Positions 1-64,000 of a stretch of 64,000 nucleotides of DNA are shown piece after piece (the first letter of the stretch is position 1; each line of letters starts with the position of its first letter). The notes beneath the pieces are model-generated. The model ran no database searches, was not told the DNA's origin, and was given only the letters and a program-made list of their open reading frames with translations. A program made the position numbers and the translations under genes. The stretch is from the NCBI RefSeq assembly GCF_023702065.1, contig NZ_QFDM01000002.1, forward strand, positions 806,001 to 870,000, in the 5' to 3' direction. Source of the stretch: Methanoculleus oceani (GTDB taxonomy: Archaea; Halobacteriota; Methanomicrobia; Methanomicrobiales; Methanoculleaceae).

Positions 1-90
1 AATATAAATCCCTGATTATTAAAATGCCGTAAGAAATTCAGGACTTTAGTAAAAGGACCTCTCAGATACACCGATCCAACCACAACAAAG

Positions 91-99
91 CATATATAG
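91..99 (+). promoter_or_regulatory. TATA box upstream of the nitrogenase-like genes
   Basis: The sequence catatatag lies about 60 nt before the start codon of the NifH-like gene, in an AT-rich leader. It fits an archaeal TATA box that would start transcription near position 120. No clear purine-rich BRE is visible in front of it, so the assignment is tentative. Confidence 0.45.
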
Positions 100-158
100 T
101 TAAGGAATGTGAACCCCATCCGACACCTAATTACCCATGCAAGCGCATAGTAGAAACA

Positions 159-977
159 ATGAAACAGATCGCTCTCTACGGGAAGGGGGGAATCGGGAAA
201 TCCACCACTGCAGCGAACCTGTCGGCAGCACTCGCAGGAGAGGGGCTCGATATCCTGCAGATCGGCTGCGATCCGAAGCACGACAGCACCCGCATGCTGA
301 TGCACGGGACCTGGATCCCGACGGTCCTCGACCTCATCCGGGAGCGTGGAGACGAGAGCATCACCGCCGACGACGTGGTCTACGAGGGCTTCCGGGGGGT
401 GCGCTGCGTGGAGGCCGGCGGCCCAGAACCGGGGATCGGGTGCGCCGGCCGGGGCATCATCGCGACATTCCAGCTCCTCGAACGCCTGGAGGCCCTCAAA
501 GGCGACGTGATCGTCTACGATGTCCTCGGAGACGTCGTCTGCGGCGGCTTCGCGATGCCGATGCGTGAGGGATACGCGCAGGAGGTCTACCTGGTCACCT
601 CCGGCGAACTGATGTCCGTCTACGCAGCGAACAACATCGCAAAAGCCATCGCCCGCCTCTCGCGCAGGGTGCGGAGCAGGTGCTCCCTCGGAGGCGTGAT
701 CTGCAACGCAAAGAACATCGAGGGCGAACGGGACCTGGTGGAGGAGTTCGCACGCCGGATCAACTCACGGCTCATCGCCTACATCCCCCGCTCCCGGGTC
801 GTGCAGGTTGCGGAACTGCACAAGCAGACGGTCGTCGAGTACGCCCCCGAATCGGACCAGGCGGCGGTCTACCAGGAACTTGCACGCACGATTTACGGAA
901 ACGAAACGACGAGTATCCCCACCCCCCTCGAGATGGATGAGCTCGAAACCTTCGCCCTCGAATTCGTCCAGGTTTGA
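159..977 (+). CDS. NifH-like ATP-dependent iron-sulfur reductase (group IV nitrogenase-like)
   Basis: This is a 272-residue member of the NifH/BchL/CfbC family of homodimeric ATPases that pass electrons to a NifD/K-type catalytic partner. The P-loop [10 protein letters not shown] is at residues 7-16. The two cluster-ligand cysteines are present at C95 (GIGCAGRG) and C128 (DVVCGGFA). The length is that of a full NifH. The downstream NifD-like gene overlaps its 3' end by about 40 nt, so the two are co-translated. In methanogens the best known relative is CfbC, which acts in coenzyme F430 synthesis. No cfbA, cfbB or cfbE is nearby and two NifD/K-like proteins are present, so F430 synthesis is not assured and I give no symbol. 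The family is certain; the substrate is not. Confidence 0.9.
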
Positions 978-2016
978 GGGGTGTACCCTGACCGGAGCGC
1001 TCTCGGTGCTCACGGAGGTACGGGACGCTGTCTGCATCGTCCACGGTCCGGCGGGGTGCACGCACCATAACTTCTCCCTTCTTCACGCCACGTTGCTCTC
1101 GAACGGCCGGGTCGAAGTCCCCCGCCTCCTCTCCACCCGCTTAACGGAGAACGGCATCATCTTCGGGGGGGAAGAGGCGCTGGAGAAGACCATAACACGG
1201 GCGCTCTCGCTCTCGCCCACGCCCGCTTCCGTCTTCGTCCTCTCGACCTGCATCGTCGAGACGATCGGGGACGACGTCGCGGCGGTCTGCGCAAAAGAGC
1301 GGAGCATCCCGGTCATCGCCGTCCCGACCGCCGGGTTCCTCGGGGGGGTATTTGAGACCGGCATCAGAAACGCCCTCTCCTCCGTAGCCTCGCTCGCCCG
1401 GCCCGGAGGCGAGGCGACCCTCTCGGCAAACCTGGTCGGCGAGAAGAACCTGGAGTACGGCGTCGACGAGAATGCGGCCGAGATCGCACGCCTCCTCAGC
1501 CGGCTCGGCATCGGGGTCAACCTCAGGTTCGTCCGGGAGATCGGTACCAGGGATATCGAACGCCTCGGCTCTGCCGCCGTGAACATCCTCCGCGAACCGG
1601 CGCTCCGGCCGGTCGGGGAAGACCTCAAACGGAGGCTCGGCACGCCCTACGTGGACTCGTTCCCGGCAGGCCTTACGGGGACGTGCCGATTCCTTGAGGA
1701 TGTCGGCCGGATCTGCGGCATCGACGCCTCGGCAGCCGTCGAAGAGGAGCGCGCCTATCAGGCGGCGATGCTCGCGAGGTTCGCCGGGATCGCGGGCAGC
1801 AGGGTGCACTTCCAGTCTCCCCACCCCATGCTCAAGACCGATCCGGGCGCGGAGGCCATCTGCACCGAATGCGCCGAAGCCCTCGACCTCGCCGTCGTCC
1901 CGGACGGGGCGGCCATCCCCCTTCCGTACCCGGCGCCCGTGGGGACCGCCGGCCTCCGGCGGATGCTGCACCGGTGGCGGGTTCTTATCCGGGAGAAGAG
2001 GCGGCAGCCAGCGTGA
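937..2016 (+). CDS. NifD/K-like nitrogenase component 1 homologue
   Basis: This 359-residue protein resembles nitrogenase component 1 subunits, which bind iron-sulfur clusters and reduce a substrate with electrons from a NifH-type partner. Three cysteines sit in the places used for the P-cluster in NifD/K: C16 (FEGCTLTGA), C41 (HGPAGC) and C105 (VLSTCIVE). A further CTEC pair lies near the C-terminus. The frame stays open upstream inside the NifH-like gene. I chose the ATG at 937 because the family-like sequence begins just after it, which gives an overlap of about 40 nt with the NifH-like gene. I do not see the N-terminal motif that I associate with CfbD. It is therefore a nitrogenase-like protein of unassigned function, possibly forming a complex with the relative encoded at 4529-5695. 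Confidence 0.8.
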
Positions 2017-2036
2017 CGGGCTCCGGCGACCGTACA

Positions 2037-2045
2037 CTTAAATAT
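2037..2045 (+). promoter_or_regulatory. Possible TATA box for the stress-protein gene
   Basis: An AT-rich stretch (cttaaatat) lies about 40 nt before the ATG of the universal stress protein, between it and the stop of the NifD-like gene. It could give this gene its own promoter. Recognised by composition and spacing only. Confidence 0.35.
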
Positions 2046-2085
2046 CCGGTGCACAGAGAGAGAACATCGGAGTGAGTGCCAGAGT

Positions 2086-2559
2086 ATGTTCGAACGCATC
2101 TTGTTTCCAACGGACTTTTCAGAGCCCTCCATGAAAGTGCTGGGCTACATCCCCGCACTGCAGGAGGCGGGAACCCGGGAGGTGGTCCTCGTCCACGTCA
2201 TCGACTCAAAGGACATCACGCTGATCGCCTCGGGAGGACAGGGGTTCCTCGGGACCGTACCCGACCGGGAGACCGAGGCCCAGAAAGAGTTGCGAGAAGA
2301 GATCCAGCACCGGATCATCGATACCCGACGGGCGCTCGAGAGACAGGGCGTCAAGGTGACCGTCCGGACACCCGTGGGCAGCCCGGGAAAGGAGGTCGTG
2401 GCTGCAGCGGACGCAGAAGGGGTCTCGCTCATCGTCATCGGCTCCCACGGCCGGTCGAACATCCGCGACCGCCTGCTCGGGACGGTCTCGGAGTACGTGA
2501 TCAAGAACGCCCACCAGCCGGTCCTGGTCATCAAGCGTGAAGCGGTCGCCGGGAAGTAG
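2086..2559 (+). CDS. Universal stress protein (UspA family)
   Basis: A 157-residue single Usp domain of normal length. It opens with ERILFPTDFSEPS, the usual first strand and Asp, and contains the nucleotide-binding pattern GSHGRSNIRDRLLGTVSEYV near the C-terminus (G-x2-G-x9-G-S/T). Such proteins bind ATP or AMP and help cells survive stress; their exact targets are generally unknown. It lies 69 nt after the NifD-like gene and faces the PH-domain gene, so it probably ends a short rightward unit. Nothing in the sequence links it to the nitrogenase-like proteins beyond position. Confidence 0.9.
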   Translation: MFERILFPTDFSEPSMKVLGYIPALQEAGTREVVLVHVIDSKDITLIASGGQGFLGTVPDRETEAQKELREEIQHRIIDTRRALERQGVKVTVRTPVGSPGKEVVAAADAEGVSLIVIGSHGRSNIRDRLLGTVSEYVIKNAHQPVLVIKREAVAGK

Positions 2560-2597
2560 TTCTCTCCCTTTTCCCACAGCCAGTAGAAAAAGATCCT

Positions 2598-3182
2598 TTA
2601 TTTCTCCCGCCTGCTCTCCAGCAACATCCGGATCGCCCGCAGTTCCTCCACCACCGCATCGGCAGCCGGCAGCTCTTCCGGCTCGCCCCCGGTCGCGACG
2701 GGACCGGTCCTCCGTACGAAGTTCATGATCTTCTCCTGGAGGTCCTTTGGATCCGTTATCCCGTTGAGGACGATCTCCGCCCGCGCCTGGGCCGAGTATC
2801 CGGCGGTCTGCACCCGGACCGCCGAGAAGGAGAAGAACCGCATAAGGGGCCCCTGGGAGATATCCACGTTCGTGATCCGGTTGTAGGGGACGATCCCCGT
2901 CTGCCGGAACCAGACCCCCCGCTGCCAGGTGACCTCGGTGACGGTGAGCCGGTAGGTGATGCTCTCGCAGTAGAGGGGTATCCAGTAGGCGACGAAGGCG
3001 ATGACGGCAAGGACGGGTATCGCGACGGCGAGAGCGACGGGCAGCGGGCTGAAGACAACGACGGGAGCCAGCCAGGGCAGGACGAAGAGGACGACGGCCA
3101 GGACCAGGGACGCGTAGAGGTACGACCGGAACTGCGGCGCCGGTCCAAACGCCTCCCCGATGCGGAGGGTGATGAGGGACAT
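2598..3182 (-). CDS. Membrane protein with bacterial PH-like domain (bPH2/DUF304)
   Basis: A 194-residue protein with two closely spaced hydrophobic segments (about residues 22-45 and 47-68) followed by a PH-like beta domain. The pattern ITYRLTVTEVTWQRGVWF, then IVPYNRITNVDISQGPL and IVLNGITDPKDLQEKI, is typical of the bPH2 (YdbS/YdbT-like) family. A charged tail follows. These membrane proteins have no established biochemical role. The gene converges with the stress-protein gene and starts about 15 nt from the end of the acetyltransferase gene, so it may be the last gene of a leftward unit. Confidence 0.8.
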   Translation of the reverse strand: MSLITLRIGEAFGPAPQFRSYLYASLVLAVVLFVLPWLAPVVVFSPLPVALAVAIPVLAVIAFVAYWIPLYCESITYRLTVTEVTWQRGVWFRQTGIVPYNRITNVDISQGPLMRFFSFSAVRVQTAGYSAQARAEIVLNGITDPKDLQEKIMNFVRRTGPVATGGEPEELPAADAVVEELRAIRMLLESRREK

Positions 3183-3197
3183 ACTAGTACACTAATC

Positions 3198-3677
3198 TCA
3201 ATCCGGATTGATTAAGCCTTCCCGGCCGGCGAGGTCCCTCCTGAGGATGTGGCGATCGCCTCCCTCGCCGAAGTAGGCCGGGCAGAAGTCCGTCTCCCGA
3301 AAACCGTGCCTCTCGTAGAGCCCCCGGGCGCCGTGGTTTCCCGGCGCGACCGAGAGGCAGACTTCCCCCGCTCCCCGCTCCCGGAGGCTGCCGGTGACGG
3401 CGGCAACGAGGTTCCCCCCGAGCCCGCGGCGCCGGTAGCGCTCCGCCACCACCAGCCGGACGATCCAGCCCGTGGCCGGCCGGTGCTGCACGAGAGCCCC
3501 GATGGTGTAGCCGACGACCTTCCCGCCGCATTCCGCAACAAGGAAGGTATCGGCGAAGAGGACGCCGGCCTGCCGGATGAAGACCTCGGGCTTGCAGCCT
3601 TCAGGGCTGTTCTCCCGCTCGAGGGCACAGACTGCCGGATAATCCTCGTCGCGGTATCCCCTGATCATCGGGTCCAT
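3198..3677 (-). CDS. GNAT-family N-acetyltransferase (RimI-like)
   Basis: About 159 residues with the GNAT fold. The acetyl-CoA binding motif A is clear (VVAERYRRRGLGGNLV, pattern R-x-x-G-x-G/A). It is followed by LSVAPGNHGARGLYERHGF, the usual motif B with the conserved Tyr before the RHGF turn. Similarity to RimI suggests acetylation of a protein N-terminus or a small amine; the substrate cannot be read from the sequence. The frame extends upstream, but a start at 3677 (MDPMIRGYRDEDY) puts the first conserved strand at the N-terminus; an ATG nine nt downstream is equally possible. It follows the small helical protein gene on the same strand. Confidence 0.85.
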   Translation of the reverse strand: MDPMIRGYRDEDYPAVCALERENSPEGCKPEVFIRQAGVLFADTFLVAECGGKVVGYTIGALVQHRPATGWIVRLVVAERYRRRGLGGNLVAAVTGSLRERGAGEVCLSVAPGNHGARGLYERHGFRETDFCPAYFGEGGDRHILRRDLAGREGLINPD

Positions 3678-3759
3678 ACCAGTGTATTCGTCATGGAGGG
3701 TAAAAAAGAGGCAGCAGCCCCGGGGCCCCACGCCCCGGTGCATACGAGGACGTACAGGC

Positions 3760-3966
3760 TCACTTCTTCAGGCCTTTCTCAAGCATGTCGCGCGCCATCT
3801 TGTAGGTCTCGATCTTGTACTGCATCATCTCGATGTGCTGCTGCTTCATCTTGATGCGGGACTCGATCATCCGTATTGTCAGCTGCCGCATCTGGTCCTC
3901 GTCGAGGAGATCGCGCATCTTCTCAAGGAGCATACCGTGGGCGCCGTATCCGCCGTAATGTGTCAT
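3760..3966 (-). CDS. Small helical protein of unknown function
   Basis: A 68-residue protein that begins MTHYGGYGAHGM and then forms one long charged, methionine-rich helix (LLEKMRDLLDEDQMRQLTI and onward) of coiled-coil character. The end is basic. I do not recognise a family. Codon use is like its neighbours and an AT-rich stretch precedes the start, so it is probably real and separately transcribed. The Gly-Tyr-rich start followed by a helix might mediate oligomerisation, but that is speculation. Confidence 0.65.
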   Translation of the reverse strand: MTHYGGYGAHGMLLEKMRDLLDEDQMRQLTIRMIESRIKMKQQHIEMMQYKIETYKMARDMLEKGLKK

Positions 3967-4070
3967 GTCATAACCCCCTTATACCGACCTCGTCTATACG
4001 GGCGAGATCGGCACCTCGATATCTGCCGGCCCTTAAATACCTTATGGCAGGTGGGCCCCGTCCCGCGGGG

Positions 4071-4439
4071 TTACGGGGAGGACGCGAACGCTTCGCCGTG
4101 TTCGGCCCAGTTCTCGACCGGCGGCTCGTAGAGGACGATACAGACGTCTTCGGGATGAACTCCGGCATTTCGGGCGAGCTGCTCCACGATCGCACGGTAG
4201 AGTGCCTCTTTCTTCTCGGCGCTGCGCCCCGGCATGAGCGAGACCTCGATGAGGACTGCGTCGCCGGAACGGCCGGGGGGCATCGGGAAGTTCTCCTCTT
4301 TTCGCTCGCAGAGCCGGATCCAGAGGGCGGCCTCCGGGGTCTGCAGGGTGTCTACAAAAGCCTCACGGAGACTTTCGATAAGCAATTGCCGGTAAGCAAC
4401 AGGCTTTCCGGTGCGGATCTCGATCTTTACAAGCGGCAT
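4071..4439 (-). CDS. Tautomerase-superfamily (4-oxalocrotonate tautomerase-like) protein
   Basis: A 122-residue protein that starts MPLVKIEIRTGKP, with the Pro directly after the initiator Met that serves as the general base in 4-oxalocrotonate tautomerase and MIF relatives. It is long enough to hold two beta-alpha-beta units. The second begins VLIEVSLMPGRSAEKKEALYRAIVEQLA, which repeats the helix pattern of the first. Its reaction in methanogens is unknown. It is on the same strand as the nitrogenase-like gene 90 nt upstream and may be transcribed with it. Confidence 0.75.
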   Translation of the reverse strand: MPLVKIEIRTGKPVAYRQLLIESLREAFVDTLQTPEAALWIRLCERKEENFPMPPGRSGDAVLIEVSLMPGRSAEKKEALYRAIVEQLARNAGVHPEDVCIVLYEPPVENWAEHGEAFASSP

Positions 4440-4528
4440 GCAGACATCTCTCCAGCGGCAGCCGGGGATCCGGGCGAATCCCCGTTCTCCTGCATGAGTG
4501 TTCCGGCACCGGGGGTATTAACGGTTTC

Positions 4529-5695
4529 CTAGAAGCGGTCCGTACCCTCGCTCTCCGGGCGCCGGTTCCTGTTCGCGCAGGCGTTGAGCACCCCGTCCAT
4601 CAGCCGGAGCGCCCCTTCGATCCCGATCAGCGCCCGGGATGAGAGGAGGAACCTGCCCCGGAGCGGCGGCGTCAGCCCAACGAATGCGGCGCCCGGAGCG
4701 ATCGCCCGTTCGTAGGAGGAACCGAGGATCAGGTCGGGTTCGGCGTCCCGGATCATCTCCCGGATGGTCGAGAAATCGGTTGTATGGATGAATGCATCGT
4801 TCCCTGTACCGGGACCGTTCCGGACGGCGACGCAGGCGATATCGGCACCGAGATACCGGTCGAGGAGGTCGGCGGCAAACGCGGCGTACGCGTCTCCGGC
4901 AGCGATCGCCACCCGGGGCGGGTCGAACTTCCTGAGGTACTTCTCGCAGGCCTTCCTGAGCCGGGCATCGGCCCACGCGATCTCCTCTGCGACGGGCCGG
5001 GAATCGACGCCGTCGACTGAGGCTGCAAGCCGCTCGAAGGTCTCGCCGACGGCATCGAGGCCGAGGAGCGAGCCATACCAGGTCCCGACGCCGCTCGCAA
5101 GGTCCGGGTTCGTCCCGACGGTGAACGGCGCCGCCCGGCGGGTCGCGGCGTAGCGGTCCAGGCAGAAGGTGGCGGCGACTGCAGCGCCGCCCAGGTTGAG
5201 CAGGCGCCGCGCCTCGATGGCGTTCCCCCGGCAGAAGGGGTCGGTGCGGCAGATGCCGTCGATGTTGACGCCGGCGGCATGGGGGTCCACTTCCGGCGCG
5301 ATCGTATCGAGCGCACGGCGGTACCCGGCCTCGAGGTCCCCGAGGAACCCGGGGCTGTCGACGACGAGGATCTGCCCGTCGCCGGCAAGGTCGCCGATAT
5401 CCTCCCCCATGATCGCGGGCACGCAGGTGTTGACCACGGCTATCCGGGCGTAGCGGCCGTCCAACTCCCGGATCACCTCAGCGAGACGGGACTCCGTGCC
5501 GAAGATGATCTCATTCTCGACGAGGAACGTCCCGTGTATGGGGACCCCGACGAGCGATGCGGGGTAGAAGTAGCACCCGCTCGAACCGTGGACGACGACG
5601 GCGAGGTCCTCGAACCCCGAAAGACAGGCGACCGCCCCGGTCATCGCACAGGGCCAGAGGGGATTTTCGCACGGCGTACGCTGGTTGTTTTGCAT
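4529..5695 (-). CDS. Second NifD/K-like nitrogenase component 1 homologue
   Basis: A 388-residue relative of nitrogenase component 1. Its N-terminus carries cysteines at C16 (LWPCAMTGA) and C41 (HGSSGC), followed by C91 (VVNTCVPAIMGED), matching the three-cysteine layout of the NifD-like protein at 937-2016. Central conserved stretches include ENEIIFGTESRLAEVI, DSPGFLGDLEAGY and a C-terminal LILGSSYERAIAPGAAF. Together with the NifH-like and NifD-like genes about 2.5 kb away it could form an H-D-K-type reductase. It lies on the opposite strand, so it is not in the same operon. The second subunit of the CfbCD enzyme is not needed (CfbD is a homodimer), so this partner argues for a different reaction. 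Function unassigned. Confidence 0.8.
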   Translation of the reverse strand: MQNNQRTPCENPLWPCAMTGAVACLSGFEDLAVVVHGSSGCYFYPASLVGVPIHGTFLVENEIIFGTESRLAEVIRELDGRYARIAVVNTCVPAIMGEDIGDLAGDGQILVVDSPGFLGDLEAGYRRALDTIAPEVDPHAAGVNIDGICRTDPFCRGNAIEARRLLNLGGAAVAATFCLDRYAATRRAAPFTVGTNPDLASGVGTWYGSLLGLDAVGETFERLAASVDGVDSRPVAEEIAWADARLRKACEKYLRKFDPPRVAIAAGDAYAAFAADLLDRYLGADIACVAVRNGPGTGNDAFIHTTDFSTIREMIRDAEPDLILGSSYERAIAPGAAFVGLTPPLRGRFLLSSRALIGIEGALRLMDGVLNACANRNRRPESEGTDRF

Positions 5696-5755
5696 CGGTC
5701 TACAAGATCATGGCGGTGCGGGGATATAAAAGACGGGGAAGAGGGGGCGGCAGTC

Positions 5756-6877
5756 CTACACCGTGCGGACAAGCGACGCGAGGTAGCGCCCGACCTCGCT
5801 CGTCTTCTTTGCGCCGCCCATATCCCGGGTAACGTATCCGTCGAGGATGCTTTGCTCGATCGCCCCGAGAACCGCTGCCGCCGCCTCGTGCTCGCCGAGG
5901 TGGTCGAGAAGCATCGAGCCCGCCCAGACGGTGGCGAGCGGGTTTGCGACGTCCTGGCCGCGGTACTTCGGCGCAGAGCCGTGGATCGGCTCGAACATCG
6001 AGGTTCCCGCGGGGTTGATGTTCCCGCCGGGGGCGAGACCGAGCCCGCCCTGGATCATGGCGCCGAGGTCGGTGATGATGTCGCCGAACATGTTCGGGGT
6101 GACGACGACGTCGAACCACTCGGGGTTCTTGACGAACCACATCGTGACGGCGTCGACGAAGTTGAACTCGGTCTTAACGTCCGGGTACCCGGCGGCGACT
6201 TCGGAAAAGACGTCACGCCAGAGGCCGTAGACGTCGGAGAGGACGTTTGCCTTGTCGACCGACGTGACCTTCCCCTCCCTCGTCACGGCGAGGTCGAAGG
6301 CGTAGCGGATCGCCCGCTCCGCACCCGGCCGGGTGATCACGCCGATCTGGTAGGCGAGTTCGTCGGCGTCGGTCTCGACGTCCAGCCCGAATTTGACGTT
6401 GTAGATGTCGCGGACGACCTCGAGGGTCTTTTTCTCGCGCTTCCCGGCGAACCGGGAGCCGATCCCGACGTAGAAGTCCTCGGTGTTCTCCCGGACGACG
6501 ATGAAGTCGATATCCTCCGGCTTCTTATTCGCGAGCGGTGTCGCGACGCCGTCGAGAAGTTTGATCGGCCGGAGGTTGATGAACTGGTCGAAGTGGAACC
6601 GGATCGCAAGCAGGATGCCTTTCTCGAGGATCCCCGGCTTCACCCGCTCATCGCCGATCGCCCCGAAGTAGATTGCCGGAAACTTCGAGAGTTCGCGGAT
6701 ATCCTCCTCGGTGAGGAGTTCGCCGGTCGCGAGGTAGCGGTCGGCCCCGATATCGAAGTCGGTCCACGCGATATCGAACCCGAAGCGCTCTCCTGCGGCG
6801 TCGAGGACCTCTTTGCCCACAGCAACGATCTCGGGACCGATGCCGTCCCCGCCGACGGCCGCTACTCTGTGTTGCAT
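5756..6877 (-). CDS. leuB: 3-isopropylmalate/homoisocitrate dehydrogenase family
   Basis: A 373-residue NAD-dependent beta-decarboxylating dehydrogenase. It begins [14 protein letters not shown] and carries [14 protein letters not shown] (the substrate-binding Arg region), [12 protein letters not shown], and the metal-binding and signature region [14 protein letters not shown] followed by [14 protein letters not shown]. In leucine synthesis it oxidises 3-isopropylmalate to 2-ketoisocaproate precursors. Methanogens also use a paralogue (AksF) on homoisocitrate chains for coenzyme B. It overlaps the dehydratase small-subunit gene by 16 nt, so the two act together. Sequence alone does not settle leucine versus coenzyme B synthesis; no 2-isopropylmalate or homocitrate synthase gene is in the window. 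Confidence 0.85.
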
Positions 6878-7353
6878 GTCTCCACCCTATCCAGGTTCTT
6901 CGCGTAGGTCACGAGGCCGCCGGCATCCACGATCTTCTTCAGGAACCCCGGCACCGGCTCGACGGCGAACCGTCTCCCGTTCACCTCGATGAAGCCGGCG
7001 GCGATATCCACCGAGACGGCGTCGCCATCCCGGATGCTGTCCGTCTCCGGGCAGACCAGCGGCAGGAGCCCGGTGTTGACGGCGTTCCGGTAGAAGATCC
7101 GCGCAAAGGACTTCGCGACCACGACATGGATCCCGGCCCCGAGGAGGGCAAGCGGCGCGTGCTCGCGGGAGGAGCCGCACCCGAAGTTACTGCCGGCGAC
7201 CACGACGTCGCCCTCCCGCGCACCTTTCGCAAACTCGTCCCGCGTCCCTTCGAACGCGTGCTTCGCAAGCTCCGCCGGGTCGTAGATCGTCAGGAACCTG
7301 CCCGGTATGATTGCATCCGTATCGATATCGTCGCCGAACTTCCAGACTCGCAT
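6862..7353 (-). CDS. leuD: 3-isopropylmalate dehydratase-type small subunit
   Basis: A 163-residue aconitase-swivel domain protein. It has [15 protein letters not shown] at the start and [15 protein letters not shown], the anion-binding loop of LeuD/AksE proteins, followed by [15 protein letters not shown]. It pairs with the large subunit to move the hydroxyl group of its substrate. The loop after IIPGR reads FLTIYDP; as I recall, methanogen homoaconitase has an arginine there (YLRTTDP), which is absent here, so isopropylmalate is the more likely substrate. The large-subunit gene starts the unit, with 3 nt between the two, and the dehydrogenase overlaps downstream. Confidence 0.85.
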
Positions 7354-7356
7354 GAT

Positions 7357-8610
7357 TCACACCTCCCTCGGGTCGGTGATCTCGCCGTAGAGGGCGCTTG
7401 CCGCCGCCGTCGCCGGCGAGGAGAGGTAGACCGACGCCTGCGCACTTCCCTGCCTGCCCCGGAAGTTCCGGTTCGACGTCGAGAGCGAGACCTCGCCGGG
7501 GGCGAGGAGCCCGAACGCCCCGCCCATGCAGGGGCCGCAGCAGGGCGCCTCGACGAGGGCTCCGGCCTCGACGAACCGCTCGATCAGCCCCGCACGGAGG
7601 GATTTGAGGTACTCCGTACGCGAGGCCGGGATGACGATCACCCGGACGCCGTCGGCAAACGCATCAGCGTTTCCGAGCACCTCCGCCGCCTCGGCGAGGT
7701 CTTCGTAGCGGCCGTTGGTGCAGGAGCCGATGAAGACCTGGTCGACCTTCGTCCCGGCGACGTCGGTGACGTTCACGACGTTGTCGACGTTGTGCGGGAC
7801 GGCGACCTGCGGCGAAAGATCGGTGACGTCGTAGCGCCGCCGCTCCCGATAGCCTGCGTCCGCATCACCGGCAAGGTCGAACGGCTCGATTGCGCGCCGG
7901 GCGGTGACGTAGTCCCAGGTGGCCGCATCGGGCTGGACGATCCCGGCCTTCGCCCCCATCTCTATTGCCATGTTCGCGCAGGTCATCCGGCCCGCCATGC
8001 TCATCTCGCGCATGGCCCGGCCGGTGAACTCGAGTGCCATGTAGGTCGCGCCGTCTGCGCCGATATCGCCGGCGAGGGAGAGGATCAGGTCTTTTGCCCC
8101 CACTCTCCGGCCGAACGCACCCTCGACCTCGACGAGGATGCTCTCGGGCACCCGGAAGTAGAGCGCCCCGAACTTCAGCGCGAATCCCATATCGGTCGAG
8201 CCGATGCCGGTCGCAAACGCGCCCGCGGCGCCGTAGGTGCAGGTGTGGGAGTCGGTGCCGACGATGATCTCGCCGGGCGCCGCCCGTCCTTTCTCCATCA
8301 CGACCTGGTGGCAGACGCCCTCGAGGAGGTCGTAGTTGTGGATACCCTGCTCCTCTGCAAACTGCCGCATGAAGACGTGGTTCTCGGCAGCCGGTATCGA
8401 GTCGGCGGGCACCTGGTGGTCGAAGAGCATGATGATCCGCTCAGGATCATACACGCGTTCTCCACCCATTTCCCGGAAGACCCGGACCGCCAGCGGGCCG
8501 GTGATGTCGTGGATCATCGCCGCGTCAACCGGGGCCATCACCACGTCGCCCGCGCGGACGGATCTACCGCACTTCATCGAGAATATCTTCTCTGCGATCG
8601 TCGCCGCCAT
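7357..8610 (-). CDS. leuC: 3-isopropylmalate dehydratase-type large subunit
   Basis: A 417-residue aconitase-family protein that binds a 4Fe-4S cluster at its active site. Cluster cysteines are seen in [12 protein letters not shown] and in CCGPCMGG near the end. The substrate and iron motif [18 protein letters not shown] is also present. The length is that of the archaeal LeuC/AksD form, shorter than bacterial LeuC. It heads a tight leftward unit with the small subunit and the dehydrogenase. A 145-nt gap separates it from divergent mutS and must hold both promoters. Leucine synthesis is the default reading; a role in 2-oxosuberate synthesis for coenzyme B is possible. Confidence 0.88.
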
Positions 8611-8755
8611 ATACTATCGCGTTCTGGTACGTGCTCAGGACGTATTTAGTTTGGCAGGACCCCACCGGGTGGTGCAGGGAATCAGAGCCCATTCCGGCCG
8701 ATTTCCCGCGACATTACCCTTATGTGACTCCATGCGGATTCTATAAGGAGAAGCG

Positions 8756-11377
8756 ATGACCGACGGACCGACCCCGGCAATGCGGCAGTATTATTCAGTG
8801 AAGGCCAGGTACCCCGATGCCGTCCTCTTCTTCCGGATGGGGGACTTCTACGAGACCTTCGGCGAGGATGCCGGCGTGGTGGCCCGGGAACTCGACATCA
8901 CCCTGACGGCCCGGGGCAGGGACAAGAACGGCGACCGGATGCCGCTCGCGGGCGTCCCCCATCACGCCGCCGACGGCTACATCGCCCGCCTGGTGAACAA
9001 GGGCTACAAGGTGGTGATCTGCGACCAGATTGAGGACCCCAAAACCGCAAAAGGCGTGGTGAAGCGGGACGTCACGAGGGTGATCACCCCGGGAACGCTG
9101 ATCGACTCCTCGATGCTCGGTTCTGCCGGCGCCCACTACCTTATGGCGGTCGCCCCCGACCGGAAGGAGACCTTCGGCCTCGCGTTTCTCGACGTCTCCA
9201 CCGGCGAGTTCTTCGTCTCCTCCGGGAGCGGCGGGCGCGACTACGCCGAGATCGTCTCGGAGGTCGTCAGGTACCGTCCCTCTGAGGCGATCGTCCCGGA
9301 GAGCCTCGCGGACGCGCTCCCCAACCGGCTCGAAGCCCTCGGGGTGACGGTGAGCCGCTACCGCGACGATGCCTTCGACCCCGACGCGGCGTGCGAGCGC
9401 CTCTGCGGGCAGTTCGGGACGGCGACGCTCGACGGCTACGGGTGCGCCGGGATGACGGGGGCAATCGCCGCGGCCGGGGCGGCGCTCCGCTACGCACAGG
9501 AGACCCAGCAGTCGCCCCTCTCCCACATCTCGGGGCTCGCGACGAAGGTTCCGACAGGAAACATGGTGCTCGACGCGATCACCCTCCGGAACCTGGAGAT
9601 CACAACGGGCATCCGCGGCGTTGGCGACGGGAGCACGCTTCTTGCCGCGCTCGACGTCACGGAGACCCCGATGGGGAGCCGGACGATGCGGTCGTTCCTG
9701 ATCGGCCCCCTGCTCGGGAAAGAGGCCATCGAGGGGAGGCTCGATGCGGTGGAGTGGTTCTTCGACCACGCGCTCGACCGGCAGGAACTCCGCGCAGCGC
9801 TCGGCGACTTCGCCGATATCGAGCGGATAGCGGGAAGGATCGCCTACGGGAACGCCGGGCCCCGGGATCTCGGGACGCTCAGGGATTCGCTTGAAGCGAT
9901 CCCGGACCTCAAAGGGCTTTTTGACGCCGACGCCCCGGCCCTGGTCCGCGAGGCCCTCGACGCGATGAGCGACCATGCCCGGGTCACGGACCTCGTCGGG
10001 CGGGCGATCGTGGACGAACCCCCGGCACGCGCGTTGGCCGGCGGGATGATCCGCGAGAGGTTCAACGAGAAACTCGACGAACTCCGGCACCTCGCGACGT
10101 CCGGGAAGGACTGGATCGTGGAGTTCCAGCAGCAGGAGCGGGAGAGGACCTCTATAAAGTCCCTCAAGATCGGCTACAACCGGGTCTTCGGCTATTACAT
10201 CGAGGTGACGAGACCGAACCTGCACCTGGTGCCGCCGGAGTACGAGCGCCGGCAGACGACGGCGAACGGCGAGCGCTACACGATACCCGACCTCCGGGAG
10301 AAGGAAGCGATGATCGCGACCGCCGAGGAGCGGCTTTCGGCACTCGAGGCGGAGATCTACGCCGAGCTCGTCCGGACGCTCGCGGCGGAGGTCCCCGGTC
10401 TCCAGGCGACCGCCCGGGCGGTGGGACTGCTCGACGTTTACGCGGCCCTCGCCGAGGTCGCCGCCCGCTACGGCTACACCCGCCCGGCGATCGAGGAGAG
10501 CGGCCGGACCATCATCCGGGACGGGCGCCACCCGGTGGTGGAGCGGCACCTTCCCGTACCGTTCGTCCCGAACGACACGGACCTCGATGCCGCCGGCGAC
10601 CAGATCATGATCATCACCGGGGCGAACATGGCAGGCAAGTCCACCTACATGCGGGCGGTGGCGCTCTGCTGCATCATGGCCCAGATGGGGAGTTTCGTCC
10701 CGGCCCGGCACGCCACCGTCGGGATCGCGGACCGGGTCTTCACCCGGGTGGGAGCGTTTGACGATCTCGCCTCCGGACAGTCCACGTTCATGGTCGAGAT
10801 GCTCGAACTCGCAAACATCTTAAACAACGCGACGCCGCGAAGCCTGGTGATCCTCGACGAGATCGGACGGGGGACGAGCACGCTCGACGGGTGCTCGATC
10901 GCCCGGGCGGTGGTGGAGTTCCTGCACGGGAGGGCGGTCGCGGGCCCCCGGACCCTCTTTGCGACCCACTTCCACGACCTGATCGACCTTGAAGGATCGC
11001 TCAAACGGGTGAAGAACTTCCACTTCGCCGTGAAAGATACCGGGAGCGACGTCGTCTTCCTCCGTAAGATCATCCCCGGCGCGACCGACAGAAGTTACGG
11101 CGTCCACGTGGCGCACCTTGCCGGGATCCCGAAGAAGGTGACCGACCGGGCAATGGAACTCTTAAAGGAGGCATCAACGCGGGAGTTCTCGGGCGGACCG
11201 CGGGCTCCCCGCTACACCCAGATGCTCCTCGTCGACCACGGCGAGGGGGTCGCGGAGGAGAACCCGGCGGTCAGGGAACTCAAGAGACTGAACCCGGACG
11301 AGATGACGCCGATCGAAGCCCTGACCACCCTCTGCCGGCTCCAGAGGCTTGCGAACGGGGAGGAAGGAGAACGGTGA
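8756..11377 (+). CDS. mutS: DNA mismatch repair protein MutS
   Basis: An 873-residue MutS1-type protein that recognises mismatches and recruits MutL. The mismatch-reading Phe-x-Glu motif lies in MGDFYETFGED (F31, E33). The connector, lever and clamp regions follow, then the ATPase with Walker A GANMAGKSTYMR, FMVEMLELANIL, Walker B LVILDEIGRGTSTLDG and a helix-turn-helix end. A strong Shine-Dalgarno sequence (aaggaga) sits just before the ATG. The gene overlaps mutL by 4 nt. MutS1/MutL pairs are bacterial in type and found in mesophilic archaea, so acquisition by transfer is likely, although base composition now matches the genome. Confidence 0.97.
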   Translation: MTDGPTPAMRQYYSVKARYPDAVLFFRMGDFYETFGEDAGVVARELDITLTARGRDKNGDRMPLAGVPHHAADGYIARLVNKGYKVVICDQIEDPKTAKGVVKRDVTRVITPGTLIDSSMLGSAGAHYLMAVAPDRKETFGLAFLDVSTGEFFVSSGSGGRDYAEIVSEVVRYRPSEAIVPESLADALPNRLEALGVTVSRYRDDAFDPDAACERLCGQFGTATLDGYGCAGMTGAIAAAGAALRYAQETQQSPLSHISGLATKVPTGNMVLDAITLRNLEITTGIRGVGDGSTLLAALDVTETPMGSRTMRSFLIGPLLGKEAIEGRLDAVEWFFDHALDRQELRAALGDFADIERIAGRIAYGNAGPRDLGTLRDSLEAIPDLKGLFDADAPALVREALDAMSDHARVTDLVGRAIVDEPPARALAGGMIRERFNEKLDELRHLATSGKDWIVEFQQQERERTSIKSLKIGYNRVFGYYIEVTRPNLHLVPPEYERRQTTANGERYTIPDLREKEAMIATAEERLSALEAEIYAELVRTLAAEVPGLQATARAVGLLDVYAALAEVAARYGYTRPAIEESGRTIIRDGRHPVVERHLPVPFVPNDTDLDAAGDQIMIITGANMAGKSTYMRAVALCCIMAQMGSFVPARHATVGIADRVFTRVGAFDDLASGQSTFMVEMLELANILNNATPRSLVILDEIGRGTSTLDGCSIARAVVEFLHGRAVAGPRTLFATHFHDLIDLEGSLKRVKNFHFAVKDTGSDVVFLRKIIPGATDRSYGVHVAHLAGIPKKVTDRAMELLKEASTREFSGGPRAPRYTQMLLVDHGEGVAEENPAVRELKRLNPDEMTPIEALTTLCRLQRLANGEEGER

Positions 11378-13128
11378 CGAAGATACGGGTCCTCGACCCC
11401 GATACCGTGAACCAGATCGCCGCCGGCGAGGTCGTGGAGCGGCCCGCATCGGTGGTGAAGGAACTCCTGGAGAACGCGATCGATGCGGGGTCGACGAGCA
11501 TCCTTATCGACGTCTCCTCGGACATGGGGGGGATCGCGAAGATCCGGGTGACCGACAACGGCGAGGGCATGACACCGGAAGAGGCGGCCCTTGCGTTCCA
11601 TCCCCACGCGACGAGCAAGATCCGGGATATCGCCGATCTCTGTGCCATCCGCACCCTGGGGTTCCGGGGGGAGGCGCTCGCGAGCATCGCCGCCGTCGCG
11701 GAGGTGACCCTGATCACCCGTCCCGGGGGAGCCGGGGCGCTCGCCGGAACGAGAGTAGTCATCCGGGGAGGGGAGATCATCGAGAAGAGCGAGGTGGGGG
11801 CGCCTGAGGGGACGACGGTCGTCGTGGAGCGCCTCTTCTACAACACCCCCGCCCGCCGGAAGTTCCTCAAAAGCAGGAACACCGAGCTCGCCCACATCTA
11901 CGCGGTCGTGGAGAACCTGGCCCTCGCGCACGGCGAGGTCGCCTTCCGGGTGGTGCACAACGGGAAGGAGCGGATGGCGACCCAGCGGTCGGGGGGGCTC
12001 CTGAACACCATCGCAGGCCTCTACGGCGCCGAACTCGCCCGGTCGCTCGTCCCGGTCGAAGGAGGGCTCCTCTTCCTCCGTATCGGCGGCTACGTCTCCC
12101 GGCCGTCGGAGAGCAGGGGGAACCCGTCGCAGGTGGTCATCAGCATCAATGGCAGGAGCATCGCCTCCCGCCAGATCGCCGCCGCCGTCAGGGAGGGCTA
12201 CGGCACCCTCCTCCCGAAGGACCGTTACCCGGTGGCGTTCCTCGACCTCTCGATCGACACCGATCTCGTGGACGTCAACGTTCACCCGACGAAAAGGGAG
12301 GTCCGCCTCTCCCGGGAGCGCGAGATCCTCCCGGCGGTTGCGGCCGCCGTCGAGGAGGCGCTTGCCGGGCACGACCTCGTCGGAGACATACCGGCCGAGC
12401 CGGTGCAGCAGCAGATCGTCCCGCGGGAGCCCGGACCGGAGCCGGCACCGGCGGCCGGCGAGCCCGGAGCGTCCTACACCGCGGGGCACCGCGAACTCGC
12501 CCTCTCCGACAAGCAGCTCCGCCGGACGGAGACGGAGGGGGGAGAGAACCTCCTCCCGGCCATGGAGCCGATCGGGCAGGTGGCGGCGACCTACATCGTG
12601 GCGGAGGGGGCCGACGGCACCCTCTACCTCGTTGACCAGCACGCGGCCCATGAGCGGATCCTCTACGACCAGGTCGTGGAGCAGCGCGATGCAAAAGCCG
12701 GGTCGCAGGAACTGATCATGCCCGTCGTCCTCTCGCTCCGTCCAAAGGAGTCGGCCGCGCTCCGGGACGCGATGCCGCTCCTTGCCGACGGGGGGTTCGT
12801 GGTGGAGGAGTTCGGCCGGGATACCTTCGCCGTCCGGGCGGTGCCCGCGGCCCTCGGCGCGGTCGAAGACCCCGGGACGGTCAGGGAGACGATCGCCGAC
12901 CTCCTCGCCGACGCGTCCCGCACCGTCCCCGACCGGCGGGAGGCGGTCACCTGCATCGTCGCCTGCAGGGGTGCGGTGAAGGCCGGCGCCCTTCTCACGC
13001 ACGACCAGCAGAAACGCCTCCTCGCACAGCTCGCCCGGACGAAGACCCCCTGGACGTGCCCGCACGGGAGGCCGACGGTGGTGGCGTTCGATAAGAGGAA
13101 ACTCGACGGGATGTTCCGGCGGGGGTAG
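11374..13128 (+). CDS. mutL: DNA mismatch repair protein MutL
   Basis: A 584-residue MutL starting at a GTG that overlaps the mutS stop. The GHKL ATPase motifs are intact: ELLENAIDAGS, DNGEGM, HATSKI and GFRGEAL. The family signature and NVHPTKREV mark the transducer domain. After a Pro/Ala-rich linker, the C-terminal domain has DQHAAHERILYD, ACRGAVKAG and CPHGRPT, the motifs of nicking MutL proteins. The final Glu of the DQHA(x)2E(x)4E motif is Asp here, a conservative change. The protein is thus probably an endonuclease-type MutL, as expected without MutH. It forms a two-gene unit with mutS. Confidence 0.96.
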   Translation: MTKIRVLDPDTVNQIAAGEVVERPASVVKELLENAIDAGSTSILIDVSSDMGGIAKIRVTDNGEGMTPEEAALAFHPHATSKIRDIADLCAIRTLGFRGEALASIAAVAEVTLITRPGGAGALAGTRVVIRGGEIIEKSEVGAPEGTTVVVERLFYNTPARRKFLKSRNTELAHIYAVVENLALAHGEVAFRVVHNGKERMATQRSGGLLNTIAGLYGAELARSLVPVEGGLLFLRIGGYVSRPSESRGNPSQVVISINGRSIASRQIAAAVREGYGTLLPKDRYPVAFLDLSIDTDLVDVNVHPTKREVRLSREREILPAVAAAVEEALAGHDLVGDIPAEPVQQQIVPREPGPEPAPAAGEPGASYTAGHRELALSDKQLRRTETEGGENLLPAMEPIGQVAATYIVAEGADGTLYLVDQHAAHERILYDQVVEQRDAKAGSQELIMPVVLSLRPKESAALRDAMPLLADGGFVVEEFGRDTFAVRAVPAALGAVEDPGTVRETIADLLADASRTVPDRREAVTCIVACRGAVKAGALLTHDQQKRLLAQLARTKTPWTCPHGRPTVVAFDKRKLDGMFRRG

Positions 13129-13311
13129 GGTGGGCGGCCCGGGGATACCCCGCAGGGAACTATCGCATATAACCAGCCTTTTTTGAGATTAGTCGAGAAT
13201 AATTGGCTTTAAGGGCAAAAGCCCGTATGACAATGGCTTTATTCTCAGGAGATCAGAACGGCTATATGTCACAGCGGGACTGACCCGCTGCAGACGAAAG
13301 GATTGAATCAT
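13129..13311. other. Intergenic region after mutL
   Basis: No gene is seen here. A T-rich run (ccttttttgag) after mutL could end its transcript. A second, similar T-run (ctttttttgaga) lies near 13543, after the next small gene. A short hairpin-forming stretch (gggcaaaagccc) lies near 13213. The right part holds the promoter elements described in the next entry. Confidence 0.5.
13262..13290 (+). promoter_or_regulatory. TATA-like box followed by a perfect palindrome
   Basis: An AT-rich ctatatg at about 13262-13268 is followed by a perfect 7-bp inverted repeat, cagcggg and cccgctg, separated by 5 nt (13272-13290). It ends some 20 nt before the GTG of the small gene at 13312. Given the usual 25-nt distance from TATA box to start of transcription, the palindrome would lie over the promoter. 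An operator is therefore more likely than an mRNA hairpin. The regulator is unknown. Confidence 0.4.
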
Positions 13312-13479
13312 GTGACACTACTCCAGCAGATTCGCCTCTGGATGATGACCAGGAGCAGGGGGAAGCAGTATCATGACTGTGAGAACGACTCAGTCATCGA
13401 ACCCTACTTCGATATCTCTCCCGAAGCGACCCTCCCTTCGGATATCCCCGATATCCCGCTGGAAGAGATCATCAGGTGA
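13312..13479 (+). CDS. Small hypothetical protein (55 aa)
   Basis: A 55-residue reading frame from GTG, preceded by a good ribosome-binding sequence (aaagga) about 8 nt upstream and by a TATA-like box with palindrome. The protein starts basic (QQIRLWMMTRSRGKQYHDC) and ends acidic with repeated Asp-Ile-Pro. I do not recognise a family. The regulated-looking promoter and the codon pattern (third-position C/G) support a real gene, but conservation would be needed to be sure. Confidence 0.45.
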   Translation: MTLLQQIRLWMMTRSRGKQYHDCENDSVIEPYFDISPEATLPSDIPDIPLEEIIR

Positions 13480-13650
13480 CGGGGAACGTCCCCCCAAACG
13501 TCCTGCCGAACGGATCACCTCTCAGTAATCTCATATCACCCGCCACCTTTTTTTGAGAACACCGTCTCCACCGTGTGCTGCCCTCATGGCCCGGGCGGTT
13601 CCAGGAGTATCACCGGGAGTCCGGACGGGGGCATGGCCCGGAAAAAGGGG

Positions 13651-14244
13651 TCAGAGAAACCGGAACGACTCCGCCGTCGGAGCCGCATCGACGTTGTAAG
13701 CATCGTACTCCGGAGGGAACACCGTGTGCATGACCGAGTAGACGGCGTTGTCCCTGACGGCATAACGGATGACGAAAGTGTACCGGTCCTCGTCGACGAT
13801 GGGGACGGAGTAGACCGACTCGTACGCCGGGATGCCGTCGAGAGAAGTCTTCTCCGTGGAGACCCATTCGGCCCCGATATCGGCCTTGAGATCCTCTGTG
13901 TAGGTCGCGTTCAGCGCCTCGAGAACCTTCTCCGCATCGGCGGTTCCCTGGCCCGGGAGCGGGTTCGTGTTCACGCGGACCTCCTCGTGCTTATCCGGCG
14001 AGGAGAACCATACGCTCTCGCCCGACTCGGTGTAGAACCATCCCTCCGGGCAGGTGACGGCATAGCCGTAGGTGGCGTTGATATAGGTGCCGTTCCCGGG
14101 AACAGGCGCCGGCGTCGGGGTCGGGACAGGGGTCGGGCCGGGCTCAGGCGACTGCGGCGAGAAGAGTCCCGGCAGCAGAACCGCCAGGACAACGGCCAGA
14201 GCAGCCACAAGAACACCGATGATCAGCAGTCTCTGTGATTTCAT
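13651..14244 (-). CDS. Membrane-anchored extracytoplasmic protein, PsbP-like
   Basis: A 197-residue protein with one N-terminal membrane segment (about residues 7-27), then a Pro/Thr linker (PTPVPTPTPAP) as in many archaeal surface proteins, then a globular domain. That domain begins with NATYGYAVTCPEGWFYTES and continues with a PsbP/DUF1795-like pattern (a Tyr-Gly-hydrophobic strand followed by P-x-G-W). It is probably displayed outside the cell on a single anchor. The function of this group in archaea is not known. It is a single gene; the next gene on the same strand lies about 150 nt upstream. Confidence 0.7.
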   Translation of the reverse strand: MKSQRLLIIGVLVAALAVVLAVLLPGLFSPQSPEPGPTPVPTPTPAPVPGNGTYINATYGYAVTCPEGWFYTESGESVWFSSPDKHEEVRVNTNPLPGQGTADAEKVLEALNATYTEDLKADIGAEWVSTEKTSLDGIPAYESVYSVPIVDEDRYTFVIRYAVRDNAVYSVMHTVFPPEYDAYNVDAAPTAESFRFL

Positions 14245-14395
14245 GCTATCCGGTTACGTGGCCCGGACAAGGATAAATACTCTTCAGTCGGGTTCTGGTG
14301 ACGGCCGCGATCATTCCTTCGATCGGCGGGCGTGTCGGGGCGGCATGTTCCCGGAGAGGGAGAAGACCTCTTCGCCTGCGTTTTGGCGGCTGCCA

Positions 14396-15265
14396 TCAGG
14401 AAACCCCGACGACCGAAGCCGCCGCGGGAGCACGGACGTCGGCGATCAGGTCGTCGAGGGTATCCACGTACTTCACCCGGATGCCGAGGTTCTCCTCGAT
14501 GTACTCTTTCGTATCCATGACGACCGGCCGTTGCCTCGCTATCCTCAGTCCGCCGAACGAACGGTCCTCCTCCCGGTACTCGATCATCTGGTCGTTCTCG
14601 TCCGAGAGGATCAGGAGCGTCTTCCCGCTCACCGCGGCGGCCTCGGCCTTCTCGAGGATTCCGCCGACCGGGCCGATCTTCCCGTTCTCATCGATGGTCC
14701 CGGTCACGGTCACGCTCTCGTTGAGCGGGAAGTCCTCCAGCACCGAGAGGAGGAGCGTGGCCATCAACGCCCCGGCGCTGGGGCCGTCGATCTCGGAGAC
14801 CTCTTCCGGGCCCTGGATGCTGAAGATGATATCGCTCTCCGCAAGGTTCACGCGGGAGTGGTTGGCGGCGACAACGACCGCAAGGTTCGCGGCGTCCTGA
14901 AAGACTATCCCCATCAGGGGTGTCGTCTGGATGAGCACCCTCCCCTTGCCGGGCACGACCTCGACCGAGACGTTCACCATCGCCCCCTCCTCGATCACCT
15001 CCTCGTAGAGGAACGGGCCGCCCCGGTCGACCTCGATCTTCTGAAGAATGACCGGCACCTGCATCGAGGCAGCACTCCCGTTCGCCGGCCCTCTTCCGGG
15101 CGGGAGAGGGGTCAGTGTCGCAGTCGGGAGGGTATCGGTCTCCTCCGGTTTGGAGAGCGCCGGGGAGAGGTCGTCCGCCGGCACGAGGACGACGGCCAGG
15201 AGGAAGACGTTCGCAACAAGCGATAGAACGAGCAGAATCGTCAGGGTCTTCTCCCGTATGCGCAT
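14396..15265 (-). CDS. Membrane-anchored Lon-type (S16) protease domain protein
   Basis: About 289 residues with one N-terminal membrane segment (TILLVLSLVANVFLLAVVLV) and a C-terminal S16 protease domain without an ATPase. The nucleophile is in EIDGPSAGALMA (Ser of GPSAG). The catalytic Lys lies about 40 residues later in GTIDENGKIGPVGGI. The layout, with the domain outside the membrane, matches the archaeal secreted Lon-like proteins. Its targets are unknown. I used the ATG at 15265; a GTG 18 nt upstream also fits. The upstream 500 nt hold hairpin repeats and the promoter of the divergent lipoprotein gene. Confidence 0.8.
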   Translation of the reverse strand: MRIREKTLTILLVLSLVANVFLLAVVLVPADDLSPALSKPEETDTLPTATLTPLPPGRGPANGSAASMQVPVILQKIEVDRGGPFLYEEVIEEGAMVNVSVEVVPGKGRVLIQTTPLMGIVFQDAANLAVVVAANHSRVNLAESDIIFSIQGPEEVSEIDGPSAGALMATLLLSVLEDFPLNESVTVTGTIDENGKIGPVGGILEKAEAAAVSGKTLLILSDENDQMIEYREEDRSFGGLRIARQRPVVMDTKEYIEENLGIRVKYVDTLDDLIADVRAPAAASVVGVS

Positions 15266-15312
15266 ACGCTGCCCGAATATCACTCATCCGGATATATACC
15301 TTTCCGCTGAGC

Positions 15313-15468
15313 GACGGTTCGCTAGAACCGGAGCTCGAGCACCGAAGAACGATGTTCCATCAGGAACGGAGTTCGAGCACCGGAGGTGCGAGGTGCGACT
15401 GGTGACTGGCGCGAGCATCGCGAGCGGCAGGAGCTTGAGCACCATAGGTGCGACGGCTCGTTAGAGCC
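15313..15468 (+). repeat. Mini-hairpin repeat array, copy A
   Basis: A string of short perfect hairpins joined by a conserved linker GGAGYTYGA (15330-15338, 15368-15376, 15430-15438). Hairpins: ggttc/gaacc (15316-15329), gttcc/ggaac (15354-15367), gcacc/ggtgc with loop gga (15377-15389), cgcga/tcgcg (15410-15422), gcacc/ggtgc with loop ata (15439-15451) and ggctc/gagcc (15455-15468). Stem sequences differ while pairing is kept. Related arrays lie at 32713-32893 and 54927-55041. A larger inverted repeat (aacactgc and gcagtgtt) follows just after 15470. Confidence 0.75.
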
Positions 15469-15469
15469 G

Positions 15470-15787
15470 GGGCAAACACTGCTCCCCGGCAGTGCCGGTG
15501 CAGTGTTCCGGGCCCTCATCGTTACCCTCCGGACGCCGCCCCTCAACTCGCAGATCCGGGTCAGGGCTCCGGCTTTTTGACCGCCTTCACCCGTCATCGT
15601 ACCTTCTGCAACGGGCCGTCCCAGCAGGGTCTGCAGGTCATCACGCTCCGCCCCCTCACTCTTGAACCATTCCGGACCTAAAAAGCCGATAGCCGGCAAA
15701 TTTCACCAGGATTCTCACGCTTCGCTCCGTAGCGCACACAGGAACACTTCAATACGATTTTATCCTCCTCTGCCGGAAGAAAAAGTA
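15470..15787. other. Intergenic region before the lipoprotein gene
   Basis: No gene is seen. It begins with an 8-bp inverted repeat, aacactgc and gcagtgtt, that may fold into a hairpin. It ends with an AT-rich stretch (acgattttatcctc) about 35 nt before the ATG at 15788, which could hold the promoter. Confidence 0.45.
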
Positions 15788-17605
15788 ATGAACCAGGTAC
15801 CAGAGCGCCTCCTGCGCGTTTACCTGCCCGCGTGCGTCCTCGGCGTGACGATCCTCCTCATCGCCGCTGCAGGCTGCACGAACACCGCCTCGGCAGATGG
15901 TGATTCCATCTCCGGGAACGTGGTGGGGGATTACGCGGGAGGAACAATCTACGTTGCGGCGATCGACGCCGCGGCGTATACGGCATCGGATATCAGGGTT
16001 ATGGAGACCGGGGAGCATCCCGAACGCTCGCAATACGTCAGCGGTTTTGCCGCGCTCGATGCGCCGGGCGATTACGTCATCTCCGGACTTCCCCCGGGCA
16101 ACTACACCATCTACGCCTGGGCGGATACGGATGACAACGGCCGGATCGACCACCTCGATTACCGCGACCCGACCGGGTGGTACTGCACGCCGTCGCACCT
16201 TACCCCCGTCGGAGTCGCCGTTACGCCCGGAAGTGCCGCGACCGGGATCGATGTAACCCTCGTCGCCCCGGCGCCCTACCCCGACGATGATCGGGAGATC
16301 GCCGTCGGCAGCGGCGGCGGAAGGCTCACGGTCCAGAAAGGCTGCCACGTTCTCCAGGTATGGGGAACGCCGGAGGAGCGGGCGCATGCCTACGGCTACC
16401 TCTGCGGCCCGCAGATCCGGGACTGGATCGACTACGTCCTGATCGAGTCGTTCATGCAGTCGCCCGCCGACTACGAGGACCTCTTCATCCCCTACATCAG
16501 GGAGCACATGGCACCGGCAAACCCGACGTACATGGCCGAACTCGACGCCATGCTCGCCGGGATGACCGCAGGCGGCACGGATCTCTACCTCCCGCCGGTC
16601 TCGCGGAACATCACCCGCTACGACCTCCTCGCGGAGAACACCTACGACTTCATGCTCTACTACAAACTCTACGGCCTCTACATGGGCGATCTCGGCATCA
16701 ACCGCACCGTGACCGGCGACGCCGGCGTCTCGCCGCACCTCTGCACGAGCGCGATCGCCTGGGGCAACCTGACGGAGAACGACGAGCTTGCCGGCGGGTT
16801 GATCCACGGCAAGAACATGGACGGCGAGAACGACCTGCGGAAGGTCACGGTGAACGGCCTGCTCGTCATCGCGACCGACCCGGGTCCGGGCGCGAAACGC
16901 ACGGTCGGGATAGACTGGCCCGGGTTCATCGGGACGTTCAACGGCATGAACGAGGACGGCCTTGTGCTCGTGCCCCACTCGTCGCCGTCGATCCCTGACT
17001 GGAACGCGACCAACCTCACGCCCACCACCTTCCTCTACATGGATACGCTCAGGAGCGAGAGCGACGTTGCCGGGGCGTGGGCCTACTGGGAGAAGGCGAA
17101 CGGGACCAGGACCGGCGGAAACAACGCGGGGGTCTCGGCACCCTACGGGAACGGGACGGGAAGCGTCCCGGCGGCCTTCGAGACGGACTCCTACGGCGGC
17201 GCGGTGCGAGGACCGGGCGTCGTCGAACCGGACGACTGCCTGCTCATCGCGAACAACTACTACCTCTACCGGGGCGCCTATCCCCCTGCGGTCGAGCGGG
17301 TGGACGGCTGCCACGCCGGGGTCAGGGACACTGACTACCGCTACCGGAACATGCTCGCCGTTCTCGACGGCTACCGGGAGGAAGGAAAGACCATCGGCAC
17401 GCCCGAGATGATCGCGCTCATGCAGTCGGCGTCCGTCTCGGAGGAGTACCGGGGCACCACCGAGTACACCTTCATCGCGTACCCGGATGCGGGTGCGTTC
17501 GCCATTGCAAAGGAGGACCTCGCGGCGGGGATTTTAGATGCACCGTTCGCGGAGTTCGCGCACTTTGAGTTCGACGAGGTTTTCGAGCGACCCTCCCCGG
17601 CGTGA
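15788..17605 (+). CDS. Lipoprotein with Ntn-hydrolase (peptidase C45-like) domain
   Basis: A 605-residue exported protein. The signal region ends in LLIAAAGC, a lipobox-like site with Cys30 as the likely lipid anchor. A beta-rich domain follows (about residues 38-150, with APGDYVISGLPPGNYTIYAW and a Ca-binding-like DTDDNGRIDHLD). A long domain resembles acyl-coenzyme A:6-aminopenicillanic-acid transferase/C45 hydrolases: GTPEERAHAYGYLCG, then SPHLCTSAIAWGN with the candidate nucleophile Cys, GGLIHGKNMDG and WPGFIGTFNGMNEDGLVL. Such enzymes cleave amide bonds. The frame is open upstream, but the ATG at 15788 gives a proper signal sequence. The substrate is unknown. Confidence 0.75.
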   Translation: MNQVPERLLRVYLPACVLGVTILLIAAAGCTNTASADGDSISGNVVGDYAGGTIYVAAIDAAAYTASDIRVMETGEHPERSQYVSGFAALDAPGDYVISGLPPGNYTIYAWADTDDNGRIDHLDYRDPTGWYCTPSHLTPVGVAVTPGSAATGIDVTLVAPAPYPDDDREIAVGSGGGRLTVQKGCHVLQVWGTPEERAHAYGYLCGPQIRDWIDYVLIESFMQSPADYEDLFIPYIREHMAPANPTYMAELDAMLAGMTAGGTDLYLPPVSRNITRYDLLAENTYDFMLYYKLYGLYMGDLGINRTVTGDAGVSPHLCTSAIAWGNLTENDELAGGLIHGKNMDGENDLRKVTVNGLLVIATDPGPGAKRTVGIDWPGFIGTFNGMNEDGLVLVPHSSPSIPDWNATNLTPTTFLYMDTLRSESDVAGAWAYWEKANGTRTGGNNAGVSAPYGNGTGSVPAAFETDSYGGAVRGPGVVEPDDCLLIANNYYLYRGAYPPAVERVDGCHAGVRDTDYRYRNMLAVLDGYREEGKTIGTPEMIALMQSASVSEEYRGTTEYTFIAYPDAGAFAIAKEDLAAGILDAPFAEFAHFEFDEVFERPSPA

Positions 17606-17735
17606 GGGAGACTCGCCGCTCTTTTTCATCAAAACACGCAAGAAAACCGCACATGCCGTTTTGCGGACTATTTTCCGGCCGAAAATCCAGACGACAGGCG
17701 GCGCCGTGCGACACTCGAACCTGCTACCCGGAAAA

Positions 17736-18308
17736 TCACGCCCCCATCCGGCAGAGGTCCCACATCGCCCGGAGGACGTAGAGGGTCTCGTCTTCGAGCG
17801 CCTCCTCGTCGACGACGAACGAGACGAACCCCTGGCGGGCAAAAAGTTCCCGGACCTCGTCGGGCCCGGTCAGCGACGAGACCAGGAGCAGGACCCGCCC
17901 GAACGGCGAAAGCACCCGGCCGATATCCGCGACGAATCGCTCGATCGTCGCCCGCCCCGTCGGCCCGCCGTCGAGGGCGTACTCAAGCCAGTCGTCAAGC
18001 CGCTCCTCGGGGAGCGTCGGGAGGTAGGGCGGGTTGAAGAGGATGAGATCGAACGGGCCACAAAGCCCCGCGAAGAGGTCCGTCCGGACCGCTTCCACCC
18101 CGCGGGCGCGGGCGCACGCGACGGCGTGGGGGTTGATGTCGGTCGCGACCACCGACGCCGCCCGGCCAGGAAGTCCGGCCGCGACGTAGCCGCTCCCGAT
18201 CCCGACCTCGAGCACCCGGTCGGCCGGCCGGACCTCGGCAAGCGCCGCCCGGAGGAGGAGTTCGGAGTCCTCGGCGGGAGAATAGACCTGGTCGGGGAGC
18301 ATCCTCAA
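17736..18308 (-). CDS. HemK/PrmC-like N5-glutamine methyltransferase
   Basis: A 190-residue SAM-dependent methylase. The SAM motif is VLEVGIGSGYVAAGL, the acidic loop is ATDINPHAV, and the NPPY motif (ILFNPPYLPTL) identifies the class that methylates amide nitrogen of glutamine or other planar amines. Its short form without the bacterial N-terminal domain is like archaeal Mtq2, which with Trm112 methylates release factor aRF1. The position at the end of a translation superoperon, overlapping ksgA by 4 nt, fits that role. It is the last gene of the leftward unit. Confidence 0.85.
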   Translation of the reverse strand: MRMLPDQVYSPAEDSELLLRAALAEVRPADRVLEVGIGSGYVAAGLPGRAASVVATDINPHAVACARARGVEAVRTDLFAGLCGPFDLILFNPPYLPTLPEERLDDWLEYALDGGPTGRATIERFVADIGRVLSPFGRVLLLVSSLTGPDEVRELFARQGFVSFVVDEEALEDETLYVLRAMWDLCRMGA

Positions 18309-19078
18309 CTCCCGCTCATCTTGTTTGCTATCAGCGCAAACTCCTCGAGCGTCAGGTCTTCGGGCCGACGCTGCAAGAGGTCGTCGGGGAGATCCGCGAT
18401 CGTCCGCTCGATCGCCCCGGGTGCAAACACATCCCCGCCGCTCCGGAGGCCCTTCCGGACGGTCTTTCGCCGGTGGGAGAAGAGCACCCGGACGACGTCG
18501 GCGTAGACCTTCCGATCCGCGATCGGGTACGGCGGCTCGTGCGGCGTTATCCGGACCACCCAGGAGCGGACCTGGGGCCTCGGGCGGAACGAACCGGGCC
18601 CGAGGTCGAGCAGCGGTTTTACGGAGGCATAGGTCTGCACCATCACCGAGAGCCGGCCGACGTTCGCCGTCCCCGGCGGCGCGATCATCCGCTGGGCGAA
18701 CTCCTTCTGGTACATCAGGACCGCGACCTCAAAGCCGATCTCGAGCAGCCTGAACGTAATCTTCGAAGAAACGGAGTAGGGGAGGTTCGCGACGACGATA
18801 TCGAACGGCGGGATATCCACCTTCTTCGCGTCGCCTCTGACGATCTCGAGACGGCCCTCCGCGATCTCGTCGGCAAAGACAATCTCGAGTTCTTCCACGA
18901 GAGCCGGATCGATCTCTACCGCGATGACCTCTGCACCCCGGTCAAGGAGGGCGCGGGTGAGGATCCCTTCGCCGGGCCCGATCTCGAGCACCCTCCGACC
19001 GGAAACGTCGACAAAACCGGCAATCTTCTCGACGGCCCTCCGGTCGACGAGAAAGTGCTGATCCCTCGGAGCGCTCAT
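18305..19078 (-). CDS. ksgA: 16S rRNA (adenine-N6) dimethyltransferase KsgA/Dim1
   Basis: A 257-residue rRNA methylase that dimethylates two adjacent adenines near the 3' end of 16S rRNA. It starts MSAPRDQHFLVDRRAVEKI; the family usually has Q-x-F/N-L here. SAM-binding VLEIGPGEGILT and the catalytic IVVANLPYSVSSKI (NLPY motif) are present. The open frame extends about 160 nt upstream inside the neighbouring gene. I chose the ATG at 19078 because it overlaps the DUF655 stop by 4 nt and begins the conserved sequence. It is part of the leftward translation superoperon. Confidence 0.95.
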   Translation of the reverse strand: MSAPRDQHFLVDRRAVEKIAGFVDVSGRRVLEIGPGEGILTRALLDRGAEVIAVEIDPALVEELEIVFADEIAEGRLEIVRGDAKKVDIPPFDIVVANLPYSVSSKITFRLLEIGFEVAVLMYQKEFAQRMIAPPGTANVGRLSVMVQTYASVKPLLDLGPGSFRPRPQVRSWVVRITPHEPPYPIADRKVYADVVRVLFSHRRKTVRKGLRSGGDVFAPGAIERTIADLPDDLLQRRPEDLTLEEFALIANKMSGS

Positions 19079-19638
19079 CTCGATGTGAAGACGTGATACT
19101 TCTCGTCCGGGTCCTCGATCTCGTGCAGGATCCGGCTGACGATCATCCGATCCGGGTGCGGAAGCGACTTGATCCGCCCGGAGATGTCGGCGAAGCTCTC
19201 GAACGGCTTCTTCCCCCGCTGCTCGATGATCTCCCACATCAGCTTCTTCCCGATGCCGGGAAGCAGGTGCAGCATGTGGAACTTCGGCGTGATGGGCACG
19301 GACTTATTGAAGAAATCGACGAACCGCGGCTCGTTCTCGCGGACGATCTGCTCGACCACGAACGGCAGTTCGAGTTTTGCCGTCGCTGTCAGGTCGCCGT
19401 AGCTGATCCGCCGCTTGACACGCTCGACCTTCTCCCGCTCCGCATCGCCGATGTAGACGCGGTCGTAGATCTGGATATCCGCACCCGCCTTCGGGACGAG
19501 CTCGAGCAGTTTGAACTGGTCCACACCGACTGCCTGGACTACCGGTTCGCGCTTATAGACCGGACGCTGGTCGCTCGCATATCCCATCGGAAGGATATCG
19601 ATAACTACCGCATTCTCCTCTTTCCTTTCGGTCTTCAT
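19075..19638 (-). CDS. DUF655 family protein (archaeal, OB plus HhH)
   Basis: A 187-residue archaeal protein of the DUF655 family. The N-terminal half (VVIDILPMGYAS, then AGADIQIYDRVYIGD) is OB-like. The C-terminal half has a helix-hairpin-helix region (FHMLHLLPGIGKKLMWEII) that suggests nucleic acid binding. Its function is not established. Genomic position between rpb4 and ksgA is conserved in archaea to my knowledge and suggests a role in RNA or ribosome biology. The ATG at 19638 has a ggtgg sequence 5 nt upstream, which is why I prefer it to an upstream GTG. Confidence 0.88.
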   Translation of the reverse strand: MKTERKEENAVVIDILPMGYASDQRPVYKREPVVQAVGVDQFKLLELVPKAGADIQIYDRVYIGDAEREKVERVKRRISYGDLTATAKLELPFVVEQIVRENEPRFVDFFNKSVPITPKFHMLHLLPGIGKKLMWEIIEQRGKKPFESFADISGRIKSLPHPDRMIVSRILHEIEDPDEKYHVFTSR

Positions 19639-19655
19639 TGACACCACCCCTTCTG

Positions 19656-20006
19656 TTAGAAGTGAGTCATTACCAGATCGAGGATCTCGTCCAGTTCGTC
19701 CGTCGTGAGGTTGAACCGTTCTTTGGCGTAGATTGCCCGAAGTTCGTCCCGGGTCCGCGGCATCAGGTTCGCGATGCGGTAGGCGATCTCCTCTTTCATC
19801 TTCTCGAGTTTGATGAGCTCGTCGACGAGTTCGCGGGCCTTCTCGGAGGATGTCTTTGAAAGATGATTGGCATGCTCGATACTCTTACGAAGCTCGTAGG
19901 ACATCTCTTCTCCGGACTCGAGCCGGACCGCCTCCACGGAAAGGAGTGTCTCACGCAGTTCGGGAAGCAGCATCCGCTCTTCGCTCACGATTCGTTTTAC
20001 CTTCAT
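19656..20006 (-). CDS. rpoF: DNA-directed RNA polymerase subunit F (Rpb4)
   Basis: A 116-residue homologue of eukaryotic Rpb4, which with Rpb7 (subunit E) forms the stalk of archaeal RNA polymerase. The helical HRDC-like C-terminal domain is recognisable (LIKLEKMKEEIAYRIANLMP then DELRAIYAKERFNLTTDELDEIL). The order L21e-rpoF-DUF655-ksgA is the classical euryarchaeal arrangement. An upstream in-frame GTG at 20015 is an alternative start. Confidence 0.9.
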   Translation of the reverse strand: MKVKRIVSEERMLLPELRETLLSVEAVRLESGEEMSYELRKSIEHANHLSKTSSEKARELVDELIKLEKMKEEIAYRIANLMPRTRDELRAIYAKERFNLTTDELDEILDLVMTHF

Positions 20007-20027
20007 GCCAATCACTACTGTTGAGGA

Positions 20028-20321
20028 TTATACTTTCTGCGCTTTTAGATGTTGCGGTCTCGCAATCACCTGTTTTATCGTATCTCCATCCCTGACTTCG
20101 AGCAGCCATGCGCGTCCGCGCTGTCCGATGACCGTGCCGGTCTTCCCGTGGAATCTCCGGTGGGGCATGCCCTTCTGGACACTCGGTTCGACCACGACGT
20201 GCACCCTCTGCCCGAGCTCGAAGTTCTGAATCACCGAGCTGACCGGGGGGATACCGCGTTTTCTGAGGTCCTTCTTGAACTTATACCGCGTCTTCTTGCG
20301 TGGTCCATTGTGATGTGCCAT
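20028..20321 (-). CDS. rpl21e: Large ribosomal subunit protein L21e
   Basis: A 97-residue ribosomal protein of the archaeal/eukaryal L21e family. The N-terminus is basic (GPRKKTRYKFKKDLRKRG) and the core contains RRFHGKTGTVIGQRGRAWLLEV, the SH3-like fold with the conserved G-x-T-G-x-V. Length is normal. The Pus10 gene ends 3 nt before its start, so the two are co-transcribed. Confidence 0.96.
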   Translation of the reverse strand: MAHHNGPRKKTRYKFKKDLRKRGIPPVSSVIQNFELGQRVHVVVEPSVQKGMPHRRFHGKTGTVIGQRGRAWLLEVRDGDTIKQVIARPQHLKAQKV

Positions 20322-20323
20322 GA

Positions 20324-21562
20324 TTACTCACCATACTCGTTCGCTGTTTTGACCAGCACCACATCGAGGCTGACAACACTTGCGGTGCGCCCCAGGATCT
20401 GGGCAAGGCTGGGCTGGGTTCTGCCGCTGTCACCCGATACCAGTTCTTTGATGTACAGGCCCGCTTCGCCGACGACTTCGACCCAGTATCTGCCGTCCTG
20501 CGTGCCTGTGCACTCGATATCGAGGACCTGCCGTTCCCGAACTTTATCTGCCCGTCGGTGTGACACCCGCAGAGGGGTGCGCTGTCGTATCGTTACACCT
20601 TTTAACTGATCGAGGGCCGCTCTGAACTCATCTGGCGTTGCAGAACCGTCAATCTCGACCAGGATCCTGTATTTTTTATGCCCTTTGTCGGATTTAAGGC
20701 TTTGCACCATCTTCCGATCCGCCCATCCGGCCAGATGAACCGCCACCCGGCCAACGGCAGTCCGGTTGATCTCCTCCTCGAGTGCTGCGAGGTCCACGGA
20801 CCGTTTCCGCGGCGCCTCGACCTCCATCACGAAGGGGCGGCCCGACCCGAGCATCCGGGCGTCGATATCCTCTCTCCCGGCACCATGCAGGACGGCGTTC
20901 TCCGCGTCGAAGGCCTCGATCACCGGCCGGCCGATCAGCTCCTCGACGGAGTCGGCATACTGCTTGCCGGTGAAGTTGCACTGCTCGCACCCGGCTCCCC
21001 GGCATGACCGGCAGTCCCAGTGGGTCTGGGGGATGCCCCGCTCGTACTTCAGGTACCGGCCGGTGAAGAAGACGGGGTTGACCTGCACCTCGACGGTACC
21101 CTCAGCGAGGTCGAGGATCGCCACGATGTCGGGCCGCTTCAGGTCGGCCGTCTTCCCGGTGAGGACCGAGACGGCCTTGCCGACTTCCCGGTTCATCTCC
21201 GCTTTCAGCGGTTCGGGGTCATGGAGGGAAAGGTCGCTCCAGACCATCTCCTCGCTCTCCGTGACAAGCGGCGGGACCTTTGTCCCGATCAGAAACGTCT
21301 CGAACTCGATCCCCCGTACCGCTTCCGCGACCATCGCTGCCCAGGCATCGATGCGGGAGAACTCCCCGCCGCAGATCCAGCAGGACTCCGGCTCCGGTTC
21401 GTGGTGCGGCTCGTTTTCCGCAAGCTCCCTGGCGATCCGGAGCGCCCTGCCCCGTTCCTCGTTCGTCAGCCCAAACGACCGCTTGCCGAAGAAACGCCCG
21501 AGGCAGTGGTTGCAGGTATCGCCGTATCCAAGAATTGCTTCTACCTCGTGTATGATATCCAT
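20324..21562 (-). CDS. pus10: tRNA pseudouridine synthase Pus10
   Basis: A 412-residue archaeal Pus10, which makes pseudouridine 54 and 55 in the T arm of tRNA. The N-terminal THUMP-like domain has two zinc-binding CxxC pairs (CNHCLGRFFG and CWICGGEF). A third cysteine cluster is CRSCRGAGCEQC. The catalytic region has GREDIDARMLGSGRPF with the Asp after E. The open frame runs far upstream inside SRP54, but the ATG at 21562 starts the family sequence and abuts the trmY stop. TrmY next to it methylates the product at position 54, so the pair makes m1-pseudouridine 54. Confidence 0.94.
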   Translation of the reverse strand: MDIIHEVEAILGYGDTCNHCLGRFFGKRSFGLTNEERGRALRIARELAENEPHHEPEPESCWICGGEFSRIDAWAAMVAEAVRGIEFETFLIGTKVPPLVTESEEMVWSDLSLHDPEPLKAEMNREVGKAVSVLTGKTADLKRPDIVAILDLAEGTVEVQVNPVFFTGRYLKYERGIPQTHWDCRSCRGAGCEQCNFTGKQYADSVEELIGRPVIEAFDAENAVLHGAGREDIDARMLGSGRPFVMEVEAPRKRSVDLAALEEEINRTAVGRVAVHLAGWADRKMVQSLKSDKGHKKYRILVEIDGSATPDEFRAALDQLKGVTIRQRTPLRVSHRRADKVRERQVLDIECTGTQDGRYWVEVVGEAGLYIKELVSGDSGRTQPSLAQILGRTASVVSLDVVLVKTANEYGE

Positions 21563-22131
21563 CAGGATTCCCTCCGGTCCATCTCGTTTAAGAGGACGGT
21601 GATTGTGTGATCGGCATGCAGCGACCGCGGCCCCACCGAGTAGCGGGAGTAGCCCGCGATCAGCGCCTCCTCCTCCGCGGTGAAGTTGTGGTGATCCGAG
21701 AGAAGATAGGCCTCCGGGAGCGCCGGAACCGTCCTGACGTCCTCCCCCGCCTCGTCGAGAACCGCGAACGGGATCCCGGCGAGCAACCTTGCGAGCCCGC
21801 CGCGGCGGACGTAGACGCCCGGGGTCGACTCCCGGAACTCGTCCCCGCAGGGGATCGAGAGCGCCTTCTTGATCAAGGCGGCGCTGCTCCGCTCGTCCGG
21901 CGAGAGGTAACGGACCTCGCTCCCGCGGAAGAGGACGGTCTTCTCCGGACCGGGCTCCCCACAGAGGACGAGGTAACACTCGACGTCGCGCCGCAGGTCG
22001 TGGGAGAGAAAGAACGAGGAGTTGATGCAGCGGCAGAGGACGTCCATCCTCCCGCCGCTCCCGGCAAGATCGTTCAGGCTGAAGGTGCCGCTCGTTGCGG
22101 CAAGGTGGCCTACGACGGCAAACCGCTTCAT
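21562..22131 (-). CDS. trmY: tRNA pseudouridine(54) N1-methyltransferase TrmY
   Basis: A 189-residue SPOUT-class methylase. It shows the family pattern of GSGGRMDVLCRCINSSFFLS near the start and YLLSDHHNFTAEEEALI plus SVGPRSLHADHTITVL at the end, the trefoil-knot SAM site. It converts pseudouridine 54 of archaeal tRNA to N1-methylpseudouridine, directly after Pus10 has acted. It shares one nucleotide with pus10 and abuts srp54. The adjacency of the two successive enzymes is the useful point here. Confidence 0.93.
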   Translation of the reverse strand: MKRFAVVGHLAATSGTFSLNDLAGSGGRMDVLCRCINSSFFLSHDLRRDVECYLVLCGEPGPEKTVLFRGSEVRYLSPDERSSAALIKKALSIPCGDEFRESTPGVYVRRGGLARLLAGIPFAVLDEAGEDVRTVPALPEAYLLSDHHNFTAEEEALIAGYSRYSVGPRSLHADHTITVLLNEMDRRES

Positions 22132-23460
22132 CTACTGGGTCCTGCCGAACTTCTTCATCATGCGCTGCATGTTGAACTTGCCGCCGCCCATGCCCCGCAT
22201 GCCTTTTAAGGCACGCTGCATGATCTTGTAGTACTTGATGAGGTCCCGGACGTCGTCGGGCGCCACCCCGGCACCCCGGGCGATCCGCTGGATCCTCGAG
22301 CTCCCGATCATTGACGGGTCGTCGAGTTCCGGGGGCGTCATCGAGTCCATGATCACCTTGTAGCGCTGCATCTTGGTGCTGGTGATATCGTAGGCGTCGT
22401 CCGGGATCTGCATGCCGCCGAGGGGGAGCATGCTCATGATCTGCTTCAAGGGCCCCATCTTGTTCAGCGCCTCGAGCTGTTTGTACATGTCCCGGAGCGT
22501 GAACTTGCCCTTGAGCATAGCGTTCACATCGAGATCCTCGGCCGAGACCGCCTCCTCCGCCCGTTCGACGAGCGCTTTCAGGTCGCCCATCCCGAGCAGC
22601 CGGGAGATGAACCCGTCCGGGTCGAACCGCTCGAGGTCGTCGATCGTCTCGCCGCTCCCGATGAAGACGATCCCGCTCTGCGTCTCGGCGACGGCCGAGA
22701 GTGCGCCGCCGCCCCGGGCAGTGCCGTCCATCTTGGTGACGAGGACACCGTCGATCCCGATAGCCGCGTGGAACCGGCGGGCCTGTTCGCTCGCCTGCTG
22801 GCCGAGCGCAGCGTCGATCACGAGCCACCTGTGGTCGGCGTGCGAGATCTCGTTGATGTTGACGATCTCCTCGATCAGGTTCTCCTCGAGGGCGTGCCGC
22901 CCCTGGGTATCGATGATGATCACTTCGTAGATCTTGCGGAACTTGGGGAGACCCTCCCGGACGATCCGGAGAGCGTCCTGTTCCCCGGGGTCGCCGAAGC
23001 AGGGGACGCTGATCCGGTCGCAGAGCGTCTTGAGCTGCTCATAGGCGCCCGGGCGGAAGGTATCGGCGCAGATCACCCCGACCCGCAGCCCTTTGCGCTG
23101 GAAGTAACGGGCGAGCTTCGCGGTCGTCGTGGTCTTCCCGCTCCCCTGCAGCCCCGCCATCAGGATCGTCTGGGGCTGGAGCGCCACCTCGCCCGGCGTT
23201 CCCATCATCCGGACGAGTTCCTGGTAGACGATCCGCAAGACGTGCTCCCGGACGCCCATCCCCTTCGGGGGCTCCTCCCCGAGGGCTCGCTGCTTGATCG
23301 CCTGGGAGAGCTGCATCACGAGTTTGACGTTGACGTCGGCGGAGAGGAGCGCCCGTTGCAGGTCGCGCACCAGTTCGTCGACCGCCGCCCGGTCGATCAC
23401 CGTCTTGCCGGCAAGTTTCCTGACGGCGTCTTTCAAGGACGTACCAAGGTTATCGAGCAT
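22132..23460 (-). CDS. srp54: Signal recognition particle protein SRP54
   Basis: A 442-residue GTPase that binds signal peptides and 7S RNA and docks to FtsY at the membrane. The N domain is helical. The G domain has P-loop [19 protein letters not shown] (usually DTAGR, an A-to-Q change) and [13 protein letters not shown]. The M domain is methionine-rich and ends RMMKKFGR. The DTQGR form is, to my knowledge, common in archaea. It starts one nucleotide from the ftsY stop. Confidence 0.96.
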
Positions 23461-24554
23461 CAGGATTCATCTCCCAGCAGTTCGTTCACCACGGTCCGGG
23501 GATCGAACGGCATGATGTCGTCGTAGCCCTGGCCAATCCCGAGGAAGAGAATTGGTTTTCCAACGGTGTGCGCAACCGATATGGCCGCGCCCCCCTTCGG
23601 GTCCATATCCGCCTTCGTCAGGACGACCGCGTCGGTGCCGACGGCCTTGTTGAACTCGTCGGCACGGATGACCGCATCGTTCCCCGCCACCGCCTCGTCG
23701 ACGTAGACGACGAGGTCGGGCTTCATGACCCGCCGTATCTTCTCGAGCTGGTTCATGAGATTCGCCCGGTTGTGGAACCGGCCCGCAGTATCGGCGAGGA
23801 CGACGTCGATATCATGCGCTTTCGCGTACTGGACCGCGTCGAAGAGGACCGCAGAAGGGTCGGCGCCCGCCTGGTGCTGGATGGTCTTGATCCCGAGACG
23901 GTCGGCGTGGGTCCGGATCTGCTCGATCGCTCCCGCCCGGTAGGTGTCGCCTGCGCCGATCACGACCGAGAACCCGTTCTTCTGCAGGTATTGCCCGACC
24001 TTGGCGACGGTCGTCGTCTTGCCGGTCCCGTTCACGCCGGTGAAGAGGATCTTGACCGGGCGTTCGCGACTCGCGATGAAGTCACGCAGATCGAGGCCTT
24101 CGCCCAGCACCCCGCAGAGCGCGGAGCGCAGGGTGGAGACGACCAGGTCGTCGACCGAAGAGCCGATCTTTTTGTGCTGGCCCACGAGGTCCCGGCGCAT
24201 CCGGGCGATGATCTCGTCCGTGACCGGGAGTGCGACGTCGTTTTCGAGGAGGACCATCTCGAGTTCGAAGAGCGGCTCCTCGATATCCTTCTCCCGGAGG
24301 AGAACCTCCCGCTCCCGGACGAGGACCTTCAACTTGTTGAAAAACGTGGGTTTCTCCCGCCCATCCCCCGGTGCCTCCTCCCCGGAGACCGGGGGTTCGG
24401 GCGTGACCGGGTGAGAGGGCGCGGGCTCCGCAATCTCTACTTCCTCAACCTCTTCGGCAACCGGGGGTGCCGGTTCGGCTCCGGCAACCTCCTCGATATT
24501 CGAGGTGAATTTGCTCCTGATATTCTGAAGTTTGTTCTTTAAGGAATCAAACAT
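23460..24554 (-). CDS. ftsY: Signal recognition particle receptor FtsY
   Basis: A 364-residue SRP receptor GTPase. An acidic, Pro/Glu-rich N-terminal region (about residues 20-75) that contacts the membrane precedes the NG domain, with [28 protein letters not shown] and [13 protein letters not shown] chose the ATG at 24554 (MFDSLKNKL), 2 nt after the prefoldin stop, because the codon above it would be TTG. It makes one unit with SRP54 downstream. Confidence 0.95.
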
Positions 24555-24556
24555 TA

Positions 24557-25012
24557 TCAACTTCCGCCCTGGCCTGCCTGAGCCTGCCGGGCCCCCCGGT
24601 AAGCCGCCTCGAGGCGCCGGGAGATCTCCGTTGCCTGCCCCTGCAACTGCTCGACCGAACCTGCGACTTTCTTCTCCACTGCCTCAAGTTCGGTTATCCG
24701 ATCCCCGAGATACTCCACCGCATCCGCGCTGGCCCTCTCAACAGAGACGTCGGCCCCGATGTTCACGAGAACGTGACCGGCATCGAGCACCTTCACCCGG
24801 AGATATGCGCCGCCCCCGATGGGGAGAAGAACGATGCCGTCCTCGTTCTCCTGGACGGCCCGGAGGGTCTCGACGGCGGCGGCGGCCTCAAGGCGCTGCT
24901 GCTCGATCATCGAGAGCTGCTGCGTCAGGAGTTCTATCTGCTGCCCGTACTCGTTCAAGTACATCTGGAGGGTCTGTATCTCGCGAGGATCTGCCTGGTT
25001 CACGTCATTCAC
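24557..25012 (-). CDS. pfdA: Prefoldin alpha subunit
   Basis: A 151-residue prefoldin alpha subunit, part of the hexamer that delivers unfolded proteins to the thermosome. Two coiled-coil helices (residues 10-50 and 100-145) flank the central beta hairpins. The hallmark stretch ILLPIGGGAYLRVKVLDAGHVLVNIGADVSVE is split as VLLPIGGGAYLRVKVL and onward. It overlaps the L18a/LX start by 8 nt. Translation-linked position is normal for archaea. Confidence 0.94.
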   Translation of the reverse strand: MNDVNQADPREIQTLQMYLNEYGQQIELLTQQLSMIEQQRLEAAAAVETLRAVQENEDGIVLLPIGGGAYLRVKVLDAGHVLVNIGADVSVERASADAVEYLGDRITELEAVEKKVAGSVEQLQGQATEISRRLEAAYRGARQAQAGQGGS

Positions 25013-25196
25013 CAGCTACTACGTTAACCGATTCGATAGTGATATAACTTCTCTTCAGGCGGTGTTTGCTCCCGATATCCGCAAAGATCTTCTCTTTTGC
25101 CTGGTTTTCGTTCGGGGCGCCGATGACCTTCCGGTACGGTTTCCACTTGTTGTTGATCTTACACGCGCCTATAATTTCAAACGTCTGGTTCTCCAT
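25005..25196 (-). CDS. rplX: Large ribosomal subunit protein L18a (LX)
   Basis: A 63-residue archaeal LX/L20a-type ribosomal protein. MENQTFEIIGACKINNKW is a typical start, with FADIGSKHRLKRSYI near the end. The open frame extends 8 codons upstream, but those would run into the eIF6 stop region; the ATG at 25196 gives the standard length. It lies 7 nt after eif6. Confidence 0.92.
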   Translation of the reverse strand: MENQTFEIIGACKINNKWKPYRKVIGAPNENQAKEKIFADIGSKHRLKRSYITIESVNVVAGE

Positions 25197-25203
25197 GACT
25201 GTA

Positions 25204-25866
25204 TCACTCCAAAAACCCAAAGACTTCTTCTATTCGTCCCAGTTCAAACCCGCTCGTAACGGACCCTGCGATGTACCCCTTGCTGTTCGCAAGGACTCCG
25301 GTGCCCACGAGACCGCTTCCCATGTTGACCGACCCGAGGCCGATCGGAAGGTCGACGACCCGTTCGAGGCCGGCGATCTCCGTATCGTTGGCTCTCGGGT
25401 GAACGAGAATGCCCTTGTTCGTCGCAGACCCGGCCATGCCGACGGTTTTGATGCCGCCAAGCGATAACCGGACCACCGGCACAGAGAGGAACGACCCGAT
25501 CTCCTCGGCGACATCGATCTCCATCTCGGGATGGACGGCGGCAACATAGTCGTTTGCGAGGATAACGTTGCCCGCCGCGTTCATGGAACCCTCGAGCAGG
25601 AGAACGTCCCGGTGCTCCCTGAGGACCGTCAGTTCCTCGTCGGTAACGAGGCCGCTGACGACCAGGCCCTGGCTGTTTCCCGCAACAAGCGAGCCGATGA
25701 TGCTGCTTCCCTGAATATAGGTGCTCACGATCTCGACATCGAGTTCTCGTGCGAGAGCCTCGGTGAACTCCCCGGGCGCCCCGGGGTACACGATCGCTAT
25801 ATCCTCAAAGACGCGGGCGTAAACGCCTATGTTCGGATCGCCGGACAGATCGATCGTCCCTGTCAT
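25204..25866 (-). CDS. eif6: Translation initiation factor 6 (aIF6)
   Basis: A 220-residue anti-association factor that binds the large ribosomal subunit. It has the five-fold repeated fold with repeats such as [15 protein letters not shown]-like [43 protein letters not shown] and [18 protein letters not shown]. Full length for the archaeal family. It sits between L31e and L18a/LX with only 1 and 7 nt spacing. Confidence 0.96.
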
Positions 25867-25867
25867 T

Positions 25868-26131
25868 TCACTCCTCGGCGAGTTCGGCCTGAACCTGCCC
25901 GTCCTCGAACTTCATCGCGCGGACGCGAATCTTTCGCGGGGGCTTCTGGCTGCCGTTCTCCCAGACCTTCTCGTTGATGCTTCGGTCGAGTTTGACGTCT
26001 TCACTCTTCATGTGCCGCACAAGAAACGCCCTGATGTCCTTGATGGCGGTGTTGCCCCTCTTCCACCGGGGTGCACGCTTCACGTCGCGGAGGGGGATGA
26101 TATAGATATGTTCCTTCAATGCCTCTGCCAT
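25868..26131 (-). CDS. rpl31e: Large ribosomal subunit protein L31e
   Basis: An 87-residue L31e. It contains [20 protein letters not shown], the family start, then [20 protein letters not shown] and [17 protein letters not shown]. Four nt separate it from the L39e stop and one nt from the aIF6 gene. Certain identification. Confidence 0.96.
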
Positions 26132-26135
26132 AGTC

Positions 26136-26288
26136 TTACACCTTCAGAGAACTCCGTCTCCAGTTGCGCCGCTTCGGATGCGACGCAACCGCACGGTTGG
26201 TCCTGATCATCACCCATGCAGGCACGCGGCGGTTCTGCTCGCATGCCTTTGCCAGCCGGATCTTCCGGCCCTTCATTAACTTGCTCAT
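26136..26288 (-). CDS. rpl39e: Large ribosomal subunit protein L39e
   Basis: A 50-residue, highly basic protein read on the minus strand. It starts [20 protein letters not shown] and continues through [13 protein letters not shown] to [12 protein letters not shown]. This is the normal L39e length and ending (RNWRR). L39e lines the ribosomal exit tunnel. It is easily missed because of its size. It lies between L31e (4 nt) and the ATP-PPi-loop protein gene (21 nt). Confidence 0.95.
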
Positions 26289-26309
26289 AACTCTCACTCT
26301 CGCACTCTT

Positions 26310-26900
26310 TCAGGTATTCTTCCTCGCGACCACCAGCGACTGCAGGTGATGGGGAGGGAAGAGCAGCGCCGGATCGATGCCGCGAGCGCGAAGCGCATCC
26401 CGGATCTCCCCTTCGTAGTCGCCGTTCCCGATGACGCCCGTCTCCCCGTACCGCACCACGAGCAGCCGCCCGGCGAGGCGTTCCACCTCCGGTTTCCCGT
26501 AGCCGAGGAGCGGCCGGACGTAGGAGCAGCCGGTGGTCATCTCCAGGTGCTGCACCTCGGATCGCTCGATCCGGGGGACCCGGTCTTCCCGGCGGGTGCC
26601 GTCTCCGACCACCGCATACTCGCGGGAGAGGATCTCGATCGCCGTCCGGTGGACCATATCGATCGCGTCGTTCGGGTAACCGCACGTTAGCAGCAGGTCG
26701 ACAGCCTCTTCGAGGAGGTCTCGCCCGAGCACTCTTTTCCTGAAGGGAAGGTCCAGGGCGGCCGCTGCAGCCCGCACCTCCGGAACCTCACGGTCGGGAT
26801 CGAATACACAGGTATTCAGTTCCACGCCGTAATCGCGCGCGAGCATGATTGCCGCCAGCGCACTATCTTTCCCTCCCGAGAAGAGCACACCCGCTTCCAT
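26310..26900 (-). CDS. ATP-PPi-loop (adenine nucleotide alpha hydrolase-like) protein
   Basis: A 196-residue protein of the PP-loop ATP pyrophosphatase fold. The ATP-binding SGGKDSALAA is at the very start (residues 8-17). Other conserved parts are VVGDGTRREDRVPRI and VRPLLGYGKPEVERLA, which resemble tRNA thiolation and diphthamide-type enzymes of this fold. It lacks visible zinc or thiolation cysteine pairs. It probably adenylates an RNA or protein substrate, but which one is not known. It is embedded in the ribosomal superoperon, one nucleotide from the PDCD5-like gene. Confidence 0.75.
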   Translation of the reverse strand: MEAGVLFSGGKDSALAAIMLARDYGVELNTCVFDPDREVPEVRAAAAALDLPFRKRVLGRDLLEEAVDLLLTCGYPNDAIDMVHRTAIEILSREYAVVGDGTRREDRVPRIERSEVQHLEMTTGCSYVRPLLGYGKPEVERLAGRLLVVRYGETGVIGNGDYEGEIRDALRARGIDPALLFPPHHLQSLVVARKNT

Positions 26901-27238
26901 TACTTCCGCGTAATCCTGAACTCTTTCTTCGACGGCGTCAACTGGGCAAGCAGGCCCTTTAACTGCTCGTCGGTGATCCGCTGCCGGACTCTGCCGCTCT
27001 GCGCGAGCATCACCAGTTGCTGCTCGACCGCTTTTGCAAACTCCGGCCGGGTCAACTTGATGGTATTGAGTCTCTCCCTCGCTTCAGGTTCGAGGATCTC
27101 CATGAGCGCAGCACGGACCTGTGCGTCGATCTGTTGCTGGCGTGCTGCCTCATCTTCCATCGACTGCTGGCTCATCGCCTGCCGTTGCATCTGTTCCATC
27201 TTCCGGCGGCGGAGTTCCGCGAGTTCGTCGTCTACCAT
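26900..27238 (-). CDS. DNA-binding protein of the PDCD5/TFAR19 family
   Basis: A 112-residue helical protein. The charged N-terminal helix (ELAELRRRKMEQMQRQ) and Gln-rich linker are followed by a compact bundle (EPEARERLNTIKLTRPEFAKAVE) and the end ITDEQLKGLLAQLTP. This is the archaeal PDCD5 family, which binds DNA; its role is unclear. Placement directly after rps19e is the rule in archaea. Confidence 0.92.
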   Translation of the reverse strand: MVDDELAELRRRKMEQMQRQAMSQQSMEDEAARQQQIDAQVRAALMEILEPEARERLNTIKLTRPEFAKAVEQQLVMLAQSGRVRQRITDEQLKGLLAQLTPSKKEFRITRK

Positions 27239-27257
27239 CAGTCATACCTCCTTTCGA

Positions 27258-27707
27258 TCAGTACTTCGCAAGTCCCGGAGCAACCTCGGCAGCCTGAGCC
27301 TTCAGGCTGTTTGCGGTGTTGTCCAGGAAGGATCTGCCGGCCGGGGTGACCGTGCGCCCGCCGCTCGAATGAGAGACGTAGCCGGCCGCTTCGAGCTGCT
27401 GGAAGAGCTTCCGGACGATCGCACCGCTTCCCTTCCTGAACTGGGAGGGAGCCGGGCCCCGGTTACGCTTGCCGCCGTAGATGGAGCGCATCCGCTGGAT
27501 ACCGACCGGACCGTCGGTGTAGATACGCCGGAGAACCGACGCCGCACGCACATACCACCAGTCGTCATTCTCGGGGGGCATCTCTTTGTGTACCCCCGTC
27601 TTTGCAAAAGCGGCCCAGTCGGGGGGCTGAATCTGCGGGTTTTTCTTGAGTTCTTCTGCCACCTGCCGGATGAACATATCGGCAGGGATGTCATATACAG
27701 TCGTCAT
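27258..27707 (-). CDS. rps19e: Small ribosomal subunit protein S19e
   Basis: A 149-residue S19e. Key stretches are TVYDIPADMFIRQVAEELK at the start, WWYVRAASVLRRIYTDGPVG in the middle and RKLFQQLEAAGYV near the end, the winged-helix fold of the family. Normal length. An AT-rich gap of 50 nt separates it from the downstream end of the YhbY gene, with tatatatttcg that may hold a promoter. Confidence 0.96.
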   Translation of the reverse strand: MTTVYDIPADMFIRQVAEELKKNPQIQPPDWAAFAKTGVHKEMPPENDDWWYVRAASVLRRIYTDGPVGIQRMRSIYGGKRNRGPAPSQFRKGSGAIVRKLFQQLEAAGYVSHSSGGRTVTPAGRSFLDNTANSLKAQAAEVAPGLAKY

Positions 27708-27758
27708 AGATGAACCTCACTCTCGCTAACAGTCTTTACATATTCGTCCAGTGATGTT

Positions 27759-28019
27759 TTATATATTTCGAGGATTGTGCCCGGACGATCGGCCTCGCCG
27801 CTCCGTGAGGACGAGTGTCCGCCCCCGGACCTCGACCAGGACCGCACCGGCCGATGCCGCTATCTCCTCGGGATCGACTTCGGTGTTCCGGAGCCATCTC
27901 ACCTTGACGACCTTCCGGTCTTTGAGCTGGCGTCGGATCTCATCGATCATAACGCTTGTGATACCCCGCTTTCCCACCCAGATGGTGGGTTTGAGATCCT
28001 GATACGATTCTTTACTCAT
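27759..28019 (-). CDS. YhbY/CRS1 (CRM-domain) RNA-binding protein
   Basis: An 86-residue single CRM domain. WVGKRGITSVMIDEIRRQLK contains the GKxG loop and the following helix; KDRKVVKVRWLR and GRTLVLTERRGR complete the fold. Bacterial YhbY binds pre-50S ribosomes. I used the ATG at 28019, which overlaps the rnp4 stop by 4 nt; the longer open frame upstream overlaps rnp4. Confidence 0.9.
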   Translation of the reverse strand: MSKESYQDLKPTIWVGKRGITSVMIDEIRRQLKDRKVVKVRWLRNTEVDPEEIAASAGAVLVEVRGRTLVLTERRGRSSGHNPRNI

Positions 28020-28333
28020 GGTTGAGGCCTCCCGACCGGATACCGTGACCGGTGCCCGCAGGCAAGACAGGTGACGACCACGCGGCCCCGGTGGATCCTG
28101 ACCCGGGCGTTCGACCCGGGGACCAGGTAGACGCTGCACCGGCGGCAGAAACGGCGTTTCAGCGGCCGCTCAATCCGTATCCGGTGGCGCATGCCGATCT
28201 TCCGGGCCAGTTCCACACAGCGGTTGCTCCAGACGGGGTTTTCCGGGTAGAACTCCGCGGCACGCGCAAAGAGGACGGCGATCCTCTCGCGGGCGAGCCT
28301 CCGGGAGCCAGATTTTCGTGTAGTATCTGCCAT
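28016..28333 (-). CDS. rnp4: RNase P protein component 4 (Rpr2/Rpp21)
   Basis: A 105-residue subunit of archaeal RNase P, the enzyme that trims tRNA 5' ends. A helical N-terminus (RERIAVLFARAAEFYPENPV) is followed by a zinc ribbon with CRRC and CLAC pairs (RRFCRRCSVYLVPG and VVTCLACGHRSRYP). The ATG at 28333 gives standard length; the frame is open for 74 more codons upstream. It heads the superoperon, with AT-rich promoter sequence (gagaatatataag) 45-60 nt upstream. Confidence 0.93.
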   Translation of the reverse strand: MADTTRKSGSRRLARERIAVLFARAAEFYPENPVWSNRCVELARKIGMRHRIRIERPLKRRFCRRCSVYLVPGSNARVRIHRGRVVVTCLACGHRSRYPVGRPQP

Positions 28334-28383
28334 GGTGCGATCCGTTCCATCGAATATGGTGGGTCTTGAGATAGGAGGGGAGA

Positions 28384-28394
28384 GAATATATAAG
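28384..28394 (-). promoter_or_regulatory. Likely TATA box for the translation superoperon
   Basis: On the minus strand the stretch around 28384-28394 reads cttatatattc. It lies about 50-60 nt upstream of the rnp4 start and downstream of the purN stop. It is the clearest TATA-like signal in front of this leftward series of genes. Confidence 0.5.
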
Positions 28395-28410
28395 AGTTTG
28401 ATGCCTGGGG

Positions 28411-29037
28411 TCAGCGGATCCGCACCCGCCGACCGGTGACCTCCAGGCGGTCTTCGCAGAAGAGTTTTACGGCGAACGGGAGGGCTTCGTGCTCCTCGAC
28501 GAGGATCCGGTCGGCGAGCGTCGATTCGTCGTCGTCCGGGAGGACCGGAACGCACCGCTGGACGACGATGGGGCCGGTATCCATCCCCTCGTCCACCAGG
28601 TGGACGGTGCAGCCCGAGACCTTCACCCCGCTCTCGACCGCCTGCCGCTGAGCATGCAGGCCGGCAAACGACGGGAGCAGGGCAGGGTGGATGTTCATCA
28701 TCCGGCCCGAGAACTCGTGGACGATACCGGGCCCGAGGATCCGCATGTAGCCGGCGAGGACGAAGAGGTCCGCCCGGCAGCTCCGCATCGCATCGAGGAG
28801 TGCCTCCTCGTAGGCGGCCTTCGAGGAGAAACGCGCATAGTCGATGACTGTAACCGGCATCCCGGCAGCTTCGGCCCGCTTGATCGCGTATGCCCCGGGG
28901 TTGTCGGTGACGAGACCGACGCAGACCGCCGGGATCTCGGCGGCCGCAATGGCATCGATCACCGCCTGAAAGTTCGATCCTCTCCCCGAGGCGAGTACCG
29001 CTATCCGCTTTTTGTCACCAGGTCTCTCTCTATCCAT
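28411..29037 (-). CDS. purN: Phosphoribosylglycinamide formyltransferase PurN
   Basis: A 208-residue folate-dependent GAR transformylase of purine synthesis. IAVLASGRGSNFQAVIDA binds the phosphate of GAR; the catalytic Asn-His-Asp set is found in MNIHPALLPSF and LVDEGMDTGPIV. Full length. The gene stands between the CNNM/CorC gene (18 nt upstream) and the translation superoperon. Confidence 0.95.
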   Translation of the reverse strand: MDRERPGDKKRIAVLASGRGSNFQAVIDAIAAAEIPAVCVGLVTDNPGAYAIKRAEAAGMPVTVIDYARFSSKAAYEEALLDAMRSCRADLFVLAGYMRILGPGIVHEFSGRMMNIHPALLPSFAGLHAQRQAVESGVKVSGCTVHLVDEGMDTGPIVVQRCVPVLPDDDESTLADRILVEEHEALPFAVKLFCEDRLEVTGRRVRIR

Positions 29038-29055
29038 GAATATCGTTCTCCGGAC

Positions 29056-30336
29056 TTACCGGGCCTCCCCCGGCCCGGTCTGAGGTGCGAGGATCAGTTT
29101 CACCTTGACGATCCGCCGGCCCCGCATCTGCATCACCACCAGCGTGATGTTGCTCTCCTCGACCTTGACCACCTCGCCGCGGCGGGGGATGTGCCCCAGC
29201 CGGTCGATGACAAGGCCGCCGATGCTCTCGTAGGTATCCGTCAGCGGGAGGGCCAGGTTCAGGTCCTCGTTGAGGTGCTCCACCCACGCCCGTGCGTCGA
29301 CCAGGTAGACGCCTTCCTCGATCTGCTGCACCTCGGGCTCCTCCTCGTCGAATTCGTCCATGATCTCGCCGACCAGTTCCTCGAGCATGTCTTCGACCGT
29401 CACGATACCGGCAAACGACCCGTATTCGTCGAGAACGACCGCCATATGCTGCTTCTTCAGCTGAAGCTCCTTTAAGAGCTCGTCGATCTTCTTGCTCTCG
29501 GGAACGAAGTAGGGCTCGTACATCAGGTTTCCGATCGTTGCGCTCGTCTGCTGGCGGAAGACCGCGGCAAAGACGTCCTTGACGTTCAAGAGCCCGATGA
29601 CGTTATCGATATGCTCGTGGTAGACCGGAATTCGGGAGAAACCTGTCTCGTTGAAGATGGAGAGGGCGTTCTCGAGCGTGGCCGTATTCTCGATCATGAC
29701 GACGTCCACCCGGGGCGTCATTACCTCGCGAACTGTCGTGTCTCCAAAGCGCAGCACGGAGTAGAGCATGTCCCGCTCCTCCTCTTCGATGGTGCCCTCC
29801 TCCTCGCCGACGTCGATCCACTCCTTGATCTCCTCCTCGGTGACGACCGGCTCGGTCACGCCGGGCCTGAAGGCAAACTGCCCCTTGATGCGGTCCAGGA
29901 CCCAGAGCACCGGGTAGAGCACCTTCGAGAGGTAGAGGATCGGGCGGGCGACACGGAGCGCGAGTTCCTCGGTGTGTCGGGAGGCGTACATCTTCGGCCC
30001 GATCTCGCCGAAGATCAGCATCAGGATGACCGTGACGCCGGTCGCTATCCCGATACCGACGTCGCCGTAGATGGCGATGGCGATCGCGGTCGCGAGCGAT
30101 GCTGCGGCCACGTTGACGACGTTGTTCCCGATCAGGATGGTTATCAGGAGGGCATCGGTCGACCGTTTCAGCGTATCGAGGGCTTTCGCTCCTTTACGGC
30201 TCTGGTTCAAGAGTGCCCGAACTTTCGCCCGGGTTATCGAGATAAGGGCGACTTCCGAACTTGAGAAGAAGCCCGAAAGGAGCAGACAAACAATGAATAA
30301 AATGATCTCTATGGTTAGAAGGTCTACGACTACCAT
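29056..30336 (-). CDS. CNNM/CorC-type membrane protein with CBS pair (hemolysin C-like)
   Basis: A 426-residue protein of the UPF0053 family. A DUF21 membrane domain with four hydrophobic segments (about residues 5-30, 60-85, 90-115 and 125-150) comes first, with SGFFSSSEVALISI and LIGNNVVNVAAA. Two CBS domains follow (VMTPRVDVVMIE and DEYGSFAGIVTVEDMLEELVGE split over residues 210-340). A CorC/HlyC domain ends it (AWVEHLNEDLNLALP, ESIGGLVIDRLGHIP). Relatives transport or sense magnesium and related ions. It probably starts a unit with purN. Confidence 0.9.
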   Translation of the reverse strand: MVVVDLLTIEIILFIVCLLLSGFFSSSEVALISITRAKVRALLNQSRKGAKALDTLKRSTDALLITILIGNNVVNVAAASLATAIAIAIYGDVGIGIATGVTVILMLIFGEIGPKMYASRHTEELALRVARPILYLSKVLYPVLWVLDRIKGQFAFRPGVTEPVVTEEEIKEWIDVGEEEGTIEEEERDMLYSVLRFGDTTVREVMTPRVDVVMIENTATLENALSIFNETGFSRIPVYHEHIDNVIGLLNVKDVFAAVFRQQTSATIGNLMYEPYFVPESKKIDELLKELQLKKQHMAVVLDEYGSFAGIVTVEDMLEELVGEIMDEFDEEEPEVQQIEEGVYLVDARAWVEHLNEDLNLALPLTDTYESIGGLVIDRLGHIPRRGEVVKVEESNITLVVMQMRGRRIVKVKLILAPQTGPGEAR

Positions 30337-30431
30337 TTACTCCACGCCGCATCAAGCGGCAGCATCCGGTATTGGTTCATTGCCGGGATTTTATGAATTA
30401 TGTCGTGGGCAGATGTTATAAAACCAGCGCT

Positions 30432-31256
30432 TCAGGAGAATATCTCCTGTAGTGTCTCCAATTCGCGCATGAGGAGCACAACCTTCTCTTCGGATGAGAG
30501 AGTCTCCGGAAAGACCATGTCCTCGAGTTCCAGGGTGAGATACCCGCCGTAGCCCCGGTCTGCAAGTTCCGCAAGCACCCGGGTCGCGGCCGGGTCGCCA
30601 TGTATGGGGTGGTGGGGTCGCCCGTTCCCGCCGAGTGCGCTGACGTGGACGTTCGTCATCCTCTCGATGCAGAGATCGATGAACCGGATCGTCTCGTCGC
30701 AGGACGTCATCATGGCGTGCCCCATATCCAGCGTGAACCAGAGCCAGGGTTCCCGCTCGAGCACCTCGGCCGCATCCTCGGCGGTGGAGAGGAGGGAGTT
30801 GACCCGGGGCTCCAGGTTCTCGATCGCCACCTTCACCTGCGTCCCCTCCGCCGCTTCCCGGACCCTGGCGATGTAATCGTCGAACCGCCGGTAGTCGTAG
30901 GCGCTCGGGTGCCGTTTCGCCGTCCTTCTCCCGGGGTGGACGGTGACCACGCCGGCACCCATCCTGTCCGCCATCCGGACCGCCTCGACGGTGTAGTCGA
31001 CCGATATCTCGGCGACCCGGGGATTGATGGAGCAGGGGTTCAAATCCAGCGTCGGCGCGTGAACGGTGATCGGTGAGAGTTCCGGGTGGCCGGCGATACA
31101 CCTCGAAAGTTCGTCCTCGGGACGGTCGCGAAGCCAGAAGTGCGGTGTCTCGACCCAGAACTCGAGCCCGTCGAGGCCGGACTCGGCAACGTAGTCGAAG
31201 ATGTAGTCACAGGGGTACTCGTGGAAGAACATGGTCGAGACGGCGAAACGACCCAT
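30432..31256 (-). CDS. Sugar phosphate isomerase/epimerase-like TIM-barrel protein
   Basis: A 274-residue xylose-isomerase-like TIM barrel (AP_endonuc_2 superfamily). Metal-ligand positions are seen in LEFWVETPHFW, VTVHPGRRTA, IENLEP, FTLDMGHAMM and LELEDMVF. Such proteins include sugar isomerases and endonuclease IV; nothing fixes the substrate here. The frame is open for 19 codons upstream, but MGRFAVSTMFFHEY at 31256 begins the first barrel strand. It is divergent from xseA with about 40 nt between. Confidence 0.78.
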   Translation of the reverse strand: MGRFAVSTMFFHEYPCDYIFDYVAESGLDGLEFWVETPHFWLRDRPEDELSRCIAGHPELSPITVHAPTLDLNPCSINPRVAEISVDYTVEAVRMADRMGAGVVTVHPGRRTAKRHPSAYDYRRFDDYIARVREAAEGTQVKVAIENLEPRVNSLLSTAEDAAEVLEREPWLWFTLDMGHAMMTSCDETIRFIDLCIERMTNVHVSALGGNGRPHHPIHGDPAATRVLAELADRGYGGYLTLELEDMVFPETLSSEEKVVLLMRELETLQEIFS

Positions 31257-31295
31257 AACACTACTTGATATAAACCATCGGTCTAATAGATTGTG

Positions 31296-32543
31296 ATGAT
31301 GCTCGGCGGTCATTCCACCGGCCCGGAGCGGTTCGGCACTCCGATTCTCGGGGTCTCAGAGGTCTCGGGACTCATCTGCGACCTCCTCGACGACGGCCGC
31401 CTGCACCAGATCTGGGTGCGGGGGGAGGTGACCAACTACAGGGACCACACCTCCGGCCACCGTTATTTCTCGCTTTCGGAGCGAAAGGGAAGGAATTCCG
31501 CGCTGCTCAACTGCGTGATGTGGCGCACCTATACGTCGGCGCTCGCGTTCGCGCCGAAAGACGGCATGGACGTCCTCGCCTGGGGGTCCGTGGAGGTCTA
31601 CGAGCCTCACGGCAGGTACCAGTTCATCGTCCGGGAGATGCTCCCGGCGGGCCTCGGCGAGCGCCACCTCATGGTCGAGCGCTGGAAGCAGGAACTCGAC
31701 GCCGAGGGGCTTTTTGCCCCCGAACGGAGACGGCCACTCCCTCTCTTCCCGCACCGGGTCGGCGTGGTCACCTCCCCGACCGGCGCGGCGGTGAAGGATA
31801 TCCTCTCGGTCATCTCCCGGCGGTACCCGGCCGAGGTGGTCCTCTCCCCGACGGCCGTCCAGGGCGACGGGGCGCACATCGAGATCGCGGAGGCGATCCG
31901 GCGGATCGACGGGCTCGTGGACGTGATCATCGTCGGGCGCGGGGGAGGGAGTTTTGAGGACCTCTTCCCCTTCAACCACCCGGACGTCGTCAGAGCCGTC
32001 GCCGCGTGTAAGACGCCCGTGATCAGCGCCGTCGGGCACGAGGTGGACACCGCCCTCTGCGACTTCGCCGCGGACCTCCGGGCGCCGACGCCGTCGGCAG
32101 CGGCGGAACGGGCCGTGCCCGAGCGCCGGGAGGTGCTCCGGGAACTCTCCGGGTACGGGGAGAGGATGGAAGTACTCCTTCTCCACCGCCTCGCGGCCTC
32201 GGCAAGCGAGGTCGAGGACCTCGCGGGACGCATGCATCCCCGGCGGCTCTCACGCAGGGTTCACGAGCGGATGCAGCGCCTCGCCGAGCACGAGGAACTG
32301 CTCCACCGGGCGGCGCTCGCCCGGGTGCAGCGTGAACGGGCCGCCCTCGCGGAAGTCCGCGCGAGCCTTGCGGGGCAAAACCCGCTCGCCATCCTGGAGC
32401 GGGGCTACTGCATCGTCGAGTCGGGCGGGAAGGTCGCGAGAAGCGCCGCGGGTCTCCGGCCGAACGACCGCGTGGTGTTGCGAATGAAGGACGGGCGGGC
32501 GAGAGCCGTCGTGGAGGAGATAACGTATGACAGAGACCTTTGA
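31296..32543 (+). CDS. xseA: Exodeoxyribonuclease VII large subunit
   Basis: A 415-residue XseA. The N-terminal OB domain shows LHQIWVRGEVTNYRDHTSGH and YFSLSERKG; the catalytic domain has VGVVTSPTGAAVKDI, GRGGGSFEDLFPFNHPDVVRA (split here as GRGGGSFEDL and FNHPDVVRAV) and SAVGHEVDTALCDFAAD. With XseB it degrades single-stranded DNA in both directions. The gene is bacterial in origin and occurs in Methanomicrobia. ATG at 31296 or 31299 or a GTG at 31293 are possible starts. It overlaps xseB by 17 nt. Confidence 0.95.
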   Translation: MMLGGHSTGPERFGTPILGVSEVSGLICDLLDDGRLHQIWVRGEVTNYRDHTSGHRYFSLSERKGRNSALLNCVMWRTYTSALAFAPKDGMDVLAWGSVEVYEPHGRYQFIVREMLPAGLGERHLMVERWKQELDAEGLFAPERRRPLPLFPHRVGVVTSPTGAAVKDILSVISRRYPAEVVLSPTAVQGDGAHIEIAEAIRRIDGLVDVIIVGRGGGSFEDLFPFNHPDVVRAVAACKTPVISAVGHEVDTALCDFAADLRAPTPSAAAERAVPERREVLRELSGYGERMEVLLLHRLAASASEVEDLAGRMHPRRLSRRVHERMQRLAEHEELLHRAALARVQRERAALAEVRASLAGQNPLAILERGYCIVESGGKVARSAAGLRPNDRVVLRMKDGRARAVVEEITYDRDL

Positions 32544-32712
32544 AGAGATGCTGGAAGAACTGCGGGGGATTGTCCGGAGACTGGAAGACGGCGAGACGAG
32601 CCTTGAGGAGAGCATCGCCATCTACGAACGCGGTGCACTCCTCGTGAAGCAGTGCGAAGACCTGCTCGGCACGGCCGAGATGAAACTCACCGAGCTCGGT
32701 CGCGACCGGTAA
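32527..32712 (+). CDS. xseB: Exodeoxyribonuclease VII small subunit
   Basis: A 61-residue XseB, an all-helical subunit. It shows FEEMLEELRGIVRRLEDGE and LEESIAIYERGALLVKQCED, the family pattern. It overlaps xseA and ends directly before a hairpin-repeat array. Confidence 0.95.
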   Translation: MTETFEEMLEELRGIVRRLEDGETSLEESIAIYERGALLVKQCEDLLGTAEMKLTELGRDR

Positions 32713-32893
32713 AGCGGTAGAGCCCCGGCGGGATGCCGGGTGCGCACGCGGGGTCCCGGGACCGGGCTCAGGGATCCTCGCACCTACGGTGCTCATGCCC
32801 CGTTCCGTGGGAGCGGCGCATCCTACGGGCCATCGCATCCTACGGACAGTCGTTACTCGCACCTGCGGTGCTCGAACTCCGGCCCTACGGCCC
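32713..32893 (-). repeat. Mini-hairpin repeat array, copy B
   Basis: Read on the minus strand this array begins inside the last codons of the DUF371 gene (gacgggccgtagggcc). It continues with linker GGAGTTCGA (32872-32880) and the hairpin gcacc/ggtgc (32859-32871). Further on come ctgtccgtaggatgcg modules, a second linker-like GGGGCATGA (32793-32801) and a second gcacc/ggtgc hairpin (32780-32792). Linkers and hairpins match copies at 15313-15468 and 54927-55041. It fills the gap between xseB and DUF371. Confidence 0.7.
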
Positions 32894-33325
32894 GTCGCCC
32901 TCGGGGATCTCCGCCTCGAGTTCGATCACCAGTTCCTCCCCCCGCCGGAGCGCCTCGATGAACTCCCGGGGGAGGGCGGCCGCGACCCGGTCGGACCGGA
33001 TGCCCACCGTCCGGTCGGAGACGAAGTCGCTCCGCCGCCAGACGAGATCCGCAGGATGGTCCAGGGTGAACGCCGCGCTTCCCCTTGAGCGGACCTCGAC
33101 GGTCTCGTTCCCTGCGGTAAGCCGGGTCGTGACCACCGCCCGGTCGTCGCGGAGCAGCTCTTTTAAGTCAGGATCGAGGTCGGCGGCACCCTTGTCGGCG
33201 GCGACGGCGATGATGCAGTCGCCGGTCTCGGTCAGCGTCTCGTCCCTCGTCACCTCAAACGTCGTCGGGTGGGTTCCCCGGACCAGCGGGTGCCCCCGTG
33301 CCCGCACGATATCCCTCGCCTTCAT
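32885..33325 (-). CDS. DUF371 family protein
   Basis: A 146-residue archaeal DUF371 protein. The family start GHPLVRGTHPTTFEVTRDE and DCIIAVAADKGAADL are clear, as is VWRRSDFVSDRTVGIRSDRVAA. It is widespread in archaea but without a known role; a beta-barrel fold is predicted for the family. The C-terminal residues Gly-Asp-Gly-Pro and the stop codon lie in the first unit of the hairpin repeat that follows, so the repeat seems to have set the end of the protein. Confidence 0.85.
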   Translation of the reverse strand: MKARDIVRARGHPLVRGTHPTTFEVTRDETLTETGDCIIAVAADKGAADLDPDLKELLRDDRAVVTTRLTAGNETVEVRSRGSAAFTLDHPADLVWRRSDFVSDRTVGIRSDRVAAALPREFIEALRRGEELVIELEAEIPEGDGP

Positions 33326-33357
33326 GCTTATTAGGAGAGGGATTCTATTGCTAATGA

Positions 33358-33948
33358 ATGATTAGCATCGTTTGCCCCGTCTGTAAAGAGGAGTGCGAAC
33401 ACCAGGTTCTCCGGGAAGCCGCCGAACTGGTGGTGCAGTGCAGTGAGTGCGGCCAGGTCCACCGGATACCAAAGCCCCCCGAATCCGAGATTCTCACCAT
33501 CAAGGCTATCGTAAGCCTTGAAACGGAGTCGCAGGTCTGCAGCGTCGAGATGCTCGCCGACGAGGCCGTGAGTCTCGGGGACCACATCGCCGCGGAGTGC
33601 GAAGACGAGGTCTTCGGGGTCGAGGTCACCGGGATCGAGGTCGGAGCAAAGCGGGTCCGCCGGGCGAAGGCCGCGGAGGTGACGACCCTCTGGACCCGGG
33701 GGATCGAGCAGGTCGTGGTGAAAGCGTCCATCCACACCGGGCGCACGACCCTCCCGCTCTACCAGACCGCCGAAGGCGAGGACGAGTTCGTCGTCGGGGA
33801 GACCTACACCTTCGGCGGGCGGCGGATCAGGATATCGCACATCAAACTCCGCGACGGTCCGGTCATCCGGAAGGAAGGCTGGAAGACGGTGGCCCGCAGG
33901 GTGAAGCGGATCTACGGGTATCTCGAGGGACGCTACCAGAGAGGATGA
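33358..33948 (+). CDS. HVO_0476-type zinc-ribbon protein
   Basis: A 196-residue archaeal protein with an N-terminal zinc ribbon (CPVCKEECEH, then VVQCSECGQVHRIP). Two beta-rich regions follow, with GIEVGAKRVRRAKAAEV and YTFGGRRIRISHIKLRDG, and a basic end. I recognise it as the HVO_0476 family, which has no known function. Nucleic acid binding is a guess. It is divergent from the DUF371 gene by about 30 nt, so they may share regulation. Confidence 0.8.
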   Translation: MISIVCPVCKEECEHQVLREAAELVVQCSECGQVHRIPKPPESEILTIKAIVSLETESQVCSVEMLADEAVSLGDHIAAECEDEVFGVEVTGIEVGAKRVRRAKAAEVTTLWTRGIEQVVVKASIHTGRTTLPLYQTAEGEDEFVVGETYTFGGRRIRISHIKLRDGPVIRKEGWKTVARRVKRIYGYLEGRYQRG

Positions 33949-34008
33949 TCACCCGCCGGCCGGAGGAGAGGCGACCGTAAAAAAGAACCGCAGCACCCGC
34001 CCGGACCC

Positions 34009-34287
34009 TCACCGGGGCAGGGGCTGTGACAGGTGCCGCCGGATCGCAGCCTCGAGGTCTTCACGGTGGACGAGCCCTTCCATCCGCTCCCGGACCTCAT
34101 CGCCCTCGAGGACGAGGGTTGTCGGGGTCACCCGGAGGTTATACGTTTTGATATGCTGGGGATTCTTCACGGCATCGATCTCCTCGATTACGATCCCGAG
34201 ATCCTTCTCCACCTGGCGAAGGATCGGGGTCTGCTCCTCACACCCCATGCACCCTTCCTGGTAGAAACTTATCACTTTTACCGCCAT
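34009..34287 (-). CDS. Thioredoxin-like protein
   Basis: A 92-residue protein with an early GCMGCEEQTP redox motif (Cys-Met-Gly-Cys), then VIEEIDAVKNPQHIKTYNLRVTPT with the cis-Pro (VTPT) and a last helix LEAAIRRHL. It is a small thioredoxin/glutaredoxin-fold protein, as is common in methanogens, which use such reductants with ferredoxin- or F420-linked reductases. The partner is not known. It overlaps nothing and stands alone. Confidence 0.88.
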   Translation of the reverse strand: MAVKVISFYQEGCMGCEEQTPILRQVEKDLGIVIEEIDAVKNPQHIKTYNLRVTPTTLVLEGDEVRERMEGLVHREDLEAAIRRHLSQPLPR

Positions 34288-34332
34288 ATACGGCAGAAAG
34301 CGGGGAGACTATAAAAAACTGTGGGGGTGCCG

Positions 34333-35037
34333 TCACCCTGTTATACCGTTGAGCGTGACCCGGGCGCTGCCGTAGCGGTACTTGACGACCAGTGAGTCGT
34401 CGGTCTTGTCGATGACCTCTCCGAAGCGTAGCGGTGAGGTTTCATTGGTCTCATTATCCGGAGAGATATCCGGTGATGTTGTCAATCCTAGCGCGATCAA
34501 GTCGCCTTCCGCTATCTCCGTAGAGTTCAGGTCGAGTCCATCTACATACTCTTCGCTCATATTAATCTCGAGGTCGTTTGCCCCGTAAGAGAAACTGATG
34601 GTTCTCGTCTCGCCGGCCTGCATCCCGACGAGCCCCACGGAGATGGCGTTGGTCTCGAAGCCCAGCAGGCCGAATTCCGAGAAGCCGGTGATCGCGGAAT
34701 ATACAATGGGTATTTGGGCAATGTTCTCCCCCGAGACCTGTCCGCCGACGGGCATCTCCAGGCCTTGGGTCAGGATGATGTAATTGTTCCCCTTCTCGTA
34801 CTCGCTTGCGGCGAGGTTCTGGTCGGTCGTGATGAGAGGACGCCCGTCCTCGCTGAGAATGGTGTAGTCGATCACTGCCGTATTTCCTATCTGGGCGGTC
34901 TGCTTCTTCTCGAACATCGGGGCCAGGTAGGTTCCCACCATGGCAACCGCAACCAGCAGGGCGACACCCACGTAGGCCCATTTCATCCATGGCGCGGTGT
35001 CGTTCTTCGAGGTTTTCTGCTGCGTCTGTTTCATCAC
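34333..35037 (-). CDS. Membrane-anchored FKBP-type peptidyl-prolyl isomerase
   Basis: A 234-residue protein with an N-terminal membrane anchor (WAYVGVALLVAVAMVGTYLA, residues 20-39), then an FKBP/SlyD-like domain outside the cell. Key stretches are NTAVIDYTILSEDGRPLITT, ILTQGLEMPVGGQVSGE and LVGMQAGETRTISF. The end (DDSLVVKYRYGSARVTLNG) is family-typical. It probably helps fold exported proteins. It marks the last typical core gene before the accessory island. Confidence 0.85.
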   Translation of the reverse strand: MMKQTQQKTSKNDTAPWMKWAYVGVALLVAVAMVGTYLAPMFEKKQTAQIGNTAVIDYTILSEDGRPLITTDQNLAASEYEKGNNYIILTQGLEMPVGGQVSGENIAQIPIVYSAITGFSEFGLLGFETNAISVGLVGMQAGETRTISFSYGANDLEINMSEEYVDGLDLNSTEIAEGDLIALGLTTSPDISPDNETNETSPLRFGEVIDKTDDSLVVKYRYGSARVTLNGITG

Positions 35038-35101
35038 GAGTACAATCGCCGTTTGGTGAAATAAATTAGTATTGTTATGGAGAGCGGTAGGGGTCCGAGA
35101 G

Positions 35102-35160
35102 GGTTCTGTTGCATTTGCGGGGGATGAGGGGTATTCAAACGGCGTGTTGCACGCGGGTGA
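35102..35160 (+). repeat. Outer inverted element, left copy
   Basis: This 59-nt stretch starts ggttctgttgc and ends gtgttgcacgcgggtga. The reverse complement of 43805-43863 aligns without gaps: the first 11 nt are identical and 16 of the last 17. In all about 39 of 59 positions agree, with the middle diverged. Each copy also contains two related half motifs (gttgc...cgggtga) about 38 nt apart. Confidence 0.75.
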
Positions 35161-35167
35161 TGAGCGA

Positions 35168-35452
35168 CTATCGCCAACCCTCGTGGATCACTTCGTCCAA
35201 CCTGAGATCAAAGGCGTCATCCTCGACGTGGAACATATCGATCCCGGTCATCCCCATCTTGCGCGTCTCCGGCATCTGCCAGTACAGGTTGTAGACGAGC
35301 TGCCCGAATCGCATGTCAGGGTCCAGCATCCAGATCTCCAGGAGTTTGCTCAAAATAGCATCAATCCTCGCGGGGTCTCTCTCCGGCCCATCCCAGTCCC
35401 CCTCCACCCCACGCACGACCTCTTTCATCACCCGGCGCACCCGTTCATCCAT
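35168..35452 (-). CDS. Small conserved-type protein (94 aa), function unknown
   Basis: A 94-residue protein with a run ERDPARIDAILSKLLEIW followed by DPDMRFGQLVYNLYWQM. Small proteins with this R-D-P-x-R-I ... D-L-R-F-G-Q-L pattern are found in many bacteria and phage-like regions, but I cannot name the family with confidence. Its end is acidic. Codon use is GC-rich, unlike the Fic gene beside it. The start lies only 9 nt from the 22-bp inner inverted repeat, so the repeat occupies its promoter or leader. Confidence 0.65.
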   Translation of the reverse strand: MDERVRRVMKEVVRGVEGDWDGPERDPARIDAILSKLLEIWMLDPDMRFGQLVYNLYWQMPETRKMGMTGIDMFHVEDDAFDLRLDEVIHEGWR

Positions 35453-35461
35453 TAGCTGTGA

Positions 35462-35483
35462 TGTAAAGTGACATCGTGACCCT
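35462..35483 (+). repeat. Inner inverted repeat, left end (22 bp)
   Basis: The sequence from 35462 to 35483 (core gtaaagtgacatcgtgaccc) is the perfect reverse complement of 38443-38464. Weaker similarity continues about 10 nt further outward on both sides. The pair brackets 3,003 bp with Fic, a small membrane protein, an IS481-like transposase and a DUF2080 gene. Confidence 0.8.
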
Positions 35484-35535
35484 TGTAGATCACATTACCA
35501 GGTCCGAATAAGTGTAGCACAACGAGAGCTAAAAA

Positions 35536-36585
35536 TTAAATTGTAATAAATGATTGTAAGGTAAGTTGCCCTGTTTTTTCTGGCTCATCAATGTAAGCTT
35601 TCATGCGGGATCTTAAGATATCCAATCTTTGAATAACAATAATTTCGGCAAAATATTCATTCATTTCAACATATTTTTCATTATTTCCGAGTTTTAACGC
35701 GCGTATGAACTTTTCTTTTACCTCCCCAAGGAACAATAACTTTGGATAGTTGTTTTTTGACAGCATATAATTGAAAATTTCTCTTCCAACCCGACCGTTG
35801 CCATCAGAAAATGGGTGAATCATCTCAAAAAAATAGTGAAACATTACAGCCTCCTCAAATGGATGATATCCCTCTCCAATTTGCTTATAGTAGTAACTGA
35901 TGATTTTACTCAATTCTTTTTTAATTTCTACAGATGGGCACAATAATTGATTACATCCATCGATCCCAATATCATCAGCCCTTCTGAATGTACCAGCAGA
36001 TTGCTCGTCGATATTATGCATTACCAACGCATGAAGTTGTTTAATAAAATCCACAGTGACCTTGCCCTTATATTCGTCCCGGTATTTTTTAACGTTCTTG
36101 AAGTTTTGAACTTCGTTTATTTCCCTTAATTTTTTTGATGTTGGGTTTATACCATATAGCAGCAGGTCTTCAGTCTCTCCAAGCGAAAGTGTATTTCCCT
36201 CGATTGCTGTTGTACCATGGATATACTGGATCTCAAAATATTTTTCATATTGCTCAAGCTCATTGACAGTTAAAGATTCGGTAAAGCGCTTGTATAAATA
36301 TCGGATCTCTTCAATCGCATCAACATAATCTTTTGATAAATATTTCGTTTTATATGCGCCGACTCCCAATTTTCCTGCGGATTTAGCTGCCTTGATCTCA
36401 AGATCGTAAGAGTAGATTTTTCTATAATACTCAATATCATCAAGGCTTGGCGGGGTACTCCCACTGCATAAATACCGTTTGACTTTTGTTTTTCGATTCC
36501 CAACTCTAACATCTCTAACAAGGAAATACCTTGGAGATTTGTTTTTGGGATAATCCACTTCGACACGGTAAGGACGGCGGGCCAT
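35536..36585 (-). CDS. Fic/DOC-family protein (AMPylase-type), class II
   Basis: A 349-residue Fic protein. The active-site motif HPFSDGNGRVGR (H-x-F-x-D/E-G-N-G-R-x-x-R) is complete. The autoinhibitory helix motif TTAIEGNT (T-x-x-x-E-G) lies well before the Fic core, which places it in class II. Fic enzymes usually transfer AMP to Tyr, Ser or Thr of a target protein, and some act as toxins. No separate antitoxin is needed in class II. The gene is strongly AT-rich, with codon use unlike the genome, which points to recent transfer. It lies inside the inner inverted repeat. Confidence 0.93.
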   Translation of the reverse strand: MARRPYRVEVDYPKNKSPRYFLVRDVRVGNRKTKVKRYLCSGSTPPSLDDIEYYRKIYSYDLEIKAAKSAGKLGVGAYKTKYLSKDYVDAIEEIRYLYKRFTESLTVNELEQYEKYFEIQYIHGTTAIEGNTLSLGETEDLLLYGINPTSKKLREINEVQNFKNVKKYRDEYKGKVTVDFIKQLHALVMHNIDEQSAGTFRRADDIGIDGCNQLLCPSVEIKKELSKIISYYYKQIGEGYHPFEEAVMFHYFFEMIHPFSDGNGRVGREIFNYMLSKNNYPKLLFLGEVKEKFIRALKLGNNEKYVEMNEYFAEIIVIQRLDILRSRMKAYIDEPEKTGQLTLQSFITI

Positions 36586-36688
36586 GGTTATGATGTCATT
36601 AGGGGTATGGCAAAAAAAGGTTTCTGTTTATTTTTGCCTCCCCCCTCGACAAAAAATACTGTTGGTTCGAGGGTAATTTTTGCTAATA

Positions 36689-36862
36689 TCAACAAGTGTT
36701 TGGATTGTTGTCAAATATATCCACGACAATTTTGACTGTCAGGAGTATCGCAAAGAGTGCCATAATCAGTCCAAACCACCACAATTCGCCTATGTAGGTG
36801 AGAACTGCATATGCTCCCAAGTAAAGGAACAATGCAAGGACTATCTTCTCTCCAAGATTCAT
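36689..36862 (-). CDS. Small two-helix membrane protein (57 aa)
   Basis: About 57 residues, two hydrophobic helices (IVLALFLYLGAYAVLTYIG and LWWFGLIMALFAILLTVKI) with a short charged start and end. The ATG at 36862 has a good ribosome-binding sequence (aaaggag) 9 nt upstream; an ATG 9 nt earlier has none at proper spacing. No family recognised. It lies in the transferred segment downstream of the IS481-like transposase and upstream of Fic, on the same strand. A membrane toxin or accessory is conceivable but unsupported. Confidence 0.55.
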   Translation of the reverse strand: MNLGEKIVLALFLYLGAYAVLTYIGELWWFGLIMALFAILLTVKIVVDIFDNNPNTC

Positions 36863-37138
36863 GTAAATCATCTCCTTTAGCGGACCTTGATTTGTTCAAT
36901 TCCGCAAGTGTGATCAACACCGATAGCAATGGCTAAATAGAAAGAGCGACAAGGACTGTTTGCAAACCAGTTCAAATCGTCTTTCTTTATTTAGTTGGGG
37001 TGTTCACTTACACCCATTCGCTAAACTCTATGATGTCGTTCTTTTACGCAACACCTCAATGCGTATAACTGGGTACTTCGCCTATATATAGTACCTCCCA
37101 GAAAAGCGTAAATCAGACCGATTATAAACGATCGATCG

Positions 37139-38128
37139 TTAAAAAAGCTTATTTCCTGCGCTCACTTCAGCAAATATTTGGGCAGGAGTCTTATACCCCA
37201 ATTTTTGGATCTCCCTCTCATCGTTGAACCAGTACCTGAACTCCGCAAGGCTCGCTCTCAGAGATTCGGGCTTCATGTATCTCCTGTATGCGATCCACTC
37301 CCTGCGAAGGGTTCCGAACAACCGCTCGATCTTCCCATTCTCCCAAGGGCTGTGCGGCTTGGTTCTGTGGTGATAAACTCCCATATCCTTACAGAACGCT
37401 TCAAACACTGCAGAGGTGAACATTCTCCCATTGTCGGTATAGAGTTGCTTCGGAACTTTCCCGCCATTGTTCTCGACTGCCAGCCGCAGACAGTCAACCG
37501 CACATGCAGAGGTCGCATTATCGTAGTTCATCACGGCCATTACTCTGCGAGTGCAAGCATCGACAATCCCGAAAATATACTGCTTGTAACCCTTGGCGAT
37601 TCTCATCTGCATCATATCGAGGTGCCAGATTTGATCCGGGGTATCAATCTCGATCCGCTGCGCTTCAACCTTGGGCTTCTCGGGCTGGATCTCCTTCATC
37701 ATCTGCGAGACGGTCACATGAGAAACCGTGATCCCATACTCCTTCTCGATCTCATGTGCAATCCTTCGGGAACCGTAGAAGGGATATTTCTCAAGAGTTT
37801 CAGCAACAAGGTACTGATTGAATTGGGTGTCCTTCACTTCGCGGTGAAGGGGCGCGCGGGACTGGTCCTTGAGGGAATCGCCCTCTCTCCACCTGCGCAG
37901 CCACTTCTTAACAACCGATACTGAGCAATTGAGCGCATCCGCTATCTCTTTCTGAGTGTGGCCCGCACTGTGGAGTTCTACCATTTTCTTGCGGAACTCG
38001 ACTGCAAAAGCGTTATCGGTGTTCTTGTAGATGGTATTATAACTGAATAACTCAGGAATGGTGTGCTGGACTGTATTAAAACCAACTACACCGTATGAGG
38101 TTGAGGGGAAAGAGGTTGTTTTAACCAT
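37139..38128 (-). CDS. IS481-like transposase (HTH plus DDE integrase core)
   Basis: About 329 residues. A helix-turn-helix start (GHTQKEIADALNCSVSVVKK) precedes an integrase core with the DDE triad: D in QIWHLDMMQM, D in QLYTDNGRMF, and E in WENGKIERLFGTLRREW. The end (WFNDEREIQKLGYKTPAQIF) is typical of IS481/IS3 relatives. The protein looks intact. I used the ATG at 38128; another in-frame start lies at 38149. I could not find clear terminal inverted repeats directly around this gene. The 22-bp repeats 1.7 kb and 0.3 kb away may be the true ends. Confidence 0.9.
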   Translation of the reverse strand: MVKTTSFPSTSYGVVGFNTVQHTIPELFSYNTIYKNTDNAFAVEFRKKMVELHSAGHTQKEIADALNCSVSVVKKWLRRWREGDSLKDQSRAPLHREVKDTQFNQYLVAETLEKYPFYGSRRIAHEIEKEYGITVSHVTVSQMMKEIQPEKPKVEAQRIEIDTPDQIWHLDMMQMRIAKGYKQYIFGIVDACTRRVMAVMNYDNATSACAVDCLRLAVENNGGKVPKQLYTDNGRMFTSAVFEAFCKDMGVYHHRTKPHSPWENGKIERLFGTLRREWIAYRRYMKPESLRASLAEFRYWFNDEREIQKLGYKTPAQIFAEVSAGNKLF

Positions 38129-38134
38129 GTATAA

Positions 38135-38227
38135 ACATTGTATTAACATATATTTATTACTTCCGCCAAAGTTCTAACATTGAGGTAACTTTTCAACAAC
38201 TTAGTTAGTAATTATTATATACAATGT
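38135..38227. promoter_or_regulatory. Divergent promoter region of transposase and DUF2080 gene
   Basis: A very AT-rich region between two divergent genes. Near its ends are acattgtat (38135-38143) and its inverse atacaatgt (38219-38227), a 9-bp inverted pair. The pair could be a binding site or reflect matching TATA-like elements. A further acaatgt-like copy (gcaatgt) follows at about 38232. Confidence 0.35.
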
Positions 38228-38244
38228 ATGTGCAATGTTATACC

Positions 38245-38397
38245 ATGGTTGGACAGATGGAGGTGCATACCGAAGCCTACCAGGTGATTGATAAAACAGT
38301 CAAACCGATGGGCAACTCTGGTGGTGTACTGGTCCCGAAAAAGTGGATAGGTAAGAAGGTGAAGATCCTCCTCCTTGAAGAAGCCGAGGAAGAGTGA
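38245..38397 (+). CDS. DUF2080 transposase-associated protein
   Basis: A 50-residue protein read from the ATG at 38245. It contains TVKPMGNSGGVLVPKKWIGK, the AbrB-like pattern (G-N-S-x-x-V-x-V-P-K-x-W-I-G-K) of the DUF2080 family, and an acidic end (LLEEAEEE). This family accompanies transposases in archaea, to my knowledge, and may regulate them. It is transcribed away from the IS481-like transposase. Confidence 0.8.
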   Translation: MVGQMEVHTEAYQVIDKTVKPMGNSGGVLVPKKWIGKKVKILLLEEAEEE

Positions 38398-38442
38398 TCG
38401 GAAAGATAGGGTGCGAGAGAGTGGTAATTTTTTGTTTGGTGT

Positions 38443-38464
38443 AGGGTCACGATGTCACTTTACA
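38443..38464 (+). repeat. Inner inverted repeat, right end (22 bp)
   Basis: This is the perfect reverse complement of 35462-35483 (core gggtcacgatgtcacttta). It lies 45 nt after the DUF2080 stop. Directly beyond it the sequence shares only scattered identity with the other side. No target duplication is obvious. Confidence 0.8.
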
Positions 38465-38646
38465 GGACAATTAGCCATACCCCTTTGCAATACACTGTAA
38501 GTAACGCATGATGCCTACATCAAGGGTATGCAGAACATAAAAGTGCCTGTGCATGGGGGAGAAGAATGTACTAGGGTACAAGGAGAAGAGGGGGCCGATT
38601 GTTTGCTTCAAAAGTTATATTGCGGGGAAAGAACTCGCCCATAAGT

Positions 38647-38898
38647 ATGACAATCCATGGTGATGTCTTTGAAGCAGCAAAATATCTTGCTGCGCGGAGT
38701 GTAGACGGAAGCTTCCGGCCGAAAGAGGTAAAATCTCTCCTAGTTGCAACAGGAAAAGAGCATAATCGGAGATCGGTTCAAGGAGAGATCCAACGGGGCT
38801 GTACAAATGGTTCAAAGTGTTGGGGTACGGTGTATGCCCGCTATGAACGCATCAAGCGGGGGGTCTACAAACTGTTTGAACCTGGAAAGAAGAATTAG
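38647..38898 (+). CDS. Small winged-helix-like protein (DUF7669-like)
   Basis: An 83-residue protein starting MTIHGDVFEAAKYLAARS and continuing GSFRPKEVKSLLVATGKE. Its end is RYERIKRGVYKLFEPG. The pattern (aA..La..g.Ft..eV, then a basic helix and R.krGvY.L) resembles small HTH domains often found attached to or near restriction enzymes. A longer frame from a TTG at 38599 exists, but the ATG fits better. Its stop overlaps that of the convergent SWIM transposase by 4 nt. It may belong to that transposon or be a remnant of a regulator. Confidence 0.55.
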   Translation: MTIHGDVFEAAKYLAARSVDGSFRPKEVKSLLVATGKEHNRRSVQGEIQRGCTNGSKCWGTVYARYERIKRGVYKLFEPGKKN

Positions 38899-40079
38899 TT
38901 TTTCACCGCCAGCTCGATCATCGTCATCCAGCGGTTGCCGGAGAGGTTGATCGGGATCCGGGCCATTTGTGCCGGGGTTAACCCCTCGATCCCCTGATGG
39001 GGCCGGATGTAATTGTAGTAGACCTGCATCCCGGCGCAGAACTGGTTTGCCCCGATCTGGTCCGGCAGGCTCCGCATCACCTTCGTCCGCTCCCGGAAGG
39101 TGCCGTTCAGCCGCTCCACGATGTTGTTGTTCGGCTTAGTCTCGAAGTCCTTCAGCCGGAAGTGGGGGTTCTGGATGAATGCGGACTTATCGAAGAACAC
39201 GTCCTTCACCGCGTACTGGTACGCCTGAAGGCCGTCCGTCACCACAAGGTCGGGCCGCCGTGCCGCCGCAGCCTTCGCCTGCTGTAAGGGCTTCTTGGCG
39301 TCGGCAACGTAGCGGTCCTTCGTCACCTGACAGGCGAGGAGGTAGCGGGTCTTGGCGTCCATGACGTTCCAGATCCACTCGTAGTACCGCTTCTCCCCCT
39401 CTTTCTTGATGAAGACCGTCATCTCGTCCGAGTGCCAGATCTTGCCGACATCGGCCTTGTGCTTCTCCACGTACTTCCCGAGAAGGTTCAGGTACTTCTT
39501 GATCCAGCGCATCGGGGTTGTCTGCGCGACCTCGATATTGTGGAACTGCTTCAGGTGGTCGGCAATCTTCCGCAGGGACACCCCCTTGAAGTAGAGATCG
39601 AGGGCGAGGGTGATGGTCTTCGGGTCGTGCTTCATGCTCTTGAACCCCCGGTCAGGGGTAAACCGGTGGCCGCAGTCCTTACAGGTGTATCGCTGGATCT
39701 TGCCGAACCGGGTTGTGCGGGAGCCGTCCCGGACCACGTTGAGGCTCTGACATGCGGGGCAGAGCACTTCGGGGCGGGGGGATTCGATCTCCCGGTGCGC
39801 GGTCTCCTGCTCGATGTCGGCCTTCAGCTTCAGGGAGAACTCGACCGCGTAGATGTGTTTGCAGATCTGCTTCCGGTAGACATGATCCGGGCAGGTGCAG
39901 GACCACACGAACTGCTTGGTGCCGTAGCCCTTCGGCCACCGGCGCTCAACCCGGTAGTAGCCGTCAGGCTTCGCCTGCGACCGGACGTACCAAACGTTCT
40001 TCTTGATCGCTTTGATGTTTTCCGGTTCGGAGAGTATCGCAAACCCCTTGAGTTCCCGCACGTTGGTTAACTGCTGCAT
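38895..40079 (-). CDS. DDE transposase with SWIM zinc finger and zinc ribbon (IS6-like)
   Basis: A 394-residue transposase. A SWIM finger (CTCPDHVYRKQICKH) is followed by a zinc ribbon (LCPACQSLNVVRDGSRT then YTCKDCGHRFTP) and an IS6-like DDE core: D in KIWHSDEMTVF, D in DLVVTDGLQAY, E in NNNIVERLNGTFRER. The end PHQGIEGLTPAQMARI is standard. It appears intact and is GC-rich, unlike Fic. ATG at 40079 has an aggtga sequence upstream; TTG 15 nt earlier is unlikely. Two small regulator-like genes are divergent from it and may move with it. Confidence 0.9.
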   Translation of the reverse strand: MQQLTNVRELKGFAILSEPENIKAIKKNVWYVRSQAKPDGYYRVERRWPKGYGTKQFVWSCTCPDHVYRKQICKHIYAVEFSLKLKADIEQETAHREIESPRPEVLCPACQSLNVVRDGSRTTRFGKIQRYTCKDCGHRFTPDRGFKSMKHDPKTITLALDLYFKGVSLRKIADHLKQFHNIEVAQTTPMRWIKKYLNLLGKYVEKHKADVGKIWHSDEMTVFIKKEGEKRYYEWIWNVMDAKTRYLLACQVTKDRYVADAKKPLQQAKAAAARRPDLVVTDGLQAYQYAVKDVFFDKSAFIQNPHFRLKDFETKPNNNIVERLNGTFRERTKVMRSLPDQIGANQFCAGMQVYYNYIRPHQGIEGLTPAQMARIPINLSGNRWMTMIELAVKN

Positions 40080-40175
40080 CTCGATCACCTGCAAGGTTTT
40101 CTTAAGATTACCTTGTAACTGATCCTTTAAATAACTTACTACATTTTCTTAAGAATATCTATCACATGCGAAACC

Positions 40176-40185
40176 CTATATAGTA
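40176..40185 (+). promoter_or_regulatory. TATA box for the two small genes
   Basis: The stretch ctatatagta lies 26-35 nt upstream of the ATG at 40211. This would place the start of transcription at or just before the start codon, so the message may be leaderless. Two copies of ttttcttaaga (near 40098 and 40144) lie upstream and may be regulator sites between the two divergent units. Confidence 0.55.
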
Positions 40186-40210
40186 TAATCGTTAGAATAT
40201 CTAGTACGGA

Positions 40211-40492
40211 ATGAAGAAAGATTCTGACGATGAGATCGAGGAACTGCAAGAACTCCCGGAAGTGGACTATTCCACGATCCCCCCTGAGATCGAGGGCGTT
40301 GTCGGCAAGCAACCCCATATCATCGAGAAGAAGGTAAAACTCACCTGGGACGGCAAGCAGTTCTCATTCCGCATCCCGACCGAGATCGCGGAAGAGATGA
40401 AGATCACAAAGGAACATCAAGTGCTGTTCCGGCTGAAGAAGCCGGTTCCGGGCTCGAATGATGAGCCTGAACTGTCGATCACACTGCTATGA
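40211..40492 (+). CDS. Small AbrB-like protein (93 aa)
   Basis: A 93-residue acidic-to-basic protein. The first 40 residues are acidic and low in structure; the second half (KLTWDGKQFSFRIPTEIAEEM then KEHQVLFRLKK) looks like an AbrB/SpoVT swapped-hairpin domain, with the F-x-I/V-P turn. It overlaps the following winged-helix gene by 4 nt. I do not know the family. Together they resemble a transposon-borne regulator pair divergent from the SWIM transposase. Confidence 0.6.
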   Translation: MKKDSDDEIEELQELPEVDYSTIPPEIEGVVGKQPHIIEKKVKLTWDGKQFSFRIPTEIAEEMKITKEHQVLFRLKKPVPGSNDEPELSITLL

Positions 40493-40689
40493 CCCAACTG
40501 AGCCCCGAGGAGAAACGGATCGTCACTGTGCTATACTATGCCCACAAACCTCTCTCAACAAAGGCCATAGCCGAACGCTCAGAGATGGCGTGGCAGACCG
40601 CGAAGAAGTACCTCGAACGGTTGTACGGGAAGAAACTGCTTCGCAGGGGGAAGTACGGGAAGTCGATCTACTGGTGGCTGAGGGTATGA
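40489..40689 (+). CDS. Small winged-helix protein (66 aa)
   Basis: A 66-residue winged helix: LSPEEKRIVTVLYYAHKPLS, then TKAIAERSEMAWQTAKKYLE as the recognition helix, and a wing RRGKYGKSIYWWL. It is a DNA-binding protein by pattern, comparable with small archaeal MarR/PhoU-like HTH proteins. It overlaps the AbrB-like gene by 4 nt and ends before the restriction genes by about 130 nt. Confidence 0.7.
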   Translation: MTQLSPEEKRIVTVLYYAHKPLSTKAIAERSEMAWQTAKKYLERLYGKKLLRRGKYGKSIYWWLRV

Positions 40690-40817
40690 AGATGGATCCG
40701 ACTGAAAGAGGATCTGTGAACCAGATATGAGAAATCCCGGCAGCCATTGAAATCTAAATCAGAAAAAACGTCAAATTATGGGAGTATTGGGCAATTAGGG
40801 GCCACGGAGACATCAAC

Positions 40818-42782
40818 ATGGTTAGGAAAGATAAGACTGATCGGGCTATATTCAGACGTTTGGAGAGTCTAAACTATTCTGGGCATTGGGAGGATTACAC
40901 CAATAATAACTATGTAACTGAGATATTATCACATGCATCAAAAAGCAAAACGGGTAAAGATGGATATCCCGATGGTATTTACGTTAATGAGATAAAACAA
41001 CTCTTAATCCTTCTTGAGATTAAGCAAGATACATCAAAGCATATTTCTGAAGATGGGGAATCGGAACCCGAAAAATACGCAGTTGATGGCATAAAACACT
41101 ATCTCAGTTTCTTCTTAAAAGAAAACCTAGAGAACAGCATAGTCCAAGACTACTTTAGGGTGTGGAAAATCGTCGGTATTGCGGTCTCCGGGAATATTGA
41201 TGATGAGTATAACCATAGGATTAGTACGTTTGCCATAATTGATCAGAAGATTGTCGATAAAAATATCCTAGAACTTTTAGATGAAGAAGATTATCTCAAC
41301 CTGTTTGAAACAATTAATGAAGAGGAAATTATCAGTAAAATTTCGACTTCATCAAAGAAAATTAATAACCTACTCCGGAACGTTGACTCCCAAAAAAGAC
41401 CGGTGTTATTATCTGCCTTGATGATATGTCTATTCGAGAAAAAAGGAATTACAAACGATTTCCGAAATAACTACGTTAACTTTAACCCCAAAACAATAGC
41501 TATCAACGTTCCATCGACAGTAGAGCTCGTTTTATCCAAGGAGGGGGTTCCTGATGATAAGATTAAACTTCTGGTGAATGAATTATCTCCTCTTTGGGGG
41601 GATATTGACTTGTCTCAAACAGACATCTTGAAGGATATCTTAAATGAACTCCGTGATCAGGTTATCCCTCTATTTGATAACAAGAGTAATTACGACATTA
41701 TTGGAAAATTCTACGAGGAATTTTTAAGGTATGCGGGCGTTGCCAATGTCAAAAGAGGTATTGTACTAACTCCAAAACATATCACAAGCCTGTTTACTGA
41801 ACTAGTTCCTATCAAGACAAACGATGTATTCTTAGATCCAGCCTGTGGAACCGGTGCATTCCTAATTGCGGGAATGAATAAACTTGTTGAGACCATCAGC
41901 TCATCCTCGCTGCCAAATAAAGAAAGAAGGATACAAGACATAAAATCAACAAAACTTATCGGGTTTGAGAAGAATCCAACCATGTATTCTCTTGCAATCT
42001 CAAATATGCTGTTTAGAGGCGATGGGAAATCTCAAATTTTTTATTGCGATTACTTTAACAAGGAAGCCGAAACAGAATTGAAATCCCTTGCTGAAAAAGG
42101 GATCAGGCCAACAATTGGATTCATCAACCCCCCTTATGGGGGCAAAGATAACGAAACCAATCCAACAAAAAAAGAGATACAATTCTTGGCCCGAATGTTA
42201 GATCATGTTTCCAGATATGGGATTATAATCGCTCCATTATCAACGTATTTTAAAGAGAATGCCACTAGAAATGCCATTTTAAAGAAGCATACATTGAAAT
42301 ATGTCATAAACATGCCCCGTGATTTATTCCTACCGAACGCCGCATCGAATACCGCAATTGCAGTATTTGAAACCAATACCCCCCAAGGAGATAAAGATGT
42401 TGTATTTTATGATTTAAAGGACGATGGGTTGGTTCTCTCCAAATCTAAGGGAAGAACAGATGTTTACAATAAGTGGCATAGAATCAAAGACGATATGCTT
42501 GAAAGAATCAACAATCCAGATAAGTACCAAGATGGACTTGTACTGGTAAAAACAAAGATTACGGATAATGATGAATGGCTAATTCAGGCTCATGCAAAAA
42601 CAGACTATTCGCATTTATCTGAGAATAGTTTCGTCCAAGCCATCAAAAGTTACATGGTATTCAATGCGAAACGAGAGATGAATCTCTTGGAGAAGGATAT
42701 TGACGAAATAACGCTGTTAGAAATCGTTGCAGAGTTTTACTCGAACTCTTCGGATCCGACCCAAAATGAGGGAGCGGGATAA
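40818..42782 (+). CDS. BcgI-like restriction-modification protein (nuclease fused to N6-adenine methylase)
   Basis: A 654-residue protein. The first about 200 residues contain a PD-(D/E)xK-like nuclease site: P51-D52 in DGYPDGIYVNE and E67-I-K69 in ILLEIKQ. The rest is an N6-adenine methylase of the HsdM/type I class: SAM motif LDPACGTGAFLIAG near residue 340 and catalytic NPPYGG near 437. Nuclease and methylase in one chain with a separate specificity subunit is the layout of BcgI (subunit A about 72 kDa, B about 39 kDa from memory), and the sizes match. Such enzymes cut on both sides of a bipartite site. The gene is AT-rich, so probably acquired. Alternative: a type I HsdM with a degenerate N-terminal domain. 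Confidence 0.85.
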   Translation: MVRKDKTDRAIFRRLESLNYSGHWEDYTNNNYVTEILSHASKSKTGKDGYPDGIYVNEIKQLLILLEIKQDTSKHISEDGESEPEKYAVDGIKHYLSFFLKENLENSIVQDYFRVWKIVGIAVSGNIDDEYNHRISTFAIIDQKIVDKNILELLDEEDYLNLFETINEEEIISKISTSSKKINNLLRNVDSQKRPVLLSALMICLFEKKGITNDFRNNYVNFNPKTIAINVPSTVELVLSKEGVPDDKIKLLVNELSPLWGDIDLSQTDILKDILNELRDQVIPLFDNKSNYDIIGKFYEEFLRYAGVANVKRGIVLTPKHITSLFTELVPIKTNDVFLDPACGTGAFLIAGMNKLVETISSSSLPNKERRIQDIKSTKLIGFEKNPTMYSLAISNMLFRGDGKSQIFYCDYFNKEAETELKSLAEKGIRPTIGFINPPYGGKDNETNPTKKEIQFLARMLDHVSRYGIIIAPLSTYFKENATRNAILKKHTLKYVINMPRDLFLPNAASNTAIAVFETNTPQGDKDVVFYDLKDDGLVLSKSKGRTDVYNKWHRIKDDMLERINNPDKYQDGLVLVKTKITDNDEWLIQAHAKTDYSHLSENSFVQAIKSYMVFNAKREMNLLEKDIDEITLLEIVAEFYSNSSDPTQNEGAG

Positions 42783-43778
42783 ATGTCCTCCTCAGAAATG
42801 GAACAGTTCCTCTTTAGTGACATCTTTACCTGTAGTAGAGGGAAACGGCTAATTGAAGAAGACCAAATCGCAGGTGACATTGCTTACATATCATCTACAA
42901 AATACAACAACGGCATTAGTGGTTACATCACCCCGCCGGACGTCATGACACACTACGAGAATAAAATAACGCTATCAAATAGTGGCAGTGTTGGTTATGC
43001 TTTTTATCACGATTACGAATTTGTTGCTTCAGACCATGTGACAGTCATTGGAATTAAAGAACCCTCTGTTTTTCTGACACGGGAAATTGCCCTATACCTC
43101 AAACCCGTCTTTGAATTCATGCGGTACAAGTATAATTTTGGAAGGGAGATAAGTGATGAACGACTTAAAAAAGAGAGGGTTCTCCTCCCTATTGATGCAC
43201 AGGGTAACCCCGATTGGACATTGATGCAGACGTACATTGGGTCTCTCAGCAGATCCATCAAATGGGATAGCATTCAATGTGTAAGAAAAGAACCCAAGTT
43301 GTACGTTTCAGATTGGCATCTGTTCCGTATGGATGAGATCTTTGATTTTTACAAAGGAAAGAGACTGACCAAAGAAAATATGACTCCAGGAGATACAAAT
43401 TTTATCGGAGCAATCTCAACAGATAACGGTATCCGCCAACGTATAGATGAAGATCCTCTCTATTTAGGGAATTGTATTACTGTTAATTATAATGGGAGCG
43501 TTGGGGAAGCATTTTACCAAAAGGATCCTTTTTGGGCCTCAGATGACGTTAATGTACTTTGTTTAAAAAGAGATCTGGCAGAACTTAATGTTTATTTAGC
43601 CATGTTCTTGATCACCATCATCAAACAAAATAAACATGCGTTTGATTTTGGGCGAAAATGGAATCTGCCAAAGATGAAATCAACATTAATTGGCCTTCCA
43701 GTGGCACCAGACGGAACTCCGGACTGGGCATTTATGGAAGAGTACATTAAGTCACTCGCTTACAGTGATAAATTGTAA
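42783..43778 (+). CDS. Specificity (S) subunit of the BcgI-like system, two target domains
   Basis: A 331-residue S subunit that begins directly after the stop of the methylase gene. It holds two target-recognition domains with the same plan: FTCSRGKRLIEEDQIAGD and SSTKYNNGISGYI in the first; FDFYKGKRLTKENMTPGD and AISTDNGIRQRI in the second. Each ends with a linker helix after LLPIDAQGNPDWTLMQTYI or LPVAPDGTPDWAFMEEYI. Two half-sites imply a bipartite target, with one domain per half. The repeated ending G-x-P-D-W-x-x-M-x-x-Y is seen in BcgI-type S chains. It ends the island's coding part. Confidence 0.88.
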   Translation: MSSSEMEQFLFSDIFTCSRGKRLIEEDQIAGDIAYISSTKYNNGISGYITPPDVMTHYENKITLSNSGSVGYAFYHDYEFVASDHVTVIGIKEPSVFLTREIALYLKPVFEFMRYKYNFGREISDERLKKERVLLPIDAQGNPDWTLMQTYIGSLSRSIKWDSIQCVRKEPKLYVSDWHLFRMDEIFDFYKGKRLTKENMTPGDTNFIGAISTDNGIRQRIDEDPLYLGNCITVNYNGSVGEAFYQKDPFWASDDVNVLCLKRDLAELNVYLAMFLITIIKQNKHAFDFGRKWNLPKMKSTLIGLPVAPDGTPDWAFMEEYIKSLAYSDKL

Positions 43779-43804
43779 TTCTTTTTTCGCAGAAACATTT
43801 CCTG

Positions 43805-43863
43805 TCACCCGCGCGCAACACCTCACCCCAGATGAGGTGATCACCCGTCAACGCAACAGAACC
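43805..43863 (-). repeat. Outer inverted element, right copy
   Basis: Read on the minus strand this 59-nt stretch starts ggttctgttgc and ends gtgttgcgcgcgggtga, like the left copy at 35102-35160. Within it lie the palindrome ggtgatcacc and a hairpin cctca/tgagg. It begins 26 nt after the stop of the specificity gene and ends 9 nt before the TATA box of Hsp20. Confidence 0.75.
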
Positions 43864-43871
43864 TCCGAGAG

Positions 43872-43928
43872 ATAAATTTATATCGCGATAACACTACCTT
43901 AAGGTTAGCCCAGGGCGACCTGCTCGCC
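43872..43928 (+). promoter_or_regulatory. Hsp20 promoter and leader hairpin
   Basis: A strong TATA box (ataaatttata, 43872-43882) is followed by a leader of about 55 nt. The leader contains ccttaagg and a 5-bp stem (ggcga/tcgcc, 43914-43928). The start codon at 43962 has aggag upstream. A heat-regulated promoter is expected; no known heat-shock operator is recognised with certainty. Confidence 0.6.
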
Positions 43929-43961
43929 TCGGGGCAATTCCAGTAGATAGGAGCGATTACA

Positions 43962-44432
43962 ATGGCAAGAACTGAACGAGGGCCGTATCGCACGATATGG
44001 CAGGACTTTGACGACCTCATGGCCGAGATGGAGAGCAGGTTCCAGTCCATGCTCGGGGGAATCGGCGCACGGGGAGAAGAGGTCAGGGGCCGGGTCGTCC
44101 CGGCGGTTCGTGATTTCCGCGTGGATGTCCGGGACCACGAGGACGAGGTGATCGTCGTTGCCGACCTCCCCGGCGTCGAGAAAGAGAACGTCGCCGTCCG
44201 GCTCGTCGATCCCCAGCACCTGGAGATCACGAGCAGGCGGGCGGGCGAGACCGGGGAGGAGACCAGGGATTTCTTCATGCAGGAGCGTATCTACGGCCAG
44301 ATGAGCCGCACGGTGCTGCTTCCTGCCGAGGTGACCGAGGAGAATTCCGCCGCTTCGTTTAAGAACGGTGTTCTCGAGGTCCGGCTGAAGAAAGCGCCGA
44401 CCGAGACCGGGACCACAATCCCCATCGAATAA
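43962..44432 (+). CDS. hsp20: Small heat shock protein Hsp20 (alpha-crystallin family)
   Basis: A 156-residue small heat shock protein. The alpha-crystallin domain has RVDVRDHEDEVIVVADLPGVEKENV and ASFKNGVLEVRLKK, with the G-V-L signature. The C-terminal I-P-I motif (TTIPIE) needed for oligomerisation is present. It binds unfolding proteins in the cytoplasm without ATP. The next gene follows about 40 nt later. Confidence 0.95.
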   Translation: MARTERGPYRTIWQDFDDLMAEMESRFQSMLGGIGARGEEVRGRVVPAVRDFRVDVRDHEDEVIVVADLPGVEKENVAVRLVDPQHLEITSRRAGETGEETRDFFMQERIYGQMSRTVLLPAEVTEENSAASFKNGVLEVRLKKAPTETGTTIPIE

Positions 44433-44473
44433 CCCTATTTTTCATGCCGATAGCTATTTCAACCGAATAATTC

Positions 44474-45289
44474 ATGTCGAGCCAGCGTGACACTATCATG
44501 ATGGATAAAAAGAAGGTCAAGGATTACATGACCTACGACGTCGTCACCGTCGACGCAAACGGAACGGTCCGGGACGTCATCGAAGCAATAAAAAATACGC
44601 ACCACGACGGCTTCCCGGTCGTGGAGAACTCAAAGGAGGTGGTGGGCTACATCTCGGCGCGGGACCTCCTCTTCGCCCATCCGTCGACACCGATAGAGCA
44701 GGTGATGTCCCGCCACCTCATCGTTGCCGACCCCGACATGAGCGTGAACGATGCGGCCCGCGTCATCTTCCGCTCCGGCATTCAGAAACTCCCGGTCGTC
44801 AACGATAAAAACGAACTCATCGGGATCATGTCGAACGCCGACGTCATCCGGTCCCAGATCGAGCACGTCTCGCCGGAGAAGGTCTTCAAGTTTATCGAGA
44901 CCCTGAAAAAACTCTACGGTGTAGAACCGACCCTCCGACGGGGCTCGGTGCCGATCAACGACCTCCTGCCCACCCAGTCGAAGATCTACGAGGACGAGCT
45001 GGAGGGGAGGATGTACGAGATCAAGAAGGGGCTCGCCGAACCCCTGATCGTGGTCCGGCGGCCCGGCCGCTGGATCCTGGTGGACGGGCACCACCGGGCG
45101 ATCGCGGCAAAACGGCTCGGTATCACGAACCTCGACGCCTACATCATCGAGGTCCGGGAGAATATAGAGTTAGGGATGGAGCGGACGGCCCGGACGCTGA
45201 ATCTCAGCACGCTCGACGACATCAAGGTGCTCGATTACGCCCGCCACCCCCTCGTCGCGCTGACGCACCGGCTCGTGCGGCACGGGTGA
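44474..45289 (+). CDS. CBS-pair plus ParB-like domain protein
   Basis: A 271-residue protein. Two CBS domains cover about residues 14-130 (VKDYMTYDVVTVDANGTV, HHDGFPVVENSKEVVGYIS, FRSGIQKLPVVNDKNELIG). A ParB/sulfiredoxin-like domain follows (EGRMYEIKKGLAEPLIVV then WILVDGHHRAIAAKRLG, with the D-G-H-H-R motif). CBS pairs bind adenine nucleotides, so the protein may couple energy state to a ParB-like activity. ParB-like folds can bind ATP or CTP. The exact job is unknown. The start at 44474 may be preceded by an AUG-independent leader; MMDKKKVKDYM 27 nt later is an alternative. Confidence 0.8.
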   Translation: MSSQRDTIMMDKKKVKDYMTYDVVTVDANGTVRDVIEAIKNTHHDGFPVVENSKEVVGYISARDLLFAHPSTPIEQVMSRHLIVADPDMSVNDAARVIFRSGIQKLPVVNDKNELIGIMSNADVIRSQIEHVSPEKVFKFIETLKKLYGVEPTLRRGSVPINDLLPTQSKIYEDELEGRMYEIKKGLAEPLIVVRRPGRWILVDGHHRAIAAKRLGITNLDAYIIEVRENIELGMERTARTLNLSTLDDIKVLDYARHPLVALTHRLVRHG

Positions 45290-45512
45290 AACGACATCAT
45301 TTTTATTTCATCGGGGATGCCGTCGGTGTCGATTTCCCGGTAGAACCGCAGGGTGCAGGTCACGTCGCCGTCGTTGTCACTCAGTATGCCCGAATCATGG
45401 TCCACATCCGATTCGGCCGCTCGGCCGGTAGTAGCGGACCGTCATCCCGAGGTTGCCGTAGTCGTCCCAGGCAGATTTCGCCCCGATGCGCCGGTTACAC
45501 CCGTCAAATCAG
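45290..45512 (-). pseudogene. Probable decayed coding remnant
   Basis: On the minus strand two pieces of protein-like sequence lie in neighbouring frames: SAWDDYGNLGMTVRYYRPSG (about 45420-45480) and, after a shift of one, ILSDNDGDVTCTLRFYREID (about 45320-45385). The pieces resemble each other (D-x-D/Y-G-x-x-x-x-T-x-R-x-Y-R), as if from a repeated domain. Stop codons close both. No start or promoter remains. A small open frame on the + strand here is not coding-like. The rest of the gap, to 45716, holds an AT-rich promoter-like tract (gaatatatcag, near 45535) for the next gene. Confidence 0.35.
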
Positions 45513-45716
45513 CATAGGATCTACTTAACCTGCTTGAATATATCAGAAAATATATCTAACATTAAACAGCATCTCGAATCATCCGAAACGGTCACTCTTG
45601 ATTCAGGGGAACGGTGGACGTCAACTGCCCTGAAGGCATCTTGAGAGGGTCGTTTTCATCGCAGCCGACATGACTGCGAAAGAGAATGGGCATGAAGGCC
45701 CAATCGGGGCGTCAAG

Positions 45717-47717
45717 ATGAGAGGAATACGAGAAACCATCACCCGCTGGATGGAATACCGGTTCCGGGAACAGCCGCCGCACCCGGCGACGATCGCCGGA
45801 CTCTACCTGCTCTGCATATCGCTCATCTGGCTCCTTCCGGGTTCCCTCGCGCCGGAACTCTTCGGCGGGGGCAACACCTATCCGTTCATCATCTTCGAAT
45901 ACGGCGGCGTATACCTGCTCGCAGCCATCCTCTTCGGGTGCTCCACGGCACTTCTCTTCGCACTGGTGAGGGGGATGGGCAGGAAGAGCGTGCGGGCATT
46001 CGCCCCGGTCGTCGCGCTCTTCCTGCTGTACCTGGTTCCCGCCTATCTCGGGGGCTCAATGCAGATGGAACTGCCGTTTTACGTTCCCGGGTGGGACTAC
46101 TTCGGCATATCGCCCGCCGTCGACACCTTGATGAGCGCTGCCATCTTCCTCTCGGGCATCAGTCTCCTCTCCCTGACAGTGATCGTGCCGTACCTTTTCA
46201 TCGAGCGGTACGTCCCGATGAAGAGGCCGTATGCCACCGCGGCAGCGCTCGGCACCCTCCTCTTCCCTTACCTGACGGCGATGGTCTTCGCGATCGATTC
46301 CGTTCCGTCCGTCGTCCCCTGGCTCTCCCTCTCCCTCTCGACCCTCTCCGTCTTCTGCCTCGGGATCGCAGGGGCGGCGGTGCTCTGTGTCCCTCTGGTC
46401 GTCTACCACCTGCTGAAGGGGAGCGGCAATCCGCCACGGCAGGCCCGGGTATTTTGGTTGTTTCTCCTCTGTCTGCTCCTGGTCTGGTTCGTCCCGGGAT
46501 ATCTCGAACCCGGGCTGTTCCTTATGGGCCACGATTACCCTGACCCCGGGCTGAAGATGAGATGGTTCATCCCCTATGGCCCCGGGGATCTCGAATATCC
46601 GTTCTCCACCGTCCCCACGATCGAAGGCAACTATCTCATCGACATGAACGTCTCCCCGGCCGGCCCTCTTTCACTCTCCTCTCTCTCCGGAACCGACACC
46701 TGCAGAGTGTACACCCGGGAGCACACAGAGGAGCGGTACATCGCCGAACAGGTATGGTACAGGGACGAACGGACGTTCAGAAGCGAGAAGAGGACAGTAT
46801 TCGAATCGCTGACCGGCTCAGGCGAGGTCTCGGAGGCGACGCTCGATCTCGGCGACCACCTCCTTGCCGCCGGGTTCGAACGTTCCGATGCGGAGCGAGA
46901 ATACCCCGCCTGGCTCTTTGCAAACGAGACAACGAGGGGCTACATCCTCACCTACGAGAGGCCGTTTGACGACGGAAGGAGCAACGACTTCTTCATCGTC
47001 TACTACGGGACATACGGTAACACCGTGGGCCCCGACCCGGACAGGTCCCTCAAAGCGCTGATCGCACAGCGGCTCTCCCCGTCGGCAATCAGGGCTCCCG
47101 GCGAGGGGCTCGACGAGGAGGTACGACTGAGCCGGATGCCGGAGGCGGAACCGTTCCTCTACATCTCCGAAATGATCCGGTTTGCCGGCGTCCTTCTCCT
47201 GACGCCTATCCTCTTCGGTTGCTCCGCCGCTCTCCTCTTTACGGGTGCGCTGACCGAACTGGAGGCCCGGAAGAGGCGACCCGCGGTTGCGATTCCGCTC
47301 CTCGCCGCCGTCCTCCTGCTCTTCCCGCTCATCCCCATCTGCCTGGCCGGTTCGACCCGGATATACCCCCCGTTTTACATCCCCGGGTGGGAGCATTTCG
47401 GTGCATCGCCTCTCGCTGATGCACTGCTGAGCCTCATGGTATTTCTGCCGGCCCTCACGCTCACCGGTCTCGGGGTGATCGCGCCGTACCTTCTTCTCAG
47501 GCAATACCTGCCCCTTAAGCGGCCGGTCCGTGCCGCTCTCGTCTCGGGAACCCTCCTCTTCCCGCTCCTGACGATACTCTCCGTCTGGGAGAACCCCTAC
47601 CTGCCTTCCGCCCCCTGGCTCTCCCTCCTCGTCCTGATGCTCCGGGGATTCTGCCTCGCTGCCGCCGGGGCGGTGATTATCTATGTGATGTGGGCGACAG
47701 TGGGACAAAAGACCTGA
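45717..47717 (+). CDS. Membrane protein with internal duplication (666 aa)
   Basis: A 666-residue protein with two homologous blocks of four to six membrane segments, separated by an extracytoplasmic domain (residues about 265-480). Matching pieces are ILFGCSTALLFALVRGMG and ILFGCSAALLFTGALTEL, then PFYVPGWDYFGISPAVDTL and PFYIPGWEHFGASPLADAL. I recognise no transporter or enzyme signature. The middle domain has strands such as GSGEVSEATLDLGDHLLAA. It follows the pseudogene by about 200 nt. Function unknown. Confidence 0.7.
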   Translation: MRGIRETITRWMEYRFREQPPHPATIAGLYLLCISLIWLLPGSLAPELFGGGNTYPFIIFEYGGVYLLAAILFGCSTALLFALVRGMGRKSVRAFAPVVALFLLYLVPAYLGGSMQMELPFYVPGWDYFGISPAVDTLMSAAIFLSGISLLSLTVIVPYLFIERYVPMKRPYATAAALGTLLFPYLTAMVFAIDSVPSVVPWLSLSLSTLSVFCLGIAGAAVLCVPLVVYHLLKGSGNPPRQARVFWLFLLCLLLVWFVPGYLEPGLFLMGHDYPDPGLKMRWFIPYGPGDLEYPFSTVPTIEGNYLIDMNVSPAGPLSLSSLSGTDTCRVYTREHTEERYIAEQVWYRDERTFRSEKRTVFESLTGSGEVSEATLDLGDHLLAAGFERSDAEREYPAWLFANETTRGYILTYERPFDDGRSNDFFIVYYGTYGNTVGPDPDRSLKALIAQRLSPSAIRAPGEGLDEEVRLSRMPEAEPFLYISEMIRFAGVLLLTPILFGCSAALLFTGALTELEARKRRPAVAIPLLAAVLLLFPLIPICLAGSTRIYPPFYIPGWEHFGASPLADALLSLMVFLPALTLTGLGVIAPYLLLRQYLPLKRPVRAALVSGTLLFPLLTILSVWENPYLPSAPWLSLLVLMLRGFCLAAAGAVIIYVMWATVGQKT

Positions 47718-47798
47718 ATCGCCGTGAACGTCATCATCTGTGGGCGAATTCCGGAAAGGTAAAGGTAACTGTCGGCAACAGTAGTTCAGTGTGAATCC

Positions 47799-48764
47799 AT
47801 GACACCCGACCGCCAGACGACCCTGCAGAACCTCAGACGCCTCCTCCCCTTCTCAATCTTCGCCGGCCTTGTCGGCGGCGGACTGCTGGCGCTCCTGACC
47901 TATATCCATACATGGTCCTGGGGCGGTATCGCCTGCTACAACCACGGGCTCTTCGACGGCATCGGCACGTACCAGAACCTGGTGCTCGGCATCCTCTCCC
48001 TCCTCCTCGCGGGGATGCTCCCGGTCGCCCTCTCGCGGGAGGGCGGGACGAGGAGGGATTCGGCTGTTCTTGCGGGAGGGATCGCCGGGTTCACGGCCGT
48101 TATGGTCAACTACCTCTATTTCCAGGCCACATCGGTCTTCGGGCATGGATACGCTCCCGAACTCTCCGACGTCCTTGCTGCAATCATCTTTCCCTTCGCG
48201 AACCACGCTCTCCCCCTCCTCGCCATCGGCCTCGCTATGGCGGCCCTCGCCGCCCTCGGGGCCTTCGTCGTCTCCCTCTTCCGGGAGAGAGCGGCCGGGC
48301 CGAACGAGGGTGCCGCGGCATCCCGGCTGCTCCTCTGCTCCACGGCCGCCCTCATCCTCGTCGTCGTGGTTCTCCCGCCGCTCGCCGCTCACGCGATGCT
48401 CGGTGCGGGGACGATCGACGTGAACCCCAGAACAGCGCTGATGACGACCCTCGTCTCCGCCGAACGCACCGCCCCCGACACCATCGTCCTCACCGTTCGC
48501 GAGGTGCCTCCCGCCTCCGTGCTCGACCACAGGAAGCCGTTTTCGGTCTTCATGAACGGAGTCGACGTCTCCAATGCCTCCGCGTGTGCCGCAAGCGGTT
48601 TTGCCGCGACGGTCGACCCGCCCGGAGGACTTCCGGTCGTCGAAGGATCGCAGGCCGCCTGGACGGGGACCGGGGTCCTGAACAACGGCACGCCGGTGGA
48701 CGTCGTGGCCATGGCCCACGGAGCCGACGGCTCGGACCTCATCATCCTGAACCTCATGGTTTAG
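47799..48764 (+). CDS. Membrane protein with pilin-like C-terminal domain (321 aa)
   Basis: A 321-residue protein. Five hydrophobic segments lie at about residues 17-35, 55-75, 85-105, 120-150 and 175-200. The rest is a small beta domain outside the membrane, resembling the C-terminal part of archaeal type IV pilins (ERTAPDTIVLTVREVPPAS and WTGTGVLNNGTPVDVVAM). It may be a membrane-bound relative of a pilin-like protein. No known family is certain. It is 80 nt after the duplicated membrane protein and may be co-transcribed. Confidence 0.65.
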   Translation: MTPDRQTTLQNLRRLLPFSIFAGLVGGGLLALLTYIHTWSWGGIACYNHGLFDGIGTYQNLVLGILSLLLAGMLPVALSREGGTRRDSAVLAGGIAGFTAVMVNYLYFQATSVFGHGYAPELSDVLAAIIFPFANHALPLLAIGLAMAALAALGAFVVSLFRERAAGPNEGAAASRLLLCSTAALILVVVVLPPLAAHAMLGAGTIDVNPRTALMTTLVSAERTAPDTIVLTVREVPPASVLDHRKPFSVFMNGVDVSNASACAASGFAATVDPPGGLPVVEGSQAAWTGTGVLNNGTPVDVVAMAHGADGSDLIILNLMV

Positions 48765-48880
48765 GCCGGGGCAATTGACCCCACACCCCGCCGGCATGGT
48801 GCGGAGAGAGTTCCAGGGACCTGCAGGAGAGAACCCGCGAATAAAAAGAGAGTCGGAAAAGATCCGATGGGGGATACCCC

Positions 48881-50059
48881 TTACGACCCTTCGGTCCGGG
48901 TGTCGTAGTCTTCGTTTAAGACGTGCTCTTTGACGATCGTCCCCTCCGGGACGATCACCTCCGGCCAGAGCCGGGTCCCGGAATGGACGACCACGCCGCT
49001 CTTCAGCACCGCGTGCGGCCCGATGACCGTGTCGTGCTCGATGTTGCACCCGCTGCCGATGAGCGTATCGTTGTCGATGATGCTCCCGCTGATGGTGGTG
49101 TCCCTGCCGATCACCACACGGTTGTAGATGGACGAGGAGAAGATCTTCGCGCTGTTCTTGATGATGCACCCCTCCCCGATGCTCGTGTACGGCCCGATGA
49201 CGACGTTCTCCTCGATGATCGTCCCGGCGCCGATCGAGACCGGCCCGATCACCCGCGAGTTCGCCGCAACCGAGACGCAGCTCCCTATCTGCGCCGGGCC
49301 GAGGATCCGGGCGCCCTTGATGTAGAGGTCGCCGGAGATGTTCGTGAACCCGATCTCCTGCAGCTTCCACCGCTCCGCTTCCCGTAGCGACCTCGGGCTC
49401 CCCACATCGGACCAGTTGCCGCGGGCAAGCCAGGCTTTCAGGGGGTAGCCCTCCTCCATCAGTTCGGGGAAGAGGTTCCGGGCGAAGTCGAACTTCTCGC
49501 CGGCCGGGATATGGTCGAATATATCGGGGTCGCAGACGTACATCCCGGTGCTCGCCAGGTTCGAGAAGATCTCGCCCGGGCTCGGCTTCTCCTTGAACCG
49601 CTTGATCTGGTAGTTCGCGTCGATCTCGGCGATACCGTACTCCGTGGGGTCGTCGATGCTTATGAGCCCGATGGTGGTGATCGAGTCGTTGGCGAGGTGC
49701 TCGCGGTAGAACTCGAGCAGGTTCAGACTCACCACGTGGTCGCCGCCGACGACGAGGAACGGCTGTTCTTCAAGGTATTTCTGGGCGTTCTTGACGCTGC
49801 CCGCCGTCCCGAGTTTCGTCTTTTCGTGGACGTAGGTGACGTTGACCCCGAAGAGCGACCCGTCCCCGAGGGCCTCCTCGATAGCATCGCTCATGTAGCC
49901 GAGCGTGATCACCACGTCGTTGAACCCGAGGTTCGCGAGGTGTGAAACCAGGTGCTGGATCGAGGGTTTGTTGACGATCGGAATACACGGCTTAGGACGC
50001 CCGAATGTGAGGGGGCGGAGCCGTGTGCCCTCCCCTCCGCACATTATGCACACCTTCAT
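48881..50059 (-). CDS. Sugar-phosphate nucleotidyltransferase with left-handed beta helix
   Basis: A 392-residue NDP-sugar pyrophosphorylase. The N-terminal Rossmann domain has CIMCGGEGTRLRPLTFGRPKP, VGGDHVVSLNLLEF and WSDVGSPRSLREAE. A hexapeptide-repeat C-terminal domain follows (IGPVSIGAGTIIEENVVIG, IGSGCNIEHDTVIGP). It activates a sugar 1-phosphate (glucose, mannose or GlcNAc) with UTP, GTP or TTP for glycan synthesis; the exact sugar is not readable. Start at 50059 begins the family sequence. The long open frame beyond is antisense. Confidence 0.9.
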   Translation of the reverse strand: MKVCIMCGGEGTRLRPLTFGRPKPCIPIVNKPSIQHLVSHLANLGFNDVVITLGYMSDAIEEALGDGSLFGVNVTYVHEKTKLGTAGSVKNAQKYLEEQPFLVVGGDHVVSLNLLEFYREHLANDSITTIGLISIDDPTEYGIAEIDANYQIKRFKEKPSPGEIFSNLASTGMYVCDPDIFDHIPAGEKFDFARNLFPELMEEGYPLKAWLARGNWSDVGSPRSLREAERWKLQEIGFTNISGDLYIKGARILGPAQIGSCVSVAANSRVIGPVSIGAGTIIEENVVIGPYTSIGEGCIIKNSAKIFSSSIYNRVVIGRDTTISGSIIDNDTLIGSGCNIEHDTVIGPHAVLKSGVVVHSGTRLWPEVIVPEGTIVKEHVLNEDYDTRTEGS

Positions 50060-50155
50060 GCCACTCCATTGTATGCGTATCGATTTAACCCTATTGGGGT
50101 GATGAGGCCTCCCGTTCCCAACCTTTATCCTTCGTTGTGCAAAGAGTCTACAGGA

Positions 50156-50653
50156 ATGACGGCGTTTGAATGTACGCTCTGCGGGAAGTGCTGCATGCAT
50201 GCAGGCAGCGAACTCCTCGAAGTCGAGAAGAGGCTCACCAGCCGGGACTTCCTTTGTCGGCAGAAGATCGTCGGCGGCACCTTCCGCGCCCGGGTCGAGG
50301 AGCGTTTCCTCGACGCCTTCAGGGACACCTCCGAGAACGATGCGCACCCGTCCTGGTGCCCGTTTCTGCGGAGCCTCCCGGGGGAGGAGGGAAAGTATGT
50401 CTGCACCGTCCACGACAGCCGTCCGCTGGTCTGCCGGTCCTATATCTGCTGTACCATGCGGATCTTTGCCGGCGACGGCCGGGAGGTCGGGAAGGTGAAG
50501 GGGAGGAGGAGCCTCGTCACCGAAGACACAGCACTCCGCCGGTGCTGGGAGGAGTCGGTTGTACCGCTTACGACCGACGACGATATCGCCTGGCGGGCCG
50601 GGGTCGCCGGGGCTCTCGGCCGTGCCGGTTACCGGGTCGAGGCGTATGAGTGA
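50156..50653 (+). CDS. YkgJ-family Cys-cluster protein
   Basis: A 165-residue protein of the Fe-S or zinc cluster family YkgJ. The cysteine pattern is FECTLCGKCCMHAGSE near the start, SWCPF, YVCTVHDSRPLVCRSYICC near the middle. The spacing fits the CxxCxxxC...C...C pattern of the family, which is thought to bind a metal cluster. Function unknown. It overlaps the next gene by 8 nt, and the pair seems to be an operon. Confidence 0.82.
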   Translation: MTAFECTLCGKCCMHAGSELLEVEKRLTSRDFLCRQKIVGGTFRARVEERFLDAFRDTSENDAHPSWCPFLRSLPGEEGKYVCTVHDSRPLVCRSYICCTMRIFAGDGREVGKVKGRRSLVTEDTALRRCWEESVVPLTTDDDIAWRAGVAGALGRAGYRVEAYE

Positions 50654-50906
50654 GCCCCGGCGCCTCCCGGTCGTCCGGGGCCGGGTTCAATGCACGCTAA
50701 AAGAGGCCGTTCCCGTCGACCGATGCAGGCTCTGCGTCCATTCCGCCCGCGTCGTGATCAAAGGACGAGAATTGCCGTCGCCGGCACGGGCCTACTGCAG
50801 CCGGTGCCGGGACACACCCCACGTCGATATGGCGAAGGTCGAGGCGATCGTCTGCGACGACCCCTCGGCGGAAGGGTTCCGGAGCATCACGAATATCATC
50901 AGTTAG
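50646..50906 (+). CDS. Small Cys-rich protein (86 aa)
   Basis: An 86-residue protein with CRLCVHSARVVIKGRE and YCSRCRDTP, two CxxC pairs that could bind zinc or an Fe-S cluster. It overlaps the YkgJ-family gene by 8 nt, which strongly suggests translational coupling. No family known to me. It may act with the YkgJ-family protein. Confidence 0.65.
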   Translation: MSEPRRLPVVRGRVQCTLKEAVPVDRCRLCVHSARVVIKGRELPSPARAYCSRCRDTPHVDMAKVEAIVCDDPSAEGFRSITNIIS

Positions 50907-50910
50907 CGGA

Positions 50911-51246
50911 TCACTTCCGCCAGAACTCCCAGGGGTGTTTCGTCTGGAACGGAACGCCTTTCGCCTCTCTGTTCCAGTCGGTCTCGATCGTGTGATGGAC
51001 TAGACGGACCTCGTTCCGGAGCTCGGTAAGGACTGCCTTGACGTCCTCAAGTTCCTGCTGGAGCCGGTTCAACTCTTCAAACGAGCGCTTCTGCCGCACC
51101 GTCACCGTCCCCCCGTCTTTGCAGGCGAGGCCTGCCTCGATCAATTCAAGAATCGCCTCGTTCCGGTCGAACGCGTGATCCCTGGCAAACTGATCGATCT
51201 GTTCCATCAGGTCGGGATCGAGCGCAAACGAACATCTCATCACCAT
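50911..51246 (-). CDS. Ribbon-helix-helix-like protein with coiled coil
   Basis: A 111-residue protein. The first 45 residues (RCSFALDPDLMEQIDQFAR then DRNEAILELIEAGL) match a CopG/NikR-type ribbon-helix-helix DNA-binding domain. A coiled coil follows (SFEELNRLQQELEDVKAV, LTELRNEVRLV). It might be a transcription regulator with a dimerisation helix. ATG at 51246 or 51240. It is convergent with the Cys-rich gene by 4 nt. Confidence 0.6.
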   Translation of the reverse strand: MVMRCSFALDPDLMEQIDQFARDHAFDRNEAILELIEAGLACKDGGTVTVRQKRSFEELNRLQQELEDVKAVLTELRNEVRLVHHTIETDWNREAKGVPFQTKHPWEFWRK

Positions 51247-51406
51247 AGATCGTCCACTTCCCGGTATATTGTACCTGTCTGCTGATTATAGTGTCTGCCG
51301 TTCCGGTATGGAGAATCCTCTCCGGGAGAGAGCCCCCGCTCCCCGTGCAACAGTCTCCATCCGGCAAAAAAAGAATTACCCGGGTTATTTGCGGCGAACA
51401 GCCCGG

Positions 51407-51712
51407 TCAACTGATATTTTCCATGTTGTATCCTTTCTGGGCGAGCAGGTCCTTCACCCGTTCGCGATGGTTGCCCTGCAGCTCGATCGAGGAATCCTTG
51501 ACCGTGCCGCCGCAGGCCAGTTTCGCTTTCAGGAATTTCGAGAGGTCTTCGAGATCGATGTCGTAGGGGTCGAGACCCTCGATGACCGTGACTTCCTTTC
51601 CGTACCGGCGCTTGTTGATCTTTACGCTGATTCTCTGCTGTTCTTTGGCGACTTCTTCACAGATACACAGTTCCTTTGGCAGTCCGCAAGTCGGACATAT
51701 CCCACCGTTCAT
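51407..51712 (-). CDS. Translation factor SUI1/eIF1 family
   Basis: A 101-residue SUI1-domain protein. A zinc-binding start ([15 protein letters not shown]) precedes the SUI1 core ([48 protein letters not shown]). aIF1 helps choose the start codon on the small ribosomal subunit. Full length, alone in its unit, with a TATA-like tract (gttatatatt) upstream. Confidence 0.93.
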
Positions 51713-51753
51713 TGCATGTACCTTTCAGCTCTCGTTATATATTATTTGGCATG

Positions 51754-53400
51754 TCATCCGTCGATACGGCAGATGTCGCATCCCTGTGAGAGTATCTGGT
51801 CCGGCCTGCTCCGGTAACGGTAGACGGTGATACCCTTGCACCCGAGGTCATGGGCGAGAGAGAAGACACCGGCGATCTCATCGGCGGTTGCACCCTCCGG
51901 AAGGTTCACGGTCTTCGAGACGGCGTTATCCACGTGCTTCTGGAACGCCGCCTGCATCCGGACGTGGTGCTCCGGTGCGATCTCGATCGCCGTCTTGAAA
52001 AGGTCCCGGGTATGGCCATCCAGCGGGAGGGCCTCGACCGTCCCGTGCCGCCGGACGTGATCCGCTACGTCCCTCCCGCCGGCGGTCTCCGGCAGGAACT
52101 CACCGATGAGGTCGCTCACGATGCTGACCGGATGCCCGTCGATCGTCCGGTCGTAGGCAAAGGAGAAGACCGGCTCGATACCGCTCGTGGTCCCGGCGAT
52201 GAGGTGGAGCGAGCCCGTGGGGGCGATGGTGGTGACGGTGGCGTTCCGCATATCCCCTGAGAAGACGGACCCTTCTATCGCCGGGAACGATCCCAACTCT
52301 CTCCCGAGCTCCTCCGACCGCTCCCGCGCCGTTGCCTGCACCCGTCCCATCAGGCTCCCGGCGAACCGGAGCGCCTCTCCCGACTCGTAGGGTATCCCGA
52401 GGCGTATGAGCGCTTCCGCAAATCCCATGACCCCGAGGCCGATCTTTCTGGTGGCAAGGGTTTGAGCCCGGATCTCGGGCAGGGGGAAGTGGTTGACGTC
52501 GATGACCGCATCGAGGAAGTCGATGCCGCACCGGACCGTTGCGGCAAGCAGGTCTTGGTCGAGGTCGTGCTGCCGTATGCACCGGGCGAGGTTGACGCTC
52601 CCGAGGTTGCAGCTCTCGTAGGGGTAGAGCGGCTGTTCGCCGCAGGGGTTGGTCGTCTCGATGGGCCCGAGGTGCGGGGTGGTGTTCTTCCGGTTGATCT
52701 CGTCGAGGAAGAGCACCCCCGGCTCGCCGGACGCCCGTGCGGATGCGGCGATGAGGTGCCAGAGCGACCGCGGATCGATACTCTTCCAGACACTGCCGTC
52801 GCGGGGATTGATGAGGTCGTACTCCTCGTCCGTTGCGAGGCACCGGAGGAACCTCTCGTCGATGCCGACCGAGATGTTGAAGTTCGGAAAACCTCCTGCC
52901 TGCTTGCAGATGACGAACTCCTCGATGTCGGGATGGGAGGCCGCGAGCACCCCCATGTTCGCCCCCCTCCGCCGGCCGCCCTGCCTGACCGCCCCGGTCG
53001 CCGCATCGAAGACCCGCATGAACGAGACCGGCCCGCTTGCGGCGCCCATGGCTCCGTTGACGACGTCGCCGCGTGGCCGCAGACGGGAAAACGAGAACCC
53101 GGTTCCTCCCCCGGACTGGTGGATGAGCGCCATGTGGCCGAGGCTTCTAAAGATCCCTTCGAGGGTATCCTCCACCGGGAGGACGAAGCAGGCAGAGAGC
53201 TGCCCGCCGGGGGTGCCCGCGTTCATCAGGGTCGGAGAGTTAGGGAGGAAGAGAAAGTTCGAGAGGAGAGAGAAGAACTCGCGGGACTTTGCCGAACCGC
53301 CCACGGCGCCGGCGACCCGGGAGAAGAGGTCGTGCGGCGCTTCACCGGGGAGGAGGTACCGGCGTTCCAGGAGGAGGCGACCTTGCGGGGAGAACTCCAT
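51754..53400 (-). CDS. nrdJ: Class II (B12-dependent) ribonucleotide reductase
   Basis: A 548-residue adenosylcobalamin-dependent ribonucleotide reductase. The first active-site cysteine is in GGQLSACFVLPVEDTLEGIF, and the thiyl-radical site is in NPCGEQPLYPYESCNLGSVNL (Asn, Cys, Glu). The end QGCDICRIDG holds the cysteine pair that regenerates the active site. It lacks an allosteric cone and is short for NrdJ. It needs adenosylcobalamin and lies divergent from cobyric acid synthase, 57 nt away. The long open frame upstream of the ATG at 53400 is antisense to cobyric acid synthase and was discarded. Confidence 0.93.
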   Translation of the reverse strand: MEFSPQGRLLLERRYLLPGEAPHDLFSRVAGAVGGSAKSREFFSLLSNFLFLPNSPTLMNAGTPGGQLSACFVLPVEDTLEGIFRSLGHMALIHQSGGGTGFSFSRLRPRGDVVNGAMGAASGPVSFMRVFDAATGAVRQGGRRRGANMGVLAASHPDIEEFVICKQAGGFPNFNISVGIDERFLRCLATDEEYDLINPRDGSVWKSIDPRSLWHLIAASARASGEPGVLFLDEINRKNTTPHLGPIETTNPCGEQPLYPYESCNLGSVNLARCIRQHDLDQDLLAATVRCGIDFLDAVIDVNHFPLPEIRAQTLATRKIGLGVMGFAEALIRLGIPYESGEALRFAGSLMGRVQATARERSEELGRELGSFPAIEGSVFSGDMRNATVTTIAPTGSLHLIAGTTSGIEPVFSFAYDRTIDGHPVSIVSDLIGEFLPETAGGRDVADHVRRHGTVEALPLDGHTRDLFKTAIEIAPEHHVRMQAAFQKHVDNAVSKTVNLPEGATADEIAGVFSLAHDLGCKGITVYRYRSRPDQILSQGCDICRIDG

Positions 53401-53457
53401 ACAACACCATGAAACCCCGCCCTTAATAATCCGTCGTGCCCAACTCTCCTGCCAGCA

Positions 53458-54954
53458 ATGTCTCTCATCGTGCTCGGAACTGCATCCCACGTGGGCAAGA
53501 GCGTGACGGTCGCGGCGCTCTGCCGTGCGCTCTACCGGCGCGGAATCCCGGTTGCGCCGTTCAAATCCCAGAACATGAGCCTCAACTCCTACGTCACGGC
53601 CGACGGGAGCGAGATCGGGATCGCCCAGGCCTTTCAGGCCTTCGCGGCCGGGATAGAACCCGCCGCCGATATGAACCCGATCCTCCTCAAACCGAAGGGG
53701 GATGCGGTCTCGCAGGTGGTGCTGCTCGGCAGGCCGTATAAGGATGTGCAGATCCGGGACTACTACACGGAGACGGATATGCTTCTCGCGGAGGCTGTCT
53801 CGGCGTTCGAGCGGTTGCGGAGACGCTACGGCCACGTGGTGGTGGAAGGTGCCGGGGGAGCGGCGGAGGTGAATCTCTACGACCGCGACATCGCGAACAT
53901 AAGGCTCGCCCGGGCCCTCCGCCTCCCCATCGTCCTGGTCGCCGATATCGAGCGGGGCGGGGTCTTCGCCCAGGTCTACGGAACGCTTGCCCTCCTCCCG
54001 GAGGATATCCGCCCCCTCGTCGTCGGGGTCATCGTCAACAAGTTCCGGGGCGACGCCGGGCTCTTTGCGTCGGGGGTTGCAAAACTCGAGGAACTCACGG
54101 GTGTCCGGGTGCTCGGGGTGGTGCCGTATGCGGATATCCCCCTCCCGAGCGAGGACTCGCTCTCGATCGCCGACAAAGGGCACCGGACGGCCGGGCGCCC
54201 GGTCAGGATCGCCGTCGTCCGCCTCCCCAGGATCTCGAACTTCACCGACTTCGAACTCCTCGAGCAGTACGCCTCGGTGGACTACGTCCCTCCGGGAAGA
54301 CCGCTTGCGGACTACGACTGCATCATCCTCCCGGGAACGAAGAACACCGTGGAGGACCTCGCCGTGCTCGACCGTGCCGGGACGGGAGAGGAACTCCGGC
54401 TCGCCCGGGAGCGGGGGGTCCCGATCATCGGTATCTGCGGCGGCTACCAGATGCTCGGGAACCGGATCGTCGACTCGGGCATCGAGTCGGAGGTCCACGC
54501 CGATTACCGGGGGTTCGGGCTCCTCGACGTCGTCACCGCCTTTACCGGCTATCACAAGACGACGGTCCAGGTACGGCGCCGGGCAACCGGGCCCGGCCCC
54601 ATCCTCGAGAGGGTGGGGGAGGTGGACGGCTACGAGATCCACATGGGCGAGACGGAACGGGGAGATCTCCCCGCGGCGTTCGCCGGGGAGGGGGCCGCGA
54701 CCCCCGACGGCCTGGTCTTCGGGACCTACATGCACGGCCTCTTCCAGAACCCCGGCGCCGCGAACGCCCTCCTCGCCTACCTCTCGGAACGGCGGGGCGT
54801 GCCGTTCGAGCCGATGACGGCGGCCCCGGGCGGAGGCGGCAACGGCATCGTGGCTGCCTACGACGATCTGGCCCGGCACTTCGAGGAGCACGTGGATATG
54901 AATGCGATTATGGAATATTTTGTGGATGCGACGGGCCAAAGGGCCGGAGCATGA
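53458..54954 (+). CDS. cobQ: Cobyric acid synthase CbiP/CobQ
   Basis: A 498-residue glutamine-dependent amidase that amidates four carboxyl groups of adenosylcobyrinate diamide. The N-terminal ATPase has [18 protein letters not shown] and [13 protein letters not shown]. The GATase1 domain has the nucleophile in [14 protein letters not shown] and the His in [12 protein letters not shown]. Full length. The last codons (Ala-Thr-Gly-Gln-Arg-Ala-Gly-Ala) and the stop lie in the first unit of a hairpin repeat. B12 supply for the adjacent ribonucleotide reductase and for methyltransfer is the likely purpose. Confidence 0.95.
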
Positions 54955-55041
54955 GAAAACGCGAAGCGTTTTCGAACTGCGCGCCGAGTAGATGAACTGC
55001 GACGGGCCAAAGGGCCGGAGCATGAGAAGCCGTCAGGCTTC
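54927..55041 (+). repeat. Mini-hairpin repeat array, copy C (31-bp direct repeat)
   Basis: Two identical 31-bp units (54927-54957 and 54998-55028) contain gacgg, a ggcc/ggcc hairpin and the linker GGAGCATGA. After the first unit the hairpin is gaaaacgc/gcgttttc (54955-54973); after the second it is gaagcc/ggcttc (55026-55041). So the linker is kept while the hairpin stem is replaced by another that still pairs. The first unit overlaps the end of cobQ. Related arrays lie at 15313-15468 and 32713-32893. Confidence 0.75.
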
Positions 55042-55169
55042 GAGCGGCGCCACCGGGCAGCCGAAGACCGTGCCCGGCAATTTCAATGAGCAAGGCTGGA
55101 GGCATACGAGAAGATTTTCAGCCGCTCGTTGCTTAATTTTGTAAAAAGAGAATACCCGCCCCGGCCCTT

Positions 55170-56225
55170 TCAGATAAAGAACCGGAACGCAATCCAGGCG
55201 ATCAGTACCATGATGGCCGAGTACTTCAGCCCCCCGAGCACCCGGCCTTCGCCCATGACGCCCGCCGCGAGCCCCGAGAAGAGGCCCTGGATCAGTGCGG
55301 CGTGGGAGAAGAGCCGGTTGTAGAGGAAGAGGTCCACGGTACCTATGAACGCCTGGCTCGAACCCGACGCCGCGACCGCCTCGCCCGCCTCCGCCATGGT
55401 GGTGAGGAAGGTGCTCGAGAGCACCCCGATGACGAAGAGGAAGACGAAGAACGACATGACGACGATGACCATGTAGATCATCATCCCGTTCTTCCGCTCC
55501 GACTTCAGGTTGAAGAACTCGTAGGCATCGTGCGCCGCCGCCCGCAGCACCTCGCTCACGTCGCCGCCGGCGGAACTCGCCTGGGCGATCAGGTCGACGC
55601 TCCGCTCGGTGAGCGGGGTGTTCACGGCCTTCCCGAACCGGCGGATGGCCTCCACGAACGGGACGCCCCAGGACATCTCGGTATCAAGCTTGCGGATATG
55701 CGGCGTGAGCGCCCCGTACTCGCCCTCCGAAACGATGTGGATGGCGTGCGGGAGCGTCATACCCGAATCGTTCATGCCGGCCACGTCCCGGAAGAAGTTC
55801 GGGAGGGACGCCTCGATGCTCGATACACGCAGCGATTCCTTGAGGTCGAGGGCTGCGAGCGGCACGATGGCGATGAGGAGCGCGAAGACGAAGATATCGT
55901 CGAGCATCGTCGTCGTGAAGAGGACGTTGATGCCGTAGGACATCACCAGGCTCATAAATCCGCCGACGAGGAGGAGGAGCGCCACCGGAACGGAGACGAA
56001 GAGGATGGTGACGGGCTCCGCCATCATCACCTTGAGCGGATGCCTGAGGAACCGGTAAAATCCTTCCTGGTACTTCCGCCAGTTCTCAATCCCGCCGAAG
56101 ATCTCCCGCTCCTGCTCTTCGAGCGGGTCGGGCGGCGGAGAGAGCTCCGCCGCGCCGCCGTCAGGAGACCGGTTCCGATCTCCTGACCGGTTCAGAAAGC
56201 CGTTGAAGATATCTTTGAATCCCAT
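55170..56225 (-). CDS. Type II/IV pilus secretion membrane protein (TadC/GspF family)
   Basis: A 351-residue TadC/GspF-type protein with membrane segments near residues 65-100, 105-125, 250-280 and 320-350. The T2SSF core has SIEASLPNFFRDVAGMNDSG and QASSAGGDVSEVLRAAAHDA. It should be the platform protein that couples the ATPase to pilus assembly. It follows the second TadC gene by one nucleotide, typical of archaeal paired platform genes. Confidence 0.88.
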   Translation of the reverse strand: MGFKDIFNGFLNRSGDRNRSPDGGAAELSPPPDPLEEQEREIFGGIENWRKYQEGFYRFLRHPLKVMMAEPVTILFVSVPVALLLLVGGFMSLVMSYGINVLFTTTMLDDIFVFALLIAIVPLAALDLKESLRVSSIEASLPNFFRDVAGMNDSGMTLPHAIHIVSEGEYGALTPHIRKLDTEMSWGVPFVEAIRRFGKAVNTPLTERSVDLIAQASSAGGDVSEVLRAAAHDAYEFFNLKSERKNGMMIYMVIVVMSFFVFLFVIGVLSSTFLTTMAEAGEAVAASGSSQAFIGTVDLFLYNRLFSHAALIQGLFSGLAAGVMGEGRVLGGLKYSAIMVLIAWIAFRFFI

Positions 56226-56226
56226 A

Positions 56227-57150
56227 TCACACCTCCGGGGTCATGGAACTGATCAGGATGACGAACATCATGCTCCCGAACGGCACGATCAGGTAGATGA
56301 TGATGTAGAGGAAGAACGGGTTCGAGTCGCCAGAGATGAGCGTCATGATCGACTGCAGGATGATCAAAAAGAGCATCCCGGCGACCATCGCGGTAACGTA
56401 GGACTCCGCGATCAGCCCGAGCGTCTCCAGGAACGACTTCTGCTGCTGGTTGTTCTCGAGCGTATACTGGTGAGCCTTGTTGCGGAAATACTCCGTAAGG
56501 TTGCTCCCGCTGGAGATGCTCGCAACGGCCCCCTGCATGAACTCCCGCATCCGTTCGCTCGGCGTCGCCTGCGAGACGGTTCGCAGGGCGTCAAGAAGGT
56601 CCTTCCCGAAGAAATCGGTCTCCCGGGAGATGTAACGCGCTTCGACGGCACTCTCGCCGTAGATTTTGCTCTGGCCGAGCAGCCGGAAGACCTCGTCCGG
56701 GGTGATCCCCGCCGAGGACATGGCGGTGACGTAGTTGATGGCGTACGGGAGGGTGGCGTCGATGTTCCGGGAGCGCTCTCCGGCCCGTATACCGGGATAG
56801 AGGAGGAAGATCAGGTATGATATCCCCCCGAATATCAGGAGAGAAAAGATCGTGATGATGATGGTGCCGAGCAGCATTTTGTAATCGTTTAACGCGTAGA
56901 GGACCTCGGGGACCGCTCCACGGTAGACGATCATATCGGGGATCCGCAGGAGGTAGGTCAGAAGTCCGATAAGCACGGCGGCGACCAGCCCCACGACGAT
57001 CGAGGAGATATAAGCGGTCGCAAGATAGGCCTCGAACGGTGTATTCATCCGGGCCCCCATCAGGTTGTTCCTGAGACTGATGTAGTCTCCCCGCTTCTCC
57101 TTCAGGCCGTGGCCGATCAGGTTGAAGCAGAACCGCTCGTAACCGTTCAT
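56227..57150 (-). CDS. Second TadC/GspF-like platform protein
   Basis: A 307-residue protein of the same superfamily. Membrane segments lie near residues 40-70, 95-125, 245-275 and 280-305. The signature ATLPYAINYVTAMSSAGITP and ASISSGSNLTEYFRNKAHQY are the T2SSF patterns. Paired TadC proteins of unequal length are usual for archaeal pili. It overlaps the ATPase stop by 4 nt. Confidence 0.87.
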   Translation of the reverse strand: MNGYERFCFNLIGHGLKEKRGDYISLRNNLMGARMNTPFEAYLATAYISSIVVGLVAAVLIGLLTYLLRIPDMIVYRGAVPEVLYALNDYKMLLGTIIITIFSLLIFGGISYLIFLLYPGIRAGERSRNIDATLPYAINYVTAMSSAGITPDEVFRLLGQSKIYGESAVEARYISRETDFFGKDLLDALRTVSQATPSERMREFMQGAVASISSGSNLTEYFRNKAHQYTLENNQQQKSFLETLGLIAESYVTAMVAGMLFLIILQSIMTLISGDSNPFFLYIIIYLIVPFGSMMFVILISSMTPEV

Positions 57151-59663
57151 GCGGAACCACCCTCCCCGTAGAGATCGGCCCGCACCCGCTGGACGACCGT
57201 CTCCGGATCCCGGAAGTAGGATACCAGGATCTTGCTCACGTCACGGAAGTGGCGGATCTTCTTGATGCGCATCCATTCAAGGACTTCCTGCCGCCGTTTC
57301 AACTCTTCGCGCATCCGCTCCTCGCTCCAGCCTCTGTCTTCCATGATCTGTTCGAGGATGTAGGATTTGCCGGAATACCGGATCTCGTCGGTCGCAGGAT
57401 GCCACCGGAAGACTTCGTTCGTGATCAGCTCGTTCGTCCGGGGGTCGATATCCAGGATCTCGATGAGCTGCTTGTTCCGCCGGATCCGCTGGCCGCCCAC
57501 CCGGGCCTGCACCTGGATGGACATCAGGGAGAGCGCAGAGAGCATGTTCCTCGGTACGTCGATCGGCGGGTTCTCCAGACGGTGGACGGCGCTCGCCACC
57601 GAATCTGCGTGCATCGTCGCATAGGTGACGTGGCCGGTGCTCATTGCCTGGAAGAGGGTCAGGGCCTCCTTGCCACGGACCTCGCCGACCAGGATGTACT
57701 CCGGGCGCTGCCGGAGAGCGGCACGCAGAAGTTCGTACATATCGATCCCGCCCCGCCCGTCCTGCGAGAACGAGTCGCGGGTGATGCTCGGGATCCAGTT
57801 CGGGTGGGGGAGTTTCAGCTCCCGGGTATCCTCGAGTGTGACGATCTTTGCGAGCGGCGGGATAAACAGCGATAAGGCGTTCAGCGTCGTGGTCTTCCCC
57901 GATGCCGTCCCTCCGGCAAATATACAGGACTTGGCATTCTCGACCGCGAGCCATATGAAGGCGATCCCGAGCGGCGAGAAGGTATGCCACTCGATGAGGT
58001 CCGTGGGCGTGATCGGCTCTTCCCGGAACTTACGGATGGTGAACGTCGAGCCGTGAGCGGTCACTTCCGCCCCGAGCGTCATCTGGATACGCGACCCGTC
58101 GCTCATCGTGGCATCCAGCATCGGTTCGGCGATAGAGATGTATTTCCCGGCCCGCTGCGCAAGTTTCGTGACGAACGAGTCGAGCTCGACAGAATCGTGG
58201 TAGGCGAGACTCGTCTTCATCGACTCGTACGTCGTGTGATAGACGAAGATGTAACTGCCCACGCCGTCGCAGGAGATATCCTCGATGTACTTATCGTGCA
58301 TCACCGGGTCGATCAGCCCGTCGCCGAGGAACTCCTTCTCCACGTGGTAGAGGATCTTCTCCCGCGCGAGCACCGCAAGGTGGATCCCATAGTCGGCGAT
58401 GACGATGTTCGCCGAATCGCGAAGCGCCTTCCGTGCTTCGTCACGGTTGAGTTCACGGGTGGTGATATCGAGTGTCTCAAAGAGGCGCTCCTTGATCTCC
58501 CCGAAGAGCTCCTGCTCCGCGGGCGTGAGCACGGGCTCGATGACATGGTAGGTGTACTCGTGCGTCGTGCTGTCGTAGGTCACCCGGACATAGGCATACG
58601 GCTCGTTCACCGGGTAGAGTTCGATCTCTTCCAGTCCCGGCGCCGGCCGCATCGTGAGATCGACGATCGGTCCGTGGAGCGTGGGGTTGTACTCTTCGAC
58701 CACGGCCCCGACCTTCGGGAGCTGCAACTTTTTAAAGAACCCGAAACGGGGTTCTGGAACCTCTTCGGCAGGAGCCGCCACCTCTGCAGCAGCTGAGGCA
58801 AGTGTGCTGGAGGAGAAGGCCTGGGAGAAGAGATCGTCGAACTCCGATACGACCCGGGCATTATCGACAAAATCGAAACTGTGCTCGGTACGGTTGATGC
58901 TCAGTTCATCGACCGTGAACGTCGCACTCTTCGGGAGGATCAGGTCCGCCAGGTTCCCGAGTTCCTCGACCGTCACCACGCCGTCATCCACGTCTCCGTC
59001 GGGTTCCGCCTCATCGACCTCCACCGCTCCGGAGTTCTTCGAGCGTGAGGTGCCGGGTGCATCGGTCTCCCGCCGCCCCCTCATCCGGTCGAGGAGCGCG
59101 GCGGAAGCGTTGTGCCCCGGCGAGGAGGGCGGCACCTGTGGCCCCGCTCCGGTATCCCCCGCCGTCGGGGAGGACGCGACCTCTCCGTCGGCATCCACCT
59201 CGTGCTGCCCGAGCCGGTTGAGGATTGCACGAACCGGATCTCTGGTGCCGGTTGCGCGCTGATCGGTGGTGTTTCCGGATCTCGCCACCGCATCGATAAG
59301 CGAACGGATCCCCGCACTCTTCGATGCCGGCATGGGAGAGATGTCCGGCTGCTCGTCCTCTTCGCCCGAATCGGCGCCGGCATCATATGAAATCGCCTCC
59401 GGCTGCTCGTCCTCTTCATCTGAATCGGCGCCGGCATCATATGAAATCGCCTCCGGCTGCTCGTCCTCTTCATCTGAATCGGCGCCGGCATCATCCGGAG
59501 CCACATCTTCCCGAACCTCCTCCCCGGGAGGTTGGAACGGCGGAGCGGGATCGACACTTTCTATCGTGGTTTTCCCGTTGCCAGTCTGCAGTTCCCCGGA
59601 GTGTGTGAGAAGATTCCTGACCGTTGCTATCAATTCACGTTCTTCGTCTTCACCTGTTCTCAT
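57147..59663 (-). CDS. Type II/IV secretion ATPase (GspE/PilT-like), long N-terminus
   Basis: An 838-residue ATPase that powers pilus assembly. The ATPase core shows Walker A GGTASGKTTTLNAL, an Asp box and Walker B YILVGEVRGKEALTL, and ends HVTYATMHADSVASAVHRL. The first about 230 residues are acidic and low in complexity, with 2.8 copies of an 18-residue repeat (DAGADSDEEDEQPEAIS-type). That part is unusual for the family. The ATG at 59663 overlaps the upstream gene's stop by 14 nt; an upstream TTG is discarded. It heads the platform genes. Confidence 0.92.
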   Translation of the reverse strand: MRTGEDEERELIATVRNLLTHSGELQTGNGKTTIESVDPAPPFQPPGEEVREDVAPDDAGADSDEEDEQPEAISYDAGADSDEEDEQPEAISYDAGADSGEEDEQPDISPMPASKSAGIRSLIDAVARSGNTTDQRATGTRDPVRAILNRLGQHEVDADGEVASSPTAGDTGAGPQVPPSSPGHNASAALLDRMRGRRETDAPGTSRSKNSGAVEVDEAEPDGDVDDGVVTVEELGNLADLILPKSATFTVDELSINRTEHSFDFVDNARVVSEFDDLFSQAFSSSTLASAAAEVAAPAEEVPEPRFGFFKKLQLPKVGAVVEEYNPTLHGPIVDLTMRPAPGLEEIELYPVNEPYAYVRVTYDSTTHEYTYHVIEPVLTPAEQELFGEIKERLFETLDITTRELNRDEARKALRDSANIVIADYGIHLAVLAREKILYHVEKEFLGDGLIDPVMHDKYIEDISCDGVGSYIFVYHTTYESMKTSLAYHDSVELDSFVTKLAQRAGKYISIAEPMLDATMSDGSRIQMTLGAEVTAHGSTFTIRKFREEPITPTDLIEWHTFSPLGIAFIWLAVENAKSCIFAGGTASGKTTTLNALSLFIPPLAKIVTLEDTRELKLPHPNWIPSITRDSFSQDGRGGIDMYELLRAALRQRPEYILVGEVRGKEALTLFQAMSTGHVTYATMHADSVASAVHRLENPPIDVPRNMLSALSLMSIQVQARVGGQRIRRNKQLIEILDIDPRTNELITNEVFRWHPATDEIRYSGKSYILEQIMEDRGWSEERMREELKRRQEVLEWMRIKKIRHFRDVSKILVSYFRDPETVVQRVRADLYGEGGSA
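59347..59498 (-). repeat. Tandem 54-nt repeat inside the ATPase gene
   Basis: Three units of 54 nt start at 59347, 59401 and 59455 (the last incomplete); each begins ggctgctcgtcctcttc on the + strand. They encode 18-residue acidic repeats in the flexible N-terminal part of the secretion ATPase. The units are nearly identical, which suggests recent expansion by slippage or unequal recombination. Confidence 0.85.
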
Positions 59664-60294
59664 CCTCTGTGCCCCCAATATCAACGTACGTTTCTACCTG
59701 AGGTTCATGGAACTCGATGATGCACCGTGTCCGCTCGCCGATCCGATCCGAGACCACACACATGTAGCGCCCGTTAAGGAGCCGGAAACAGACTCTTCCC
59801 CCGGAATCCGTCACATCGCTCGTCATGACGACCTTTCCCTTCCGGATCGCGACATGGGCTCCGGCGAGAGGCACCCGGCCGTTGCGCACGGTCAGGCAGA
59901 GTATCCCCACCCGCTGTCGGGTAGGCGTGCCGATGGTCGGAATGTCGAGGCGGCCGTTCTTCTTCAGGTGGCTCTTCTCGAAGATCCTGCACCGTGACAC
60001 CAGTGCGTCGGCAATCGGCGTCATCACCGGGAAGAGTTCGAATTCTTCCCTCCCGGTCAGGCGCAGGACGGCAGAGTCTCCGAAGAGTGTCCCCTTCTCA
60101 TCGACAAACATGGCACCGTTCGGTTCGCCGCTGGAGAAAACCAGGAAAAACGTATGCTTCTCCTCTTTCGAGACCCCTATCCCGGTCGAAGAGTGAACGG
60201 TGCCGTAGTGCAGCAACTCGTCAAGAGTAAAGCACCCCTCGCAGGTCGACTGTTGTAGGATCTCGCCCATAAGGTCGTTTATGTCCATGTACAT
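59650..60294 (-). CDS. Pilus-cluster accessory protein (214 aa)
   Basis: A 214-residue protein of unknown family upstream of the ATPase and overlapping it by 14 nt. The first part (TCEGCFTLDELLHYGTVHSS, then NGAMFVDEKGTLFGDSAVLR) may bind a nucleotide or protein. The second half (VRNGRVPLAGAHVAIRKGK, SDVTDSGGRVCFRLLNGRYM) is an Ig/carboxypeptidase-regulatory-like fold. The start may be 60294 or 60288. It is probably part of the pilus operon. Confidence 0.6.
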   Translation of the reverse strand: MYMDINDLMGEILQQSTCEGCFTLDELLHYGTVHSSTGIGVSKEEKHTFFLVFSSGEPNGAMFVDEKGTLFGDSAVLRLTGREEFELFPVMTPIADALVSRCRIFEKSHLKKNGRLDIPTIGTPTRQRVGILCLTVRNGRVPLAGAHVAIRKGKVVMTSDVTDSGGRVCFRLLNGRYMCVVSDRIGERTRCIIEFHEPQVETYVDIGGTEDENR

Positions 60295-60657
60295 CTTCAG
60301 GTATGGTATTCAGTAGTTTTTTATGCCGGAAAGGGGATTTTACCCCTATCACAATATATCACATCAGTATGCTATTATTAATACCTTGTGATAATCCAAT
60401 CTCGATTCTGGCAAATATTCTCGTGAAAGCGGCGTATCAGGGAGGCGGAAGGAGACCGTTTGCGAACAGGGATCTCCGGAGGAGTTCCGACCGATCTGAG
60501 GGGCTTGACCAGAGATCGGGAGGCCAGGAGCCGCCATATTCGGATAAGGGGGCGCTTGAGGGGCCATACGTCCGGAAAACGCATTGAAACACCAGGGATC
60601 CCCTGCAAAGAGAGATCGCCAGAAATAAGAGATAAAAGGTGGATAAAGTACTCGCCC
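60295..60657. other. Intergenic region between pilus operon and prepilin peptidase
   Basis: No gene is seen in these 363 nt. The left end is AT-rich (caatatatcac, tattattaatacc) and should hold the leftward promoter and perhaps binding sites. The remainder is of mixed composition. A gaaataagagataaaagg tract just before 60640 could be the promoter of the prepilin peptidase. A short open frame through it is not coding-like. Confidence 0.45.
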
Positions 60658-61461
60658 ATGATTCTTCCGCCCGTGGCAGCTGTCCCGCTCATGATTGCAG
60701 CGGTTGCGATAGGGGTCACGCTCATATACGCGTCAATCCTGGACGCAAAGGAGCGGCGGGTGCCCCACAAAACCTGGCGTCCTGCACTCGCGATCGCGAT
60801 TCCGATGGCCCTCTGGGTATACGGACTGACCATCTTCGCAGACTGGCAGACGGCGGCGGGGTACCTCATTCTGGTCGCGGTCTTCTGCGGATTCTTCTAC
60901 CTCTTCCAGGCCGTAAACCTCTTCGGGGGGGCGGATGCGTATGCTCTCATCATCATAACCGCATGCATCCCGTTCTTCCCGATCGAGCCGTACTTCGGTG
61001 CCTCGCCCCTCGGGTTCTTCCCATTCACCGTGCTGACGAACGCCGTGCTCATCAACATCGCGGCCCCGGTTGCAATACTGGCGAAGAACCTTCTGGAGGG
61101 AAACCGGGCCCCGCTACCCTGTCTCTTCCTCGGGTTCCCCGTCGACGGGAAAACTATCCAGAATGAGTTTGGTTTTGTCATGGAAGATATCGAGGAGGAG
61201 GACGGCAGGCTGGTCAGGCGGTTCGTCGGTTTTACCGATTCGCTCGGGCGCATCGTCCGGGGAGAGCGGCGGTTATACACAAAAGATCTCAGGCTGCATC
61301 CCGAAGATTACCGGAAGGAACTTGCCCTCTACCGGAAGGCCGGCAGAGTCTGGATATCCTACGGCATTCCGTTCATCATACCGATCACGGCGGGATTCCT
61401 GACTGCACTGTTCATGGGAGATATCCTCTTCGTCATCATGAAGACAATCGCGGGAATGTGA
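60658..61461 (+). CDS. Archaeal type IV prepilin peptidase
   Basis: A 267-residue membrane aspartic protease that cuts class III signal peptides from pilins or archaellins. The two catalytic aspartates are in ASILDAKERRVPHKTW and in FGGADAYALII (G-x-x-D pattern). Hydrophobic segments surround both, and a soluble loop (FVMEDIEEEDGRLVRRF) precedes the last helix. It resembles the EppA/FlaK-type enzymes. It is divergent from the pilus operon, and no pilin gene is in the window. The ATG at 60658 has ggtgg upstream. Confidence 0.88.
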   Translation: MILPPVAAVPLMIAAVAIGVTLIYASILDAKERRVPHKTWRPALAIAIPMALWVYGLTIFADWQTAAGYLILVAVFCGFFYLFQAVNLFGGADAYALIIITACIPFFPIEPYFGASPLGFFPFTVLTNAVLINIAAPVAILAKNLLEGNRAPLPCLFLGFPVDGKTIQNEFGFVMEDIEEEDGRLVRRFVGFTDSLGRIVRGERRLYTKDLRLHPEDYRKELALYRKAGRVWISYGIPFIIPITAGFLTALFMGDILFVIMKTIAGM

Positions 61462-61467
61462 ATCAAT

Positions 61468-61833
61468 ATGGAGATACAGTTCAAGAACGGATTGGTGCCT
61501 GTCATCGTGCAGGAGAAACGGACTCGTGAGGTCCTGATGCTCGCCTACGCGAACGATACGGCACTGGAACTCACCCGGACCACCGGATATGCACATTATT
61601 ACAGCAGAAGCAGGCAGAAACTCTGGAAGAAAGGGGAGGAGAGCGGGCACTTTCAGCGGGTCTGCCGCATCCTCGTCGACTGCGACGAGGATGCAGTCCT
61701 CTACGAGGTGGAACAGACCGGTGCCGCCTGCCATACAGGCCACGCCTCGTGCTTCTACCGAACGGTCGAGGGGGAGGAGATCGCCGGATTGGTCTTTGAT
61801 CCCGAGAAGGTATACGCTAATAAGGGTGAATGA
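61468..61833 (+). CDS. hisI: Phosphoribosyl-AMP cyclohydrolase HisI
   Basis: A 121-residue cyclohydrolase for the third step of histidine synthesis. Zinc and catalytic residues are seen in [36 protein letters not shown] and [12 protein letters not shown]. It has no fused HisE domain. It follows the prepilin peptidase by 6 nt, an unrelated gene, so co-transcription is accidental or a matter of convenience. Confidence 0.95.
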
Positions 61834-61856
61834 CTTCATTATTATGGTGATTTTTT

Positions 61857-63755
61857 ATGAAAATTGTACCCGATACCAGCGTCGTGATAGACGGGCGCAT
61901 AACATCGCTGATAAAAAGCGGAGAATATAAGGGCGCAACAATAATCATACCGGAAGCCGTCGTTGCCGAACTGGAGGCACAGGCGAATCAGGGGCGGGAG
62001 ATAGGGTTTTCCGGTCTGACCGAACTTCAGGAACTCTTCCGGATGTCGGAGGAGAATGTTATCGAACTCCGGTTTGCCGGAGAACGCCCGAGTCTCGACC
62101 AGGTGAAGCTCTCCAGCGGAGGCGAGATCGACGCCCTGATCCGGAACGTTGCCATCGACCATGACGCCCGGTTCATCACGAGCGACCTCGTGCAGGCGGA
62201 GGTGGCAAAGGCGAAAGGGCTCGATGTCACCTACTTACGGCCACAGATAGGCGATTTCTCGCCGTTATCGATCGACCAGTACCTCGATGAGGAGACGATC
62301 GCGATCACCCTCAAAGAGCGGGCCCCGCCGGTGGCAAAGATCGGAAAACTCCGGGAGACCCGCCTGGTCACCCTCCGGGATGCGCCGATGACCGAGTACG
62401 AGCTCAAGTCCATGGCGCAGGAACTCCTCGAGAGGGCAAAGCGCGACCCGGACGGCTTCATCGAACTCGAGAAACGGGGGATCACGGTCGTCCAGATCGG
62501 GTCGCTCCGGATCTCGATTGCCCGGCGGCCGTTCTCGGACGGGATGGAGATCACGGCGGTACGGCCGCTTGTCGACCTCTCGCTCGACGATTACGATATG
62601 GCGCCTGAGATCAAACAGCGGATCCTCGGGAACCGCCGCGGCGTCCTGATAGCGGGGCCTCCGGGAGCGGGGAAGACCACCCTCGCCCAGAGCCTTGCGA
62701 CGTTCCTTGCCGACCACGACTTCATCGTCAAGACGATGGAGGCACCGCGGGACCTGCAGGTGCCCGACCACATCACCCAGTATACGGCGCTCGAAGGCAG
62801 CATGGCGAACACCGCCGAAGCCCTCCTGCTCGTCCGGCCCGACTACGTGGTCTTCGATGAGATCCGGAAGAACGAGGACTTCAGCGTCTATGCCGACATG
62901 CGCCTCGCCGGGATGGGCATGGTTGGCGTGGTCCACGCGATGGAGGTGCACGACTGCCTCCGGCGGTTCTGCGACCGGGTGGACTACAGCATCCTCCCGC
63001 AGATCATCAACACCGTCATCTACGTCGTCCAGGGTTCGATCGCGAAGATCTACGATCTTGAACTGACGATCAAGGCCCCGGAGGGCATGCCCGGCGATGC
63101 ACACGTCCGCCCGGTGATCGTCGTCCGCGAACACGCCCGGCGGGAGCCCGAGATCGAGATATTCCGCTACGAAGGGGAGACCCTGGTGATGCCGCTCGCC
63201 CTGAAGAAGAACGCCGCAGGACCGGTCGCTGCACCGGCGGAGCCGCGGGTCGTCGCGGCACCGGCAGCAGCGGAGCCCGAGGAGAACGTCTCCTGGAAGG
63301 TTGCCGAAAAAGAGGTCCAGCGGGAGATCGGGCGGTATACGAGCGGCCCGGTCGAGGTCCGCATCATCAGCGACAACAAGGCCGTCGTCTATATCGAGGA
63401 CAAGGACGTCCCGGCGGCAATCGGGAAGGGCGGCAAGAACGTCTCGGCGATCGTGAACAAACTCGGTATCGGGATCGACATCCGGCCACGGAGCGAACTC
63501 GAGGCGCAAAAGCCCGTCGAGGAGGAGATGCAGCTCGCCGGCGGCATCAGGATCCGCCTCGACAGGAAACAACTCACGATCGTCTCCCTCGAGAATAAGG
63601 GCAAGATCGTGGACGTCTTCGCCGGGAAGGAGTATCTCTTCACGGCCACGGTGAACGAGGAGGGAGACATCCTCCTCGCCAAGAACAGCACGATCGCCCA
63701 GGAGATGATCAAGCGCTACAACGAGGGCGAGACGATCCGGCTGAGGCCGGTATGA
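61857..63755 (+). CDS. PIN domain-ATPase-KH domain protein
   Basis: A 632-residue archaeal protein. A PIN nuclease domain is first (VPDTSVVIDGRITSLI, the Asp of the site; then GEIDALIRNVAIDHDARFIT and DLVQAEVAKA). An ATPase like that of PilT/VirB11 follows, with Walker A GPPGAGKTTLAQSL at about residue 265 and Walker B YVVFDEIRKNEDF. The C-terminal part has a KH domain with GKGGKNVSAIVNKLGIGI. Three domains imply RNA binding and cleavage driven by ATP. The family is conserved in archaea; function unknown to me. Confidence 0.88.
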   Translation: MKIVPDTSVVIDGRITSLIKSGEYKGATIIIPEAVVAELEAQANQGREIGFSGLTELQELFRMSEENVIELRFAGERPSLDQVKLSSGGEIDALIRNVAIDHDARFITSDLVQAEVAKAKGLDVTYLRPQIGDFSPLSIDQYLDEETIAITLKERAPPVAKIGKLRETRLVTLRDAPMTEYELKSMAQELLERAKRDPDGFIELEKRGITVVQIGSLRISIARRPFSDGMEITAVRPLVDLSLDDYDMAPEIKQRILGNRRGVLIAGPPGAGKTTLAQSLATFLADHDFIVKTMEAPRDLQVPDHITQYTALEGSMANTAEALLLVRPDYVVFDEIRKNEDFSVYADMRLAGMGMVGVVHAMEVHDCLRRFCDRVDYSILPQIINTVIYVVQGSIAKIYDLELTIKAPEGMPGDAHVRPVIVVREHARREPEIEIFRYEGETLVMPLALKKNAAGPVAAPAEPRVVAAPAAAEPEENVSWKVAEKEVQREIGRYTSGPVEVRIISDNKAVVYIEDKDVPAAIGKGGKNVSAIVNKLGIGIDIRPRSELEAQKPVEEEMQLAGGIRIRLDRKQLTIVSLENKGKIVDVFAGKEYLFTATVNEEGDILLAKNSTIAQEMIKRYNEGETIRLRPV

Positions 63756-63795
63756 TGCAGGGCAAAGATGAGGAATCGGTATCTGGAGGCATAGA

Positions 63796-64000
63796 GTGAG
63801 CGGATTAGATATGCAGAGCAACGAACGGGAGTGCATCGCCCGGTGGGAGCACGCGTTCGAGGCCGATCCGGCAGAGAAGGAGAAGTACTACCTGACCGTG
63901 GCGTACCCGTATCCAAGCGGAGCGATGCACGTCGGACACGGGCGGACCTACATCGTCCCGGACGTCCTCGCCCGTTACCAGCGGATGAGGGGGAGACAGG
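63796..64000 (+). CDS. leuS: Leucyl-tRNA synthetase, N-terminal part
   Basis: The first 68 codons of leucyl-tRNA synthetase, cut by the end of the window. The class I HIGH motif appears in [22 protein letters not shown] at 63796 has a good ggaggc sequence at 63785-63790, so I prefer it to the in-frame ATG at 63811. Confidence 0.9.

Follow-up and report, generated by a model that had tools for sequence, protein, structure and literature searches.

Our question was what kind of enzyme is formed by a NifH-like protein and two homologues of nitrogenase component 1 that are encoded close together in Methanoculleus oceani. The three genes, here called H, D1 and D2, lie in a window of 64,000 nucleotides. 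H, a NifH-like ATP-dependent reductase, is an open frame of 272 amino acids on the plus strand (159-977). Its end overlaps the start of D1 by 41 nucleotides in the sequence (937-977), D1 being a NifD/NifE-like subunit of 359 amino acids with a reduced C-terminal domain (937-2016, plus strand). D2, a NifK/NifN-like subunit of 388 amino acids, lies on the minus strand (4529-5695). The intervening stretch (2017-4528) holds five genes, for a universal stress protein (Usp, 2086-2559, plus strand) and, all on the minus strand, a bacterial PH domain protein (bPH_2, 2598-3182), a GNAT acetyltransferase (3198-3743), a 68-amino-acid ORF (3760-3966) and a tautomerase-like protein (4071-4439). The set is thus divided over two strands with five genes between, as a preliminary description of this DNA had stated. 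We considered the split as a general trait of the set and rejected it, as within our sample it is confined to the genus Methanoculleus, where three congeners have a gap between D1 and D2 of about 2.1-2.2 kb. Outside this genus H, D1 and D2 form a single overlapping operon in all 17 loci examined, from five other families, with a D1/D2 overlap of mostly 8 nucleotides; the H/D1 overlap is 17-41 nucleotides across 20 orthologous loci. In Methanoculleus the operon would have been broken when D2 was relocated and inverted. Full-length orthologues across the order and purifying selection (dN/dS of about 0.08-0.13 for H and 0.18-0.36 for D1 and D2) rule out that the three frames arose by chance.

The assignment of H as a NifH-like protein with both ligand cysteines was upheld, since it matches Fer4_NifH (PF00142) in Pfam with 362 bits against a cut-off of 25 and its cluster-ligand cysteines, C95 and C128, are nearly or fully invariant in the orthologues. 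In the profile search it scores 423.7 bits with the CfbC model NF033200, above a cut-off of 402 that is also cleared (409 bits) by a NifH encoded beside nifDK-like genes, and 393.3 bits with the NifH model TIGR01287, just under its cut-off of 394.35. The free tree places H outside the clade of CfbC proteins encoded beside CfbD, as separate clades with 100/100 support. A grouping of H with CfbC is not rejected (AU p 0.36), and by this tree the ancestor of H may have been either a CfbC or a NifH. Annotation pipelines that rely on a single model and label this protein "CfbC" or "NifH" would overlook the situation of the gene.

D1 and D2 both match Oxidored_nitro in Pfam (185 and 139 bits, cut-off 28.6). 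Their three cysteines each in P-cluster positions, already pointed out before, could be aligned with the known ligands: C16, C41 and C105 of D1 with C62, C88 and C154 of NifD, and C16, C41 and C91 of D2 with C70, C95 and C153 of NifK. All six are invariant among 21 orthologues of each protein, and Cys9 of D2 is also invariant. In the family tree the D/E side holds D1 and the K/N side holds D2, both as clades of their own at 100%, which, together with the overlap of these genes as operon neighbours outside Methanoculleus, supports the earlier suggestion of a two-subunit nitrogenase-like reductase. In the broad sense of that term the locus has a NifH-family protein with both cluster cysteines and PF00148 catalytic subunits, the latter being unlike D- and K-type proteins that are co-encoded (split in Methanoculleus only). 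The AlphaFold single-chain models have a pLDDT of 86.5 and a pTM of 0.85 for D1 and of 86.8 and 0.87 for D2. Foldseek matched D1 to NifE and BchB, and D2 to NifN (best), VnfK and AnfK.

The arrangement of D- and K-type subunits with six P-cluster cysteines is shared with NifHDK and MarHDK, but D1 has no equivalent of Cys275 or His442. The position of the cofactor cysteine (C275 in NifD, C250 in NifE) is an arginine in every D1 aligned (Arg219 in the window's D1), the alignment shows that the His442 region of NifD and the C-terminal cofactor region are missing, and the third domain is reduced in the AlphaFold model. Given that these equivalents are absent, no [8Fe-9S-C] cofactor is expected in D1. 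An identity with NifDK was rejected on this ground, as D1 and D2 have the six P-cluster cysteines but D1 lacks the FeMoco ligands Cys275 and His442. So was an identity with MarDK, whose [8Fe-9S-C] ligand cysteine and histidine (His429 in MarD, PMC12552129) have no counterpart in D1 when the NifD positions are used as the test. Nitrogenase DK genes were not found in this genome.

NifEN is close in other respects, D1 having NifE as its closest profile and D2 having NifN as its best fold match, but the missing C-terminal region and the missing NifE cofactor cysteine (C250) set D1 apart and speak against identity with NifE. A looser version of this idea makes the pair a scaffold of the NifEN type, on which the [8Fe-9S-C] L-clusters produced by NifB would mature or be carried, one possible recipient being the complex that activates MCR. 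The profile and fold matches to NifEN would fit, NifB is encoded in the genome and L-cluster-like centres are used in MCR activation (PMC12176620). We nevertheless consider such a scaffold improbable, given the arginine at the cofactor position and the lost C-terminal region, the six cysteines of the pair against the one kept by bacterial NifN proteins, and the restriction of D1-D2 to one order, with losses in methanogens of two genera, whereas MCR activation is general in methanogens.

Protochlorophyllide reductase (DPOR; BchL, BchN and BchB) and COR resemble the set in having three components without a nitrogenase-type cofactor, and the fold match is good, but the sequence identity to D1 and D2 is low. 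In BchB a Pro and an Asp take up two of the cysteine positions, whereas D1 and D2 have all six cysteines. Identity with DPOR was rejected, as D1 and D2 have no 3Cys+Asp ligation and the BchB model scores 61 bits with D1 and 25 bits with D2 against a cut-off of 490.

It had also been proposed that one of D1 and D2 is CfbD of F430 synthesis and the other a side paralogue. This now has next to no chance of being right. A complete CfbD is encoded elsewhere in the genome, adjoining cfbE, and scores 507 bits with TIGR03282 (cut-off 268), while D1 and D2 reach 49 and 46 bits and both fail. CfbD, moreover, is homodimeric and has a Ser in the first of the cysteine positions, whereas D1 and D2 are two unlike proteins. 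They do belong to the same superfamily, and on the trimmed alignment the AU test rejects a grouping of CfbD neither with D1 nor with D2. Because of this we make no claim on the deep branching, but the conclusion that D1 and D2 are not orthologous to CfbD stands.

The search for a second cfbCD pair that the preliminary description had called for was successful in part. CfbD was found with cfbE, but a second CfbC or other strong NifH-family protein was not found in the genome, the runner-up with PF00142 scoring 53 bits. H clears the cut-off of the CfbC model and, if the genome has no other such reductase, has to be the one that supplies CfbD. As the only strong NifH-like protein of the genome, H probably also serves CfbD and so would drive the making of the F430 cofactor. 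In our Methanomicrobiales sample H and CfbD are both present and never adjacent, whereas several other families of the phylum encode CfbC next to CfbD. Two genomes from two genera (G047 and G270) keep H in the same neighbourhood together with a CfbD, while D1 and D2 are gone from there, which supports the view that H serves CfbD; in G047 H is the sole NifH-like match. If this is true, F430 synthesis in Methanomicrobiales relies for its reductase step on a protein whose gene lies apart from the F430 genes, in the operon of another enzyme.

Taking these features together, we favor, with a probability of roughly 60%, a two-component reductase in which H passes electrons to a P-cluster-like relay in D1-D2 that works without a nitrogenase-type cofactor, H being common to CfbD. 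D1 and D2 would pair as a D/K-type heterodimer, probably as a heterotetramer. The six cysteines would hold either a P-cluster or a [4Fe-4S] relay at the D1-D2 interface, their presence alone being no proof of a P-cluster. H, as a [4Fe-4S] homodimer, would bind ATP and pass single electrons to this relay. Since D1 lacks the residues that would bind a nitrogenase-type [8Fe-9S-C] cofactor, an organic substrate may sit directly in the D1 pocket and be reduced there by the relay, as in protochlorophyllide reductase. H would feed CfbD as well, giving one reductase with two catalytic partners. For the substrate class a tetrapyrrole is the likeliest, though this choice is tentative and falls short of even odds.

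A rival reading is a role for H-D1-D2 within F430 metabolism, in which D1-D2 would carry out a lineage-specific extra reduction of F430 or an intermediate next to CfbD. The known relatives without an M-cluster, DPOR and CfbCD, act on tetrapyrroles (PMC7242693, PMC12552129), and H is necessarily common to CfbD if it is the sole NifH-like protein. However, H-D1-D2 is unlinked to the cfbA/B/D/E genes, the two genera without D1-D2 keep CfbD, and an F430 variant of these archaea was not found in the literature searched. This role seems to us rather unlikely, although less so than that of a NifEN-like scaffold.

As for the range of the set, D2 is present in 126 of 135 Methanomicrobiales genomes that are at least 90% complete, and no full-length D2 was seen outside this order. 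Nearly all Methanomicrobiales have this three-gene relative of nitrogenase, which corresponds to no functionally characterised enzyme. If the reading favored above is right, almost every species of the order makes a nitrogenase-family enzyme of unassigned reaction, and its cysteine pattern would set the function of the P-cluster apart from the chemistry of a cofactor. D1-D2 has been lost in the methanogen genera g22 and g85, so its function is dispensable, and natural loss with H kept makes both the reductase and the sharing of H directly testable. Two families (f10 and f12) with D/K genes adjacent to CfbC were considered as a wider range of the set and rejected, as the proteins are longer and NifDK-like (about 458 and 425 amino acids, encoded about 680 nucleotides from NifH), and the clusters resemble the published nifHI1I2DK clusters of seep groups (PMC9012536).

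Similar NifE/NifN-like pairs have been known in general terms since 2012, when Dos Santos et al. (PMC3464626) described "yellow" clades of pairs with neither of the two FeMoco ligands. The likeness lies in the adjacent alpha/beta-type genes, the three P-cluster-position cysteines in each and the absence of cofactor ligands. The text of that paper names no Methanomicrobiales set, no order-wide H-D1-D2 operon and no sharing of H with CfbD. An earlier account of the Methanomicrobiales set was not found in the open-access literature, subscription papers being outside the scope of our search. It is possible, but doubtful, that the set is a new nitrogenase-like class that has the six-cysteine P-cluster site without an active-site metallocofactor, and whose H displaced the ancestral CfbC to serve two unlike partners order-wide.

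Looking at the neighborhood of the set, TrkH, phosphoribulokinase, FprA, desulfoferrodoxin and leuBCD recur as flanks. They were considered as clues to the substrate and rejected, as they look like plain synteny. That the neighbors include no metabolic gene hinting at a substrate would suit a D1-D2 that reductively activates another protein, or carries electrons to it, and is not a small-molecule enzyme; with its third domain reduced, D1 could also have an open pocket. But no partner gene is conserved beside D1-D2, and the nearest relatives that have been characterised work on small molecules or cofactors, which makes such a role very unlikely. Finally, two TATA-like elements were noted by eye only, one upstream of H (CATATATA, 91-98, plus strand) and another immediately upstream of D2 at its displaced site (TTTATATC, 5723-5730, minus strand).

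The three nitrogenase-like genes of the window (C2:806001-870000), all intact, encode a NifH-like protein (H, 159-977, + strand), a NifD/E-like protein (D1, 937-2016, + strand) and a NifK/N-like protein (D2, 4529-5695, - strand). D1 starts 41 nt ahead of the end of H and, as the preliminary description had stated, the set is split over two strands, with five unrelated genes between D1 and D2. The displaced D2 lies downstream of a co-directional leuB-like gene, and a TATA-like element can be seen by eye about 30 nt upstream of it. Given within-genus dN/dS of 0.18-0.36 for D1 and D2 (0.08-0.13 for H), D2 is still under constraint. Judged by eye from the translations, mutS- and mutL-like genes (873 and 584 aa) stand side by side at 8756-13128 on the + strand, adjoining leuCDB-like genes.

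It had been proposed that one of the two catalytic-type genes might be CfbD of F430 synthesis and the other a paralogue. This is ruled out by the content of the source genome (2.46 Mb, 3 contigs, 99.2% complete; nearest named relatives in Methanoculleus), which encodes exactly three PF00148 proteins: D1, D2 and a third at C2:579,550. The last scores 507 bits with the CfbD model (cut-off 268) and directly follows CfbE (345 bits), while D1 and D2 reach only 49 and 46 bits; the gene after it is cfbB-like by position and sequence, with no NCBIfam model matched on the part tested. The first cysteine position is Ser in CfbD versus Cys in D1 and D2. Of the second cfbCD pair suggested for checking, only the catalytic half was found, since PF00142 has just one strong match in the genome, H (362 bits against 53 for the next).

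The alternative reading, a D/K-type two-subunit set, is borne out by a tree of 77 proteins, in which D1 groups with proteins of NifD/NifE type and D2 with those of NifK/NifN type; support for the D/K split is 85/93, and the AU test also allows grouping D1 or D2 with CfbD. D1, D2 and CfbD each form one clade with support of 100. In the reductase tree H and CfbC occupy separate clades (100/100), with their grouping allowed by the AU test (p 0.36), and H shares 54-57% identity with seep-group-like NifH versus 45-51% with CfbC. The AlphaFold models of D1 and D2 are good, with best fold matches to NifE and BchB chains for D1 and to NifN, VnfK and AnfK chains for D2; the third domain of modeled D1 is cut down to a few elements.

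The three cysteines per protein noted earlier at the P-cluster positions (C16, C41 and C105 in D1; C16, C41 and C91 in D2) fill all six ligand positions without variation among orthologues, whereas CfbD and BchNB are without some of the six (alignment; PMC12552129). Equally invariant are D1 C118 and D2 C9. The cysteine at the NifD Cys275/NifE Cys250 position, retained by NifD, NifE and most of the other nfl D proteins compared, is replaced by Arg219 in every D1, and the His442 region is absent from D1. Six P-cluster cysteines with no cofactor ligand is a combination absent from the characterised enzymes considered here; uncharacterised pairs with this pattern were described by Dos Santos et al. 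(PMC3464626). Uncharacterised NifDK-like pairs are a known class.

Five other families of the order supplied 17 loci, in all of which the three genes are co-directional and overlap or abut, by 17-41 nt for H/D1 and mostly 8 nt for D1/D2. The three congeners examined resemble the window, with an inverted D2 lying some 2.1-2.5 kb downstream of D1. In a phylum-wide sample, 25/25 genomes of the order have a full-length D2 orthologue, and matches outside the order are partial only, at about 62 bits or less. Counted from the table, 126 of the 135 order genomes with a completeness of 90% or more carry D2; the automatic tally of 127 includes G255, whose sole match is a 102-bit paralogue. Among named genomes, the 80 best loci all belong to Methanomicrobiales or to MAGs whose only label is Euryarchaeota.

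Because F430 synthesis requires a CfbC-type reductase (PMC7242693) and H is the sole strong NifH-like protein, H most likely supplies CfbD as well. A search with the CfbC model NF033200 gave one top-scoring H-type gene in each of 41 order genomes except the incomplete assemblies G020 and G038; some carry additional weaker NifH proteins, located in nif or other nfl clusters. Three families of the phylum (f8, f14 and f15) have CfbC next to CfbD; among the Methanomicrobiales sampled no such adjacency was found, and H adjoins D1-D2 instead. Annotation by NF033200 only can mislabel NifH as CfbC, since a NifH beside nifDK-like genes (L134:2252-3172) passes its cut-off (409 versus 402 bits) while scoring higher with the NifH model (460 bits). 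Three MAGs of genus g18 in family f6 (G094, G098 and G118; 79-92% complete) have H, D1 and D2 and no CfbD match; six other g18 genomes have CfbD, and these three are probably incomplete bins.

D2 is absent from genus g22 (G047) and from 7/7 genomes of genus g85, three of them single-contig. G047 keeps the gene order FprA-like, desulfoferrodoxin-like, TrkH-like and H, with D1 and D2 missing; the genome also has CfbD and a CfbB-like gene, and no NifH-like match other than H. In G270 (g85; 3,544,738 bp) H adjoins phosphoribulokinase and an FprA-like gene, with neither D1 nor D2 adjacent. G047 makes the cleaner case, as the reading of G270 covered the first 1.2 Mb only and this genome has a second, different nitrogenase-like H-D-K set (L175, about 12520-15563), whose H is 45% identical to that of the window. 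Genes past the gap look common to both genera, which suggests a single loss. The retention of H implies that it has a job without D1-D2, which are dispensable, and fits the published survey in which M. hungatei JF-1 carries nifH without nifDK (PMC8597730).

H, presumably charged by ferredoxin and driven by ATP, would dock on D1-D2 and deliver electrons to a centre lying between the two, either a P-cluster or a [4Fe-4S] cluster; from this relay they would go on to a substrate held directly in the pocket of D1. From the sequences, that pocket may be lined by the invariant polar residues Glu169, Lys170 and Arg219. The same H would also dock on CfbD. The papers searched contained no account of the order-wide operon, of the proposed shared reductase or of the natural-loss evidence.

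Other nitrogenase-like genes were met in the order. D3, a further single-gene PF00148 protein of about 395 aa, is found in several Methanomicrobiales as well as in family f7 (L118, L119, L120 and L121, e.g. L119:1927-3117, - strand) and is absent from the source genome of the window. It keeps the three P-cluster-position cysteines plus the Cys275 equivalent and has no adjoining K partner in L119. In G004 it comes after cfbA-, cfbE-, cfbD- and cfbB-like genes and an aminotransferase. A Methanomicrobiales genome carries an apparent NifH-NifD-like fusion of 737 aa with a K-like gene after it (L115:749-2962), resembling fusions mentioned in PMC3464626.

Follow-up and report, generated by a model that had tools for sequence, protein, structure and literature searches.

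An 8-bp target duplication is typical of the IS6/IS26 family of insertion sequences. In the immunity regions of lambdoid phages, a repressor gene and its operators are exchanged as one cassette among related elements. According to the available parts of two accounts of the IS6/IS26 family, the member ISDsp3 has a single passenger gene (PMC7986276, PMC6807381); the target duplication of one IS6 member is mentioned in the available text of PMC6807381, in which the word "SWIM" does not occur. Composite DNA transposons with passenger genes are given as undetected in archaea in the accessible portion of a 2019 survey (PMC6563490). In an excerpt of a 2023 study, a DUF2080-type protein and RHH_6-type proteins are listed among validated antitoxins, and AbrB/MazE, ribbon-helix-helix and DUF2080-type proteins are described as serving as antitoxins too (PMC10440598).

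The locus analyzed herein lies in a stretch of 64,000 nucleotides from Methanoculleus oceani (the window). The original prediction for it, made from the letters alone, was that transposition by an IS6-like enzyme is controlled in trans by small AbrB/HTH regulators, two of which diverge from its gene.

Extent, transposase and cargo of the window element

Comparison with congeners revealed that the transposase gene belongs to an IS6-type cargo transposon of 8762 bp (35102..43863), the flanks of which are contiguous at the empty insertion site of congeners such as G032, rather than to a small three-gene element. The target duplication TCCGAGAG occupies 35094..35101 on the left and 43864..43871 on the right, and thus has the 8-bp length of the IS6 type. 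The terminal inverted repeats, GGTTCTGTTGCATTTGCGGG (35102..35121, plus strand) and GGTTCTGTTGCGTTGACGGG (43844..43863, minus strand), are identical at 17 of 20 positions, and both element ends show the IS6-type GG start with cTGTt, GGTTCTGTTGC. A subterminal second copy of the TGTTGC...CGGG motif, which may contribute to end recognition, was located 38 nt inward on the left (35145..35164, plus strand) and also on the right (43801..43820, minus strand). Across the elements, strong second copies (at least 11/15) were found in 8 of 60 cases near the ends versus 1 of 60 in a control stretch, with the offsets of the second copy (27-29 and 37-39) chosen after viewing the list. An inverted-repeat search close to the transposases (900 nt upstream, 450 nt downstream) found no shared ends because most ends lie past the cargo; the ends were obtained instead from the empty site of the congeners. 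Ends outside all three genes, which the original prediction had proposed to look for, were thus placed at 35102 and 43863; ends, cargo, target duplication and nesting had all been absent from it.

Owing to its length and cargo, the element is not a compact single-gene IS6 element. Its passengers lie inside one pair of ends together with one transposase, as in a unit transposon or transporter IS (tIS), and the transposase region is present in one copy in the genome, leaving no second IS copy of the kind found in a composite transposon.

The transposase gene (38895..40094, minus strand) encodes 399 aa from a TTG codon, with an ATG 15 nt inward. As predicted, the protein was found to combine an IS6-like DDE domain (Pfam DDE_Tnp_IS240, 5.8e-13) with an N-terminal CxC...CxH SWIM finger (PF04434, 2.3e-5; 24.2 bits against a cut-off of 19.6) and a zinc ribbon, which matched the InsA-type Pfam model slightly under cut-off (9.6e-6) and the NCBIfam IS1/IS1595 zinc domain above it (34.7 versus 28). 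The score with the NCBIfam IS6 model was 109 bits, below the cut-off of 125. In an alignment of 18 transposases, the SWIM residues C66/C68/C78/H80, the ribbon residues C112/C115/C138/C141 and D223/D287/E327 were all invariant; the SWIM finger is absent from the transposases of L142 and L143. The predicted fold, which matched ISCth4, MuA, TnsB and IstA, is that of DDE enzymes in general, with no nearer family.

The cargo comprises an N6-adenine methyltransferase gene of HsdM/type IIG-like character (40818..42782, plus strand; N6_Mtase 1.1e-26, PADLOC type IIG 3.7e-48), an HsdS-like specificity subunit gene (42783..43778, plus strand; Methylase_S 2.1e-32) and a small DUF7669-like gene (38599..38898, plus strand; 4.5e-4, under cut-off). 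In addition, a 3.0-kb IS481-type element (35457..38469) is nested on the left side, with inverted repeats identical at 24 of 26 positions and the target duplication ATTAGC at 35451-35456 and 38470-38475. It encodes an IS481-like transposase (37139..38149, minus strand; 186 bits with the NCBIfam IS481 model, cut-off 224), a Fic protein as passenger (35536..36585, minus strand; Fic 3.9e-19) and a divergent DUF2080 partner (38224..38397, plus strand; Pfam 2e-10), the accompanying gene already noticed in the original prediction. In L185, the sole IS481-like relative found, inverted repeats likewise enclose a divergent DUF2080 gene, and the anticipated pattern of a partner beside the transposase holds for this type in two elements (window and L185), beyond which the search found no members.

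Cargo content was highly variable between elements, and DNA methylases proved to be frequent cargo, accounting for 9 of 33 Pfam-scanned proteins (33 of the 41 of at least 200 aa). Among the PADLOC matches listed (25 of 122 families inside elements, 25 of 39 outside), methylase models hit up to 6 of 41 proteins inside versus at most 1 of 110 outside, and other models (IetA/TRIP13 ATPases, mad3, mad8) hit up to 2 of 110 outside. For the outside control, 110 reading frames were sampled randomly out of 235 with a length of at least 200 aa, those of L154 being excluded.

Small partner genes in the window and in related loci

Two small genes diverge from the transposase gene as originally described: one for an AbrB/MazE-like protein of 93 aa (40211..40492, plus strand) and one for a winged-helix protein of 66 aa (40489..40689, plus strand), overlapping by 4 nt. 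The former is labeled AbrB-like because its homologue in L145 (35% identity) matches MazE/AbrB PF04014, at 6.1e-5 and slightly under cut-off; the window protein itself gave no Pfam match at E 0.1 and an hhalign probability of 23% in comparison with SpoVT/AbrB (MazE). Its structure model, of poor quality, contained strands and one helix, and a Foldseek search with this model returned no AbrB match (best E 1.9). The winged-helix protein matched DUF7342 (6.2e-7, under cut-off) and, more weakly, other winged-helix families in Pfam, and is 40% identical to its L145 counterpart. Between the divergent genes, the two previously noticed ttttcttaaga motifs were located at 40097..40107 and 40144..40154 (both plus strand) as putative operators; the 14-nt direct repeat derived from them, with one mismatch allowed, was equalled in 0 of 60 shuffles. 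By eye, the divergent promoter looks leaderless.

A set of 58 transposase loci including the window was surveyed, from which short fragments and additional records of an already represented genome had been removed before counting. Ends with an 8/8 target duplication delimited 32 of them, with spans of 1970-8762 bp; 30 were delimited by a seeded search, and L158 and L161 by a seedless search with 20/20 repeats, while mismatched-flank controls gave 4/685 and 3/344. The seedless candidates L175 (18/20, 9.0 kb) and L172 (15/20) were excluded from this count. The other 26 loci, some on short contigs, had no delimited ends.

A recognized divergent partner was present on the same side of the transposase in 46 of the 58 loci, including L138-L141, where it lies approximately 750-970 nt upstream with an extra gene between, and excluding L154b, whose partner is of unknown kind. 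Wherever a delimited element has a small partner (29 elements, one with a partner of unknown kind), the partner is enclosed by the ends, and ends between transposase and small genes, the arrangement named beforehand as refuting the association, occurred in 0 of 29. These arrangements support the view that the small partners belong to the element. On the other side, 11 of the 58 loci showed no partner: eight undelimited (L150, L170, L172, L173, L175, L176, L177 and L181) and three delimited (L143, L160 and L171).

Where the partner start lay within 400 nt of the transposase match, the median distance was 111 nt. The partner is mostly a single divergent gene; a second one, encoding a winged-helix protein, was found in the window and L145, the latter being the single case in the 58-locus set in which the trio sought in relatives recurred. 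Partners fell into at least five unrelated kinds (AbrB/MazE, DUF2080, ribbon-helix-helix, zinc ribbon and coiled coil), assigned by eye and then checked with Pfam; support for the labels ribbon-helix-helix and coiled coil is weak or by eye, the coiled-coil kind having none from Pfam. PF04014 (MazE) matched 12 of 44 partners, and several partners of SWIM elements are DUF2080 proteins by Pfam. On the transposase tree with 36 labeled tips (L148, L180, L181 and L173 removed, L138-L141 unlabeled), partner kind changed at least 16 times, against a shuffled mean of 19.5, and unrelated kinds stand next to closely related transposases, for example in L130/L131 and L128/L129/L146. In the first transposase tree, L148 had formed a very long branch. 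A plasmid tblastn search returned 28 records, all below 60% identity (25-28% among the matches listed) and none covering 80% of the query; viral contigs yielded one locus.

Covariation of intergenic DNA and ends, and its interpretation

At the level of sequence similarity, a double dissociation is apparent, in which the intergenic DNA follows the partner and the ends follow the transposase. Intergenic DNA was alike where partners were alike and transposases unlike (28 pairs, 0/5000 permutations with the worst frame-broken or partial rows removed; 44 pairs, 0/5000 with frame-broken or partial rows kept), and was not alike where only the transposases were alike (99 pairs, 3552/5000). Conversely, ends were alike where transposases were alike (53 pairs, 0/5000) and not where only partners were alike (13 pairs, 2881/5000). 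In the delimited elements taken by themselves, the intergenic effect is carried by just 13 pairs (15/5000), and the likeness of intergenic DNA could in part reflect DNA that travelled with the partner gene. By plain rank correlation, intergenic similarity was weakly related to both partner (0.07) and transposase (0.08); the two effects were separated by the contrast of pair classes. Earlier contrasts had scored frame-broken transposases as dissimilar, and the repeat without the broken or partial L148, L180, L136, L182 and L178, with L137 and L179 (many stops) retained, led to an unchanged outcome from a smaller number of pairs. For L158, the start of the partner was set by hand; it was wrong in the repeat-shuffle test and the rank correlation, and the protein lacked its first residue in the pair contrasts. 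In that shuffle test, dinucleotide-preserving where a path was found and otherwise plain, direct repeats reached 0.05 or less in 15 of 43 intergenic regions and inverted repeats in 14 of 43.

That the intergenic DNA goes with the partner protein points to trans control over the divergent promoter, in line with the original prediction to this extent; its fixed AbrB/HTH pair gives way to a slot taking at least five kinds. We consider it fairly probable that the element is a unit transposon moved by its own SWIM transposase, and that the transposase promoter is covered by a repressor-operator cassette open to exchange. The segment 35102-43863 would thus represent an archaeal family with IS6-type ends, in which the internal SWIM/zinc-ribbon DDE enzyme presumably recognizes the often doubled TGTTGC...CGGG motif at both ends and creates 8-bp target duplications. 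The DNA-binding product of the divergent small gene would bind repeats in the shared intergenic region, thereby repressing the transposase as well as, probably, the small gene itself. Repressor and operator would constitute a cassette often replaced by unrelated ones, and the remaining genes would be cargo, often for restriction-modification. The ends, target duplication, empty site, enclosed partner, partner exchange and double dissociation can be read from the sequences, whereas movement by this enzyme, binding of the partner to the intergenic DNA, repression and control of transposition itself are inferred.

That the small protein acts instead as a transposition co-factor, at the ends or in target choice, would accord with a recognized partner being encoded next to the transposase in 46 of the 58 loci, and other transposons possess DNA-binding accessory proteins. 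This reading is rather unlikely, however, given that end sequences go with the transposase but not with the partner (0 versus 2881 of 5000) while the intergenic DNA does the opposite, and that unrelated partners stand beside close transposases, as in L130/L131 and L128/L129/L146. Nor would pure chance cargo without a regulatory link, conceivable in view of the very variable cargo, readily account for the same side and divergent orientation in those 46 loci, the short median distance and the covariation of intergenic DNA with partner; it seems the least credible explanation.

It is also rather unlikely, to about the same degree as the co-factor role, that the small genes encode orphan antitoxins, or represent halves of former toxin-antitoxin pairs, that stabilize the element. 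The 12 MazE matches among 44 partners, the validated DUF2080-type and RHH_6-type antitoxins in the excerpted study (PMC10440598), and cargo including a Panacea-like gene (under cut-off), a RelE-like frame (by eye) and the Fic gene of the nested element all favor such a role, against which the partner is usually alone and the second gene in the window and L145 encodes a winged helix. Intergenic DNA following the partner also counts against it, although an antitoxin serving as repressor would show the same covariation, and one role therefore need not preclude the other. Very improbable is that the SWIM transposase is a passenger in an island moved in trans by another IS6-type enzyme: IS6 elements commonly transport DNA flanked by two of their copies, as the available text of PMC7986276 states, and the transposase is single-copy in its genome, but no other genome match was found at E 1e-3 save the nested IS481-like enzyme (a distant IS6 enzyme could escape this query), and 32 loci of the same transposase group have inverted repeats and 8-bp duplications, with ends covarying with the transposase.

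As an extension of the repressor-operator reading, one may tentatively picture archaea-wide, defense-carrying DDE transposons under control like that of phage immunity, in which repeatedly swapped cassettes let co-resident elements escape mutual repression; the cassettes might be drawn from five or more unrelated sorts of DNA-binding protein, several of which serve as antitoxins too. Similar partners occurred in 0 of 23 co-resident pairs versus 65 of 1012 other pairs, a result whose direction fits but whose number is too small to tell.

Significance and comparison with known systems

With these elements, archaea gain a passenger-carrying class of DNA transposon, reported as undetected there in the consulted part of the 2019 survey (PMC6563490), and with it a concrete route for restriction-modification genes between archaea. 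The swap at one slot, with the putative operator going with the protein and the ends with the transposase, makes transposon self-control and intragenomic competition directly testable. A function is also suggested for those archaeal AbrB, DUF2080, ribbon-helix-helix and zinc-ribbon genes that adjoin transposases as orphans.

Unit transposons and tIS likewise have one transposase and passengers between inverted repeats. The exchange of cassettes resembles that of lambdoid immunity regions, whereas the present cassettes belong to a transposon and involve unrelated protein folds, and immunity applies only by analogy. The NCBIfam DUF2080 family of transposase-associated proteins, known as an annotation label, includes the small partner encoded in the nested element and, by Pfam, those of several SWIM elements; a DUF2080-type protein is also among the validated antitoxins in the excerpt of PMC10440598. 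With archaeal IS6 elements, the window-type elements have in common archaeal hosts, an IS6-assigned DDE domain and related ends, but those elements are described, in the available text, with short transposases (PMC7986276, PMC6807381), unlike the SWIM transposase. The long IS6/IS26 members (ISfinder clades h and i, ISDsp3) share GG...cTGTt ends, the IS6-type DDE domain and an N-terminal zinc finger, with an additional N-terminal extension in clade i; as far as the same partial sources describe them (PMC7986276, PMC6807381), they are bacterial, whereas the window-type elements are archaeal, measure 2.0-8.8 kb and carry several cargo genes. The latter further differ from the long members in the SWIM finger, invariant among the 18 aligned transposases, in the often doubled end motifs and in the exchangeable divergent small gene.

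The window element and its insertion site

When the stretch 34000-44500 was searched against 35 genomes of the genus, including its own, the flanks at ~35094 and ~43862 were found to adjoin each other directly in relatives, for example in the congener genome G032. The window element has GGTTCTGTTGCATTTGCGGG as its end on one side and GGTTCTGTTGCGTTGACGGG, inverted, on the other, and is flanked on both sides by TCCGAGAG as the 8-bp target duplication. Based on the contiguous congener flanks, the inverted ends and the flanking TCCGAGAG copies, the element spans 35102-43863; the transposase region was present as a single copy in its own genome. At 18 congener loci the site was empty, and there the target region, present as one diverged copy, lay immediately ahead of a gene named Hsp20-type by eye. 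The insertion lies directly upstream of this gene's promoter region (43864-43960), and expression of the gene may be affected.

The transposase (38895-40094, reverse strand), the AbrB-like gene (40211-40492, forward) and the winged-helix gene (40489-40689, forward) were all located where the original prediction had placed them. In profile matches the transposase showed a SWIM finger at its N-terminus, then a zinc ribbon and an IS6-like DDE domain, and the D223/D287/E327 triad and every metal ligand were invariant in an alignment (n = 18). Its AlphaFold model (mean pLDDT 79) matched DDE transposases among known structures, with ISCth4 best, followed by MuA, TnsB and IstA.

Element ends and the partner slot across the family

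Relatives were collected from genome contigs (28 loci), viral contigs (one) and two whole-genome searches: one of 392 genomes of the phylum, 18 of which had relatives, and one of the 24 genomes or records from which loci had already come. Leaving out fragments and duplicate genomes, the family set comprised 58 transposase loci (57 plus the window), each with up to ~9 kb of flank. A seeded search recovered ends with an 8-bp duplication at 30/58 loci (mismatched-flank controls, 4/685), and a seedless search delimited two further loci, L158 and L161 (controls, 3/344), whose ends were less similar to those of the other elements. The 32 delimited elements measured 1970-8762 bp, with a median of ~3.5 kb. 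The end motif was often doubled, the best second copy lying 27-29 or 37-39 nt inward at 34/60 ends, where these spacings, one helical turn apart, were picked from the same listing in which they were counted.

Several variants were also observed. A candidate 9.0-kb element from the seedless search, L175, was left out of the delimited count; its transposase and that of L176 have a longer N-terminus, apparently with a doubled SWIM region. At L154:7227-16173 two different SWIM elements stand in tandem, with the 8-bp target sequence TGCCGCGA common to both. The related transposases of L142 and L143 lack the SWIM finger, and their elements (5.3 and 3.2 kb) end in GATTCTGTTAA; the L142 partner is ribbon-helix-helix-like.

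A recognised small gene divergent from the transposase, hereafter the partner, was present upstream at 46/58 loci: AbrB/MazE (13), DUF2080-like (11), ribbon-helix-helix (14), zinc ribbon (6) or coiled coil (2). At L154b the small gene fell outside the recognised kinds, and at 11/58 loci no partner was seen, namely in three delimited elements (L143, L160 and L171) and at eight undelimited loci. Recognised partners occurred in 27/30 delimited SWIM elements. Together with L154b and the SWIM-less L142, 29 delimited elements thus had a small partner, which lay inside the ends in 29/29; ends between transposase and partner were found in 0/29, and the small genes are indeed part of the element as had been supposed. 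The expectation that the same trio would surround other methanogen transposases held at L145 (Methanoregula; same place as L018), once only among the 58 loci; a winged-helix gene followed 2/13 AbrB/MazE partners (window and L145). The L145 proteins were 35% (AbrB), 40% (winged-helix) and 61% (transposase) identical to those of the window.

On the transposase tree, whose labelled tips numbered 36, partner kind required at least 16 changes; shuffled labels gave only slightly more (mean 19.5; 10/300 shuffles at or below 16). Two sister transposases of a single genome differ in partner: L130 is paired with a ribbon-helix-helix protein and L131 with a DUF2080 protein. Co-resident element pairs had similar partners in 0/23 cases versus 65/1012 other pairs, a sample too small to show whether such elements avoid like partners. 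In the L138-L141 clade, an additional conserved gene (192-233 aa) separates the transposase from a DUF2080-like partner, so that the latter is placed farther upstream; other conserved DNA surrounds these loci, and a search for their element ends found none. At L135:8321-8740 the zinc-ribbon partner carries another domain in fusion, which is probably the STAS-like DUF4325 that occurs once among the partners.

Intergenic DNA and the role of the partner

Repeats between partner and transposase exceeded those of shuffled sequence at 0.05 or less for direct (15/43) and inverted (14/43) repeats. In the intergenic region of the window element (40095-40210), two ttttcttaaga copies (40097-40107 and 40144-40154), 47 nt apart, flank a TTTAAATA box at 40126-40133; given the usual promoter geometry, this box could be the TATA element of the transposase. 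Near-identical operator-like repeats accompany the same partner subtype at L136 and L162 (AGGTACCTAA; L168 similar) and at L158 and L161 (TATACCAATAGATA).

Best common intergenic 14-mers between element pairs were compared under 5000 permutations, with five broken or partial rows left out. Pairs with similar partners and dissimilar transposases averaged 11.89 (28 pairs) versus 11.20 for partner-dissimilar pairs (594 pairs; 0/5000), and pairs alike in transposase but not in partner averaged 11.15 (99 pairs; 3552/5000). Keeping the five rows gave 12.11 (44 pairs) for similar partners and 11.18 (105 pairs) for similar transposases. The partner effect persisted in 27 delimited elements alone (15/5000, on 13 pairs), and when all pairs were taken together, plain rank correlation gave weak values for partner and transposase alike. 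Among the same 27 elements, similarity of the element ends went with similar transposases (53 pairs; 0/5000) and not with similar partners (13 pairs; 2881/5000).

The simplest reading of these sequence comparisons is that the transposase would bind the ends and the partner the divergent promoter, with the partner travelling together with its operator as a single cassette. The gene layout suggests that the partner represses rather than activates the transposase promoter. The proposed control in trans by AbrB/HTH proteins is favoured insofar as intergenic DNA follows the partner, and needs amending in that the slot holds at least five unrelated kinds rather than a fixed AbrB/HTH pair. AbrB/MazE proteins also serve as antitoxins, and antitoxins often bind their own promoters. 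Use as antitoxins is described for ribbon-helix-helix and DUF2080-type proteins in excerpts of one report (PMC10440598). An antitoxin role of the partner is conceivable, though less likely.

Cargo, the nested element and known systems

The outer cargo of the window element comprises an HsdM/type IIG-like methyltransferase, an HsdS-like protein and a small DUF7669-like gene. Pfam identified DNA methylases in L128, L129, L134, L144, L146 (two), L155, L174 and the window, amounting to 9 among the 33 proteins scanned out of 41 cargo proteins of at least 200 aa; restriction enzymes of the MvaI/BcnI type, the Bpu10I type and, just below cut-off, the EcoRII type stand beside those of L134, L144 and L146. 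Among the matches listed, PADLOC methylase models hit up to 6/41 cargo proteins versus at most 1/110 outside proteins. By Pfam, L145 carries an HNH protein, and L128 and L153 carry DUF1828 with DUF6978. For the proteins of other elements Pfam gave no match, so defence genes are common cargo but not present in every element. DUF1828 and DUF6978 are neighbours in two distant elements (L128:11094-12423 and L153:7558-8841), possibly as an undescribed defence or toxin-antitoxin pair.

Inside the larger transposon lies a complete IS481-type element (35457-38469; inverted repeats 24/26 identical, 6-bp duplication ATTAGC), which occurs once in the genome, with Fic as passenger, an IS481-like transposase and, as anticipated for this neighbour, a divergent DUF2080 gene. 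The single relative found of this transposase, L185 (62% identity), is likewise accompanied by a divergent DUF2080 gene, both enclosed by similar inverted repeats. Therefore, on these two examples, an unrelated transposase family shares the plan of transposase, divergent small gene and other genes.

In the portions available of the open-licence literature on SWIM transposases, DUF2080, AbrB and ribbon-helix-helix proteins with transposases, and on archaeal IS6 and archaeal cargo transposons, no description of the family was found. A survey of thaumarchaeal elements, in the part available, stated that composite DNA transposons with passenger genes were undetected in archaea (PMC6563490). Excerpts of two IS6 accounts name long transposases with a zinc finger among bacterial clades, an additional N-terminal extension in clade i, and ISDsp3 as one passenger-carrying member (PMC7986276, PMC6807381). 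The ends of the window element show the GG and cTGTt features that the excerpted account gives for the IS6 family (PMC7986276).
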